Of a stretch of DNA of 64,000 nt, positions 1 through 64,000 are shown piece after piece. The notes below the pieces were generated by a model, which was not told the origin of the DNA, made no database searches, and saw nothing but the letters and a program-made list of their open reading frames with translations. The stretch lies in the NCBI GenBank assembly GCA_002205965.3, contig NADL03000018.1:558001-622000 (forward strand), in the 5' to 3' direction. How positions within the stretch are numbered: position 1 is the stretch's first letter; the number at the start of each line of letters is the position of its first letter. The DNA is from Kappaphycus alvarezii. Its lineage: Eukaryota > Rhodophyta > Florideophyceae > Gigartinales > Solieriaceae. The translations under genes were made by a program, and so were the position numbers.

Positions 1-3000
1 AGCTTCTTGGGTCTTTCTACCCCATAAATCTCAGGTATAAATCATAATTCGAATTCTGAAAAAAAAATTGACATGCCAATGATTGACCCTACTCAGTCAG
101 CATCTAACACGTTGCCAAGTTATTCCGCCGGATGAATGCAAGTTATTAAAATAGAGAGCAAACCAGGTACTGCACCAACCAGTATACCTACCGGAGCGCA
201 AAAAATTGACGGCGACTCGTACTCCTCTGAAAGAAACGAGTTCAAAAATGACAAGAACCTCAACAGCTTCAATTATACTCCTTACGAATGTATCCTACTT
301 ATAACAGCTCGTTTGTTCGATGTGCCCAAATGATTTTCGAATCAGAAGAAGAAAGATCCAATTTAACCTCCTGTTGTACCGTAGTGCGCTAGAGATGGAC
401 TTCAAAACAGTAATGTGCTGAAAAATATGAGTAACTATAATGTGTGTCTCATCCGGGACATCTCTTCTATCCACACGATTGGATCCTCCAGTCGGAGGTT
501 CTCCCAGCGATACAGGCCACAAATATCTTCAGTTCAAAATTGCTCCATTCACAAAAGAATATATGAAGGCTTACTTCTCCCTCCTGCTTACATAACCCAA
601 CACCATCAAAGATCGGGATTTCCGTAGATGTAAACTATAGTCCATTGATAAGTGCGTAACTACCAAGATACAAGAACATATTAAAATTCAGGGTTCTCTG
701 GGTACAAGGTACAAAATATTTTAATAACAAAAAATCATTTTGCACATACTGTAACAATCAATAGAGTTAAAGAGTGAAATAGACAAGATTTGAATCAGTT
801 CCTCATACTCCCTCAATATTCAGCCTATTTATTACCACTCGATCAAAAACATCAACTCCCCATTAGTTCAAATAACACAAAAATCCAAGAAGGCGAGACA
901 AAGGTCGATCTAAAGCATACACGAAGTCTAATAAGCAAGCCAAACGACCTTTCTCTATAAAAATGTGACATTTTAGCAGTTTTTGAGATAATTTTTTAAC
1001 TCAAATCAACCTCAAGTCCCCATACCTCAATTTGAGCTTGTAAAATTTCTATTTATTCGCTTGATAATGGTGCTTCGCACTCAATTTGCGATAAAGTCTG
1101 TCCACTATATGAGATACAATTGCGAAATTTCATCATTGGCGTAGAAGCCTTGCTCATCAGCACCATCACGGCTTCGCAAACTTTCAATCGCCTTACTTCT
1201 TACACATTACTATGCCATAAATGTTTAGATTGTTTTGATCACATTCAAAACTTGCCAGAACTTGACTCATTTTTTGTGTTGAACGCATGGGTTACTGGGG
1301 TAAGAGCTACCGTTTTTCATGACCTCTGCATGTAATGATGTGCACATTAGTGGAATTTATACATGGAAAAACCCATTAGGATAGCGGACCAACTTTGGGT
1401 ACAGTATCTGAATTTGTAATAGATTTTTTAATTTAGTTGAGTGTGACAAAGTCAAGTTTTGTTTTTATTAGGTTATAAGCTGGAAGTAATTGATTTCAGT
1501 GAACGCCAAGTTCTGGAAGATACCAGGTGCGATTCAAAAAACTCTGAAAGCTGATTCATCTACACTCTTTACTGATATCTCATATATATGGGTACATTAC
1601 TAGATATTTACCTCGAAGAAATAACTTTCTGCTAGACTTTTTCGTCCATAAAATTCTCTTGGATGCATTTTATGGTATTTAGTTTGTGTTTTTGAGCCTT
1701 TACTAATATAGATTTGGGGGTTGGCATAAAAGCCTATACAGACTGAGCAAAATGCTTCCTCCATGAGAGGTCAAGAAAGTTGTCAGACACCTTCAAATGC
1801 AGACTCAGAAAGTTGTGAAGTTGAAAATCACCCTCTGACTTAAGACGCGTTCCTTTGACATTAGTCACTGTAGGTAAGTGGTATACTCTGCCCCTTATAG
1901 ACTCATTTGTAGCCCGTTGACCCCTTTTACTTAACTACTTCTTTGTGTCCCCCGACAAAAACTATACTTCAATGGAACTTTCGTCGCTTGCAGAGCTCCT
2001 GTTTTGGTATAACTGCTTCTGATAGTCTCATCCTCGCACATTTATTCCCATCATATACGGCCCTGTAACATTAACATAATCTCCTCGGATGTTCAATTAG
2101 AGCCCAGCCATACAAAAATGAGTTGCTTGGCTGTTCCTGAAAACCAGTTTTCCAAGCACCGCAAAGAAGTGCTAGCGCAACTTTTTCGGTCGTTTCAGGC
2201 ATGAATTTTGACAATGAGAAATATAACCATTTTCATAAACCAAACTTTGATTGTGCTCATTCCCTTAAAAATCGTTACAACCGTTCTGGGCGTCAAAAAC
2301 GACAAAATTGGGACTTATTTGAATCATTAAATCTTAAAAGGCTGCAAAAATGCGCAATTTTTCCGTCAGACACATCAGCATGCACAAATATTCTAATTTA
2401 AATAAGCTCAAGTCTAAAGAAGTGCAAATTTTACTTCTCATTCGTAATTCTCTGTAGTTTCTTATAATATTTCGCTGAGAATTTTTTTGCACAAGATAAA
2501 CTCAGGTTCCAAACAGTTTCACATGTTTCTAGCTCGTAGCTGGCGGATGACGAAGCGACTGGCATCTTTATGGTCGCAAATGAAACCATTCGGCTATTTT
2601 TAATCTCCTCTAATTATTTGAACTTAGATGAAGTTCCGATGAGTGCTGGCACTAACCTCAACTTCTGTAGACAGTAGGCTTTTATTAGCGCTTTCAGATG
2701 AAAGCAAGTCAATGCGACTATTATGCAATGCGATACGAGCTTAAAAATTTTTGGTGCATGTTCTTGAAGCTTTTTTGCCTGAGTTGCACAGACCTCTCGT
2801 CCACATCAGTTTTGATTGAAAATTTTAGTGTCCACTTCTAGATAAACGCTTTTTTATCGATCAGAGAACTGTTTTCTTATACTGATGCATATTACCGTGA
2901 AATTTATGTGCGGCTATGTATTGGTGGGAAAATTATGGATTGCTTCAATGTATAGAAGATATTTAAAGTTATGTACACGCCACTATAAATTTATTATGCG

Positions 3001-4787
3001 TTAGTTTTTATTGGATCTGAAAGAAAGTGAAGGGTTTTTGAAGTATGGTTCGGTATATGCCGGTGTCAAATGTTAGGAATTGGAACTCTCCACAAGCCCT
3101 GAGCTTCAATAGCTGCCATAGTCACTGGGTCCGCGGCAGCATGGCAAACGCTGCACTGTTGTGACAGCGCAGCATTTCGCACGGTTCTGCGGTCATGCTT
3201 GGATATTTCTAATATACCTTCTAGTGATAAATCAGATTGTAGCTTTTAGTTTAATTTTTTATGTTAGTTCTGTGCTACGGTTTACTATAGCGGACTAGTG
3301 TCAAAAGGATGTATTTGGTGGCGAAAATTATACCCAAAAGCTTGCGTACCGAGTAGCGGAGCAAGTCAAGGCACAAGAATAATTAGTCATTAGGCAGAAA
3401 AAAGAGGGATTTTTTGATTGCTTTCCTGCGAATATTTTAATGGTTGAGAGCTCTGCTAAAACGTTGCTACTGCTAGGTCTACAGTAAAATTATGGTTCTT
3501 GTGAGCTTTCCACCCGACTGAAAAGTGGCTGAGAGCCCGCTCAGCGAGCATGCGGCGTTGGAGGTGAACATTAAGCGGCATGTCGCTGAAACAGAATGGC
3601 CCCCACCTTGGAGTATTGGTCCATGGCTCGGCTGGCTACCGAACGTGCCACTTCCTTGATGGGGAAAAGGCTTCGGGTGCAAAAGTAAACACTTGTTCTT
3701 GCTGCAATAAGAGGAAGCCAACCAGTCGAGCACAACGGCCAGTAGTTGTGTCAGACATTCCAAACTCGCCTTTTAGGGCCTACAATAGAATACCACGAGC
3801 AATCTTGCTACGTGATACACATTTCATACCTTTCGGGTTGTAATGCTGCATCTATTTCTTCATTTAGAAGACTCAAACAGATACGGAAATATATGAAATG
3901 CTTGTTGCTCCTGCTTTTCGCTGTAATGCTTACACCTAGTAGTCTTTCATTAATGGAATCAGCTTTTGCTTACGCAACACGAAATTTTAATGTATTTGAG
4001 GATATCAGAAGTCCAAAACTTTGAAGAAAGAGGAATCCGTACAGCGTAAATCCCCAAATTTTGGAGACCAACGGGGATGCCCCTCATACTACTATATTTG
4101 CAGTACTTGCATCAATACAGTACAGTACAGTACTGTTGAGGATCTGCGGGGCTCCGGTATGGACATCATGCTCCGTAAGCAGATAAGATATGTAATGTGC
4201 GATTAGAGTAATCTTTGTTTAGAGTATAGTTGTAGTCTAATGTGAGTTGATCGGCAGGAAAGATAGACAGCACCAATATTATTTGGGCTCCAGTTGGATT
4301 TGCAATTCACCGTCACCCTTTTCCTTTTACAGACATAATTTCACTGTCCTCCAACTAGTCTCAAAGTGAATTTTCAATGAACTTCCCCTGGTCGCACATT
4401 TCCCAACCGATATGCATTGCGAGAATAAGTCTACATTTTCAGACTCACTGATACCGCGCAAATAATCTAAACTCACAGGGCACATTGTTCTGTGGCCAAA
4501 AAATGTTTTTACTTGTAGATTGATTTTATTTTGTTCTTCTTCTTTCTATTTTCTACGTCGAGTGCAACCCAACCCAAGATGTTACTTAATGGCCACCGAA
4601 GATTATAAGACAGCCTTTTCTTACTACAACAGAACCCATATCAGAAATGAGCTTACATTCACTCTCTTTTCTTTTGTGACTGGTACGAGACCGGAACAAC
4701 ATCGACATCCTTGTACACTCATTCCTGGACTTTAAAGTGAATCATTTGAGCTTGTATCTCCGAGCGTAGCATGTTGTTACCTTTGGG
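1..4787. other. AT-rich stretch without a recognisable gene
   Basis: No reading frame here resembles a family I know; the longest are under 100 codons and have no domain-like pattern. The DNA is moderately AT-rich and resembles the decayed transposon DNA that follows. The only ordered feature is a small CAGTA array near 4116. The left flank of the Copia fragment (4788 onward) would be the place for its 3' long terminal repeat, but I could not find a matching second copy. Confidence 0.5.
4116..4135. repeat. CAGTA/TACTG array (outlier in the left flank)
   Basis: Four overlapping CAGTA units ending in a palindromic GTACTG turn. This is the same motif that is frequent between 26 and 50 kb, here isolated in transposon-rich DNA. 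Confidence 0.8.
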
Positions 4788-6921
4788 TCAGGTTATTTTG
4801 TCTTCGATATTATCCTCTGATCGTATCCATGTCACGATTGTTATTTCGTTGTGTTTGTATGCACTTCTTATATCATCAATTTCATTCATCAGGCGTAGTT
4901 GTTTGAGGTGGTTACTTCCTGTAATTGTGTCAAACGCCAATTTCAAGTCTGTAAAGACATAAAGCGGAATCTGTACATGCATCTTCTTAAACAAAAGATT
5001 CAGCGAAACTCCATAGTAAAATACTTGTGAAAAGTCTATTGCCTCGCAAGCAATCATAGCCCGCGTGATTCGTGTGCACTTTGAAGAGCTTCAATGAAGA
5101 AAATGACACCTATTCTGTCATCGACGAGCAGAATTATGAAGCCGCGCTGACTTTTACTGTCAATGTTTGTTTTATATCCTACGTCAACGAAAACATATAG
5201 ATTCAGATTGTCTTTTCCCAAGATCGAATACTGGAGAGATGTTTTGAGGACTGCTTGAGATAGTGAACAGTCTCATTAAGTAAAGCAAAATTCTTTGGAC
5301 TTGTATCTTGATACGATACTTGGGACGGTTGGACTACAGCGTACGAAAAATCAGGTCGAGGGCTCTGTGCTATGAAAAGTAGCTGTCCAAAAATACTGCG
5401 AAACATCTCTGGGCTTTCTTTCTCACCTTAAAGCTCAATAAGCTTATCCACATGTGTGAGCTGATTATTGCCGATCTCGTCAACCCTTCCTTTAATGAAA
5501 AAGCCAAGAAGACGCAGATCCTGGTGTTGATCTTTACGCGTTTTGAACTTTGATGTAGCTTTCTCTTCTGCGCCTGCGTAGTAGTCCTTTCCTGTATTTA
5601 CGGAGTCACCTCTGGCTAGACCAGTAATTCCAACCAGCTGATTATTCTTAATGAGATAAAGAAAGCAATGATCGAAAGAAGCAATCTTCATTCTAAGATC
5701 TTCCGCAAAAACTTGATAATATGTGTCAAGTATCAAACCATCAAGAACCGTGCTCCGTTAAGCCTTGGTGTGGCAGCACAAATTCTGATACGTAATGAGA
5801 AGAGAGGTTCGGTATAGGAGGAGGTTCGGTATAAAGATCACGTTCTAATGGCTTCGATAAAAGTAAGCTTGCTCAACATCGCGCGTACAGAACTTGACTT
5901 GAAAGAAGATGACAGAATATGATAAACTAACTCGGACGTCATCCTCATAAGCATTGGAGAGTTGCTAGAAATTTTAAATTTCTCGGGATATTTGTCTCCT
6001 TGGAGAATCCAGCGAGCCTTGAATCGTTCGTATTGAGTACCGGGTTCTTTGATTTTCAGAACGAAACTGTTGCCGACAAAGTTCGTGTTCGACAGAAATG
6101 TAGCTCTTAAAACTGGTCAGACACCGCCCTTAGCCACGATTCTATCATATTCAGCTTGTCTTGAAGTCTTAAATCTAGAGTCTTTCGGGTTCTGAACAAT
6201 TTTCGTTAGATGAACAATGACAGATTCTGTTTGTCCTGGGGAGGCAAATTCAGATGCTTCATCGAAAAATACAAGTAGATGTTTTCCGTGCATATATGGA
6301 CGAGAGTACCTCTAGAGCATTGTGTTGTGAAACTGATGCTGCATATTGATTTGTTCAAGCAAAACATATAGCCTTCCTTCATGGTAAAGAAGTACATACG
6401 GACCGTCCCAGCCCTTGTTCTTTCTATACACCAATACTTCGTCCCAGGCGTTAAAAGTCCACTGGTCTCGTTCGGTGGGTAATTTGTAGGCCTTCCTGAA
6501 TGCGGAGCTTGGTAACAATTGCTTCGTACTCACGTTGGGCTAGTGTCATGAGCTCCATTCTGTTGACAACTGTCTGGGGAATCTGTTGATAATTGCCGAT
6601 CAGGAGACGAGGCTGTGCACCAAAAGCAAGTATAGCCGGAGTAAATCCTTCTGGACCAACGGTGTGTGACATGGCCATGTTGGCGTAATCAACAAGTAGG
6701 TCGAGCTGGGCATTGGGATACTCCGAACGAAGTTTCTGAGTTATACGGCGAAGCGAATCGTGGTCCCGTTCCGCAATAAGAGACCCACAAGCCTCGACAC
6801 TGATCGAGATGACTTTACACCCAATAATTTCAACATGATGCTTGAATTCTACTGAGAGAAACGCTTCTGCCTGGTCTACCAATAGGCTCGTTGGAACGCA
6901 CCACTCTACAATTAAAATCAT
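4788..6921 (-). pseudogene. Ty1/Copia retrotransposon pol remnant (integrase, reverse transcriptase, RNase H)
   Basis: Reading the minus strand, pieces of a Copia polyprotein appear in the usual order. About 6921-6450 is the second half of the integrase core (VEACGSLIAERDH, then GPEGFTPAILAFGAQPR), followed by the integrase C-terminal motif KGWDGPYVLL near 6400. About 6180-5430 is reverse transcriptase (KARWILQGDK; a degenerate VEQAYLQ region). 5406-5203 has GQLLFIAQSPRPDFSYAV, the end of the RT domain. 5057-4788 has an RNase H part (VFTDLKLAFDTITG, TWIRSEDNIEDKIT). The pieces lie in different frames with stops. The first integrase motif, protease and gag are missing on this side. The style resembles Copia elements of fungi and red algae. 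No long terminal repeats were found. The element is dead; the family call is firm. Confidence 0.85.
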
Positions 6922-7526
6922 CGTCTTTGGTCAAAGTAGCGAATTAACCAGCAATAAGGCTCCTACTTCTCCCCGGCTTGGCAGAGGACAGTGTAGGCAG
7001 GCTTGATCTGTTCGACAAGGGGAAGCCACTTGCGCGGTCGGCTTATTACAAGCTTGTATTCTCAGATTTGATTTGTCTAGAGGGAGTCTTACGCGCGGCG
7101 ACATTTTCACGGGTCGTCATATCTGACAACATCAAGAATCAACATCGCAACTGTCCGAGATTGATGGTTTTGTCGGGAGTGCCGCAGTGAGACACTCAGG
7201 GATGACCTACTTAAGGAACGGCATTTGAAAGATATCACCGTAAATATCATAAGGAGTGCGACAATTCTCTAGCGCCGCCGCCACCGTTACTTTCTGGAAA
7301 ATAATGGCGTACCATGTGGTCGTAGCAGCCGAGAATCTATACAGGGTCGCCTAATTCAGCTCCTTACCCCCAAGTTTGGGACTAATGAGCAACATTTTAC
7401 GTCTCTTCTTGAATCAGGATCCGGATCACAACGAGATTCTCGATCGGACTCTCACGCTAAGACGGATTTTCTCAAGATGAATAGACAAAAAGAATAAAAA
7501 ATGGTGTTCCCTGTGAACGTCCATTA
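6922..7526. other. junction between two oppositely oriented Copia fragments
   Basis: I see no coding similarity on either strand. The stretch separates the minus-strand integrase fragment from a plus-strand gag fragment, so it is probably rearranged retroelement sequence. Confidence 0.4.
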
Positions 7527-8070
7527 TTGGAATCATTCAAGCGTCAGATCGAACAAGACAGTAACGCTCTGGAAGCTCCTGAACTTCACCGCTTGAGCCT
7601 TGTCTACACAAAGTTACACGGAAAACCACTCAGATTCTTTACGCCTAATACTCTCCCTGTGATTAATACTGCTGAAGAAGCGTTCGACAAGATTCAGCAT
7701 CGTTACATGTCATAAGCTCATCGAGATTGATATACACAGGCAGAATGGAATCTGCTTAAGTTTCAATCGTTCATTTAGCAAGAAAAGACAATGTCTCAGT
7801 CCTAAATTGAACTTTTTGAGCGAGCTCGCGATATTCATGCTATGCTGAAAGAACCATATGACAGTCAATTCTCCTGCGTGACACAATTCTCTGAGCAGTA
7901 CGCGATGAAAACTTTTACTCTTTCTCGCATCAACTTATATTCCAGAGGACCCGAACAATTGCGTACTCGTCTCCACAGTTTATCCAGAAATCGGACTCTA
8001 GTCTGTCACCGAACTCTGGCTCTCGCACTGATCATTCCACGTACTTATTCGACGACGAACAGGATCTGAT
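7527..8070 (+). pseudogene. Copia-type gag remnant
   Basis: The plus strand reads LSLVYTKLHGKPLRFF, then NTAEEAFDKIQHRYMS, then after a stop AEWNLLKFQSFI and ELFERARDIHAMLKEPYDSQF. The NTAEEAFxKI...RYM block followed by a W...FxxF segment is the pattern of the gag region of Copia elements known from fungi and oomycetes. In-frame stops and a frame break show it is dead. It faces away from the pol fragment at 4788-6921, so the two are either parts of different copies or one copy rearranged by an inversion. Confidence 0.55.
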
Positions 8071-8149
8071 CACGTTTGACGACGAATGTGATATCCACTA
8101 TGGACAGAATGTCACACCACCATTCAAGCTCCGTATTATCCGCGGTTCA

Positions 8150-9227
8150 TCCTCGTTCCTCCCTAATAGAGTTCACTGTGGAGGATCTCGTTCTGCGGGA
8201 AGATCCAACCAGTTCCTCTATCCCCTTTCTCGGTTCTGGACTTAAAACCCTAATGAATTGCCGAGCTGCCATACCAAAGAAATATGCAACTTCCCTTTCA
8301 ATCTTCTCTTGGGCTTTTGGGGACACTTGAATTTTTCCAGGCTACGAGCGCCTACAATATTATGCCTTTACACGAAGGTCTGAATCCAGCGAGGAGTGAT
8401 AAGATCAACTATCGGTTTGTTTGAGGGTTCTAATATGAGGCCAATGTGATATTCGTATTTCGTAGACATTCTTTTGAGATCTTTTGCAAGACTTTTGCAG
8501 TGTCTTTGCGCTAAATTTGACACCAAGTTTGCGTAACGCTCAAACTCTGAAACAATGTCCATCTGTAACTCTTTTACCCATTTTGCACGCTTTCGCCCGC
8601 GACCAGACCTTTCCTTAGTCAAAACTCTCTTGAGACCCGTGTTTAGTAACCGAAGAAACAGAGGTCAAGTTTGGATTCCCTCTCTGCCCGCGAGTGGGAC
8701 ATAACGAAAGAAGCTCATTTCGTTCTCGCAATAAACGCATTGCACACATGCATTTTGCATCTTTTTTCCCTTTGAAGTATTGTGGGAAATTGGAAATGAT
8801 CTTGGAGATAATTTTATTGTTTGTGCCGAGAATTTCGTACTGCTCGTTCATCCATTTTGCAATCGCGATCTTGGTTATGGCCGTTCCCGGAGGGCTCATT
8901 TGATGCGTTGGTAGGGTCATTTTGCTGATTGCAGACATTAGATGGATCATTGCGAGTGCAGTGGTGCACATTGTTCAATAGTTTTACTATTGGGGACTCA
9001 GACGTGGACATATTGGAGCGGTGGTTTATAATGCCTTCATTTTCTGAGGTTGCTTTGTGCAGTGCGGCATCCCGCGACTCACATGCAAAGACTATACGAA
9101 AGCACGACGTCGAAGGTGTCGCGATTAACAGTAAATGTTGTTTCCCCATAAATGGTGTTGATAAAATTAATTTGTTTTCTGAGAATTTATTTTGTACACA
9201 TTTTACGGTTGATAACACTAATACCAA
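8150..9227 (-). pseudogene. DNA transposase, N-terminal part only
   Basis: On the minus strand three frames join into one protein-like reading. 8900-8700 gives AITKIAIAKWMNEQYEILG and a MRLLRERNELLSLC...GQRGNP block. 8622-8368 gives a basic GRGRKRAKWVKELQ start, an HTH-like helical part and ITPRWIQTFV. 8330-8150 gives SPKAQEKIEREVAYFFGM. This order recalls the DNA-binding half of transposases annotated as hypothetical proteins in oomycetes and red algae. The catalytic DDE half is absent: the reading ends where the plus-strand gag remnant begins, so the copy was truncated by or into that element. The exact superfamily is uncertain. Confidence 0.45.
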
Positions 9228-9475
9228 CTTAGCACAAATTAATCACTAACACTAATTGCATTAACCGGGTGTACTACTTTTTTCTACTTGATAATCTTTG
9301 ATATTAGTGCCCATTTGCCACATACATGTTGTAGTTGAATGCTTTGGCCAAATTGGTGTAGAGTTGAAGGCACGGAGCACCTTTTTGCTGTAATTCTATG
9401 TTTTTAGAGTTCAATTTTTAGTAAATATTTACGGGTCCTCAAAAAAAATTACTTGCTGTACAATTTTGCATGATA
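9228..9475. other. short spacer before the pogo/Tigger element
   Basis: AT-rich sequence with no coding signal. It ends in the TA dinucleotide (9474-9475) that flanks the element. Confidence 0.5.
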
Positions 9476-9499
9476 CAGTCTCTCCGCGTTAAAATCATA
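9476..9499 (+). repeat. left terminal inverted repeat of the pogo/Tigger element
   Basis: 24 bp beginning CAGTCTCTCCGCGTTAAAAT. It pairs with 11638-11661 with one mismatch at the seventh base and is preceded by TA. Confidence 0.92.
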
Positions 9500-9864
9500 T
9501 CGATGGTGTACTTATGCCGTATGCACCATAGGCGGGAAATGCGCTAATGCGGGAACACGCCATTGACGGCTTCTCCCAACACTACGTCACAATATTCAGC
9601 TTTACTGGGGTGTACTGTTGACTAACCATTTAAAGAAAGACTTGATACGCGTCTGCTTTCGAGACTCCCTCTTTCGCTTTCGTAACTCATTCTGAATAGC
9701 CCTTAAGTGCTTCATCATATCCTTGTCTTCAGGGAAAACATATCCGGCAACTAACTTAACGACTGATATAGACTTTGCCTGTTCCTTCAGAGAAGACAGA
9801 ACAGAATTGTCTCCTCACAACTCTGAGTAGTGTCCATTGATTGACCCCCTCAACCCATCATACA

Positions 9865-11263
9865 CTATTCAACAATTTGGGAGACAATAGCCGTTTCGGA
9901 TACAACCTCAAACATCATCCTCTTCAGACGGTTTAAAAACTCCGATATGGCTATTCGGTTGTTCTCAGGCACCATGGCGGCAATAGCAGACTCAATAGAG
10001 CCAGTATCACAATTGTTAACCAAACCGCTTACATCCATTGCATCCACCGAGCTTGCACTCAACAGTCCTGTGCTTCCAACAATTTGCTTATTTTGATGCG
10101 GGGACGCTATTCCATATAGTCCTCAACCATCATTGCGGTCAATTGGTCCAGTTTGTACATATTTTTAGCTCGATGTCGATTAAATCCAATACCCGTTGCA
10201 ACTTACAAACCCCACCTTCACAGCTGCAATAATTCCTGCATCACAAGGCTGTAGTTTAGAAGTGGTATTCGCGGTAAAATGCAACATGAACAAAAGTCAG
10301 CTGGGCAGTGCCAATCGTCCCATGTGCGGAGCAGTTGTCAACAAGTAACAAAACCCTTCGTTTCACATTACACTCAATAAATTTGTTGAAGCGCTGCAGC
10401 CACCCAAAAAACAAGTCCGCAGTCATCCATGCCTTTTTGTTGAAATGGTAGTCAAATCCCAACTCCTCCCCAGATTTCTTGTTGAAACATCGCGGTCGTT
10501 TTGCATATCCGATAATCATAATCGGGTACTTCATGGAGCCATCTGCGTTGCAACAAGGCAAGTCATTCTGGTCTTTTCCTTCTTCCGCCCAGGCAGCTGC
10601 TTTCCAGATATCGTCTTGTCGGGAGGCATGTTGTAAAACAAGCCGAATTCATCTGCGTTCCAAATATCAGCAGTTTCATAGCGCGAGAGCAATTCCCTTA
10701 ACGATTTCATTCCAGCACCAACCGCAGCATCATCCCATCCCCGCCTCCCCTACAGTACGGGGTACTTTAGATTCCATCTTGCTTGGAATCTCGACAGCCA
10801 TCCGGTTCCATATTTAAAATGAAATTGTTTCTCCGCAGGTAAAGTAGTGTTTGCTAGGTCCTGAAGCTTTTCGCCTTTGTTCGAATCATACTTCCAGAGA
10901 TACAAATACGCCGACTGTACTGGTCACAAACCCATCCAAATAGTGCTTTCTCAAGCACATGGTTAGCCCCTGTTCGATGCGTTTATGCACCCACCCTTTT
11001 GTCACCCGTTTGTTTGAAAAGGCTTTCAATATTCTGGAGATCGTAGACTGGTTCGGGTTTTAGTCATCGAAAATTGTTTCTGCCCATGTTGCTAGCGATT
11101 TTTGGTCTGTGCTCTCTCCATCGCAGCGCGACGAATGTATTCTTCGTAGATATGATGCGTTGCTGTTCAGATAGCATAATGGAAGGTTGGTGGGAGTTAG
11201 GTAAAGGGTGGACTTGTGTGTCGTGTGGGGGATGCCAATTCGTATTTTGTTGGGATCTCGCAC
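9865..11263 (-). pseudogene. Tigger/pogo transposase (CENP-B-like HTH plus DDE_1), frame-broken
   Basis: Minus-strand order matches CENP-B/Tigger transposases. The first HTH reads LATWAETIFDD, then NPNQSTISRILK (near 11100-11020). The second, CENPB-type HTH reads KRVTKGWVHKRIEQGL (about 10990). The catalytic domain follows with its three acids visible: WNADEFGLFYNMPPD (D near 10652), LLLVDNCSAHG (D near 10337) and KLQPCDAGII (D near 10241). The C-terminal segment has VPENNRIAISEFLNRLKR. Frames change several times; at the first-D block the shift fits one missing base. All three acids survive, so the copy is recently lost or only apparently broken by sequence error. It lies wholly inside the inverted repeats at 9476-11661. 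Confidence 0.88.
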
Positions 11264-11637
11264 AGTGATACACGCAATGCGTTATCACTGTATTTCTCTC
11301 CAACTGCTGTTAAAACTGCGCTGTAGTTTACCTTTTTTGAACGGCCAAGGCGTGCGATACGGTAGGGTGGTGAAGCCGCACAGGATTTACCGTTTTGTTT
11401 CACCTTTTGTAAACGGGAAGTAGGGGTGCTCAGTGCATCCACATGAAGGGGGATACTGCATATGCATCCACATGCATGGCATGGCCCGCATATTTTAATA
11501 AAAATAATTTCTTGCCTTTGTTGATATGCGTTGATATGCGGGAATTGATGCATGTTTCATATATAGCCCAATTTCGCCAATTTGAGTGTTGGTGGATCGA
11601 TTCTGCATGCGCGGTATGCGGGAAATGCGTTAAGCGG

Positions 11638-11661
11638 TATGATTTTAACGCGGAAAGACTG
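11638..11661 (-). repeat. right terminal inverted repeat of the pogo/Tigger element
   Basis: 24 bp, reverse complement of the left end with one mismatch, followed by TA at 11662-11663. Confidence 0.92.
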
Positions 11662-11926
11662 TAAAGGTGTTTTTCCTCATATGAGGACAACGCTATGGCG
11701 GATAGACCGTACGGTAGTTAATTCCTTCCGAGGAGCTTCGTAGCGCTAAATACCTGTATTTGCTATCGAGTCACCTGCTCGTATATACACAACTGTATAA
11801 TACTGTACTGTAAAGCACGTACTGTAGCAGCTGTTACGGTGCAATTGTTGACCCCTTGGGTACCGTACCTGCACTCTTACAGTAGGGAGAGACAATGTAC
11901 TTTTCAATTAAAAAAATCAAAAACTC

Positions 11927-11975
11927 TACAACCGACCGCATCTTCCATACATTAAAATAACCCAAATTTTTCCCC
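11927..11975 (-). repeat. dispersed 50-bp GGGG...CGGTTGT repeat, copy A
   Basis: Read on the minus strand it begins GGGGAAAAATTTGGG, continues TTAATGTATGGAAGATG and ends GGTCGGTTGTA. Related copies lie at 12092, 18414, 20271 and 52501. It looks like the end of a non-autonomous DNA element. Confidence 0.7.
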
Positions 11976-12091
11976 TTCTCAATATGACTTACAGTATTTG
12001 AAATTGTGAACTACCGTACTGTAACTTACATTACAGATATTGTTTTGTGGCTCCTTTACTGTATAAGTTACTCACACTGTAATGTTCACTA

Positions 12092-12139
12092 GGGGAAAAT
12101 GTGGGGTGATTTAATATTTGAAAAATATGGTCGGTTGTG
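12092..12139 (+). repeat. dispersed 50-bp GGGG...CGGTTGT repeat, copy B
   Basis: Plus-strand copy beginning GGGGAAAATGTGGGG and ending GGTCGGTTGTG. It is inverted relative to copy A, 117 bp away, with the G-rich ends facing each other. Confidence 0.7.
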
Positions 12140-13168
12140 GCCCGGAATATCCTAATGTACACTTGATCGCTTCCATTTTTGAGTAGAGTCTCAGTTTCCT
12201 GCTTCCACCAGGTGGCTTGAGCGGGCTAAGAAACTAAGGAAAGAACCTTAATGCATTCAGTGTGCACAAGAGCCTTCTCTGCCAACATTGCCACATTACC
12301 GGTGAAGGTACCACTCGGAACCGCCCATGATGTTATCCCGTGCGTTAGAGTGAAATCGATCACTTAGAATGTCTTCGCTTTGATGCGAAAGAATGACTGT
12401 CTTATTGACCAACGTATTGTACAGAGCATGCAAAAGTCTTAGCCGTAAAGGGCGCAGTTCGCAGCGCCTGTAACGTATTCCTTGCAAAATCTGCGCCAAT
12501 GTGTTTGTCGTCCAGCGAATGCCAATAGCCTATCATTAGTGGGCCTTCAAAAGAGGGAACGGCGAGAGCTAACGTCTGCACTCTCACCAAAAAAAAATGT
12601 TTTAATGACTCCACCTTTCCATCCAACCGTTTAGACTAAGGATAGTAAGGTGTAGGTGTCGACCGTCTGCGCAATCAAAGTATTTCGCAGATAAATCAGC
12701 GTCGAGAGCAACACTGTGCACCATGTCAATCGATTCAGGGGCCACAAGGAACCATTTCCATGCACATTGAGTACCAAGTCGTTGGAGTGCTTTGCGTTGT
12801 CCCACGCCAAGAATTCACCTGCCCAACAGCCGCCACAGAAACCTCCACTGCGCGTTGCCACCATTCACATATCCATCCATCGCTGTTACCTGCCAGTGGA
12901 AACCTTTCAGTTACACCAAATCGGCAAGGGAGGGAGAAATTTGGGAACCCCGAATGCAGCACCTCTACCAGTTGTTTACGAATCATCCTTTGGGCGTCTA
13001 CGTCAGAATCTATGGGTGTTACAATTCGAACGCAAAGAGGTCACAATGCATACCAATGTACCATACTCTATCTGTCGAAATCCACGCTGTCTCGAATTCT
13101 TGAGGACCTGGCGAGCTAAAATTCTGAAAATCAGTGAGAATAACGTGTCATAAAACCCAAACTCCACG
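12140..13168 (-). other. possible decayed or frame-split coding region, not recognised
   Basis: From about 12300 to 13150 stops are rarer than in the surrounding DNA and several minus-strand frames of 60-80 codons overlap, as expected for one gene split by frame changes (for example pieces reading AGEFLAWDNAKHSNDL near 12800 and DMVHSVALDADLSAKYFD near 12700). A plus-strand frame (12716-13153) is also open and cannot be ruled out. I recognise no family and assign no function. It lies just downstream of the L-galactose dehydrogenase gene on the same strand. Confidence 0.2.
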
Positions 13169-14400
13169 TCATGCGAGTCCACGAACCAGGCACCATGCAA
13201 AGCAAGCCTTTTGAAGTAATCGAATTACTATTTCAACTAGGCAAGGCCCTGGTTCCCTAGAAACGTTGCCGCTGGTCCATGTGCGGTTTCGTACGCTTCC
13301 AAAAACTTTTTGCACCTCCTTCACCAGTTCCCACTCCACTTCCTTCTCAATGTTTTCAAGTTTTTCTCCAACGTCTGTACAGAGTCGATTCCAATCAGTG
13401 TACTGGAAATTCGCCCCTCTGAAAGTGCAAAATGTAGGGCCACAGTCGCTAGATCTACCCCTTTGCTCTTACAAACTTCATTTGCCCTCCTCGCCGCCGC
13501 TTTGGTTTCTCATCTGCCGGGTGCCACTCTGGCGGGCCCCCACTCGTCAGCATTCCCATGGACAAGGCACTGGCATTGATCACGCTAACCCCAAACCGTT
13601 TTGTCAGCCCGTCTAGCATCAACTTCAAGCGATCGTTCTGCAAGCAAAGGTTGCAGTACGATAACACCACGTCCACCTGTCCATCCTCCACGCATGATAA
13701 TATGTACGGAAACACCTCCACGGGATATCCGGTGATCCCAATCGCCTTCGTTTTCCCCTCTGTTTTCAATTCCACCAAGGTAGGGATGGTCTCCCGAGCT
13801 ATTTGGTCCAAATCCGCAGCAAATTCGATGTCGTGGCATTGGATTATATCAATGAAACTGACTCCTAACCGTTCCATTGATTCTTCCACAGAGCGTCTGA
13901 TCCGGCCCGCTGAGAAGTCAAACACATTTTTGTCATAACGACCTACCTTTGTGCTCAAAACATAGCTTTCTCGCGGAGCTGTCTGAGTGCCTTTCCCAGG
14001 ACCTTCTCTGCCAGAGTTCTTCCATAATATGGCGACACATCGAAAAAGTTGATACCGTGCTTAACTGCTTCCAAAACAGCACGCACTCCCTCTTCCTCCT
14101 GACCCGATGGACCAGTCCAGATTGTAAAACATCATCATGGAGATGCGGTTAGCAACACTATAATACCCAAATGCACTCTGCCTGTCCATCAAGAAAGTAA
14201 CATAAAGTGTGCAGTAGCCCACTACCCTCAGAAATCATCATGTCCTCCCTCTCATAACTCCTTAACTCTAAAACAAGTTCTCTGTGGTCTGGATTCCTAT
14301 GAACGTACCTTAACCTCTCCAAACTCCTTTCCAAGTGGTGAAGCACCAAAGCCGATTGGGAAACAAGTATTCCGGTGTTCCCAACTTCCGCCGTGACCAT
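13169..14400 (-). CDS. L-galactose dehydrogenase (aldo-keto reductase; ascorbate synthesis), frame broken
   Basis: Oxidises L-galactose to L-galactono-1,4-lactone with NAD, the penultimate step of the plant/algal Smirnoff-Wheeler ascorbate route, in the cytosol. The minus strand shows NTGILVS and IGFGASPLGKEFGEV at the N-terminus, then HGINFFDVSPYYGRTLAEKV, STKVGRYD, ESMERLG, DIIQCHDIEF, GITGYPVEVF, SYCNLCLQND, LSMGMLTSGGPPEWHPAD, and a C-terminal NRTWTSGN. The AKR tetrad D, Y, K, H is present (FDVSPYY, STKVG, QCHD). One intron of 210 bp (14099-14308) interrupts it. At least five frame changes occur, each explained by one missing base (for example CCCC read as CCC at VSP-IGFG), with no in-frame stop inside conserved blocks. 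Start and last codons are uncertain: an alternative frame runs upstream to 14606. Family call is firm; working gene versus young pseudogene is open. Confidence 0.85.
14099..14308 (-). other. spliceosomal intron in the L-galactose dehydrogenase gene
   Basis: On the minus strand the conserved FGEVK codons are followed by GTACGT at 14308, and the conserved EEEGVRAV codons start at 14098 directly after a CAG. Removing 14099-14308 (210 nt) joins the two conserved blocks in phase, as in plant and algal homologues; the interior does not encode anything resembling the protein. Confidence 0.75.
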
Positions 14401-14606
14401 AGATCTACGAAACCGAGACAGGGTTGTCTCCCTCCATTCCAGATCCCTTCTGCAGTAGTTATTAGGCTGCTTCCCTTCAACAACTTAGCTGGCCCACGAT
14501 GTTCGCCAAACAGGAATGTAATGGCTGTGATTGATGGTAGATTTTGGCTTGTACTGCGTCTGTACAAATAATCGTTCTCAAATGAAATCAATAGTGCGTG
14601 TTCCAC

Positions 14607-17600
14607 AGTTATTCGTCGTAGCGCTCAAGAGCAAGATGGTTGATTGGAATGGCGAAAACTTCGTCTCTTACTTTCAGGGGTCCTGACATTTAACCAGAAA
14701 CACTGGAGTGAGATGAGATTTGCTGGAGATTTCAGGTAAAGCCTCAGCGAGCCCTTTCGGTTTTTTGGAATTTAAAGGCTTTCTTAAATTAAAGTTTAAA
14801 AACTCGAGTAAATTGATCCAAATTACAGGTGCCGTGAATGCTACCAACGCAATCATGGTAAAAACTGTAATTAAAAAAGCGAGAGAAAAACAGACAGGGA
14901 TCAACTACAATTTCGCCGTAAACTGGAAGCTGGCTGGAGAGAGTTGAACTCATCAGAGGTCTGTTGATTTGTGGTCCTGCATGCAATTTTGAGCCACTTA
15001 CGTCTGTTCCTATGCTACAGAATAACCATCATATCCGAATGCAACTGAATCATGATTTCACCTCGATATACAGAAAACGCGTTGAATAGTTCCGTTACCT
15101 TTGTACTCATAAGCCCAAAAAACCGAGTGGAGTGTGCAGCTCGTGGGAGGGTGGAGTCCACACCACTCACTACACCTGTGACTTCTTTGTCTGGTAATCA
15201 TGAAAGAGTGGAAATTGGATCCAGGTCCAACTTAAAAACCTCCGCTCAATTAACTTCACCTGCGTGCGGGTTCTTAACGTGCAGAAAAGGACAAAGAAAG
15301 AGGACGACGTATATATCCCCCTCTTCCTGGTAGTCTTTGTAATTAATTTCAAGTGCTATTTCTTTCATCCGGTCAACATGTACAACGTTTGTAAACATTG
15401 GAGGGAAATTTGATTCTCCTTAAAAGCAAATTCACCTATCGTAGTTTGAAAAAATCCTCACGTACGGCGCCTTCGTTACTAATCCTGTCCAATGTTGGGA
15501 TCATGAGTGTTCGTGTCCCCAAAACACTATTTTGTTGCACTTTTGATTATTGAATATTTCTACTCATCTTTACTCATGTCTCTGAAAACTATTCCAGAGC
15601 CTCCAATACACAGACCTCCCGCCTACCGTTTCGGGAAATAGTCGTCATACATCTCTACTTACTAAAGCAGACCTAATTCCCCCTCCCCGATGAAAACAGT
15701 AAGTCCACCGAAATATACTGTGGAAAGTCTCTTCTACATGAAAATTGTAATTCCTGACCATAATCCATATTGCAAGAAAAAAGTTTTAGCTCTGCCCCCC
15801 GCTATACATAGTCTCTTCGGTAACTATTTTCCAAATATTTCTTATCGGGGTTTACGACAGTAAAGTTTTTCTGTCTTCTTGCTTTCTAAGATTCATTACA
15901 TATCTCACGAGGTCGGCAAACAGTTGATGGTTTTTAATTTTTAGCTTCCATGACTTCTACGGTCAAGGGAAAACTAACCCCACATGAAACCCGACCCAAA
16001 TTAGCTTGTATATTTTTCTAATGGTATATGTTTTGAAATGTTTCATCTCCTTTATGTGCGCAGCCACGAAAACCAGTCAGTGCGAGTCCACAGGACGAGG
16101 TCACATTAAGCTTTGTGAGATTTTCCAAGCACCACAGCAAGAAAGTAAATTCTAGAAATATCTAAGATTATCCTCTTACTTTTGTAATAAAAAAGATAAA
16201 CGGTCCACTACCATATTTAGAATACCGAATTGGAGCATTTACATGGAGAAGTCTGGTCGACTCAAACCAGAATATTTGCCCCCTCTTTGCACAGGAAATA
16301 GTGCATCTAAAAGCAGTGAACCATTCTTGGCCATCGTACGTACCATCAAATTTGAAATAGCAAACAACGATCATGACAAAAAGTTCAACCACCATCTAGT
16401 TTCCAAGAGGAAACACCGCTTATTGCTATCGAAATAGTATAAGAGTGGCATTGCTCCACTCTGGTCTCGACTGTTATGGCATTGGCAATCGTCAAAGGAG
16501 TTTTGAAGTAGATTGTCGGTACAACACGGTCTGCTTTCCCAAGTTTCCACTAATGCGCCAATTGATAGCATTCTATATTTGTTCCTTAGAACTGCGCGAA
16601 TGATCGGAGCAGATGCTACAAGCAATGGTTCGTTATCAACATGGAAACAAAGTTAGGTAATCTTAAATTTTCTTACACACCGCCCCTTCCCAATCAACGC
16701 TAGCAATACATCTGTGAAAATATTGCACCGTCCATATTCCTCTCAATTTTACGTTCAGCCTGTTAAAATCTCATTGAATCGATTGATCTCCATTTTAGCC
16801 CGTTAAGGACAAGGCTTTGTGAGCAGTTCTCTCCATCGCAGGGGTAAGCGGGCTTACTTGAATGGGTTGGAATACTTAATTTAGGGGTAAGCAGGGCTCG
16901 TTTACTGCGGGTGGTGGAAAGTTGGAAATCCTACGAACTTGCCTTCGTAAATTCATTATTTATGTATAGTTTTTCTTCACGTCGGGGAGGTCAATTTCAC
17001 ACTCTAACAAATCTCTCCGTCTTTTACCTGTGGTAGGCACTATCAAAATATTCAGCCTTCATTTCGGAATCAGGGCCTTGATAAGTAATGAGTAAATATG
17101 ATCTCTCTCTATATAAAGGGGGAAAGGCATGAACAGGGGAAAAATGCATGAACGTTATCAGACTATAGAGATGACCGAAAAGGGAAACTTCTGAGTAATC
17201 CTAGATTGAGATAACGGTGAGGACGCTTTGGAAAGCGTAGATTTGTCACCTCGACCTCGGTGTAAACTACAGCGAGGGGCTAGCATACTTCCGGAAAACT
17301 GGACGAGTCATGAAAACAAACTCATGAAAAAACAGCTTTCGACTTTCTTACGAGCTGCAAGAAAGCCTGATACGGACGGTAGACAATGAAGACTCCCTAA
17401 CCTATGCAAGTAAATTTCTGTGTTCTACGACTGCTATAATCTGCGTAAGCATCGCTCAGCCGGCCCCCGGTGTTGATAGCTCATTAAGGCTTCTTACCGA
17501 GGAACCAATAATAAGCAAGACCCATTAATCGACAAGATCTTTACGTATCACGCAAAATGAATAGCAATAAAGTGATGAAAACAAAGTGGGATCTATCTTG

Positions 17601-18413
17601 TAATTAGAGATGTGAAAGAAAAGAAGATAATCTATCTTTAAAACAGATATCATCTTAAAACAAATATCAATTATTGGCTGCTATCAAGTTTTCCAAACTG
17701 CAAACCACAGGGCATGTGCAGGTCGTACAACTGGATTTCTCTTGCACAGCCTCGATCTTTGAGCTCCTTACCTCACTCTGGCAGACTCATAACTATAACA
17801 TGCGCATCGCAAAAATTAAATGCCTTTAGGATCAAAAGGCCCTTGTCTACTACCAAGCTATGTGACTGTGACGACAAACATCAACAAGGGGACCGCATTG
17901 CCATACTGATTTTATTTTCCGTACATCTTGTGTATCTGTCCGCTATGGTATTATAGCACTAACAGACTCTTCAAACATAGAGAGTTTACGTCGATGGATA
18001 GGAACTAAATTATATGGCAGACAGACACAACGGAAATTCAAATGCAAACGTAATTGGATTGAGTGCTGCCAACCTACTGATTGTTACCCTTGATTCTTTT
18101 ATGTTCCCATGCACAAGCCATCCCAAGAGTCTATCATTGACTTGATGGTGGTCATTTCAGTGGATAAAGTCCGTTAAAAGATGATCTCTTCAGCACTTAC
18201 ATGTTGTCTGATGTACAGAACTGTGTGCGAAATCTACTGCCGAAATTCAATGAGAGAAAGGGAGCACTCTTTCAGTTGGGGGGAATCAGCAAGGAACAAA
18301 GGAGCACCATCTACTAACTAGAGAAGCCGTCCAGGAATTATGCTATGCTAACACAATTGTCGAACAATTGTGTTATTATATCTACACCTGCAGGAATCTC
18401 TCCGCATCCCTAG
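14607..18413. other. non-coding, no recognisable gene
   Basis: Only short unrelated frames; nothing with domain character on either strand. Base composition is intermediate. It probably consists of old transposon remains and intergenic DNA. Confidence 0.45.
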
Positions 18414-18464
18414 AGGGGGAAAATTTGGGGTGTTTTTAATCCATGAAAAATATGGTCAGCTGTT
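18414..18464 (+). repeat. dispersed 50-bp GGGG...CAGCTGT repeat, copy C
   Basis: Begins GGGGGAAAATTTGGGG and ends GGTCAGCTGT. It is the inverted counterpart of copy D at 20271-20314, so the pair could bound a non-autonomous element of about 1.9 kb with 50-bp inverted ends. No protein-coding signal is seen between them, and no clear target duplication. Confidence 0.65.
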
Positions 18465-20270
18465 CCGTGAGGGATGTCGTGATGTGATGTCCTAGAGGCG
18501 AAGACAGGCGTGGTTTCAAATTGTGTTCCAACGTGATTAACAGATACCGAAGATTTGAATATTTGCTCGGAACGTGAACACAAAAACGCGAATATTCGCA
18601 GGACTGAAGGAGCTATTCAAACGTAAAACATCTCGAAAATCTCTCCACTGCTCTAAAAGGAAAAGGTACTAAAAGCGCCGTGATGCACACAGCTGCGTCT
18701 GCAACTAAAAAAACTTCTGTTGCGGTGAACATTTATTTTGACTCCTTCCTGACTGAAAGCCACCGTAAGGGCTATGTTGTCTATTGGTTCCCTTTTAATA
18801 ACGGACTATGTTGATTGGGAGCTTTCGATGTCCCAAAATCCCCATAATAACCTGTTTTAAGTTTTTTTGGGGGGCTCCTGAAAATTGTCTGCAATTTTTT
18901 CGCTGCTTCAGTACAAACTACCATACAAGTTGATTAGGTATCAGCCATCTTATCTGTTACAGTAAATGAACCCCCGTGTTCCCCCTCTGGAAGTGCTAGA
19001 GCTGTTTAGAAACATACAAAACACACGCGTTTTGTACTGTTACAGCTGTTACAGAGGAAAATGATCCTATATTCTTCAAGTGCGATAAATGGGCTTAACA
19101 AAGTTATGACAATAAACACTTGCATTCAAGCGTTGAAATGAGGTAGAGGTAGAAGGGGGAGGGAAGATGTCATTGACGAGAGATGCGGGGCTTTCCAAAG
19201 TATACCACGTAGCGACCAGATGAGGCGGTGGGTGCGAGTTTTACGCATTTCATAGAGTCGAAAATTAGGTCCATTTGATTCGACCGATCGAACGGACCTA
19301 ATTTTCTCGTACAGCCAATAAGGGAAGTGTGAAGAGATGTAGCTTGCGAAATGGAGTTCCTGTGGAGAATTGTAGAACACCTAAGTTACCAAATTTGCCT
19401 GATATCTTGGCATTTGCGCACTAATCAATATGTAGCGTTAAATTTCATACCGATAGGCCGCAATTTGTGAGCGACTACATCCTATCCAGCATCGCAGCAC
19501 TTCACTTTGCTGCCAAGTAGGAGTACTTTCCACTTGATTTGTCATGACATTGAAAACTTCTCTTTTAAAGGCGATTAACAATTAAAGCATTGGAGACGTA
19601 CAAATCAAAGCCCTGGTTGGCTATGAAAGTAAGCAAAAGTTACAATGCCACCTCCTGTGTGGGATGCTGCTTTAAAAACTGTAGCAAACTCCGCCTTTTC
19701 GCTACATTAACGCCCCATTAACCAATGAACAAAAGATATTACTCGCTTGGGACGATCTTAATCAATAGGGCGATACATGCACCTGTGCAAGTGTGGCAAA
19801 AGTATCCTAAAAGAGTTCCAACTGGTTGCCAAGTATCAAACGGTGGGTAAATGGTTCCCGGCGAGGTGCGCTTCTTCAAACTCCCTAACAAAAAGTGAAA
19901 ACATCTGCAGATTTCTCACTAATAAGAAACCTGTACCCGTGGAATGGAAATGCCCAGTGCAAGTGGAATGGAGCCACAAAACAGCGAAGATTTAAAATCA
20001 CTGCGCCTCTTAAAAGTATGTCTTGCTGAAAAATCAAGAACAAACAATAACATCTATCTCACTTGATAACATTTACATCTTGACCATGTTTAAAATCCGT
20101 TGCTTATCCAAACTGTGAATCGAAAATGAAGCTCAGTAGATTAGCCATGTCCAGCATCCTTATAAACGCGGCATGCCTGCTCGCTGGCATGAGCCGGCCC
20201 TGTAAGGAATGTTATTTAGTGTTACTCATCAGTGACGACTTATCCCGCACAACGCACTAGCGGCGAGGAT
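18465..20270. other. interior of a possible non-autonomous DNA element
   Basis: Flanked by inverted copies C and D. No transposase-like reading is visible on either strand. Confidence 0.35.
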
Positions 20271-20314
20271 ACAACCGACCACATCCATACATTAAAACAA
20301 CCCAAAAATTTCCC
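20271..20314 (-). repeat. dispersed 50-bp GGGG...CGGTTGT repeat, copy D
   Basis: Plus strand starts ACAACCGACCACATCCATAC and ends in CCC; its reverse complement aligns with copies A, B and C. Confidence 0.68.
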
Positions 20315-23300
20315 TCAGAAATACATCAACACTGGAAATGGCAGATGAGTAAATTATTTGATTCTCAGAAACATGTCTTTGTACACAAATATTTTTTCCT
20401 CAGTCGAGCTGACAAAACATATTCCGCTTCTCAGGGCCTAAATATATTTCATGGCACCTTTGGTAGTAATTTATACCTAGGAAGAGTTCTGGATTGGTCA
20501 CGTGGCATCTGTGTGACAATTTAATTCCCTCTAGCGGATAGGTGGCTAATGAGATGAATTAACATGCGTACAGTACAAACGCCAATTTTCAAGCTCTAGT
20601 ACTTATTCTTGGCCCAGGAGTAAAGGTATCCGTAAGTGATCCCATCACTTGACGGTTGGGGGAAACCACAAAGATTATCAGGTTCCCGGTACTACGCTGC
20701 TTCGTAATTCCTTTTTCAAAGGACATTATGCTCCAAGCTTTGAAGGGACTTCAGGACATGTGAAAATAGCTGTTTTCCCATAGTTTCACTCATCATTTTT
20801 GAGTACAATAATTTTGCTCTTTTGAACATTTGTTTTGAGGTCCGCAAGCATTTACGGAGCGACGAAATTGAGGAAGTAAATCCGTATCATGAGACTACCA
20901 GAGAGTGGACAAACATAATTTTCCAGGCAGCGATTTTCTGGAAGTAACATATCTCTGTTGAATTCTAGTTCAGAAATTCAAGAGCAGTTTGATCATTAGC
21001 AAAACCAAAAATTCCATTACAAGGTTAGAGACCTATTTCTGCCACTTAGTATCAAGAAATCTGTACTATGGTCAGCAAATCAAACAGCAGGGAACGCAAA
21101 TGTGCCATCTGTTGGCAGCATTCTGCAATGGTGGCTCATTTCTTCAAAGTTTCAGACAGCTCTTTATGTAATATCTGCAAAGACAGATTGAAAAGGGCTA
21201 CAGGTTCAATTTGTTTCATGATAAAAAAACTGCGCAAAATATTACTGCGTGGACGCAGCTTCCTACCAGAGTTATAGACACTACTTTTTGCAATGCTGAG
21301 TTCAAATTATTTCATTTTTGACTCCTTTGGGAGACAACCTAGTTCAATCAAGCTGACATTTTTAGTTGGATAAGATCCCAATCATGGTCATTAGCAGGAG
21401 CAAGCAACAGGAGCAAAACAGTCACAGTTTCAAGTGCAGCCTCCCATAGATTTTCTAAACTCGTCAGCTCCGCTAAAACTAATCCTGGACACAACAAATT
21501 CTGTTGTCATGCGCGATTTTGCTGATGACCTGGCATGCACACCATTACAATTTATGTTATGGTTGAATACAGAAATCCAGTGTCCTGAGGTTTGTAAGAA
21601 TTAGCGATTCCCGACCTACCGATTGAGGATAAGCTTGTCCATGACAACGAAAAGGACACACGTGGGAACAGTGTCCAGTACTCCACAGGCCCAGCCGCTC
21701 CACACTCGGGGTTGTTCCTATTAATTGGGCAAGCCGTGAAATGTCGTGTCGCTTCAAAATGGAATCTTTTGAATTTAAGCACGTTTGATTGGAAATTGAA
21801 TTTTTCAATAGTTGCGACACACATCTCCGAAAATGGAGACATGTCCTTCGTCGGAATTGTCAGCACAGCTAGTAGCCCGAGCCATCCAGTGGATTTCGCG
21901 AGCTTTCCACGCATCAAATCAGATTTCAGTACCTTCTCAAGATATCATAAACAACAGATGCTTCGCTCCTGCCAGGGACACGTTGGAAGGGGCTATTGTG
22001 AATACTCATTGCAGATGAGGTATATATGGGAGCCATAGCACTTGGTCAATTCGCGCAAGCTCTCTATAGGGTACCCATCGGAGTACTACCATACTTTAAG
22101 ATGTTATTTACTCAATACTTATCAATAGGAGACACCTGACCTGAGTTTATGCTCTGTCTATATTGTATCTCTAGCTTGAATTACAAAGGCCTCCAGAAGA
22201 ATAGCAGTGTTCTTTGTCCCACCGCCAAAGTACAACTTGTCGACTGACCCGCCACCTCAAATTTCTGTAGACAGTATGAAGTAATGAAACGGAATGTCTG
22301 GAAGCTTGATAATGAAGAGAACTGCTTTCAAACCCCGCCCTTTTACTTCAAAATGATGTAAAAGTAACAAACTTTGACATTGAGACGGTGGATTTGGACT
22401 AGTACTGCACTAGCATAACACTAATCAACAGGGAATGCAGGCTGATTGTTCCAGAGGTTAGATCCAGAGGATGAATGACAGCAGTGCTTTAGAAGAATCA
22501 ATACTGTAGTTAAAATATGACTGTCGATTTGCTCAGAAAGTTCAGAATAGGACCAAGATTCCGTTTGGTGGGAAAGGGATTCCAAGTAATTGTCTGGCAG
22601 CTTGTTTGTTCTGGTAGTCATTAAGGATGCTAACGTTTGAGACCTGTAACATGGAGCAGAAAGGATATCTAAATGACAGATTGTTAAATCGGATGATTGG
22701 GTTGTTTGTGTGATGGATTACGGGCAAGGTTCTGAGCTATACATCGCACAAATATTGCGTTTTACTGTATATATCCTATAGGGGTGAACTCATCAGAGCA
22801 ACGGCAGCGAGTGGACTCACGGAGAGTACTTTTAATCGATATTGCTGGAGTCCTCGGTTCCAAGGGGCTTATTTCATCCCCATATCTCGTGATACATTAA
22901 GCGAGTCTGTTTCATATTTTGATGCTTTGTTCAAGAAAGTACTATGAAAAGCATTATGCGCCTTTGCTACTATGACAGCAACCAGTTCTTCTCGACCTCC
23001 CCTGGATACTGGAAGCAACGGTTAACTGAAAAGGGCCCTTTATGAATTGTGAGCTCAGTTGCCCCATTTTGCGTAAATCAGTTTCTGTGTTCTGCAGTAA
23101 AATGAACCTTCTATTGCTCCAGTCGAGTTTTTTCGAGCTGTCAAATTATCTACCGCAAGGTGGTCTACATCCCGAGATTTCGAAGAGAGCGTAAATAACA
23201 TGAGAGAATTAAAAAATTTTACAGTATCCGTGTGGAAAGGATTCTCTGCTGAGCATCCTCTCCTCGACTGCATCAAGTCAAGATTCTTCTAATGTCTTCC

Positions 23301-24029
23301 GCGATCATTTTCATCCTCGGTCCGTTTTGTGGGGCGATTATCATCGGTTTAGCGGCAGTATAAGGTCAAGTGGCCAAGAACATATGAAAGGAAGCTGTTT
23401 CGACCCTGCCCTTCGCTAAAATCAAGTCAAACTGTCGGTTTCTGAGGTTGCATTCCTTCGACGAAAGAGTTAGCGAAAGGGATTACTTTAGTGATCTCGT
23501 AGTCCATCGTAAACCAAATCACAATCCGTCATCGAGAAGGTCATGTCTTGGAGTACCTCACCCCGGCTCAGTCACAGGATCTTGAGAGTGCAATGAAATG
23601 TAATTGAGAATTTCGAATGGGTCAGTACCCCAGCGCGAGTGGATGACAGTACGCAGCAAGTATATTTTAGTTTGTTTCAGAGGGATTCGTACATGCCTTC
23701 TCATTCTTCTGATGTCTGAAATCAGGGTTTTACAAAGCAGTCGTTTGTGGTTTCCATTTATTTATACGTTTGTTACAAAGGTCGAGGAGGTATTGAGCCA
23801 TTGCTACCCCGGAGGTCTCCGAGTCCTTAAAAGTCCCTGAAGAGTCTTTAACTTTTTTTGGCACGAATTGTCCTGGAAGCTAACTATGGAATTGGAAGAT
23901 CGCGGCGGTTATAACGGCAATTGGTTGGTTGGAATCATCTTTTGTAAAATACTGTGGCGTCATGACAGGACCAACTCTTTAGTAGACGTGTATCTTCTGT
24001 ACAAGCTGCAGTTTCAGAATTGACGACCC
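20315..24029. other. non-coding stretch, no recognisable gene
   Basis: A few frames of 70-120 codons exist around 21552-22038 on both strands, but neither strand shows a family signature. One minus-strand frame ends in LTNLRTLDF, reminiscent of a leucine-rich repeat, which is too little to call. Otherwise nothing. Confidence 0.4.
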
Positions 24030-24374
24030 ATGTCAGCCATGTCATCCCAGCGGCCGTCACTTTTTCCAAGAATCAGAGAGACGTTGGTCACATTTTATTT
24101 TTTATTGCAATGTACATCCTCCCCGGCTTTCCACCATACACTGTTCTTTGAGTACAAAACAGCCTATTCCACCGTTCCTTTTCCCCACTTGCTAGCTCCT
24201 CAGACATTTTTAATGATTAAGCGCCTCCCTTCTATTGCCTTTAACAAAACCACATCGTTTATGTCGCGCTGTCTGATCCCTTGCAACCACCGAGCTTGTC
24301 GGCAGCTTCTATATATACTACAGACCTTAACAATCATGCCGATTTCACCCACATGGCCTATCTCCACTTACCCA

Positions 24375-24403
24375 AATCCTCTCTGTTTGTTTTCCCCTTA
24401 CAG
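24375..24403 (+). promoter_or_regulatory. candidate 3' splice site upstream of the zinc-finger gene
   Basis: A long pyrimidine run (CTCTCTGTTTGTTTTCCCC) is followed by TTACAG at 24403, the pattern of a strong intron acceptor. Directly after it is ACATGG. If used, the zinc-finger transcript would have an upstream exon and its protein a longer N-terminus. No matching donor was pinned down. Confidence 0.35.
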
Positions 24404-24550
24404 ACATGGAAATCTCACTCCTCTTGTCCGCTGCCCAACCACCCCCTGTTCTGACACTCGTACTCGGAGACACCTCAGCCCGACTATCTTGTTTCAAGCC
24501 CGGTTTCGCAACAGCAAGATGACCCTCCATCCCCTCCAATTCACACTGCT

Positions 24551-25363
24551 ATGACTAGACTTGACCAACAACAGCACTTACTGTCAGCTTCCCCACCGTC
24601 TTCCTCATTAACAAGACTTTCCGATAATCACCTCAACTTTTCCCTGCGAGCAGAAAATGGTCGAGTTGACAAGAAAGCAAACAAGCCATTTCGATGCACC
24701 GTTGAGGGCTGTGATGCCACATTTGGACAGAAAGGATCACTCACTCGACATATCAAGTCAAGACACGAAAAGCTCAGACCGCATTCCTGTGACCTGTGCC
24801 AGAAGAGTTTTTCCGCACTGTGGACATTGCGGGTACACCAAAGAAACGTCCATCTCAAATCCAAACCACACAAGTGCCATTTATGTGACAAGTCGTTTGG
24901 TGAACTGTTCAACAAATCAAAACACATTGCAATAGTGCATGAGGGCAAGAGGCCGTTTTCATGCCCAATCTGCTCGCGTGCGTTTGGATACAAAGGAGAC
25001 ATGAGGAAGCATGTGTTGGAGCTTCACGAGCAATCTGGCCGTCCTTTTCAGTGTATGGTTCCATCATGCGGGGTGAAATTTGCGCGAAAGAGGTACTTGA
25101 GAAGGCACGAAAATCTCACTCACAAAGGAAACACGCTTTTGACGTCCAGCAATCGTCAGTTTGCGCCAGTTAATCAGACAAGGTCAGAGGTCCCTTACTT
25201 ACCACACAGTCAGACACAAGCTGTCCTTCACCTCGGGAATCCACCGGGACCGAGATTCTTTACAGGGAATGGCCAATCTGATGGGAACGTATCTGGAGTA
25301 CACGTATCTAGGTTGGTCCTAGAAGGACGAACGGGACGAAGTGAGGACATTAGAAAGAATTAA
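24551..25363 (+). CDS. five-finger C2H2 zinc-finger protein
   Basis: 270 residues with five C2H2 fingers between residues 49 and 191: C49-C54/H67-H72, C80-C83/H96-H101, C109-C112/H125-H130, C138-C141/H154-H159, C168-C173/H186-H191. Fingers 1 and 5 have four residues between the cysteines, the others two; all five have 12 residues between C and H and four between the histidines. Some linkers are TGEKP-like (RPHSC, KPHKC, RPFSC). This arrangement resembles TFIIIA-like or general C2H2 DNA/RNA-binding proteins; role probably nuclear, target unknown. The frame is intact. The N-terminus may extend upstream: the in-frame sequence before the ATG (SSPVSQQQDDPPSPP) looks coding and is pyrimidine/proline-rich. 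The gene converges tail-to-tail with ChlM, 527 bp away. Confidence 0.85.
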   Translation: MTRLDQQQHLLSASPPSSSLTRLSDNHLNFSLRAENGRVDKKANKPFRCTVEGCDATFGQKGSLTRHIKSRHEKLRPHSCDLCQKSFSALWTLRVHQRNVHLKSKPHKCHLCDKSFGELFNKSKHIAIVHEGKRPFSCPICSRAFGYKGDMRKHVLELHEQSGRPFQCMVPSCGVKFARKRYLRRHENLTHKGNTLLTSSNRQFAPVNQTRSEVPYLPHSQTQAVLHLGNPPGPRFFTGNGQSDGNVSGVHVSRLVLEGRTGRSEDIRKN

Positions 25364-25890
25364 AGGAGTGGGTCAATACTCCCCGAGACAGCGATTACAA
25401 TTTCCATGGGCTCCCTACCTGTCGCCAGTTACTGGGAGCTGCAACGCGATAAAAGGGCGGTACTCGACATATCGGAACGCACGTTGGGCGAGGGTCCAAG
25501 CCCCATAGGCAACAAAGCGACATGGTATTCCGCAATCACTTTTGACGAGGCGATGTGAGGGCTGAAATTGTGGAGGTCTCTAACTCCCTGTCACGTCAAG
25601 ATCCCCTCGACTCTGTTCTACGCGCCACACACGGTGTTACGTGTGGCCCATTGCGTAGCGACACTAGTACATGGCAGGTGAACGAGGAAAGAATGTTGTT
25701 TCGGTATGACATGGTGCAAAGCGCGATGGTTGGACACTAGTAGATGATGTAGATGAGAGATATAGCGGTTGCACAAAGCAGGCGCAAAGTGGAGAATATG
25801 CAGGCGGAAAGCAGGGTGTGTGAAAAAGTACGACATGGGAAAACAGCGGGACAGGTGTTAACGAGAGATGTTGTTTTAAGTTGTATAGAA
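25364..25890. other. convergent intergenic region between zinc-finger gene and ChlM
   Basis: Both flanking genes end here. No gene or obvious terminator hairpin was recognised; short frames in it have no family character. Confidence 0.5.
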
Positions 25891-26916
25891 TTACGACTCC
25901 TTGACAGCCTCTAAAAGAGTTGAAAAGTAGAAACGCGTGCCTGTAAACTCTGTCCTCTTAATGGTCATACCACAAGCTTGGAGGGCGTTGCGGACAGCTT
26001 TCTCATCATGAAGATAAGCGCGAGTAGCCTTGCTAGGACCCGGGAAAAACTCGCCGACCTTTTTCAACAAGGCGAGGAAAAAGGTGGAGGGTGCAAAACT
26101 GATGATGAGACGACGGGTGGAGCAGGCGGCAAGCTTTTGAATCATCTGTGCTGCCTTTTCGGTGGGGTAATGAATCATGACATCGATACAGCAGACGGTG
26201 TCATAGGCACCTGCAATAGATTCAAGATCCTGAGTTGCAAACGAGACGTTTGGCATTGCGTGTGGAATAGTAGCACGACCCCTACGTTCAGCCTCGTCAA
26301 CCATAGCCTGACTGATATCTGATGCCGAGACAATAGCACCACGCTGCAAAAGCGGAAGTGTGAGGGAGCCTACACCGCAACCGGCATCGCAAAAGGTGTT
26401 TCCTTTGGCGTCTGCGTCATCGTCTATCCATTTGAGGACTTTTTCGACGGTCTGGGCATGGCCCTGACGGATGTCGAGTTGGACATTGTTGACTTGACCA
26501 TCTTCGGAGTAGATGCGGTTCCAACGGTCAAAGCCGACGTTGTTGAAATATTCGGTGACCTCTGTCTTGTCGTCAGGTTTAGGTGATACGACCATGCGAG
26601 GGGTGTTGTAAGCGGGTGGGGCGCGGGGGAGGGGAGTGGATGGGATGGATGGGATGGATGGGAGGGCATAGTGATGGGGTGAGATTTGCGCTTGGTAAAA
26701 GCGGCGAGGGGGCGAGAAAGGCTTGCATGTTGGCAAGGAGTGGGGACGGGCGGGGCGGGCTGGGCGGGGCGGCGCAGTGACGGGAAGAGGTTGGCCGTGC
26801 AACACAAGTTGGTATCGGAAGGAGCGTTTGGCTGATCTCCCGACTCGTTTCAACAGTTTTGTACTGTACTGTACTGTACTGTACTGTACTGTACTTTTGT
26901 TTAAACATGACAGCAC
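25891..26916 (-). CDS. chlM: Mg-protoporphyrin IX O-methyltransferase, plastid
   Basis: Transfers a methyl group from S-adenosylmethionine to the C13 propionate of Mg-protoporphyrin IX, the step after Mg-chelatase in chlorophyll synthesis, at plastid membranes. The mature part starts about residue 115 with VTEYFNNVGFDRWNRIYS, the ChlM/BchM opening; CDAGCGVGSL (176-185) is the SAM-binding motif I, SASDISQAMVDEA follows as motif II, and IDVMIHYPTEKA and RLIISFAPST complete the fold; it ends EAVKES. This 230-residue part is in one intact frame. The first 110 residues are proline/serine/arginine-rich and would act as a transit peptide, but the ATG at 26916 precedes the GTAC array (encoding VQYSTVQYST), so the true start is doubtful; an ATG at 26728 in another frame gives MQAFLAPSPL, a red-algal-like transit start. 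The gene is divergent from CFAS. Confidence 0.93.
   Translation of the reverse strand: MLSCLNKSTVQYSTVQYSTKLLKRVGRSAKRSFRYQLVLHGQPLPVTAPPRPARPARPHSLPTCKPFSPPRRFYQAQISPHHYALPSIPSIPSTPLPRAPPAYNTPRMVVSPKPDDKTEVTEYFNNVGFDRWNRIYSEDGQVNNVQLDIRQGHAQTVEKVLKWIDDDADAKGNTFCDAGCGVGSLTLPLLQRGAIVSASDISQAMVDEAERRGRATIPHAMPNVSFATQDLESIAGAYDTVCCIDVMIHYPTEKAAQMIQKLAACSTRRLIISFAPSTFFLALLKKVGEFFPGPSKATRAYLHDEKAVRNALQACGMTIKRTEFTGTRFYFSTLLEAVKES
26640..26670. repeat. GGATGGGATGGAT-type short tandem repeat within the ChlM 5' part
   Basis: Three near-perfect 10-bp GATGGGATGG units. On the minus strand they encode alternating serine, isoleucine and proline in the transit region of ChlM. Confidence 0.7.
26861..26895. 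repeat. (GTACT)7 array at the ChlM 5' end
   Basis: Seven perfect GTACT pentamers. It lies inside the longest ChlM reading frame but probably upstream of the real start. Similar arrays recur between genes of this island. Confidence 0.9.
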
Positions 26917-27132
26917 GGTAACCGGTTGTCGACGATACTAGGAATTACAGTAACCTCTGTTTGTCCCTTTTGCGTCTGTTTGTGAGCGTAAGAAATAAAG
27001 GATCAAACATGCTAACAGTACGGTAGAAAAGCGGAGGTACATGACTCTCTGTCACCACCCGTTGGCTCATCCACTGGAACGGAATCAAAGCAACAGCCAA
27101 GGCACAGTGCAAAGCCGTTGATATCTCAACTG

Positions 27133-27182
27133 GTGTACTGTACAGAACAGTAAATACTGTACAGTAATTTACTGTACTGTAC
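27133..27182. repeat. palindromic TACTGTA/TACAGTA cluster
   Basis: Contains GTACTGTACAG, ACTGTACAGTA and TACTGTACTGTACA. The units can pair with one another as hairpins. Confidence 0.85.
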
Positions 27183-27610
27183 AATAAACTCAACATGATG
27201 GCAATGCCATCACCTCGCCTGCGGACATTTCTTCACCACCAGCGCCCGCATTTTACCGCAATTTACTGTAATCCTCTCCGTCACCACCCCTCGTCCGTCT
27301 CCTCGCCCCGATTCCTTATTCTCACACCGCAGCCGCCATCAACCCCACATGCTGTCGTTGCTCCTTTTTGTCACACCGCTCATTCACCACTCGCTTCTCC
27401 ACTCGTTCCAATCCCAGATCACACCAATCCCGATCCCCCCCCACCCCCCGCCCTCTCCTCCCCCTCTCCATTCCCTCACTGCATCCCAACACCCCAACCT
27501 ACCAACCCCTCACTCCTCACCACCGTGTGAATGATCTCCCTATAAACCTCCCGCTGGCTGCACAACGCCACTATTCCCCACCCCATCCCCTCCAAACAAC
27601 CCCTACCCCA

Positions 27611-27651
27611 CACCGCACCGCACCGCACCGCACCGCACCGCACCGCACCGC
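27611..27651. repeat. (CACCG)8 short tandem repeat
   Basis: Eight CACCG units 20 bp before the CFAS start codon, in the presumed 5' untranslated region. Confidence 0.9.
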
Positions 27652-27670
27652 ATCCAACCCATCCGCAACC

Positions 27671-29016
27671 ATGCTTGCCGACGACCATCAACGCCCCGGT
27701 CTTCTGTCCGCCATCTCATCCAAACTCTCCACCTCTATGGAACACCTGTGTCGATTCCTGGTCCACGAATTCCTTTCCCGCGGCATATCCACCGGTACAC
27801 TGACCTTTGTACACCCCGACTCTACCGTCACCCTATTCGGCCAACCCGAATCCGAATCCAAAGCCTCGGCCATCCGCATGCCACAATTTACCTGAAAACC
27901 CAGCCAGTTTCTACACCCGTGTAGCCTCTACTGCTGACATTGGCTTTGGGGAGCCTTTGTCACCGGTGATTTCACCGTGGATCGAGTCGATGATCTGATT
28001 TGTATTTTCGCGTATTGATTCGGAATCGGGATGAGCAACGGTTGTCGACGTCTGCATTGCTTGTTTCAAAGTTGGGAATGTGGTTGAATGGACGGTTGCA
28101 TAGTTTGAATCGGAATAGTGTGCTGGGGTCGAGACGGAATATAGAGGCGCATTATGATTTATCGAATGAATTGTTTGGGACATTCTTGGAGAGACGTGGA
28201 CGTATTCGTGCGGTTATTTCGGGGACGGGGCCAGGACGTTGGATGAGGGACAGCACCGGAAGATTGATATGATTTTGGACAAGGCGAGGATCACGGCGGA
28301 GTGTGATGTGGTGGAGATGGGTGCGGGTGGGGGAGTTGGGGATTCGAGCGGCGCAGCGGTTTGGATGTCGAGTGACGGGTATTACGCTGTCCAAGGAGCA
28401 ATTGGTGTTGGCAAAGAAGAGGGCCGAGGCGGCTGGAGTGGGGAACTGGTCAAGTTTGAATTGGCGGATTATAGGGAATTTGCGGAAAGGGGGATGATGT
28501 TTGATCGGGTGGTGTCTGTGGAGTGATGGAGGCTCTTGGGCATGAGTTTTTGGGTACGTATTTTGGGGCGATTGAAAAAATGTTAAAGGAGGATGGATTG
28601 GTGGTACTGCAGGTGATTACTACGCCGGAACAGCGGTATGAAGAGTATCGGCGGGGTGTGGACTTTATACAAAAGCATATATTTCCTGGGGCATATGCCC
28701 GAGTTTTGAGGCTGTGGTTGGGGCGATGGGGAGAAATAGTCGGCTGGTGGTGGAGGATGTGGAGAATATTGGGGTGCACTATGCGACGACGTTGAGAGAG
28801 TGGAGGAAAAGGTTTGGGGAGAGTGTGAAGAGAGGAGATGTCGCGGCGGCTGGATTTGATGAGTATTTTGTGAGAAAGTGGATGTATTACTTGTGTTATT
28901 GTGAAGCTGGGTTTGCGACACGGACATTGGCAACATTGCAAATTGTGATGAGCAGAAGCAATAATACGGAAAGTTTGGGGGAGGCGGTAGTGTTGGGTGG
29001 GGGTGAAGTGGAATAA
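27671..29016 (+). CDS. cyclopropane-fatty-acyl-phospholipid synthase family methyltransferase, frame broken
   Basis: This family adds a methylene (or methyl) group from S-adenosylmethionine to the double bond of acyl chains in membrane phospholipids. Starting from ATG 27671 after CAACC, recognisable blocks in order are FYTRVASTADIGFGEAF and VTGDFTVDRVDDLI (27910-28010), HSLNRNSVLGSRRNIEAHYDLSNELF (28100-28185, given here as two joined blocks), TWTYSCGYF and DEGQHRKIDMILDKARI, the SAM motif VVEMGAG, ELGIRAAQRFGCRVTGITLS and KEQLVLAKKRAEAAG, DRVVSVE, GAIEKMLKEDGLVVLQVI, RRGVDFIQKHIFPGA, VVEDVENIGVHYA, and near the end AGFDEYFVRKWMYYLCYCE, typical of the CFAS C-terminus. Length fits the family (about 450 codons). 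Eight frame changes occur, all explicable by one or two missing bases, with no stop inside the conserved blocks. So this is probably a working gene in a deletion-prone sequence. The family is common in bacteria and patchy in algae. Confidence 0.85.
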
Positions 29017-29612
29017 GGTAAGGTGGTATGGTATGAAGTGGGGAAGGGGTGGGGGGAAATAATTTTTTTTTGTTTTTGGGATGGAGAGTCGTGGACAAGT
29101 GGGAGGGGAGTGCAAGTGAAGGGGATGTTTTCCTCTGCGGTGGATTGTGGAGGAGGGAGTGGTGGTGGGGGAGGAGGTGAGGTGTGTGGTGAAAGGGGGG
29201 AAATGGATGAAGCTGAGAGGTTGGGGAGATGGATGGCGGGTCCATGTATGAGAGGGTTGAGAGAAATTTGTTTATGTTTATGTCGAGCAGTTTTTTTGAA
29301 TTTTGTTAAAACAGAGGCAATGGTTGTTGTTTGTCAAGTGTAGAAACAAGAGTAGTGTAGGACAGTAACGTACTGTACCCATTCGGTACAGTACTGTAAT
29401 GGAACTGGACCATGTTGCAAACAGTCTGTCTTGTTGGCGTACTCTACTCAAACTTGCCCAAACTTGTATGGTACAGTGCAGTGTAGTGTACACTATAACA
29501 AGAACGGGTGAAATATTGTATTGCTGGGTGCAGTGCAATCGGCGAGTTGCAACGGTTTGTGCGGCGGCCGCCCCGGCTTGCCCAAAGTACGGTACAGTAT
29601 GTCTCCGCCAGA

Positions 29613-29640
29613 TACAGTACTGTACTGTACTGTACTGTAC
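29613..29640. repeat. TACAGTACTGTACTGTAC array
   Basis: A palindromic CAGTACTG centre followed by further TACTG units, with a smaller copy at 29387-29398. Confidence 0.85.
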
Positions 29641-30243
29641 AAACAAACAAATGACCATAGCGAGACGGCATTGCACTCGAGTGATTACGGTATAATGATG
29701 ATTTAACTGAGAGATGGTTGGTATCGGATGCCTTTCATTCACATGCCCAGTGGCCACTGCAATCCAACACATTTCACACAATTACAATAAAACAAAAAAA
29801 TTTTTAGCCGCAAGTGTCGCCTTGACCATACCATATCCATCAATTACCTATCGCTCTACGAATCCCTCTCCCGTCGACAGACGCTTGTTCGCCATACCGT
29901 ATCGCCCCTTACCCCCCTTTCCACCCCCTAGCCCCTGATTATTCCTGTGTACGGTATCAAATGTTGACGAATCAATCAACAGATGCACGCCCTTGTGGCC
30001 AACTGCTGTACCCTCGCCACCACACGGTCCTCCAACTCGTCCGTCTAATGCACTCACTTGGTACACAAAATCAGCCCGATGCAAAACTGGGGCTCTTGTC
30101 GTCTATTGCCTATCGGATGCCCCCCGCCACCAAGCACATCACACACAGGCACACACACACATTGTCAAGAAAAAAGTGATTGTTATTGCGCTTGCATTTC
30201 ATTCCGTCTCAGCACCATAAATAGCCCCTATTTCCCATTTCAC

Positions 30244-30298
30244 TACTGTACTGAACTGTACATGGTACACTGTACACTCGTACAGTACAATACAGTAG
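30244..30298. repeat. GTAC palindrome cluster
   Basis: Several interleaved GTAC, TGTAC and GTACA units in 55 bp (TACTGTACTGAACTGTACAT at the start, GTACAGTACAATACAGTA at the end). Confidence 0.8.
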
Positions 30299-31036
30299 TG
30301 AATTGGGATGGAGCGTAACAGTAAGCGGGGGCAGAGTAGCGTAAAATTAAATAAAATATTAGAAAAGTGTTTAAACTCGACAACGACACCGAGACAGACA
30401 CATCGACCCGTTTGGGTAGCGCTGTATAATGACACAAAAGATAATCAATTTATTTGCTCAAATCCCTCTAAACAGCACCATAGCCGATGCGTTGAATGTG
30501 CCCGCCTTTCTACGCAAAATAGCGAGGGATTATGAAATAATCATGACTTTTTCCACCGCCCCGTTTGGTTATCAAACGTCAACACACCGCAAGCGCCCCA
30601 GGAACACCCCGTGTCTGTCACCACACAGACACAGAAAAAAAAAAAAAACACCTCGAAAAAGCCCCAAATGACCAAATGACCAAATGACCCAAATCCTCTC
30701 CTGGCTACGTGACCCAAGTGGCCTTTTGTTTGATCATCACATCGCACACCATCAAACCACCATCGCCAACTTGTTTTTCAGCCTCCACAACCAGCCCTCA
30801 CCGTGCCCTACCGTGCCGTGCCGTGCCCTTGTTACCCCTTACACATCCCGCCTTTAACCCCCCCCCTCGAACATCCACGAAAAACAAAAAAAAACACACA
30901 ACACACACACATTTCACAATTGGTCGTCGTCATGATGCCCCCTCACCCCTCTCGCGCACGCCCCCGAGCCCCCGCGCCCCTCGCCCGCCCCGTCGCCCCT
31001 ACCCGCCTCCTTTCTTTTCACCTTTCCTTTTCCCAA

Positions 31037-31142
31037 ACCGAAAAAAAAAAAAAAAAATTTCCTCTCACACCCACACACAAACACAAACACAAACTCGCAC
31101 CCTCCCCTCTCCAATGTAAAATACACACACACACACACACAT
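31037..31142. repeat. poly-A run and CA microsatellite in the leader of the FHA/CHD/FYR gene
   Basis: A run of A at about 31041-31057 is followed by imperfect and then perfect CA repeats ending at 31142. Confidence 0.85.
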
Positions 31143-31487
31143 AACATCTTCATAACTACCACCCACATCCGTCACTTTCGCCCGACCCACCGCCGTCCGC
31201 TCCTTCACCCCCCCCCTCCACCCTTACACAAACAAACACACACACACACCATACACCGCAACTCCCTTCCCGTTCCCCTTCCTCCCTCACCCCCCACCCA
31301 CACCACTTACCACTTAAACACCCTCCCTTCCCCCTCCACTCCTCCCATCACCTTCCCTACCCCCATCCCCCCCTCCACCCCTCCACCCCCCACCCCATAA
31401 CTCTCTCACATACAACACCCCCACATAAATTCTCCCCCACCCCCCTTCACCAACCCCGTCACCATTCTTCTCGCACCTCAACTCCAA

Positions 31488-34400
31488 ATGATCACCGACC
31501 CAACCCGTCGGCCTCCAAAGCCAAAACCAAACCAAAACCAAAGCCCAAAGCCCTCTACAAACTCGAAGGTAAAGTCTTCCTCCCCGACCGCGATGTCCCC
31601 TCAAGCACCTCATCCGCCGATCCTCCCTCCTCATGGGCCGTTCCGACCCCACCGCAACTCACTCCCATCCCTTCAAACCCGCAAAACAAGGCGTTCATAT
31701 CGGCCTCGGAATCTCCAACAAGCTCTCCCGTGCCCATGCACGCATCGATTATGACCCCTCCTCCAAACGCTTCTTCATTCATTGCTTGGGTAAGAATGGC
31801 GTCACTGTTACCAAGCCCGATGATCAGAGCACCGAGATTCGACTCACCCCGCAATCAAGGCCCTTGCCCTTGGTCTCGAAATCACTCATCAAGGTCGCAG
31901 ACTGTGTTCTCGTCTTTCAACTCCCTCGCGATTGGGAACACAAGACTCGTCCGCCACCAACCCCGCCACCACCACCTGCACCCAACACTCCAACAGAGAC
32001 TCTCCTGATTCTTCTCCGTCTACTTTGTCCCCAAACGTCAAGAAGAGGAAGAAGAGAACCTGGATCAAGTCCGAGTACAGTTCCCTCAGGGCCTTGATGA
32101 TGAGGTTGGGCTATGGACGCTGGGATGAGATTATCGCCACCGCCTCGGGTCGATTGGCAGAACGCGATCCCGAGGAATTGGTCCCCATTGCGAGGGAGTT
32201 TGTCGCTCACTGCTATGTCCATGCCAGACCGGGCGTCGAGCAAAAGGCACTCATGGAGATTCTTCGCGAGGAACCTACCGCAAAGGGAGTCCCAGAGGAG
32301 GACATGGTCACTGAGATTGAGGAGCTCGTCGAGTCGAGGAAGCGCATTTCCAATCCGGATGAAAAGCGAAAGTTTGTCCGCTGGGCCCGCAAGTTGAGGC
32401 TCCTGAGTCGTCTCAAGGATGTTCATGATCATCCCTCCCTCGACCGCTTGAGAAAGGGAGAGTTGAGGGTGTTTACGCCCCCCCGCGCATTGTACTGGAC
32501 TTCGGCTGATGACGCCGATTTAATTACTGGCTCGTTCAAGCATGGGTATGGCGCAATAGAGCAGATGAGGCTGGATGAGGAACTCGGCTTTCTTGGAAGG
32601 TATTCCAGACCGCTGCCCACGAAAAAGTCTTCAGGTACCCCCCGCAAGGAGGCAAAGGCCGCAGACACTATGCATGCTTCCGAGGAGGAGGATGAAGACG
32701 ATGAGGATGTCGATGAGGATGAGGATGAGAGGCAGGGTGCGTCTATGAATGATGATCCCGACGAGGAGAATGGCGGGGACGGTGCCCTGCCTCATCCGAG
32801 GAAGAGGATGAAACTTGGCAACCGTACCTGCAAGAGGGACGAGGGCAATGCTTCGGACAGCATGGGACGGGGAATGGCAGACGACTCTGACGTGTCCCCC
32901 AATCGCAGTCCCGATCGTCAAAAGTCGGAAAGGCTGTGAGGAGTCGGAAAAGAATAGCAGCGACGCCGATCGCATGGAGGACGTCGACGATGCAGCCGCC
33001 GCCCCCGACAAGGTGAAGAAGAAGCCCGTCCGCATGGTCCCCAAGCGCGGGCCCCGCATTGGCAATGAGGACGGCTTCAATGAACCGGAGGACGCAAAGG
33101 CGGCGCGAGAGAAGATGGCAGACAAGGATGGCCTGGTCCCGTTTCCGAGCAGCGAGTCATTGATGCGCAGGCTCAAGTCCATTATCAACTCTTGTGCCAA
33201 GGAGTATGATCGCGACCAGAGGGAGCTCAAGAAGAAGCAATTGGCCGCGTCCCGTGCCAAGCAGCGAAAGGACGACCTGGCACAGAGGAAGGCCGAGAAG
33301 GAGGCGGAGAGGACGCGCCAGCGGGAGGAGCGGCGCATTCAGAAATCGCAGCCGTTTTCAAAAAAGGAGGCCATTGAATTTGAAAAGGCGCTGTCCAACT
33401 TTGGTATCAACTACGAGGATGACGGGAGGACTGTGGACTGGGCCTGGTTTCATTCCAAGGTTGACGGCTTTGACGCAAAGTACGAGTCGACCCTGAACAC
33501 GGCATATCTTGAACTTCTAGGCGAGGCTCACAGGATCTCTGATTTGGCTGCGGCAAAGGAGGATGAGGACTATGAACGAGTGGAACGAATCAATGAAAGC
33601 AAAAAACCATCGCCAGTCTTTAGTACACTGACGTTGGAGCGGGCGGAGAGACTGATTGAACGACTACAATTCTTTAGGGTCCTTCGAGGAGAGGTGTTGG
33701 TGCACAAAAACATAGACTCCATACTAAGGGGCTACAAAAGGTCAAAGGACTTGCCGCCCTGGTGGAAGAGTTGTCACGACCGGTCCCTTTTGTGTGGTGT
33801 CGATCGGCATGGCATGAACGGTTTGGATGTAATGGGGAGGATCCCGAGCTGGAGTTTGCAAGCTCAATGAAAAGCTGGCAGCGCAAAAACGGAAACGACG
33901 TGAAATCCCAAAAACGTGCAGCAATGCCCAAGTCGTCCGTGGGGAGCAAGCGCGCATTCAGCTTGGTGAGGTACTTTGGAGTCGAGCAAACGATCCACAT
34001 TTCGAGCAGATTGCCCAAGATCCCGTGCCCTCCTCCCGGCCTCAGCACACTGCCGTGAAAGAGAGGCAGTGTTTTCGAGGCCAGTCCCCAAAGAACAAGA
34101 AGAGCCGTCAAAATGGAGGATGTCGAAGAGAAACCCAAGGTGGAACCGTTGCGTCGAGGCGTAGAGGATCGAAATAAGGTTAAGCGCAAGACCGAACCCC
34201 TGTTTCCGGCACCCTCTACTGGAAGGCCAAGGACGCTACGACCCACCATTGTGGAGATTCCTCAAGATGAGGATGGGCAGCTCATGCTGCCCACCGATCT
34301 TGGCGATGGCCTTTTTCTACTCAGCCTCGGGGAAGTGAGACCAGACTCGCCCGGGTTTTGTAAGAATGGAATCATGTACCCTGTTGGATTTCGGAGCGTG

Positions 34401-35015
34401 CGGCAAATTGGCTCACACGCGTTCCTATGTGAAATTTTCGAGAGTGATGATGGTAGGAACCCGAGTTTCGGGTGAGCGCTCTAGACGGGTTTGATCCGAA
34501 TGGGGAGTGCGGTGGACCATTGTGGACCGAAGCGAGAACAATCGCTCAAGGCCTCAACATTGTGACTCTCTGGCTGCGAGTGGTGAATGAGATTAACAAG
34601 GAGGGTCAATCGGAGGGAAGGATCGCGCTCGCCTCAGGACCAGAACGCTTCGGGCTGTATGAGCCCACGATTGTGTACCACATTCAAAAGTTACCTGGGG
34701 CGCGTTCCGTGAAGGACTTTGAGCTTCGGGACTTTAGCCGTCAGGGGAGGGCCGCAAGATTGAACCTACGGTTGGCATCCTTAGTGGGATGTTGAAGGGT
34801 ATCGAAAGCAAACTAGAAGATCCTGGAGCGTCCACAACTTTGAGTTGGTTGTGACTGGGCAAGTGGAAGGCCCTCGACATCGGCTCATGTTGGCCGTAGA
34901 TGAGGAGATGAGTATACCCGAAGATTGGCTTGAAAAGTATGGAGGCAGTAAGAAGAAACATCGTCGAAAGTCAAACTCTTATTGGGGTAACAAGCGAAGT
35001 GATTTTCCTTTTTGA
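31488..35015 (+). CDS. FHA / CHD6-9-like SANT-SLIDE region / FYRN-FYRC protein without an ATPase, frame broken
   Basis: About 1,170 codons. Order seen: a lysine/proline start; an FHA (phosphothreonine-binding) domain about 31560-31920 with HLIRRSSLLMGRSDP, NKLSRAHARIDY and NGVTVT; a SANT-like part (RTWIKSEYSSL...YGRWDEI, 32050-32150); WTSADDADLITGSFKHGYG (32490); an acidic D/E stretch (32670-32780); a basic coiled coil (33200-33350); FSKKEAIEFEKALSNFGI (33355); LPPWWKSCHDRSLLCGV (33750) and EDPELEF. This follows the order found behind the motor in CHD6-9. Then FYRN (NGIMYPVGFRSVRQIG, 34360) and FYRC (RFGLYEPTIVYHIQKLPGAR, 34650), closest to TBRG1. No Snf2 helicase motifs occur and none lies upstream. 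Ten frame changes all fit missing bases. Between the CHD-like and FYR parts the reading stays basic and codon-like, so one gene is favoured, but two adjacent genes remain possible. Likely nuclear, chromatin-associated. Confidence 0.8.
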
Positions 35016-37839
35016 AACTGTACAGCACTGTGGATTGAGTGGGTCATTGATATTCGCGAGAGGGAGGTGACAAGTTGCCCAGTGCTTGAATCTACAAAAG
35101 TCGTCTAATTGGAGCGCGCTGGAGGTCAAACCTCGAGAGCATCTTTTCCGAGCTGGCAGGGTCAACACTGGCAGAAATGGCCACATTTTATCACACAATA
35201 CATGTACTTGCTTTGCTCAGTGAATCACTGACTGGCGGTTGAAAGCGCCACCCGCTCAAGCGTTGAATACGGTATGTAGTCGTTTCCAAAGAGTAAAAGC
35301 AGTAACAAACGACAAGGGCATATTGACAAGCAAAGGTTGTATGGCAGACCGAATTGCACATGTCTAGTGTAGAGAACATGAAAGTGAGTACATTGCTCAC
35401 GCACCAACAGGCTTTAGGCCAAAATGTTTTGGTAGCAAGCGCCGACGTGGTGGTGGGTGCAGTGTTTCGAAACTGGCGCAAAGCGGGGACTATTGCGTGT
35501 TATTTTCTACCGGCAATACCTGTTACTGTAGATGCAGGAGATGTGTTGCCCACTCCATGATGTTGCGTGGGGTGACCGCTCTGTCGTTACAGTAGGAAGG
35601 GCATTATGTTTCCCGTAAACTAAACTTGTTCCCCTTGTTTAAAACGTTAGGTGATCGAGGCTAGGCAGGCTACCATCTAACTCGATGCAAATTGGGGTGA
35701 ATTTTCGGGTCATTAAAGAAAAGGCTTTGGGAAGTGGAAAAAAATGAGGGGCAAGTGCAAAATAATGGCGACTAAGCTAATCCAATAAACTGCTCCGGTT
35801 GCATCACGGAAACGTGGAGAGTCAAACTGCAAGGAAAGCTTTCGTGGCGTGCTCGAGAAGGATATGGAACCAAAATTACTTGATCGTTGAGTTGAGTGTG
35901 GCACACAACGTAGGCCAAAGGTATTGTACATAGTAGGGAAATTGAACGTTTTGTTTACAAGCCACTGCAACGTGAACATTTGGTGTGGCAAATTCACGAG
36001 CGGTCTATGTCTTAGTCACACATGCCAATCTCGGCTAATGATGAGAGAGATTTCATGGCGACTAGACCTTGGGTCTATCCGTGTGTGTTTGACTCAAGAG
36101 TCAAGACTCGCGTAGGTAGCGTCACCGGGGGCTGTGGACGATTGGACAGTGAAGCTTGAGTATCATACGATGGGCTGGCGTGGCAAGGCGCCGATCCCTG
36201 GATCTCTACGAGATTACTGTAACGTTCTGCGGTACCCTCCTGTTGAGCAAAACAGAGGCGTCGACGGAGAAACCATCCAGTGCAAGATCATTACACGTGT
36301 TCACGTGTGCAGTGTACACGTGTAGTGATTGTTGTGAACGCTCGAGTGGCACCGTACTGTAGAGTACAGGAGGATACGGAATAGGAGTAAAGTTGACTGT
36401 ACAGCGTACTGTACAGCACAGCTCATTGAGTCATTCGTACGTAACTTGACGTCAATATAAAAACGTGAGGTATTCTCAATGGAGATTATTGTGCAGTAGT
36501 GTACAGTACAGTAGCGTAGATTTGTCGCACTTTTGTATTGTAGCCACTCTACGCACCGCCAACAACGGGTCCTGGTCATAACGAGTAAAGACTGGAGAGT
36601 CCTGTCGAAAGCTGCTTTTGCCCTTTTGAAACAGACAAACTGAACCACACCACACGCCGCTGCGGTTTATTTGTCCACTTTGGGTCGTCCGTTGGACCAA
36701 ATGAGGATTACACGACAATCAACTTTTGCCACCAAGCGTCCGTATTCTCTGTGTAACTCGGGCTTTTCACATCACAAGTGCAACATGGCCAGGTGGTCCA
36801 TCGTTAGTCTTGCATTCCACGCACGCTCGCTAGAGCGCAGCTGCTATATGTGAGAACGAAACAACGACCATACCACACTCTAATGTTTTGCACATGTACA
36901 GTACACTCTTGTAATCTGCCGCCAGGGTATTCGCAACGATAACGCTCAGTTTTCAACGAAGAGACTTTTCCCCCTGACATATCCGGAGGTTCGAGATACA
37001 GAGTATCGGGAAAAAAAGGTGGAATCAAGAAGTCAGCGAGCGATTGTGAGCGGCAGCGGAAGCCGACAACATACTGATTTTATTACAGCAAGGATTCTCC
37101 ACTCATCGTTGGCTTGATGTTTTCAAAACGTCCCGATTGGATGTTTGAAAACCTACAATCTACTCATCCCGTGAGATCACAGCGCGAAGCTGTTCTATTC
37201 CGAAACATCACAACTGTGGCACCCCATTAAACCTCCCTCCCACTCTCATCCTCCGATTGCATTACAGTTCATGGACTGTTTGCCCGCAGCATCAACGAGT
37301 ACTGTAAGTACCATCTCTTTCTCACTACTGTAGGGAGGTAAACCAGATTACCAGCAATGTCTACACAACGAGATTGCACAGCCTCTGTCGAATCAAGCAA
37401 TAACCCCTCACACCCCGCAAAGAGTATCCGCACTGCAATTTGTACTACAATATTTTGTGTGCGCTGCAGCGCAAAGGTTATTCAAAGGTTTTTGCGCGAC
37501 GGTTTTCAGTAACACCGCCAGTTGCCTCGACGATCCTCGGCACTGCTGGTCTTTCATGTAGTACCGCACAGAGAGACCGAGAGACGGTGACACACGAAAA
37601 CATTCTGCACCCGCATTGTGAGTTCCCTCTGACCTTTTCCTCGCCATCATGGAACATTCACCCTGGTGTTGGCTCTGTGCGTCAAAAATATCTCCAGATG
37701 TGGTCGTCGTTGTCATATTGCGATTTCCAGGAGGTTCCCTTGAAGAGGCATTCTGTAGCGATCAGCAGTAATTGAGTGCAATTTTGAGAATGTTGATTGC
37801 TCTGACTTGCGGAACTTTGAGTCTTATCTTATTTCTCTT
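35016..37839. other. intergenic region, no recognised gene
   Basis: Frames are short and overlap on both strands without family character. GTAC palindromes occur at 36351-36417 and 36495-36512. 36320-36520 is a dense cluster of such motifs. Confidence 0.45.
36396..36417. repeat. GTACAG/CTGTAC palindrome
   Basis: CTGTACAGCGTACTGTACAG, a near-perfect inverted pair, with related copies 15-45 bp upstream and at 36495. Confidence 0.8.
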
Positions 37840-39001
37840 TCAGAGAGCAAGTAACTGGTGATTGTGCTGGGGATATTCTTTATGCATGGTCATGAACACG
37901 AGTACGCTTTTGTATTGGTGAATCAAACTCAACTGGGAGCTCCCATCTCGAGTTTTGTGTTGATGGCGCTGCACCAATTTGCTACCTCCGAAAATTTTAC
38001 ACGGCCACTTGTGTTGATATGGAATTGCCACTTTACGTCGCCTGTGATAGGTCCAAGTGACCCATAAAATCAGGTAGAAACAAATAGCAGGGTACATCAA
38101 GGGATAGCCGTTAGGGCCAGTGACTGAAAACCGACTGCACCGCTTCAAGTGCTGCTGCAAGTGCTGCTGCACTTGACGCGAGAGAAGTCCAACGAAATGC
38201 AGTTGTGTGCGCACAACTTGGAGCTGCAGTATCGAAAAGAGTGCATTCTCAACATACGGATTACCCTAAACGTTTTCAGCCGCGAGACAGCGCTACGCCG
38301 CCTTGACCCTTCTCGACATGGGGTACCACAGCAAGCAAGCTTTTGCGCGGAGCTGCGGTGGAGGGTAGAGGACAAATAATCTGTTCGATATTGATGTAAT
38401 CAGGCCGCTGGGGTGAAGTAACGACAAACTGAAACATGCAGGGTGTTACATATGCCCTGTACAAACATTTCGAGCCGAAATGGTGCGTGCGTGCCTGAGT
38501 TGCGAACCACTGGGAGGGTCTTGTGGCCGCGACAAAGGAGTAGAGGATTGAGGTCACTGGCAAACGCAATTGCAAGCGGCAATGACGGCGTGATTCAGGT
38601 TACGCTATTGGCGCTGCTGACAATTTTGCAGGTGCATAAAGTTGTGGACGACGAAATGAGTGGGTCGGTTGTTGCAGCGTGTATCTTTGAGCGGGGTATG
38701 TCACAAATTGGCAGTAGGCTTTGCATGAAAAGTGTGGTCGTGATTGGAGTGAGTCGTCTGAATATCTTGGGCTGTCACAGTCGACTACAGTGATGTAGAT
38801 TTTCGGAACAATGAAGCTTTCTGCGAGAAAATCTTGAATATTCTGGGTTGCGTTATGCTCTGGCATGTTACGACCATGTGTCCATACACTAGCTTTCAAA
38901 GAAAAAGTTTCTTCGTCGGGACTGGCAAGGGAGTCAATACACGTTGACAGTTGAGAGACTAGGTTAACTGGTATGCAAGGGTGGATGCCATGCACTGGCT
39001 T
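37840..39001 (-). other. possible 3' part of an unrecognised minus-strand gene
   Basis: Minus-strand frames of 99-131 codons (38276-38575, 38600-38995, 37840-38214) follow each other downstream of the 229-codon frame at 39002-39691. Given the frame breaks elsewhere they could be pieces of one gene. A short CTGCTGCAAGTG repeat near 38145-38170 encodes glutamine-rich sequence on the minus strand. No family is recognised. Confidence 0.2.
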
Positions 39002-39691
39002 TCAGACAAGAGGAGTTTTATCACGGTAAAGCACGTTTGGGTTGAGAGTTTGGCGAGTAGGAAAGAGTAGGTCAGGATAGAGAACTGATGGAACGGTCTG
39101 GCAGCAAGTTGAGCAGTTTTTTGTGCCAACAGACATCGGGTTTGATGAGATGGTAAACGCAAGCGACCAAATGAGTGTGCAGTGGTAAGACGGGTGTGGG
39201 GAGGTAGGTGATTTGCGGGGGGATATGGTGGGCTGGGGTGATTGCGAGGAGCGTTGGTTCAATGGTAATATTTGAGATGGGTGATAGCCATTGGATATTT
39301 GGGTGGGATTGATAGCCTGTCGGTAGGCTGGCGATATATCATAAATAGAATTTGGGGTGATGAAGGTGTTCTTCTGCGACTGATTCATAGGGCCGTTAAA
39401 GACTAACTGATAGATCTGATCATAACTGCAACTCTCCAGAGACAGCATCCTCATTTTGTCAGAGTGATCACTGGTGGCCATTGCTGCTGGCCGTCGCGGG
39501 AATTCCTTCCCCACAATGAGCGTGGAGTATAGAAATCGGTGTTGTATGAAAAAGCGAATGTAAAGGTCATCATCATCGGTCAAATCTTCAAGTAAGCTCT
39601 TTGTAATGACAAACGAAAGGCACAGGATGGTATCGCATGTTGTCCCGACAATAAGCTGTAGATTCTTCTGCAGTTGCAGATGTTGAACCAT
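39002..39691 (-). CDS. hypothetical protein
   Basis: A 229-codon frame starting ATG at 39691 in a region whose base skew resembles the leaders and starts of the recognised genes: 39160-40330 is C-rich and G-poor on the minus strand. It contains an acidic LLEDLTDDDDLYIRFF segment near residues 34-49, a KEFPRRPAAMATSDHSDKMR part, and a proline/serine/threonine-rich second half. I recognise no domain. More N-terminal coding may lie in 39700-40335 in other frames, starting from MAAPQKV at 40335. Existence of a gene here is inferred from length and composition only. Confidence 0.3.
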   Translation of the reverse strand: MVQHLQLQKNLQLIVGTTCDTILCLSFVITKSLLEDLTDDDDLYIRFFIQHRFLYSTLIVGKEFPRRPAAMATSDHSDKMRMLSLESCSYDQIYQLVFNGPMNQSQKNTFITPNSIYDISPAYRQAINPTQISNGYHPSQILPLNQRSSQSPQPTISPRKSPTSPHPSYHCTLIWSLAFTISSNPMSVGTKNCSTCCQTVPSVLYPDLLFPTRQTLNPNVLYRDKTPLV

Positions 39692-40596
39692 GTTATCTTA
39701 ACGTTGGTTTCGCAAAACTCAAGTGGGGGAGATGTGGAGCAATTGCCCAAACTTTTCATACCCTTACAGACAGCTGGGCAAAGAACACAGGACCGTAAAC
39801 TGCAGTAGAGATATGCGGATCGGGACCAGGCGCCGTGAGAAACGAGTTTGCTCCCATTGTTTGAGGGGCGAAAATTGGATTATTGTGTGCGTGACTTGCA
39901 TCAGACAGGGTGAGACAGAGATGTTGTGAATGGTTGGTGGTGCATCATTGGTGCGTGCGAGGTGTGGGATTTGGATTTTGTCGACTTTTCTTCGCGTCAA
40001 TGGGGTGGGTGACATATGTTGAAAGATAATGTAGTGTGAGAGTCCGTAGCACGTAGGACGGGGGGGGGGGGAGGGCGAATTGGGAGTTTGTCACAGAACG
40101 TGTTGTTGAGTTTGGATGGAAATGAATGATTTTGTGTAATTGGAGATGCAAAGGTTGTGGCGAAAGTCGGGGGGAATTGGTTGAGGATGCGTATGGATTG
40201 GAGGGAATGGTACACATATGTGATGACAAGGGATGAGGGGAGGTAAGTTTGTAGATTGGGATATGTGGGTGCAAGGGTGGGGGATTGGTGGGAGTTTTGA
40301 GTTTGTGTGCACGCGACTTTTTGAGGTGCAGCCATCGGTAACGTGCGGGTGGTGAGCGGGGGATGATTGGATAGTGAGAGGGAGGGTTTAGTATGTATGT
40401 GGGAGGGTGGGGAGAAAGGGGGCAGATATTGGATTTGTCGTTTGAGTAATCTCAGGGCTCAAGTGGAGGGGGATGTAGCGAAAAATATCTGACAACGGGC
40501 GACTGAGTTGTTTGGGTTGTCATAGAAGGGTCGGGTGGCTGCAGCTGCAGCTGCAGGGTGATTGAGGGGTTGAGGTGGGGATTTGATTGTTTAATT

Positions 40597-40616
40597 TACT
40601 GTACTGTACTGTACAG
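40597..40616. repeat. TACTG array
   Basis: TTACTGTACTGTACTGTACA, four TACTG-like units ending in a GTACAG turn. Confidence 0.85.
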
Positions 40617-41099
40617 CAAAGCGGCTTTTTTTGTGTTGAAGATTACAAAGGGTAAGTTTTTGTTTGGACGACACGACATGGTCCAGTCGGGAGGGAGGGT
40701 TGGATAAAGGTTGACGAATGTAGTGTACAGCACAGTACGGGACGGTAGGTGACGACGACGAAAATCAAGTGGGTAAGTGCAAAGTTAGTCTACACTAGTG
40801 ACGGCTTGGCAGCAGCAATGAGGGCAAGAATGCAACATGTATGGAAATTTGGACGACTGGGTGGTGAATCAGCAGGGTCAAATGATGAGCGGTTTGTAGT
40901 GTAGTGTGACGCATCGTGTGTGGCTGATGGTGAGGCCAAGTGTTGTGGCGGAGGGAAAGTCAAAGATATGGGGTGTGTCGGCGTTGGCACTATACCGTAC
41001 TGTACTCGGTATGCTATATGTTGGACAAGATTGGGAATGCATGCGGTCATTGGGGACGACACGAGACGAGACGAGACGACCGCGTTGATATTACTCTAC

Positions 41100-41122
41100 C
41101 GTACTGTACTATACTGTACTGT
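41100..41122. repeat. TACTG array
   Basis: TACTG units interrupted by one ATACTG, next to an ACGAGACGAG short tandem repeat at about 41059-41078. Confidence 0.8.
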
Positions 41123-41273
41123 AGTGCAGAATAGGCAGGCCGGTGAGAAATTGGTGAGTGTATCTCCAATTTGTCGCGCGTCACTCCATAAACACCTCGC
41201 CAAGGATAAGTTGGGTAATGGACAAGAGGGAGGTATACTGTACTGTACCAGCTGGCTGTCCATGTGGGTGGAC

Positions 41274-41293
41274 AAAAAAAAAAAAAAAAAAAA
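41274..41293. repeat. poly-A run of 20
   Basis: An uninterrupted A run following a small TACTG pair at 41236. Confidence 0.9.
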
Positions 41294-41966
41294 GGAATCT
41301 GAGAATGGAATCTCGAAAGATTGCTGTGTCAGATCTGCCGCAGTTTTCGTGCTCTGCCATTTCTAATGATGTCAACAGCATCTCGAGGTGCAGCTACACT
41401 AGACTCGTTTTGTTTTGTATCGGGCGAGGCGCTGTGGACAAGAATAGCCCTATATATTCGCATTGCAAAGACGTCAAAACGGAGAAATGAGGTCGTTACA
41501 AAATTCGGGATGATTGGTACACTACAGTACTGTACTCGACTTGGCTGCCTGCTTTGACATACTGTACGGTGCATCGGCCATCGGCCATCGGCCAACATGG
41601 GTGCTACCCGTTGCTTGCAATCTTGCAATTTTGCAATCTTGCAATCTGCTTGCAATATGGCTAATCCAATTCATATGACGGCCGTATTGCATTACACTTT
41701 TGATTAGATTAGTACGTGCTCTCCATTTTGCAACCTGACATACATTCAATTCCCTTACACCTTGTAAGACTTTCAAAAGGAATATATCGTTACCTGATGT
41801 GATGATCGGGCGTAAGCCAAATGCAAATTGAAATGCAAATATTTACAAAACACTCCTTGACATGCCATACTGTACTGTACACTACGTCAAGACACTATCA
41901 GCTAGAGCGTGAGCTGCAGTCATGTCGAGGAGAAACATTTGAATAGCGTACGGGGCATGTGGTAAT

Positions 41967-42015
41967 ATGCAATGCAATGCAATGCAATGCAATGCCATGC
42001 CATGCAAATGCAATG
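41967..42015. repeat. ATGCA pentamer array
   Basis: Five ATGCA units followed by variant CATGC units; a different pentamer from the GTAC arrays. Confidence 0.85.
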
Positions 42016-42431
42016 CACCATGCAGGGGAATCGGCGGGAGGTTGATGATCTGGGGCTAGCCGTATCGGTCGGGAGAAACGGAAAATTTTTGGCTGTAGCC
42101 ACCGAGGTGCTGAAATGTTTTATGATTAAAAAAAAAGTTATTTGTTGAATCGAATAGTCACTATGCCGAGGTGTCTTGCTGGGGACCATTGGACAACACA
42201 AATCCGTGCTGGAAAGTGAATAAAAACGGTGGCTTTTGTAAGGCACTTGTTGACACTGCAGAGTTGCAGTGGGCCAATAGCAACGAAGAATGCATTTGCA
42301 CCCTGCATTTTGCTCTAGCTACAATGTGCCTGACACGTCGGCACCCCGATGTGCTTGTTGAGTCCTTGAAAGGTCTGCTGCCAATTGAACAAAAAGTCGT
42401 GGAAAAAAAGACAATATACTATACACTAGTT

Positions 42432-42460
42432 TACTGTACAGTACAGTACAGTACAGTACT
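42432..42460. repeat. (CAGTA)n array
   Basis: TTACTGTACAG followed by four more CAGTA units and a GTACTG turn. Confidence 0.9.
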
Positions 42461-43655
42461 GGTGAGACTCTTCATGTTCAACAACTTGCTACCAGCGCCA
42501 ATCACCTCTCCTGTACACTACTATAAAAAAAAAAAAATTCACAGTTCAATCCACTTTGTCTGTAGATTTCGACCATCAACCAATCATATCTCAATGCAAT
42601 GTTGCCAATCCCTCCGCCCATTTCTGCCCAGCTCAACAGAACAGTGCAGGAAAATCTTGCTCCAATACTGTACACCTTTATTTGCACCTTTGCCCTCCTC
42701 ACGAATACCCGCTGTACATTTTTGTCTCTTGCGGCCCCTCTCCACCCACTCGATCCTCCTACTCCCCTCCTACTCAGCGGCCCCCTGCGTTATTGTTTGG
42801 CCACCGTCTCCACCGCCGCCGTCGACAAATCCCTGTCCCCTGTCCCCAATTTCCACCCCGAATCCACACGCACCTCTCTGCCGATCCACGCATCCACCCC
42901 AATTCCCGATCTCCTCATCCACAGGTCACTACACTGCCCACCTTCTCTACCGTACACTACCGTATCTGCTCGCGTCCCCCAACCTGCAATCTTATTATTA
43001 TTATCCACATCGCTATCTCCCGTTGCCGATCACTGCCACCCAATTGTCCACGCCTCGCTTCCACGTTGCCCGCTCTTACGCCACGTGCACCGATCTCGCA
43101 ACTCGCTCAAATTCAACCACTCTACATTTACACTATACACAACCTAGACATGTCGCGCGTGAAAAATACACACACACACACTCACACAAGTTGCAGTTTA
43201 CTGAATTCCCGTTGTATCGGTAGTATCAAAGTAAATTTTGTCGCCCACACTGCCCTCACAGCAAGTCATGAAACGCTTCACAAAGTTGGGAGTTTCAAGT
43301 TGATGAAAAAAACTGTTTCCCTTCCAGTCTCGCTCGTCTGTGCGTACCGACATGCCCATGTCAACACACTCTGCGACTCGCAACACCACAGTCGAAGTAA
43401 ACAATTGTACAGTACAGATCATGTTAACAGTGAAAAAAGGCGCAAACGGAAACTTGCCAACACACGGAATACATTCCCCGAAACGTCCCTCGCTTAGTCC
43501 GGAACATTCCAAGCAGTTACCATCACACACAAACAAAACAAACAAACAATTGCCGCCTTGTACAAAAGGGCACCGCCCGACCCACTCGTCTCAACATCCG
43601 TCTAGTCGAACTATCCTTGACAGGCAAAGTATCCTCCCCACGAGGCACAGTAAAG

Positions 43656-44554
43656 TCATTCCACAAGTGTTGGGAACAGAATACTTGTCCCCATCCATAT
43701 CCTTGTCGCCGCACCACCATTCTCCTTGGCACCATTCTCCCCAGACTGCGACCCGACAACCGCCGGCCGCGTGTTTGCCGCAGCCACACTCCCATTGTCC
43801 GCCCCACTGCCTTCCTCACCCGCAGCCACTGGCGGCTTGGTCACTGGGTTTAGTCTCTTTGCCTCTCGCATCAGCCGCATAAAATACTTCTGCGAATGCG
43901 TGCGAACCTGAGTCATGTTGCGCGTCCCACAAAGGCCGCAATGGAGCGCAGATCCTTGTGACCGTACTTTTGCAGCGCCTCCAAAAACAACTTGTGCTCG
44001 TCAGGGGTCCAATACCGCGACTGGCCCGGGATCTTGGCCTTTTGAGCACGCTCCTTCTTCGACTTTGACTTTTTCGTCACGCCCATTGGAGGCGGCCAGG
44101 TTGTTGGACGACTTGCGGTGAGAGGCCTTCTTCAAGGATTTGCATCTGGACCACGGGCGGCACTCTTGCTTGCGGAAATGTCGCTGCAATGGGACATAAT
44201 CTCCTTGTCGTGACCCCTGCGGTTGTCCGAGTCGCACGGGGGTGCAGCGGTGGTTCCTGATCACGAGACTGCGGGGGGTGCTGCTCGGAAGTGGACGGCT
44301 TGATGCAAGTGGTGTTGTCGTGGAGGGTGCAAAAGAGGGCGGACGAGAGATGGTGGGTTGAGCCGGTTGGAGATGGGTGGGACGGGGAGAGAGTTGTTGG
44401 CGGAGGTAGGCGATTTCCTCGCGAGCGGCAGTGAGTTCGGCCTCGAGTTGGGAACGAAGTTGAACTTGGGCGTCGAAACGAGTGAGTAGGGAGTTGTACT
44501 GGGAGATGGGGATGTGGTTAGCGGGAATTGGGGCGGCATGTTTGGGTGGGACAT
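43656..44554 (-). CDS. MYB/SANT transcription factor of the SHAQKYF class with N-terminal coiled coil, frame broken
   Basis: A single MYB-like repeat reads RYWTPDEHKLFLEALQKYG and KDLRSIAAFVG (about 44030-43930 on the minus strand), followed after a one-base gap by TRNMTQVRTHSQKYF (43927-43882), the third-helix signature of one-repeat, CCA1-like/SHAQKYF plant and protist factors (here THSQKYF). It is preceded by a lysine-rich nuclear-localisation-like stretch (KKSKSKKERAQKAK). Further upstream, near 44500-44390, HIPISQYNSLLTRFD and LRSQLEAELTAAREEIAYL form a coiled coil that may serve dimerisation. The C-terminal 60 residues are glycine/alanine/asparagine-rich. At least three frame changes occur; the one inside the MYB repeat restores the consensus if GGGG replaced GGG. 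The start is set at ATG 44554 (MSHP...), preceded by an in-frame alternative at 44605. DNA-binding role is from family knowledge. Confidence 0.8.
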
Positions 44555-44940
44555 TTCAGTAATTGTAGTGACGGTTGTTGCGATCTTTTGCGGGGGTGGT
44601 CTCATACGAGAAAGGCTTGGACGTGGAGGAGATGAACCGAGAATATTGGGGGACAGGGAGAGGACGGTGAGTAGATTGGGGGTAGGGTGGTGGTTTGGAG
44701 ATTGACGGGGAAGTGAGAGTGGAGGAGGAGATGGTGAGGGGAGAGGAGAGGGGAGAGAGATCGTGGGAGGGGTTGTAGGAAAGATGTAGGGGCGGGAAGG
44801 GATTAAATGGAGAATTTGGGGGTGGGACAGAAATGGGGAAATGGAGGGAGAGATGGTGATTTTGATGACGATTGGGATGTCGGTATGTTGGTGTCAAGGG
44901 GACGGAAAGCGTAGGTAGGCATATACACTCGTACAATATG
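44555..44940 (-). promoter_or_regulatory. C-rich leader upstream of the MYB gene
   Basis: The minus strand is C/T-rich and G-poor for about 330 bp immediately before the start, like the leaders of CFAS and the FHA/CHD/FYR gene. No specific site was assigned. Confidence 0.35.
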
Positions 44941-47900
44941 AGAATGTCAAATCCCACGGAGCATCACATGTCCACTGATATGCTACCCAGCCAGCCCAGC
45001 CGAGTGCTGCGTCCGCGCTAGCTAGGGGCATGTGGAGGTCGAGAGAGGGGCCACTAAATATTTTTAATTAATTTTTATTCAAATTTTAAACAACTTTTTA
45101 CAAAAACCGCCGGGAGATTGCTTGAAAAAAAAAAAATCAAAACTAAATATGACCACACTACACTACCCGCCAAACCAAAAAGGAAAACCCACATGGCGGG
45201 TGTCAATGGGGAAACATGTTACCTCGCGGTTACTGCAACCGCCAACGCAGTCCTGCCAAGCCTGCACTACTTTTTCAAATATGAATCCTCGTGTACAGTA
45301 GAGTGGCCAGCTGGGTTTCGAAATCAGCAATATCCGCTCTACTGTATGTACTCTACTGTATGCACAAAATGCTCGAGGGGAGAGGGGCCGACGCTACTGT
45401 TCTGTTGGTTGACCATCCAGGAGCTCAAGTGCTCCAGGTGCACAGAAGGACCATATCTGGTGTTGGCACAATCTGCAGCGCTGGAGGGGAATGACGAAAA
45501 TGGCCAGAGATGGCCACGGCGATGGCCACCAGCACTTGATGGTTCTCCTGGTGCCCTCCATGCCCCTTGGCCTCTAGAAGGACACGGGAGATAATGGTTT
45601 GGTGTATTTTCCGTCGTGTACTTTGTGTACAGTAGAAACGCCTAGAAACCACGCAGTCACGGCGGGAAATGGCAATCTAATAGAAACCACGTAATAACAT
45701 AAAGATACAGTCAGTTGCTCCATTTTATTAACATGTCGGGTATGTTGCTAAATAACAACAAAATATACAAAAAAACTTTCCGCTAGCTTCAGCATGGAAC
45801 GCTCCACTCAGTTGTACATGGTCAAAAGCTGGCGATATTGTGAATAGGCATATATTTCCGCTTCTTACATCTCACTGACCGTCAGGATCCATAACAACAA
45901 TGTAATTATTCAAATGAGCTCGTACAAATCGTTGGTGATTGTGTTTATGAAACTCTTGTCGTTTTTGCTACCAATGGTGCATGCTTGCGGAAGTCCTTCG
46001 GCTGTCTGTCTGTCGAGATAGCGAGCACGGAAATATCTTTCTCTGCTTCCTCAGCATGTTTTGCATCGCTGGGGACGTGTCAAGTTGAAACAAATCCGAA
46101 TTAAGCGCCAAGTTTACAGTAAGCACAACTTTTTATTGCAAAAATTATAGATGACTGCTCTTCTTTTTCGTCGTGTAAGCCATTTTTTTTTTCATATCCT
46201 GGTGTGGTTGCCTTGCCGTCGAATAAACAGACAGCTACCTCTTTCCTATTAATTCATTTAACAAATATCCGACCTCACCTCCCACATCTCAACCTGACCT
46301 GGGACCTTGGGACCTTGGAGCAAAGACAGTTTAGCTACTGCATTTTTCTAACTTTTTTTAAGAATATCAAGGAGAGCAAGGAATGTGTAGACTTGTGCAC
46401 CAGTATTTTAGGTCATACTCACGTGCTCTTGCTCGAGTGTATGGTCCCCTTGGCCGAGGGGGGGGGGACCTCCACTACGCCGTTTTGCTTGAAAGCATAT
46501 TGATTTGAATCTGTACAGTACGGAACGGTGCAGGACAGCACAGTATTGTACAATAGAGTAACCTCCTGTCCAGGACATAGTGTACAGTACTATGCTCGGC
46601 CTCCAACGATAGATGCGTTTTGTGCACAGTTCAGTACTGTACAGGGCTGCCCAGTGGTCGCTTTGGACAAAGGACACCGGAATGACATTCACCAATTGTA
46701 CTGTACTGTACACTAGTACTGAATCTCCCGCTTGCCAGCCATTTCATGCCCCTTCGATACACACACACACAGTCATAATATTTCGAAAGCTTACATCCAT
46801 TACAGTTTGGTATGTTTGATGTCTCTGTTTTCTGCCACGCCATTATCCCCGTGATCCCGTATTGTCCGCACCAAATTAGAGCTGCACTACTACAGTGCAC
46901 TAAGTACAGTACCAGTACGGTATCACCTAATTTAACCCCTCCTCCCCATCTTCACCTACAGAAATTCTCTACTGTACTTCGGTCTGCCATTGACAAAAAA
47001 AAAATCATCTTGCACTGTCGCCGTCAGCCTTTGTCTTGAAACAACAAACAAGCCCACTTGTCCCTTATTTTATTCACTTTTTCCGTCCCTTATCCTCGCC
47101 AACACACCAGCCCATGCCTGACACAACCCGCCGACCCTTGCTCAAGTACACCAAACTTGCGCAACCAACAATGTACCACGTCACAATCGTGTGTCCCTCT
47201 CCTTTCTCCCCCAAATTGACTGCCACGGCCTCACACAACCAACTCATTACAGACCCTCAAACACATCACTTCCCGCCTATTTCCGCCCCCTCCCTCCGAT
47301 ACATTTACAAATTCCAAGCCACCACCTACACTTTTCCATTCTCTCGATATCGGCCCAGCACTAGCAACGTTCCCCGCATGACCTGCCTTGCTACGCCCTC
47401 CCCCCCGCAGTCCTGCATTGCTCGTCCCTCGCTTCGAAACCCTCCTACTCAAACATACCCAATCCTACAACTGCCACAGTAACCGCCCCATTGCAACTCC
47501 CATCTCGCCCATCAAATTCTTCAACCCCCTTACCCACACAGTCTCAACAGTCTCACCACTTACAATACCCGTTCGAAAATTCTCTTCCCAACGGCCCCCA
47601 ATCTCCCAGTTCCACGCTTCCCTCACTTAATAAAACACGAATACATCTCACCCCCTTTCGCCGCACAAACTCACACTGCCTGTCACGCCCCCTCCCCCAT
47701 TCCATCCGTTTCAACGTCCAGCCTCTTACCCCATCCACGTTCCCCCCCCGTGCCACCACCATTCTGCCAACTCACAACCCACGTCACCCTCCAGCCTCAC
47801 ATTCCTACCACCTACATACCTCCCTACACCCACCTCACTGCCCTCTTGATCTCATATCACCATTATCACAACATAGCCCGCGAGCTCAACTTTGGGACCA

Positions 47901-50300
47901 TTTCACGAGATGCACTCACATGCCAGCTGTTTGTCGCCGTACACCCGCCTGCACTGACCCCTGTTTCGTGTCGCCTCATACCGGCTTGCCGCGTGTTTCA
48001 AACACTGACGGCTCCCAACCGACATTCTGTGCTCAGCGAATCCCTGGGCCGCTGCGCACGAGCCTTTCAAAAATTACATCCAAAGCCGAGCCTTGGCTTG
48101 CTGCGACTTGCTGTGCGCTCATTCTCCGGTGTTCACATCCTTCTGTACTGTACAGTACTGTACTGTACTTGCGTATGTACAGTAAGCTGTTGCTCTGTTG
48201 TAGCCAAACGGTTGTTGCGATCGGTATCTCTGCCAGATCTCGTGGCCGTGGGGCCTGATCCTGCTCATGTTTATTTTTTTTGAAGAAAATTGCGCGATTG
48301 AGAGTTTTAAAGCCTCCTGACATAACCGAGGGGTGGGGAGCATTTTTTTTGAGCCTTTCAATTGCATGTTGTACCCTTTGGTCCAAGTCAACAAAAAGGA
48401 ATAAACAATCATACATTTTCGTCAAGTGCTTCAACATTTACCATCATCATACTCATGTTTGCCAATTTGCACAAGGGGGCTAACCAAAATGTTGGAAAGG
48501 TCAGCCAAAGGGTTAATCCCTCACATTCCGCTTTCTTGACACGTGGAACAACATCTACTCCATCACGTTATCCATCGCCGTCATTATTAGTTTCAGTCAT
48601 TTCACACTTGCTGTATGACAACCCCACCTTTGACCTCATTCGTCCAACGACCTGGCCTCGCCTCTTGTGCCGTATGTGTGCGGTGAAAAACCCGCCACAC
48701 CGTCGCAAATCAAACTCTGACAAAGTGCGGCCTTTCGCTCCAAGGCTGTTGAAACCGGTGCTCAAGCAACATTTTGCCGCAATATAGTTTAAACTTTCGT
48801 AATCACACCCCGTCCCGACCCAATTCCAGCTTTTTGTCCAACAGTCCTGCCGTGAAGTGGCATATGCAGCCGAGGAAATAAGGCTGAAAGCCGTGTAGCT
48901 GCTACAAACGAGCCACAGGCCACAATCGCACTGGAAGCAGTTTAGTTTGCTCGCGGAAATCCGCGGCTATACACGACAGTGTATTCTGCATACGCAATTT
49001 TTGACAAATCACGTTCCTGTAAGGTTAACTGTTGTCCAGGCGTGCTGAAACTTAGGGCTCTCGTTGAAGCTTATGTCAGTCGGTCTGGTTGGCAATATGG
49101 ATCTTGGCGTCAGTGGCGGAACAAGGAGTACTACTGGCCCGTATGCATTTGCAACTGAAAATTCCTATTTTAGTAAGTCTAGGTCGGTATGTTGGCTTAG
49201 ACAAAAGCTCCAATTGCACCCGACAGGATTGGACGCTAAGCTCTTGGCAAGTGGCACACAAGCAACGGGAGCCGTTGCAGCAATGGACCATTTAGTACAC
49301 CACTGTACAAAAAGTTGGCTTACTGTACCCTGTCAAGACAGATCTGGCCATTGTACTGTACTGCACTGCATTGTACAGAAGCGCAGTGCGACCACCCCTA
49401 TGAAATAAAAGAAGGAAAATTGACAATAAATGCACATCTCCAACTGCTTTGCCGAAAACACTGTACAGAAATACAAATTACAGTAAGCAAGTAAATTTTA
49501 ACTGATAATACTATTTCCAAGTCCAAAGGGTTATACTGTACTGAACTGTACTGGTCAGCAAATGATTGGAAACGTGGCAGGGCACTATTGATTACGAATG
49601 ACGTATATTTAGATAGCGAGTGGGAAATATAGGCTGTGCCTTCCGAGTGGTTCTATATCATACAATGCGGTATCTGAACGACCACAATCCTCAAATCTCG
49701 ACCGATATGTTGACAATTGTTTCAAAACCTAAAACTCGTGCTTAACTGCCCAATGCAAATCGCGATCCGCAGACAGGAATCCGGATGATCGGTACCAGAG
49801 CCATTCGCGCCAATGCACGTTTCCCGCCAATTATTTGCTACGAAAACGCAAGGATTTCTAGCATGGACCTTTAACACACGAGTCTAGCACTTTGCATTTT
49901 CTAGAAATAAAACACGGAAACGGGTCGACGAGCGATTGCGATTAAACCACGCTTCTGCAAGAATTTCGTATCTGCTTATCTGTAACGAGCTACATGTGGG
50001 CATCAATAATACACACCTACCCAACCTTTCAACCCCTAAAACCCCTTAGCGGCCCAACAGCCGAAACACAAGAACCGGCAGAGACCTTATGACAGGAAGC
50101 GGACCGGGCGCGGGGACTAATGGAGTTAGACATCTTGGTAGGCTCTAGTTTCCAACGCGTTCGAAAAGCAACTACTCCCCCCCACAAGAGAGGTTTGTTG
50201 GGTGCCGATAGAAAATTAAAACGGTTGCAGCTAGATCGCAGCGAAGTTAGCACACCTCTATGTTAACGTGCTCTACGACGCAGAATGTAAAAATAACTTC
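44941..50300. other. intergenic region with many GTAC motifs, no recognised gene
   Basis: GTAC palindromes occur at 45293-45355, 46512-46545, 46633-46643, 46697-46712, 46893-46921, 48143-48183, 49353-49378 and 49535-49551. 47040-47830 is C-rich on the plus strand like the leaders of known genes and could precede an unrecognised plus-strand gene, but the frames there (148 to 255 codons) are proline/serine/threonine-rich without a domain. Confidence 0.45.
48143..48169. repeat. TACTG array
   Basis: CTGTACTGTACAGTACTGTACTGTACTT-like run, palindromic in its first half. Confidence 0.85.
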
Positions 50301-52500
50301 CAAATTCGAGCTCGGCACACCAACCAAATTGCAGTAATCGCACAAATGGAAAATGTGGTATCGATACGGTACCGGAAATCCGATTATGAGACCCTCTTTT
50401 GTCCATAAAAAAAGAGAAAACTTCTCATCTGAAGCAAATGTATGCGAAACGTATTCTTTCTATGTACGGAATTATACAAGAAGATGATTTTACTCATTAC
50501 TTATCGAGCGTAAGGGGACAAAGCAAGGCTACCAGGCGGAAGAAACTTGATTACGACAGGGAGCACTTTCACCACATTGGAAATAAGCTCAGTCCGTGCT
50601 GGTACTTGATCGTCCTCTACTCTCTCTAGCACCTCTCTGCACCGTTTGGTCATATTTTGGACCTAATCATAACGTAAATCACGCCCCAACCGACCCCACA
50701 CTGCGAGAATTCACGTCTTCTGGTCGGCGACAGACTCAAACTACCTCCTATTGGCATCATCCTGTTAAAAAGGAACCAACGGATGTTCTGCATCGAGTTC
50801 AGGTCTCGGGACGTTGCAGTCTAGATCATGGCGTTAATATCCCCAGATTTTAAAATTAAATGAAATGCGCAGATCCAAAATAGACAATTCAAAATAAATG
50901 ATTAATAAAATTATCTGAATAGGACTGACAACAATAATAAAAAACCAATATTTATTGATAGCTGATCGACGCGTATACAGTCCTAGGGCCGAGGCATGCT
51001 AAAAATTCCCAACAGCCTAAGGCCATTTATACTGTAGATCAGAGTAGCAAAACTGCAGAGATGATTCCGACAGTATATACTTTGTGTAGACCAAATTCAT
51101 GCTCAATAATAAATATAGAATAATTTTGTAGGTGGCCATTAATCCAAATAACAATTTGCTGGCATAATAATTTAAGTAATTATAACCTGCAGAATTTAAA
51201 AAATAACTGACGGACACAAGAATTGCTTCACGTGTAAAACATTATAGAACATGGGCCAGTGAAAACAGATAAAAATATTTTCAATGATTCACACAAATAA
51301 AATTTGTGGGCCTCTGATAAAATATTGTTCCAAAATTATTCATCACTGTATTCGATATTGAAAACGAATTAAATAGTTTTCCAATAATTGTAAAAATAGT
51401 ATTTCAATTTTCAAATAGATGATAATAACTATTGTATCACGTTAGCTTTACTTATAGTGGCGTTATCTTGCTGAAACTGTCAATTTCGCCCAAACGAAAA
51501 AGTCACAAACGATAGCAAATATCTCTCTAATATGGCGCAATGCTCTTATGCGTTCTACTTGTCATTAAAAAGCAATTTCAGAGTATCAAATATCACAAAA
51601 TGCAGCCAAAACCAATACCCACCCCATTCTGACTACGCGAGAGGATCGCTTCCTCGGCATGAAGGTCAAGTCAATAAAACTGAAAACGTCTAGATACATC
51701 TAGATTACACCATTAATCAGAAAATAAAATACAAAACACACTGTTTCAATAATTATCTGTGTCTTTTCCCAGTCTAATCCAGAAGAACTTAACTATGATT
51801 TGGCGATAATGGCAGAGGTCATCTAAGCTTCTTAAACAGTAATTTGGGCGCCAAAAGAGTAAATGAAATATGCAGCGATCTGTTTCCGTCAGAAGATGTC
51901 ACTTTAAAGTTTGGCTGGGATTATAGGCCATTTAGATGCCTCACGGAAAAAAATTAAGAATCGATTAATTCCCTGCTTTTGAGTTATTTAAAATTTAATT
52001 TTTTCATTGCTCTTGATACATAATTTAACCGAAGAGCAAGATCGATTAATCCTTTCTAAAATCTATGTGATCGACACTTTGAGCTTATTTAGCTCAATAA
52101 TACCTTTAGTTTCTCTCCCGTTAAAACTGATTTGAGACAAAATTTATATCTTTTATAAGATCTTTTAGATTTAAAAAAGCCTTACCAGTACTTTTGAATA
52201 CAAAAAAGGCGCAAAAGCGCAATGTCCTCGAGTATCGAGCAACTGTCGTGATCGGTTTCCCTCTTTCTGGTACCCTTTACCGAAAACAGATTGTGAAAAT
52301 AAATATCTAGTGGTCATGAAAGGTTGCCTTTTTCTATGAATTATGAGAAGAAAATGGTTGTTAGAATTCCATAATAATTGGTGTATTTATTTGACTTTTA
52401 TTACCAAAAAGGTGGGTTCTCGTAATTGTATCTCCGAAAATTATAAAATCATTACTTACTTTGACCCATATACAGCCTTTCGCATCATATAGGTAATTTA

Positions 52501-52538
52501 GGGGATATTTCAATGTATGGAAGATGTGGTCAGTTGTA
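52501..52538 (+). repeat. dispersed GGGG...CAGTTGT repeat, copy E
   Basis: GGGGATATTTCAATGTATGG followed by AAGATGTGGTCAGTTGTA; shorter than copies A-D but sharing the middle and end. Preceded by TTTA. Confidence 0.6.
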
Positions 52539-52868
52539 TCTAAGGTGCTAGCGCGTTGTGGGACAAGTCTTCACATCATATAGATAACTTTAATTCCATA
52601 AATTTGCTTTTCTCAGATGGAGATATATATAATTATATATACATATAATGAATTTTGGGCCATTCTGGCCCTTTTGAATATTTTACGCTACAACACATGA
52701 AGAAAATTTTCAGTCTGATTGTGCGCGGGGTTTCGTGAAGTAAATACAACCTTTTCTACAGACGCAGCTAAACCTTAATTAGCTTTCCCCTCTCCTCTAC
52801 GGCTGTTTCCCAATTTATCTGGTCTAAAGCTTCTAAATTTTCGCTGAACTCCAACCGTTTCCAGGAAT

Positions 52869-53192
52869 TCAATCCGTCATATGAATTTCCTTTAATTCCA
52901 TATATAGCCTGTTCTCCATCTGTGTTCCTACTTCGGTGTAAAAGGTGTACAAAAAAGAATCAGTTAGAGAAGAAGATGATAACGCCATGACAAGGAGCCG
53001 CCTTTTTACCTGGCGGCCAGGGTACCATGGATAATTCTTTTCCAAGGCATTATATTCGGTATGCATGAATTGTACTAAGTAGTTTGACACGGTCCAGCTG
53101 GAATAGTCGTAACTTCCACCAAGACGCTTAAAAAACTCTCTACCCCCGCTTTCACCTAATGCATAGAAGCAAAAATAACTTTCATAGTTCAT
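52869..53192 (-). pseudogene. possible transposase N-terminal fragment
   Basis: A 107-codon frame, unusually long for this AT-rich stretch, reads GESGGREFFKRLGGSYDYSS and, later, YNALEKNYPWYPGRQVKRR. A helical segment followed by a WYP motif and basic residues resembles the region before the catalytic domain of Harbinger-type transposases (FRRLG...EYL...P). The catalytic part is not found downstream. It is on the opposite strand to the clear DDE remnant at 56345, so they are separate copies. The assignment is tentative. Confidence 0.3.
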
Positions 53193-56100
53193 AACTTACT
53201 TCCACGAAAAGTAACGTATCTTTTTTATTTCATATACCGGCGCGACCGTTAACGGGTTTGAGAGCTCCTCGAAAAAAAATAAATCCATCTGTATCATGTC
53301 TCATTTCACATTCTGTTTCAAATTAAAGTGACGTTAGGGTATCATTCATCTTCACTTTGATACTCTTCAGTAATTACCCACCACAAATTGACAACCTGTA
53401 GTATATTTATATATTATTGATCTTAAATCCGCGCCCAAAGGCAATCTATTTGTCGTATGTAACCAAAATCAGCGCTTTTCCACATTTCTGAAGGGTTGAG
53501 TTAAGAACTCTTAGCAGAGATAAGCACCACAAAGTTTCGGCAGTTTTGCTGCGTTCATTACTACAGGATATTCAATACATCATCAATGCAGTCGAATATT
53601 TTCAAGGTAAAATGTGTCAGTGCTGATTATGCAACGAAGCCTTATTCTTCAGACATGAAATTGTGCTTTCTAGAGAATATTCAAAAAATAGTTATGAAAT
53701 TACTTGAAATTTAACGCTTCTATTACGAAAAGAGGAAAATGGGGATCGTTTAGTACGATTGTTGCTGAAGTTGGGAATCATTTGAATTTGCATTCAAATC
53801 CTTCTGCATAATACAAGTACAATATGCTGAGTATTTTGAACTACTAAAAAGTAATTCTTATCTAGGTCCAAAAAAGGGCAACATGAAAAGAAATCATCAA
53901 CGTAGCTTTCGTGATGCAGAACGAAACCCGAATTGGTGTATTGGTCCAATTCCGGCCACTTAAAACGATCGTATCACCTCCTCGATATGGAAGGATACAT
54001 TGGGGTGAAAATCTCCCAATGGGGAGATTAGAACGGTAAAGAGACTGTTCATTCAGTTTAAACGACTATAAAGCCTTGTTATTTACAAAAAAGAATGGTT
54101 CTCAAGTAGAGCCAGATGAGGTTTTCGAACGGTAAAGATTTTTTTCTGACAACATCCCTTAAACTTCGTTCACAAATAGAAAATTTTGAACATTTCAGAT
54201 CCGTCCATGTCATAATTTTCCTGACGTCACTTATTTGGATTTAGCACTCAAAATAGCCTTAAATAGCCCAAATGCAAATGAGATTCTTCATGTTTGTCAT
54301 CATTTGCTATAAATAATCATTTGGGATCTTAGTCTCAACTATTCAGCCAAAGTAGTAGGAATATTGTTGAATGTAGTCGAATAAATATCGACCAATCATG
54401 AGCATGGATAATATAGGGCTGTAGTAGAAAATGTTTTTTGCTTCGCATGCATATTTGGTTCATAAGGACGGTTTTTTTTGCGAAAGGTGCGAGAGCTGAG
54501 GTTACTACATGTTTTTCATGTTCTGGTACAAGATCGATACTTGCATTTTCGAAGTTGTCCTTATTTGATTTACGGACGCCTACAGCGAAAATTTCCGTTT
54601 CATCTAACATTGCACATATATGAATCCTCCATTGATAAAATTTAAATGTAAGACAAATTATTCGAGACCACCACCAATACATAAGCCTCGAAGTGACCTC
54701 AACCCCTCTACTCCCTCTATCTACCAATCACTAAGCACCAACCGTGAAAATCCGTAGCTCCCCTATTGAAAGCAAGAGATCAACCACCCCTACAGTACTA
54801 CTGTAATTTACCTCTCAACAACCCCTCACCTTCTATCACCTTTTTGTGACAAACTTCATAACTCTATTAAATCTTGATTCAACCAACGTCTCTTTCCCAA
54901 TACATTACTCACCACTTTCCGCTGAAGCTGCACCTACCAGGATGCCATCTCAACTTATACGTTGATTACAATACATTATTCTCCGAGAATGAGCGAAATA
55001 TGTGTTTTCTTCAAGAATAGGGTACTTTTGTTGCTAAATTAGATCATGTTGGCTGATAATCACATAGGATCCCGTGAAAGGAGTCAATTTAGAGTTTAAA
55101 GCTTTAAATAACTTTTCTGCGGCGTTAATTTCACCAGAATGTGAAAGAATACAGCAATATACGTGTAAGATAATTTATGACTAATTAAAAGGGATAGTAT
55201 TCAAGAATAAACGAGCGTTGAAACGCAACGAGGCGCATTCCGGTGTCATTAAAATAAGGACTGAGCGTGAAGAGCTCCTAGACTAACTCTTGTAGTCTAT
55301 CGATGAAATTGAAGAGAGTCGCCGATACTAACGTGATAAGAGCACTGAAATAATTCGACATTTGAAATAAGCGTATAAAAAATGGGTAATCTTTCAATTG
55401 ACCGTACCATGGCAGCAATCAAAGAAATACTGAAAAAAGGAATGGAATTTTTTGACGCTCATATTATAAGTCTGCGATTATGAGAAACTCGACCACTTGA
55501 TAGTGAAACCCATCTAAAGAGCAATTTTTAGCACGTTAAGAAATAATTTAAATTAGATGGATAAAAATGAGTTCGAGAAGATGAAAGAAGCTCTGAATGA
55601 TGAGAATAAAAATCCCCGGGACGATCTTTATTTATAAAAATCACAGCTTCCATATTTTGGCATACCAGTCAAATTAAAAAGGATAGGTCAAACAACAAAT
55701 TAAAACATCGCTTTTTGACCTCTCGATTAAAGGAAAATGTGGGAATAAATTACGGAACAATAGTAAATTACAAACAAGATTGATGTAAGTATGTACCAAA
55801 AATCAAAAAAAGATATGCACTTAAAAATGCTGCGCAGGTTCAAATACGACAAAAAAGCGCGCCATTTTTTGAACGCATCCTTTGCTGGATCACCCGGTCA
55901 CTCACTAAAAAGTACAAACCGCGCAATCGCTTTACCAGTCCACCCCACAATCTGAAAAATATCGAAGGCCCTATTCTCTCATTAAAATCATCCCTGATCT
56001 ACCCAGACCAAAATCCCACCTATACATCACTTGCAGGTTCACACAGGAAAAAATACACAGAAAAAGATTCCCAGCGTTGCATGTACACTGTTCACAGCTA

Positions 56101-56344
56101 CAATACTAGCAGGGGGTTGCTGCTTCTCGTCGAGGTCTGCGCTGGGCGCGAAGCAGACCTCATCACCTATGCACCCCATGACGATGTCTCGTCTGACACC
56201 GAATATTCCAGCGATTACCCCCCTTTGATCGTTTATACGAAGAAAGGGGCGAATGGAACATTAAAAAAATGAAAATTTTGGACTCAGTGCAGTTTTTGCA
56301 ATTTATAACACGTTTTCGGAGTTTGTTGCAACTAATTACAATGT

Positions 56345-57248
56345 CGGAAAAATCAAAAAGTCTTCTTTGAGTGGAAAAGATGCTTCTTTAGTTCTGTTGG
56401 TGGTTCTACAACATGAAAGAGCTTGGTATTAATTTGCCAAAATGTTCGGAATGAAAGCTCCCACTTTTGAGATTTTAATTAATAGCATTGTTAATCTAGT
56501 TAAGGAGCCAAAATTTCAAGCCGCAGTGAAAATATTAGAGAAACAATAAACTATGAAAACGTTGCAGTCGAAACGATAACTATTCTAAAACGTATCATTG
56601 TGCCCGGTACGCTACAGATCTCACATTTCAGCAGTCTTTTAGACCCAGTGCAAGCTTAGAAGGTGAGAAATATTTCTCAGTTCAACATAAGCTTTACGGT
56701 AACAGAGTAGTAGTATCCGTACTGCCGAATGCTTTAGTTGTTGGCTGTCCAGATCAATGCCCATGCAGCGTTTCAGAAATTGTTATGTTCAGGAAAACGC
56801 GAATTTCATGCTGAGGAAACTACCAAGCTGGGGTATGAAAGTGAAGAGAGTATGGACGTGGGGGAGCAGTGTACTGACTACCCAGACAACTGGGCGATAC
56901 TCGCCGACAAAGGATATCAGGGTTCTAGGGAAATATTGAGTGTGGTACATCCTAAGAAGAAACCAGCGAATGGGGATCTTCAGGTCCGATGAGCAACGAA
57001 ACCATAGAATCTTATCGGACCAAGTAGTCACGGAGAATTTTTTGGAAGCTGTGTGGCTGATGGAACGTTGTTTGCGAAATTGGAGGTGGAGCGAGAAAAA
57101 TTATGGAATTTATTTCCGTTTATGCGTGGCGCTGACAAATTTACACGTTCGCTGGAGCCCGATTCGAGGGAATGACCTAGACCGCTATCACCGCATACAT
57201 GCGCGTACATACGAGATCAACGTGGCCGCTACCTGTGAGCGCAATTGA
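56345..57248 (+). pseudogene. PIF/Harbinger-type (DDE_Tnp_4-like) transposase remnant
   Basis: Pieces in order on the plus strand: GKDASLVLLVVLQHERAWY and FGMKAPTFEILINS (56380-56500); YATDLTFQQSFRPSASLEG and KYFSVQHKLYGNRVVVSVLP (56608-56730); WAILADKGYQGSREIL and VVHPKKKPANG (56890-56980); DEQRNHRILSDQVVTENF, then WRWSEKNYGIYFRLCVALTN (56990-57140). These match the DDE endonuclease domain; the three acids are represented by ATD, LADKG and VTENF. Several frame changes and stops break it. No terminal repeats or target duplication were found around it. The family call is good, the copy is dead. Confidence 0.82.
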
Positions 57249-60200
57249 CACAGCAACTTTGCCGCAAACGCAGCCGTGCCCACATTGAAGTACGGTTTCT
57301 TGCCTTTGAGCTGCCTGCCCGCAGCTAGATATTGATATTTAAAGGAGTTTTTTAAGTATTTTAAAAACATCTGTACATATTTGAACGATCTCATGATTCT
57401 GTTTTGACCTATTATGATTGTTTTGTATTGTGATTTATTTCAGAATTAAGTATTTTTGTTTAAATTATATTTATTTCTGTGGTAATGTACTACTTTTTGT
57501 AGCCCGTTGTATTTCCCATATTACCGATTGTTTGAACTAATGTTTTTTAACCGAAGTACAGACCTATTTAAATAAACGAGAAACTCCCCAATTGAATTTT
57601 ATTATATGTTCGCAGAGTATGTTGAACGGAGTGGGGCCCAAGAAATTATTTGTCCTGTACTGTTACTGTAAAGCATTATATGATTTCGATTTTTCATCTT
57701 CATATAAGGACCTAGTATGATTTATAGGTATGATGGCACTTTCTTCGTGCCTACGCATTACTGCAGTGCGCTTCTCGCGATAGATTAAACCGCACACCAT
57801 GCTCCATCTTGAATCCGGACGACTTTATGACCGAATTTACTCGTCACCCATACTACTCCTTTTCTAGAACAGTACTATGTATAGTATTATTTAATCTCCC
57901 CCGGGTCCCATAGGTATTTCTGTACACCTCAATAGGTATGAAGCGCTTTTCCCGTATTTCATGCCCTTCACTTCCCATTACGCTTCGTCTCTCGCGATCT
58001 GCTTAAAAGTGAGCCATTACCACTGATTTCGACCTCCGGAAAATATTTCGTTTATATATGCAAAGCTCACTCCTCAAAAAGGGGCTCTAGTGACATTACA
58101 AAAAGTATACAAGAAAATAATGAATAGGTACAAAATACGAATGGAATTTTTATCGGTAAAAAGCGAAATCTACTCACACAATTTCCGAAAGTTCCTTTTG
58201 GTCATCAAACGAAACCAAGCGCTAAATATAAGGCGTATAAGTTTCAGGTAAATTTCCAAAGTTCTCCAAAATAAATCTATGGTAATCTTGGTATTCTGTT
58301 ATACCAGAACCAGTCACCTAAATCCACCGCCGAGTAATATGATACTATAAATAGAAAGCGATAATAAGGTGGAACAGAAGGAGAAGGAGAAGAAGAACGA
58401 CAATGAGAAAGCCCAAGTTGAAATGAGGTAAATCATTTGACCAAAACTATCTGCGGATACATGCTAAACAATTCTGAGGAGTTTGATTTATAACTGAAGT
58501 AGAATTGTGCTTCTCTTCGGTGCTGCGTGCAAAAATTGGCATTCAAATATGGAATTGGCCGTACAAATTAGCAAGAAAGGAGATTTTTGTACTAGCAAAA
58601 ACATTTTGCAGTCTTGATTGCTCCAGGGCTTTAGTAATTCCTTGTATGCCCAACTAAGTTTATGAGCCAGCTGCGACAAAAAAAGCAAAACTCATACTAG
58701 AAGCAACCTTAATTCAGGGTGTTAAATATCGTAGGGTGCTATAGATGTAAAACTTAATCCCTTAAATAACCAAGGCTTTTTCAAAGATTCAATACACTAC
58801 ATATTTTCGGTACAGTGATAAATAATCCGTTTTACAACTCATAGTCTGCGTATATGAAAAATAAGTCCATATGACGTGGTTCTACTTTCAAAATGTACGA
58901 AAAATAAGCTTCTGTAGTAAGAGCACTATATCAGTATCTGTGAGAGAACATTATTTAGTGCAGTTTATTGAAACAATAAAGCTTTCTATTGAAAATTGTT
59001 TGTTAAATAAAACCTGAGAATACAATTAGTCCCGGTTTCTATTATGTACTGACTAAATTCTTGTAATAGGTGACCTACCGTACTTATATACACTTCTGCT
59101 GACTCCTGAAACCATTTTATAGGCAAACGATTACTAAAAACATTATTCAAGATCAGAACATATTGAAGTTGTAGAGAGACGTCGAATGAAGATTTATTCA
59201 GCGATAGTCCTGTCAAAAATTATCCTAACTTCTGTATTTTACCGCTATAAAAACAATTAATTTTTAAAGCCGTACAATATCGCAAGGTGAAATACCGCAG
59301 TCGTTTTATAGTTTATCCTAAGTGAAGGTTTTTAAGTCAAAATATAACCTTCGAATATACTTCTTTCTGAATTTAATCCTCCTGATATCATGCCTTTGTG
59401 TTGTGAGGATATTGCAACATAAGTGGGGACAGATGTTCAATCCACAGATACGCGATTCCGAAATCATTTTTGCTCATTATTAACGGAGGAAAAAGAGGAG
59501 ATGATAAGATACGGTCAAGATGGTAGTGATGCAAAGCATTGAGAGAGAAGAAGAATAGTTGATAGCTCTGAAATGGTGGGAAGCGGGAAAATTGCGAGAT
59601 ATTGAAAATGAAGCGTGAAATTAGTATTAAGGGTGTCTCTGATTCAAACCATTTTATTCTCAAGAGTCAGGTGTTAAACTTGTAATACATAGTGGTCCAG
59701 AGGCATGATTGTTTCGAATTTTGGACTCTCATTTACAACTGGCACCACACGAATCTCGAATTGACATATTACTTAATATGACAGAAAGTGAGACTAATTT
59801 TTTTCTGATGAAGCAATACCACTTTGAAAAGGTTTATGTGCATAGAGTATTGGCAAAAATGACGAAAAATGTTTAAGCTCACATCCAAGCGATACAGGGA
59901 CAACAAAAAAGCAATCGAATATAAAAGGCAGCGACCAGTTTCAGTTCTCTGCAATGCAAATCTTCCAGTACTTGTACTCCATCTGCCATACCGAACCATT
60001 CCATAAAATCGAGATGAAAGAAAAGATCAAGATGAAGGTCTCGAGACTGCCTACCTCACCCTTTCTTAGCCAAAACGTTCATGTAGAGACTATGCCTTTG
60101 CTTGAGAGTAAACCTATTTTAATGCTTGATTTGAAGCAAAAATGTTCTACCTGGGTTCAATTCAAACAACAAGAAAGCCTCACTAGTATAATTATTTAAG

Positions 60201-63200
60201 AATTGACGGAATTTCTGAGAAATATAATCCCAAAGAAAATGGGCAAGAATGATTCCAGCTAAAGTCCTTGAGAACTCAGATTGATGACTCAACATTTTTC
60301 ACCCGGCTGACTTTACCTGAAAAAAAGTATAAGTTTAGCTGTAATAAACTAATCCAAAAGGCTGAAGTTCAACTAATATCTCGGACTTTTACACGAAAAA
60401 TATCATGTATCTGAATTCATTAAAGGGCGAAGCCGCATTTGCATGAAAAGCCGTATGGACGCGGACAAGGTGGCCTCATCCTACAATGAGTACAGGAACA
60501 TGATCTGTTTCAATATAATGATTGGACATAAGCTCAGCCGTTTTCAACTTAAAGTGTGGTTTGACGCAAATATAACATCAAGTTTCAACTGATGTAACTT
60601 GTAACGACCACCAGGGCAATGGAATGAGATTCGAAAAAATTAAAGTCTGACTTAGATAGGCGTAACTTTAAAATTTATCTATACAGGCGAATGCACTAAG
60701 TTGGAATCCAAATGGTGCGCTATTGCTTTATAGCGCGAATCGCCCTTGCTGCAGTTGATAACGGTGCATCCATTGCATGTACTCTTATACTTATATCAAA
60801 CAGAATGAAAATTATAGAACTGTGGTATGCAAACCTGATAGCAAAAAGAGAGCTCGACCTTGCCGTAACACAAAAAGATATTAGTGATCACAAAAAATAA
60901 AAAATTTACAGTTCATCGATCTATAAAGCAATATAAACTCATTTAAAAGGGAAGTTTTATAGCCTCTCACGACAAAGCTGCTTGTAGCCCAAATTTAAGT
61001 GAACTGCGTGAAATTAAGTAGAAATAGTTTTCAATTGGAATGAAATGCTTAATATTGTTAATTTATCTTAAAATTTTAATTCAGTACCTTAGGGGCCTCA
61101 AATAACTTCTGCAAAAATTGCCCAGTCTGGGGCTAAGAGGGGTATACAATGATTCTATTAATGACTGCAAAATGAAATTCAAAGCGAAGGGTCGCGTCAT
61201 CGTGAAAGATTAGTTAAACATATAGACATAATTGAAAAACGTCCTCAGATCGACATTTAAAGGAAATTGAAATGATGTTTCCGATGAATGCGTCTTGGAA
61301 ATGGCTTAAATGGAGGATGAAACCTTGTAGTTCAATTGTGGAGGATGACAATCTCATACTTCAATCGAAGCGCAAAATATTTATAAAAACTTCAAATAGA
61401 CTAGTTTCGGCCTAACTTAGTGTCCTCCAGGGTTGACCAGGGAAGAGATCTTATCACAACGCACTTTGAAAAATACTTTGAAAGAAGAATATAGCTGATG
61501 GAGATAAAATAAAATGTACTGGACAACATAGCAGGAAATGCTGCATTGATCTTGAATAAACAATGCAAAGCGGTCATTTTGCTTGCTTCTAGAACAGACT
61601 TTGAATTTCCAAAATTTTGTTCTCAAAGAAATTGAAAGCTCAGGTCTTTATAATGTTTAATATTGCGTGTTTAAACAAAAGATGTTTCCTTATAAAGTTT
61701 TGCATGTATGTACGAACATAAAAGAAAGAAAAAAATGTTACGGAATTCTTAAGAAATCGTCTGATTCCTCGGACAACTGAAAAGTTCTTTGGGACAAATT
61801 TCGTGACATTCTAGCGACATTTAAACTGTAATTACTAACCAAGAATCCAAATTTTGCATTTTAGCGAGAGGTTCAAAATTTCAGTCCTTTTTGTATTTTA
61901 CTAGCCTTTTACTCCAACATGCTACAATAATATGATTCTGTCACTGCATTTGCTTTGATAAAAAATATTAGAATACCCCGAAACGCTGTATTGTATCTGA
62001 ATACCCCTCCAATATGCCATCTTCGATAAACTCACACTACTAACCCCGTATTTGACTGTGTTCTCCTCCTATCCCCTCGCTGGCTGTTTTCACTCAGAAG
62101 CCAGAAAAAATAAATTAAAATCCAGTCAAAACTAATATCACAACTTTTTCAACCTAAACCTTCTCACAGAAAAAGGTTACCAATGTGAACCCCACCATCA
62201 TCTTCAGTGTTGTTCATAATACCGCTAACAACATCTGTTTCACTTCCACCAAAATATTACACCAGTTGAATACCTCTTGCATTACAGTAGTACGTTTAAA
62301 GTTAACGGGTATTGAAGTTTAGAAAATGGCGTCGGAGATGCCAATGCACGGATTGGATGGACTTATAAACAAAATGTGACATGAAATACCATTGAAAGCA
62401 ATATTCAAGGATATTAACTACCGCCTTTCGAGACATACCAGTATTGCCCGCAATTTACCGTAGAGTTATCCCAAGCAAGTGTATTATCTGTGTTCATAAT
62501 TATGCAAGACCTTAGCTGCCGCAAAATCTCACCATGGACAAGAAGTTCTAATAAGCATAGAATCGCTGAATTGAAACTTTTGTGAAAAAGAAGCACAGAA
62601 CAGTAAATTAAACCTCAAGTTCTCACAGTATCTCCTGTTAGTCGAAAGAGGAGATATTTAATCATTTCGGGACATAAAAAATGGATTTTGTGAGTCCTGA
62701 AACACTCTGTGTGAAAGAACCACTAAAAGGAGAAAATATTGGATTTAGAACATGGTTGACAGTTTCACTCCATATATATATAGTCCGGTGATCGAGAAAG
62801 AAAATAATTTTTAGCAAAAGAAATGAGTACCAGATAAAGGCAAATCACATAGCTTGACTGTCATAGTTAAAAGTTACTCGCATTAATTTTTACTCTCTAG
62901 GTTCGTCTTTAAGATCAGTAAAGTGGGACATAGCGAGGAAAAAATATTAGATATAATGCGAAAAATTGATGCTTTGCTTGGCAATTTCTGTATGTTAAAT
63001 TATTTGTGGTCCCATTCCTCAACCGCATGTTGACATAAGTGTTCCACTCACTCTGAATGTCTGTTGTTATCCCGCACTATTTTATGTTTCTAGAAAAAAT
63101 TGAGTTTTTTTACCCTTTTCTGGAGTATTGAAGCGGAGAATGCGGTCATTAGCCGTCTTAAAAACTTCTCTGAAGAATAGAGAGCGGTGATTTCATGGAA

Positions 63201-64000
63201 TCGTGAAATAAATCAACCTTTTGGATACAGGAGAAGTAGAACACAATACGAAAATATTTTAGAGCCGGTACAATACTCAGCTCCGATTATTAGAAATGGA
63301 ACCACCAGTTCTCTCTTTATAAATTGTTGGGAGTCTCGAACTAGTGGAAATCATAGGATTCTACTAATCAGGGGCTTCGCGATAGAGCTTTATATCTCTA
63401 TCTCGAGGCCAGAGCAAATTATTTCAAATAGGCTGTCGTCCTTAGGTTTTTTTTACATACATATATAAAGATCTACTTTCGTGTCCAAATAGCCAAGAAA
63501 AACTATCTACTTTATCAATCTCAGGTGTGAAGTCATGTAAGCGTTACAGAAAATTCATATAGAAGAAGTAAAATTTGAAAATATTAAGCGTAGTTGAATG
63601 TATAAGAAATCACCTCGAAAGACTCCGAATAAATTAGGTAAGTACGAAACAAGTCGAATCGATTACAAAACTTTCCAATCCTCTTATTCTGATTATGCGA
63701 AAATCCAAAAATATTGAATAATCGTTATGAAAGGAATTTGAATACAATAAAGAAATTTATTAGATGTTTATGTTTGAAATTCTAGAGTACCTGGGTAATG
63801 AAGGACCAAAACAAATCTTATTATGTGAAAAATTGGCTGGATAAACTGGTAACATGAATAATAAGCATTGTTTTCATAATATTTTCTCTTCAGTATGACT
63901 CTGTGTATACTAAAATTATATTAATGAACTTAAATTGGTCTTATACAGCCCAAGAAAACTTGAGAAAAGACTGATTTTGAATGAAAAAAATTTATTTCAG
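57249..64000. other. AT-rich DNA, no recognisable gene
   Basis: Frames are all under about 95 codons with no family character. No RNA genes, arrays or element ends were recognised. A GTAC-type pair (CTGTACTGTTACTGTA) near 57656 is a rare occurrence outside the island. Confidence 0.5.

What the first reader, a model, noticed from the sequence alone, without database searches (positions are those of the whole stretch)
31488..35015. ATPase-free chromatin protein joining FHA, CHD6-9 C-terminal region and TBRG1-like FYRN/FYRC
Seen: an FHA core (LLMGRSDP, NKLSRAHARI), then blocks in the order found behind the motor of CHD6-9 remodelers (FKHGYG, FSKKEAIEFEKAL...FGI, LPPWW...HDRSLLCGV, EDPELEF), then FYRN and FYRC most like TBRG1. 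No Snf2 motor or chromodomain is visible, and the DNA before the start is low-complexity leader. I know of no protein with this architecture. If real, it could target or regulate a remodeler or histone-modifying complex by phosphothreonine reading, with the DNA-binding SANT/SLIDE-like part freed from the motor. One gene or two neighbours is not settled.
Basis: partly seen in the sequence, partly recalled or inferred. Interest (0 to 1): 0.8.

Follow-up and report, generated by a model that had tools for sequence, protein, structure and literature searches.

The report
Motor-free FHA-CHD-FYR chromatin protein
An algal gene joins three chromatin-protein parts that were not found described together in the papers searched here, including the DNA-gripping end of a remodelling machine but not its motor, and the same genome holds a second gene that shares two of the three parts.

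Summary
Unmodified window pieces match five Pfam models above cut-off, in order: FHA, HTH_CHD1_Hrp3, HTH_CHD6-9, FYRN, FYRC. The 336 Mb genome holds a second copy of the locus, 96% identical around the gene. In the coding segments, 37 of 43 substitutions lie at third codon positions. So it is most likely one conserved gene, and the broken frames look like assembly error. No SNF2 match was found on its contig, and an in-frame stop precedes the ATG. A second gene pair carries FHA + HTH_CHD6-9 with no FYRN or nearby SNF2 match. CHD1 is present; no CHD6-9 ATPase was found, though the search was not exhaustive. Most likely a phosphothreonine-reading, DNA-gripping subunit or scaffold. Function is inferred; no eukaryotic proteome collection was available.

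The parts
31488..34795 (+). single gene, FHA - CHD6-9-type C-terminal region - FYRN - FYRC; no intron needed; frame broken by small indels
   Evidence: Frame counted over the alignment of two copies: 0 stops in the 12 indel-free pieces from 31488 to 34546 in either copy, against 82 and 112 stops in the other two frames counted over 31488-35012; upstream in-frame stop 31398 and FYRC-frame stop 34793.
31547..31935 (+). FHA domain with GR, S-x-x-H and N-G positions of the phosphothreonine site (meaning recalled)
   Evidence: PF00498 4.1e-5, best stretch 31708-31839; second copy 1.4e-4. Edges beyond the HMM stretch are by eye.
32055..32240 (+). SANT-like block (RTWIKSEYSSLRALMMRLGYGRWDEII...)
   Evidence: By eye and recall only. 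The second HTH_CHD1_Hrp3 stretch reported was not located; structure prediction failed (pLDDT 41).
32493..32591 (+). SANT-type HTH (FKHGYG block)
   Evidence: PF23588 6.6e-8, genome-wide 3.8e-4; weak PDB hits to the CHD1 DNA-binding domain, 2xb0 and 3ted E 0.014, 4b4c 0.066.
32680..33020 (+). acidic, low-complexity linker
   Evidence: Translation.
33295..33573 (+). HTH_CHD6-9 tri-helical domain
   Evidence: PF23078 9.7e-8; genome-wide 1.9e-6.
33748..33860 (+). DLPPWW...HDRSLLCGV...EDPELEF block after HTH_CHD6-9
   Evidence: Translation; aligns with DFPEWW...HDKALMRGTGIHGVGQW...NDPRI of the second gene. Likeness to CHD7 is recalled.
34287..34403 (+). FYRN
   Evidence: PF05964 1.1e-7, genome-wide 1.7e-5; TBRG1 2wzo E 0.0013 from the second copy.
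34565..34726 (+). FYRC
   Evidence: PF05965 3.1e-8, profile 23-81 of 84.
34796..35012 (+). possible C-terminal tail in another frame
   Evidence: Coding-like translation in both copies, reached only if an indel shared by both copies is assumed; no Pfam match for 34830-35012. Not established.

Best explanation
One gene of a photosynthetic eukaryote, probably a red alga, encodes a motor-free chromatin protein of about 1100 residues. Shown: an N-terminal FHA domain, a SANT-type HTH and an HTH_CHD6-9 domain like those that follow the motor in CHD remodelers, and C-terminal FYRN/FYRC, in one conserved frame. Inferred: the SANT/HTH modules grip linker DNA or the nucleosome, the FYR module holds a partner or histone-modifying complex, and the FHA domain docks the protein on a threonine-phosphorylated partner. 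It would thus act as a phospho-regulated scaffold or accessory subunit, working in trans with an ATPase supplied by another gene such as CHD1 or ISWI. A second gene in the genome, FHA + HTH_CHD6-9 without a FYRN match, suggests a small motor-free family rather than an accident.
For: Pfam matches over cut-off for all five domains. One stop-free frame across all domains in both copies. Purifying selection: 37 of 43 substitutions in the eight coding segments examined fall at codon position 3 (binomial p 1.3e-12 against one third). Second gene pair: HTH_CHD6-9 3.5e-11 and 8.3e-11, FHA 9.4e-9 in each copy; on direct scan FHA 2.2e-10 and 5.6e-10, HTH_CHD6-9 7.8e-13 and 4.1e-12. None of the 72 listed SNF2 matches lies on C18, C780 or C609; on C598 the nearest is about 1.3 Mb away. 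FHA positions GR, SxxH and N-G present in this gene (the second gene has N-S at the last). The plant precedent of an FHA protein as an ISWI subunit is known here only by the title of Gu et al. 2020, doi 10.1111/jipb.12945, in the reference list of PMC10048520.
Against: No transcript, experiment or partner is known. FHA is the weakest domain (genome-wide E 0.0124). The raw sequence of both copies has broken frames, so the single frame rests on counting a base present in either copy as real. Both structure predictions failed (pLDDT 41 and 44), so the folds are supported by sequence profiles only. No motor partner is identified.
Confidence: 0.55

Rival explanations
1. Split remodeler: the protein is the C-terminal half of an ancestral CHD6-9 enzyme that became a separate gene, and a motor half from another locus completes it in trans.
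For: Order of blocks as after the CHD6-9 motor (order recalled); the four HTH_CHD6-9 places found in this genome have no SNF2 match nearby.
Against: The CHD motor that was identified is CHD1, which keeps its own HTH_CHD1_Hrp3 (3.6e-17) and CHD1-like_C (5e-11). No CHD6-9-type motor was found, but not all 72 SNF2 matches were classified and the chromodomain search was swamped (150 of 1312 candidates scored). Two different genes carry FHA in the motor's place.
Confidence: 0.2
2. Motor-independent transcription regulator: a DNA-binding factor combining FHA and a TBRG1-like FYR module, never associated with a remodeler.
For: FYRN matches TBRG1, which as far as I recall is not a remodeler subunit; no motor partner identified.
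Against: The two HTH models matched are named for CHD remodelers.
Confidence: 0.2
3. Two neighbouring genes: an FHA-CHD-like protein ending at a TGA near 34056 and a separate TBRG1-like FYR protein.
For: In the raw sequence of both copies the frame that holds EDPELEF runs into that TGA.
Against: Between two indels just before that TGA the copies read different peptides in that frame. With indels counted, the pieces from 33834 to 34546 are stop-free in both copies. EDPELEF and FYRN are only about 430 bases apart in the same orientation. The linker itself holds too few substitutions (1) to test codon phase.
Confidence: 0.08
4. Decayed pseudogene.
For: 15 indel columns between the copies within 31488-35012; the window lacks a base in 12, the other copy in 3.
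Against: Third-position bias of substitutions. The frames of CMAS next door, the MLL-like L001 and CHD1 are broken too, pointing to the assembly.
Confidence: 0.04

Closest known systems
CHD6-9 (subfamily III CHD remodelers), region C-terminal to the motor
   Same: HTH_CHD6-9 over cut-off, a SANT-type HTH before it; WW...HD...DPEL block after it (recalled).
   Different: No SNF2 motor or chromodomain; FHA in front and FYRN/FYRC behind.
TBRG1 (NIAM)
   Same: FYRN matches 2wzo at E 0.0013, FYRC follows.
   Different: TBRG1 has no FHA or CHD-type HTH (recalled).
Arabidopsis FHA2, reported as an ISWI subunit (title only)
   Same: FHA-bearing protein tied to a remodeler.
   Different: No CHD C-terminal region or FYR known to me; homology of the FHA domains not tested.
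CHD1
   Same: HTH_CHD1_Hrp3 matches over cut-off; the nearest PDB chains are CHD1 DNA-binding domains, weakly (E 0.014 and up).
   Different: CHD1 is a separate gene here, with SNF2, helicase C, HTH_CHD1_Hrp3 and CHD1-like_C in L024 and Chromo plus SNF2 in L023.
MLL/Trithorax
   Same: FYRN; an MLL-like gene with FYRN 1.9e-15 is L001 in this genome (PHD and SET read by eye).
   Different: No SET or PHD match here.

Membership tests
CHD6-9 remodelers | SNF2 ATPase motor | tested here: not met
   0 of 72 SNF2-rel_dom matches on C18 or C780; in-frame stop upstream of the ATG.
CHD6-9 remodelers | tandem chromodomains | tested here: not met
   No Chromo match in the 8 pieces at E up to 10. The capped genome-wide list (150) has none on C18 and one on C780 about 210 kb away.
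CHD6-9 remodelers | HTH_CHD6-9 domain | tested here: met
   PF23078 9.7e-8, above cut-off.
CHD6-9 remodelers | BRK domain (recalled as present in members) | tested here: not met
   No BRK match in the 8 pieces scanned at E up to 10.
FHA-domain proteins | FHA domain over cut-off with the phosphothreonine-site residues | tested here: met
   PF00498 over cut-off; GR, SxxH, N-G seen (positions recalled).
FHA-domain proteins | phosphothreonine binding | not testable with these tools
   Needs a binding assay.
TBRG1 | FYRN followed by FYRC | tested here: met
   PF05964 and PF05965 over cut-off.
TBRG1 | no FHA or CHD-type HTH in the same protein (recalled) | tested here: not met
   FHA and CHD-type HTH lie in the same open frame.
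MLL/Trithorax | SET domain | tested here: not met
   No SET match in any of the 8 pieces.

The most novel reading that the evidence does not exclude
This lineage has no CHD6-9 ATPase and instead keeps the CHD6-9 grip module in a family of motor-free, phosphothreonine-steered proteins (at least two genes: FHA-CHDC-FYR and FHA-CHDC). The module would then be separable from the motor, either as an early stand-alone form later captured by CHD6-9 or as a fission product acting in trans on CHD1 or ISWI.
Probability: 0.35. Interest if true: 0.7.

Novelty: new variant of a known kind. Interest (0 to 1): 0.52.

Why it matters
It separates the DNA-gripping part of a remodeler class, mutated in human disease in its CHD7 and CHD8 members (recalled), from the motor and couples it to a phosphothreonine reader and a FYR module. 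A natural motor-free version gives a direct way to ask what that region does alone, and the two genes bear on how CHD6-9 remodelers arose.

Tried and rejected
Structure prediction: the first CHD-like segment folded alone gave pLDDT 41; the HTH_CHD6-9 segment with two relatives gave pLDDT 44. Both were too poor to compare, so no fold search was run. Relatives in IMG/VR and GTDB contigs: 6 and 44 pattern matches, none confirmed. PDB search of the FHA frame and of FYRC: nothing up to E 1. NCBIfam on 5 pieces: nothing on the three pieces of this gene, and one match far below cut-off on the second gene's FHA piece. Plasmids, Rfam and tRNA scans: nothing. The genome's chromodomain search is uninformative for CHD motors, because its 150 scored matches look like retroelement copies (inference). 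Motor typing: a chromodomain pattern was run on 20 SNF2 loci only and hit L020, L023, L024, L030 and L033; by eye only L023 and L024 look like chromodomains, and Pfam confirmed Chromo in L023. An ATP-site pattern on 19 more short stretches showed something in 4 of 19, none of them CHD-like by eye. Some of the 72 matches were not fetched at all, so a CHD6-9 motor could have been missed. A third HTH_CHD1_Hrp3 pair (C145, C497) looks like ADA2 (C497 only, by eye). Further paper searches on FHA2 and ISWI, CHD7 in red algae, TBRG1 and FYR, and CHD6 in algae gave nothing on this architecture (listings; passages of PMC10538959).

Full report
What is there. Eight unmodified window pieces were scanned with Pfam and five hit a domain above its cut-off, in the order FHA, HTH_CHD1_Hrp3, HTH_CHD6-9, FYRN, FYRC. 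The E-values are 4.1e-5, 6.6e-8, 9.7e-8, 1.1e-7 and 3.1e-8. Over the whole 336 Mb genome HTH_CHD6-9 (1.9e-6), FYRN (1.7e-5) and HTH_CHD1_Hrp3 (3.8e-4) stay significant, while FHA falls to 0.0124, still over its bit cut-off. The FHA call is helped by its position and by the second gene described below. FYRN finds TBRG1 (2wzo, E 0.0013) as its only PDB hit. The 683-aa CHD-like frame finds only weak PDB hits, led by CHD1 DNA-binding domains (E 0.014 and up). Two segments that I compare with CHD6-9, a SANT-like block at 32055-32240 and the WW...HD...EDPELEF block, rest on recall and on the second gene, not on a profile.

One gene. The window is G000:C18:558001-622000. A second copy lies on C780 in opposite orientation (L004), 96.1% identical over 6569 columns around the gene. 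Further pieces of C780 match the window at about 86-95%: L013 to 23.7-28.6 kb, L004 to 28.6-38.4 kb, L012 to 53.6-62.9 kb and about half of L011 to 1.3-6.4 kb, with one piece of L011 inverted and the rest of L011 unmatched (only matches over 300 columns were printed). It may be the other haplotype or a divergent duplicate; I did not decide. Between 31488 and 35012 the alignment has 15 indel columns; the window lacks a base in 12 and the other copy in 3. Counting reading frame over alignment columns from the ATG, and translating each indel-free piece from its own copy, gives no stop in either copy in the 12 pieces from 31488 to 34546. The 10 stops of this frame (both copies together) lie in the pieces that start at 34547 and 34831. 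The other two frames have 82 and 112 stops over the same stretch. The FYRC frame first stops at 34793, after the FYRC match ends; the second copy stops at the same place. What follows 34793 looks coding in both copies but needs a shift shared by both, and I leave it open.

Probably not a pseudogene. The alignment of 31301-35200 holds 69 substitutions. In the eight coding segments examined there are 43: 3 at codon position 1, 3 at position 2, 37 at position 3 (p 1.3e-12 against one third). One of the 37 lies in the uncertain tail, one linker segment has none, and the frame of each segment was set by me from the translations. In the 5' flank (31301-31480) the 12 substitutions show no such bias (5, 5, 2), and 3 lie in the 3' flank. 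The neighbouring CMAS gene is split over three frames, and the MLL-like L001 and the CHD1 gene L024 are broken too. The frameshifts therefore look like assembly error.

No motor. An in-frame stop lies at 31398, before the ATG at 31488. None of 72 SNF2 matches is on C18 or C780.

A second gene of related plan. The HTH_CHD6-9 model matches four places: this gene, its copy, and a pair at C609 and C598 (6 candidates scored). That pair has an FHA domain about 0.6 kb upstream (9.4e-9 in each; 2.2e-10 and 5.6e-10 on direct scan), HTH_CHD6-9 at 7.8e-13 and 4.1e-12, and, in C598, a DFPEWW...HD...NDPRI block that aligns with DLPPWW...HD...EDPEL (the C609 copy shows it in another frame). It has no FYRN match, no SNF2 match on C609, and none within about 1.3 Mb on C598. 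Its frames are broken too. FHA joined to HTH_CHD6-9 is therefore a recurrent plan here.

The motors that are present. L024 (C447) is a CHD1: SNF2 1.9e-52, helicase C 4.5e-12, HTH_CHD1_Hrp3 3.6e-17, CHD1-like_C 5e-11; L023 (C821) gives Chromo 4.2e-12 and SNF2 3.6e-55. HTH_CHD1_Hrp3 marks a further CHD1-like place at C585, about 1.7 kb from an SNF2 match. ISWI, INO80 and Snf2 types were read from recalled motifs. No CHD6-9 motor was found, but the SNF2 matches were only partly typed and the chromodomain search was swamped, so its absence is likely, not proven.

Organism. The species was not determined.

How it may work. Shown: domains, order, conservation, no motor found. Inferred: the FHA domain binds a phosphothreonine partner (GR, SxxH, N-G present), the SANT/HTH region binds DNA or the nucleosome, and FYR holds another complex. 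I prefer a phospho-regulated accessory subunit or scaffold acting with an ATPase in trans. The nearest precedent is an FHA protein reported as a plant ISWI subunit, known here only by its title in a reference list. Rivals are a fission half of a CHD6-9 enzyme, and a motor-independent regulator.

Novelty. Papers holding at least three of FYRN, FYRC, FHA domain and red alga: 1, which does not hold the term FHA domain. Of FYRC, FHA domain and CHD7, 5 papers hold two, none of them the pair FYRC and FHA domain. These are listings; those papers were not opened. No eukaryotic proteome collection was available, so wider occurrence is unknown.

Noticed in passing
L009 (C609:519500-529499) and L010 (C598:102500-112499): Second motor-free gene, FHA + HTH_CHD6-9 + WW...HD block, in two similar copies.
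   Followed up: yes
window 4490-6415: About 1.9 kb is inverted relative to the matching stretch of C780 (L011), and about half of L011 has no match in the window over 300 columns.
   Followed up: no
window 28170-29013 (+): CMAS-type (cyclopropane fatty acid synthase family) gene split over three frames, showing similar frame noise.
   Followed up: partly
window 25894-26937 (-): Magnesium-protoporphyrin IX methyltransferase, PF07109 3.5e-36.
   Followed up: no
window 13458-14060 (-): Aldo/keto reductase, 6e-26.
   Followed up: no
window 43659-44000 (-): TQVRTHSQKYF, like the SHAQKYF motif of one-repeat MYB proteins (recalled); no Pfam match at E up to 0.01.
   Followed up: no
L001 (G000:C7:666200-669367): MLL/Trithorax-like gene with FYRN (1.9e-15), apparent PHD and SET by eye, frame-broken.
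   Followed up: partly
L053, L054 (C74, C669): Allophycocyanin-family protein with an N-terminal extension, on contigs one of which is over 1.78 Mb, perhaps a nuclear gene with a transit peptide.
   Followed up: partly
G000:C541, C534, C546: Several strong FHA matches in long open frames on a few contigs, perhaps bacterial sequence in the assembly.
   Followed up: no
G000:C497:290000-296000 (L056): ADA2-like frame of 587 aa (by eye), the source of a weak HTH_CHD1_Hrp3 match.
   Followed up: partly
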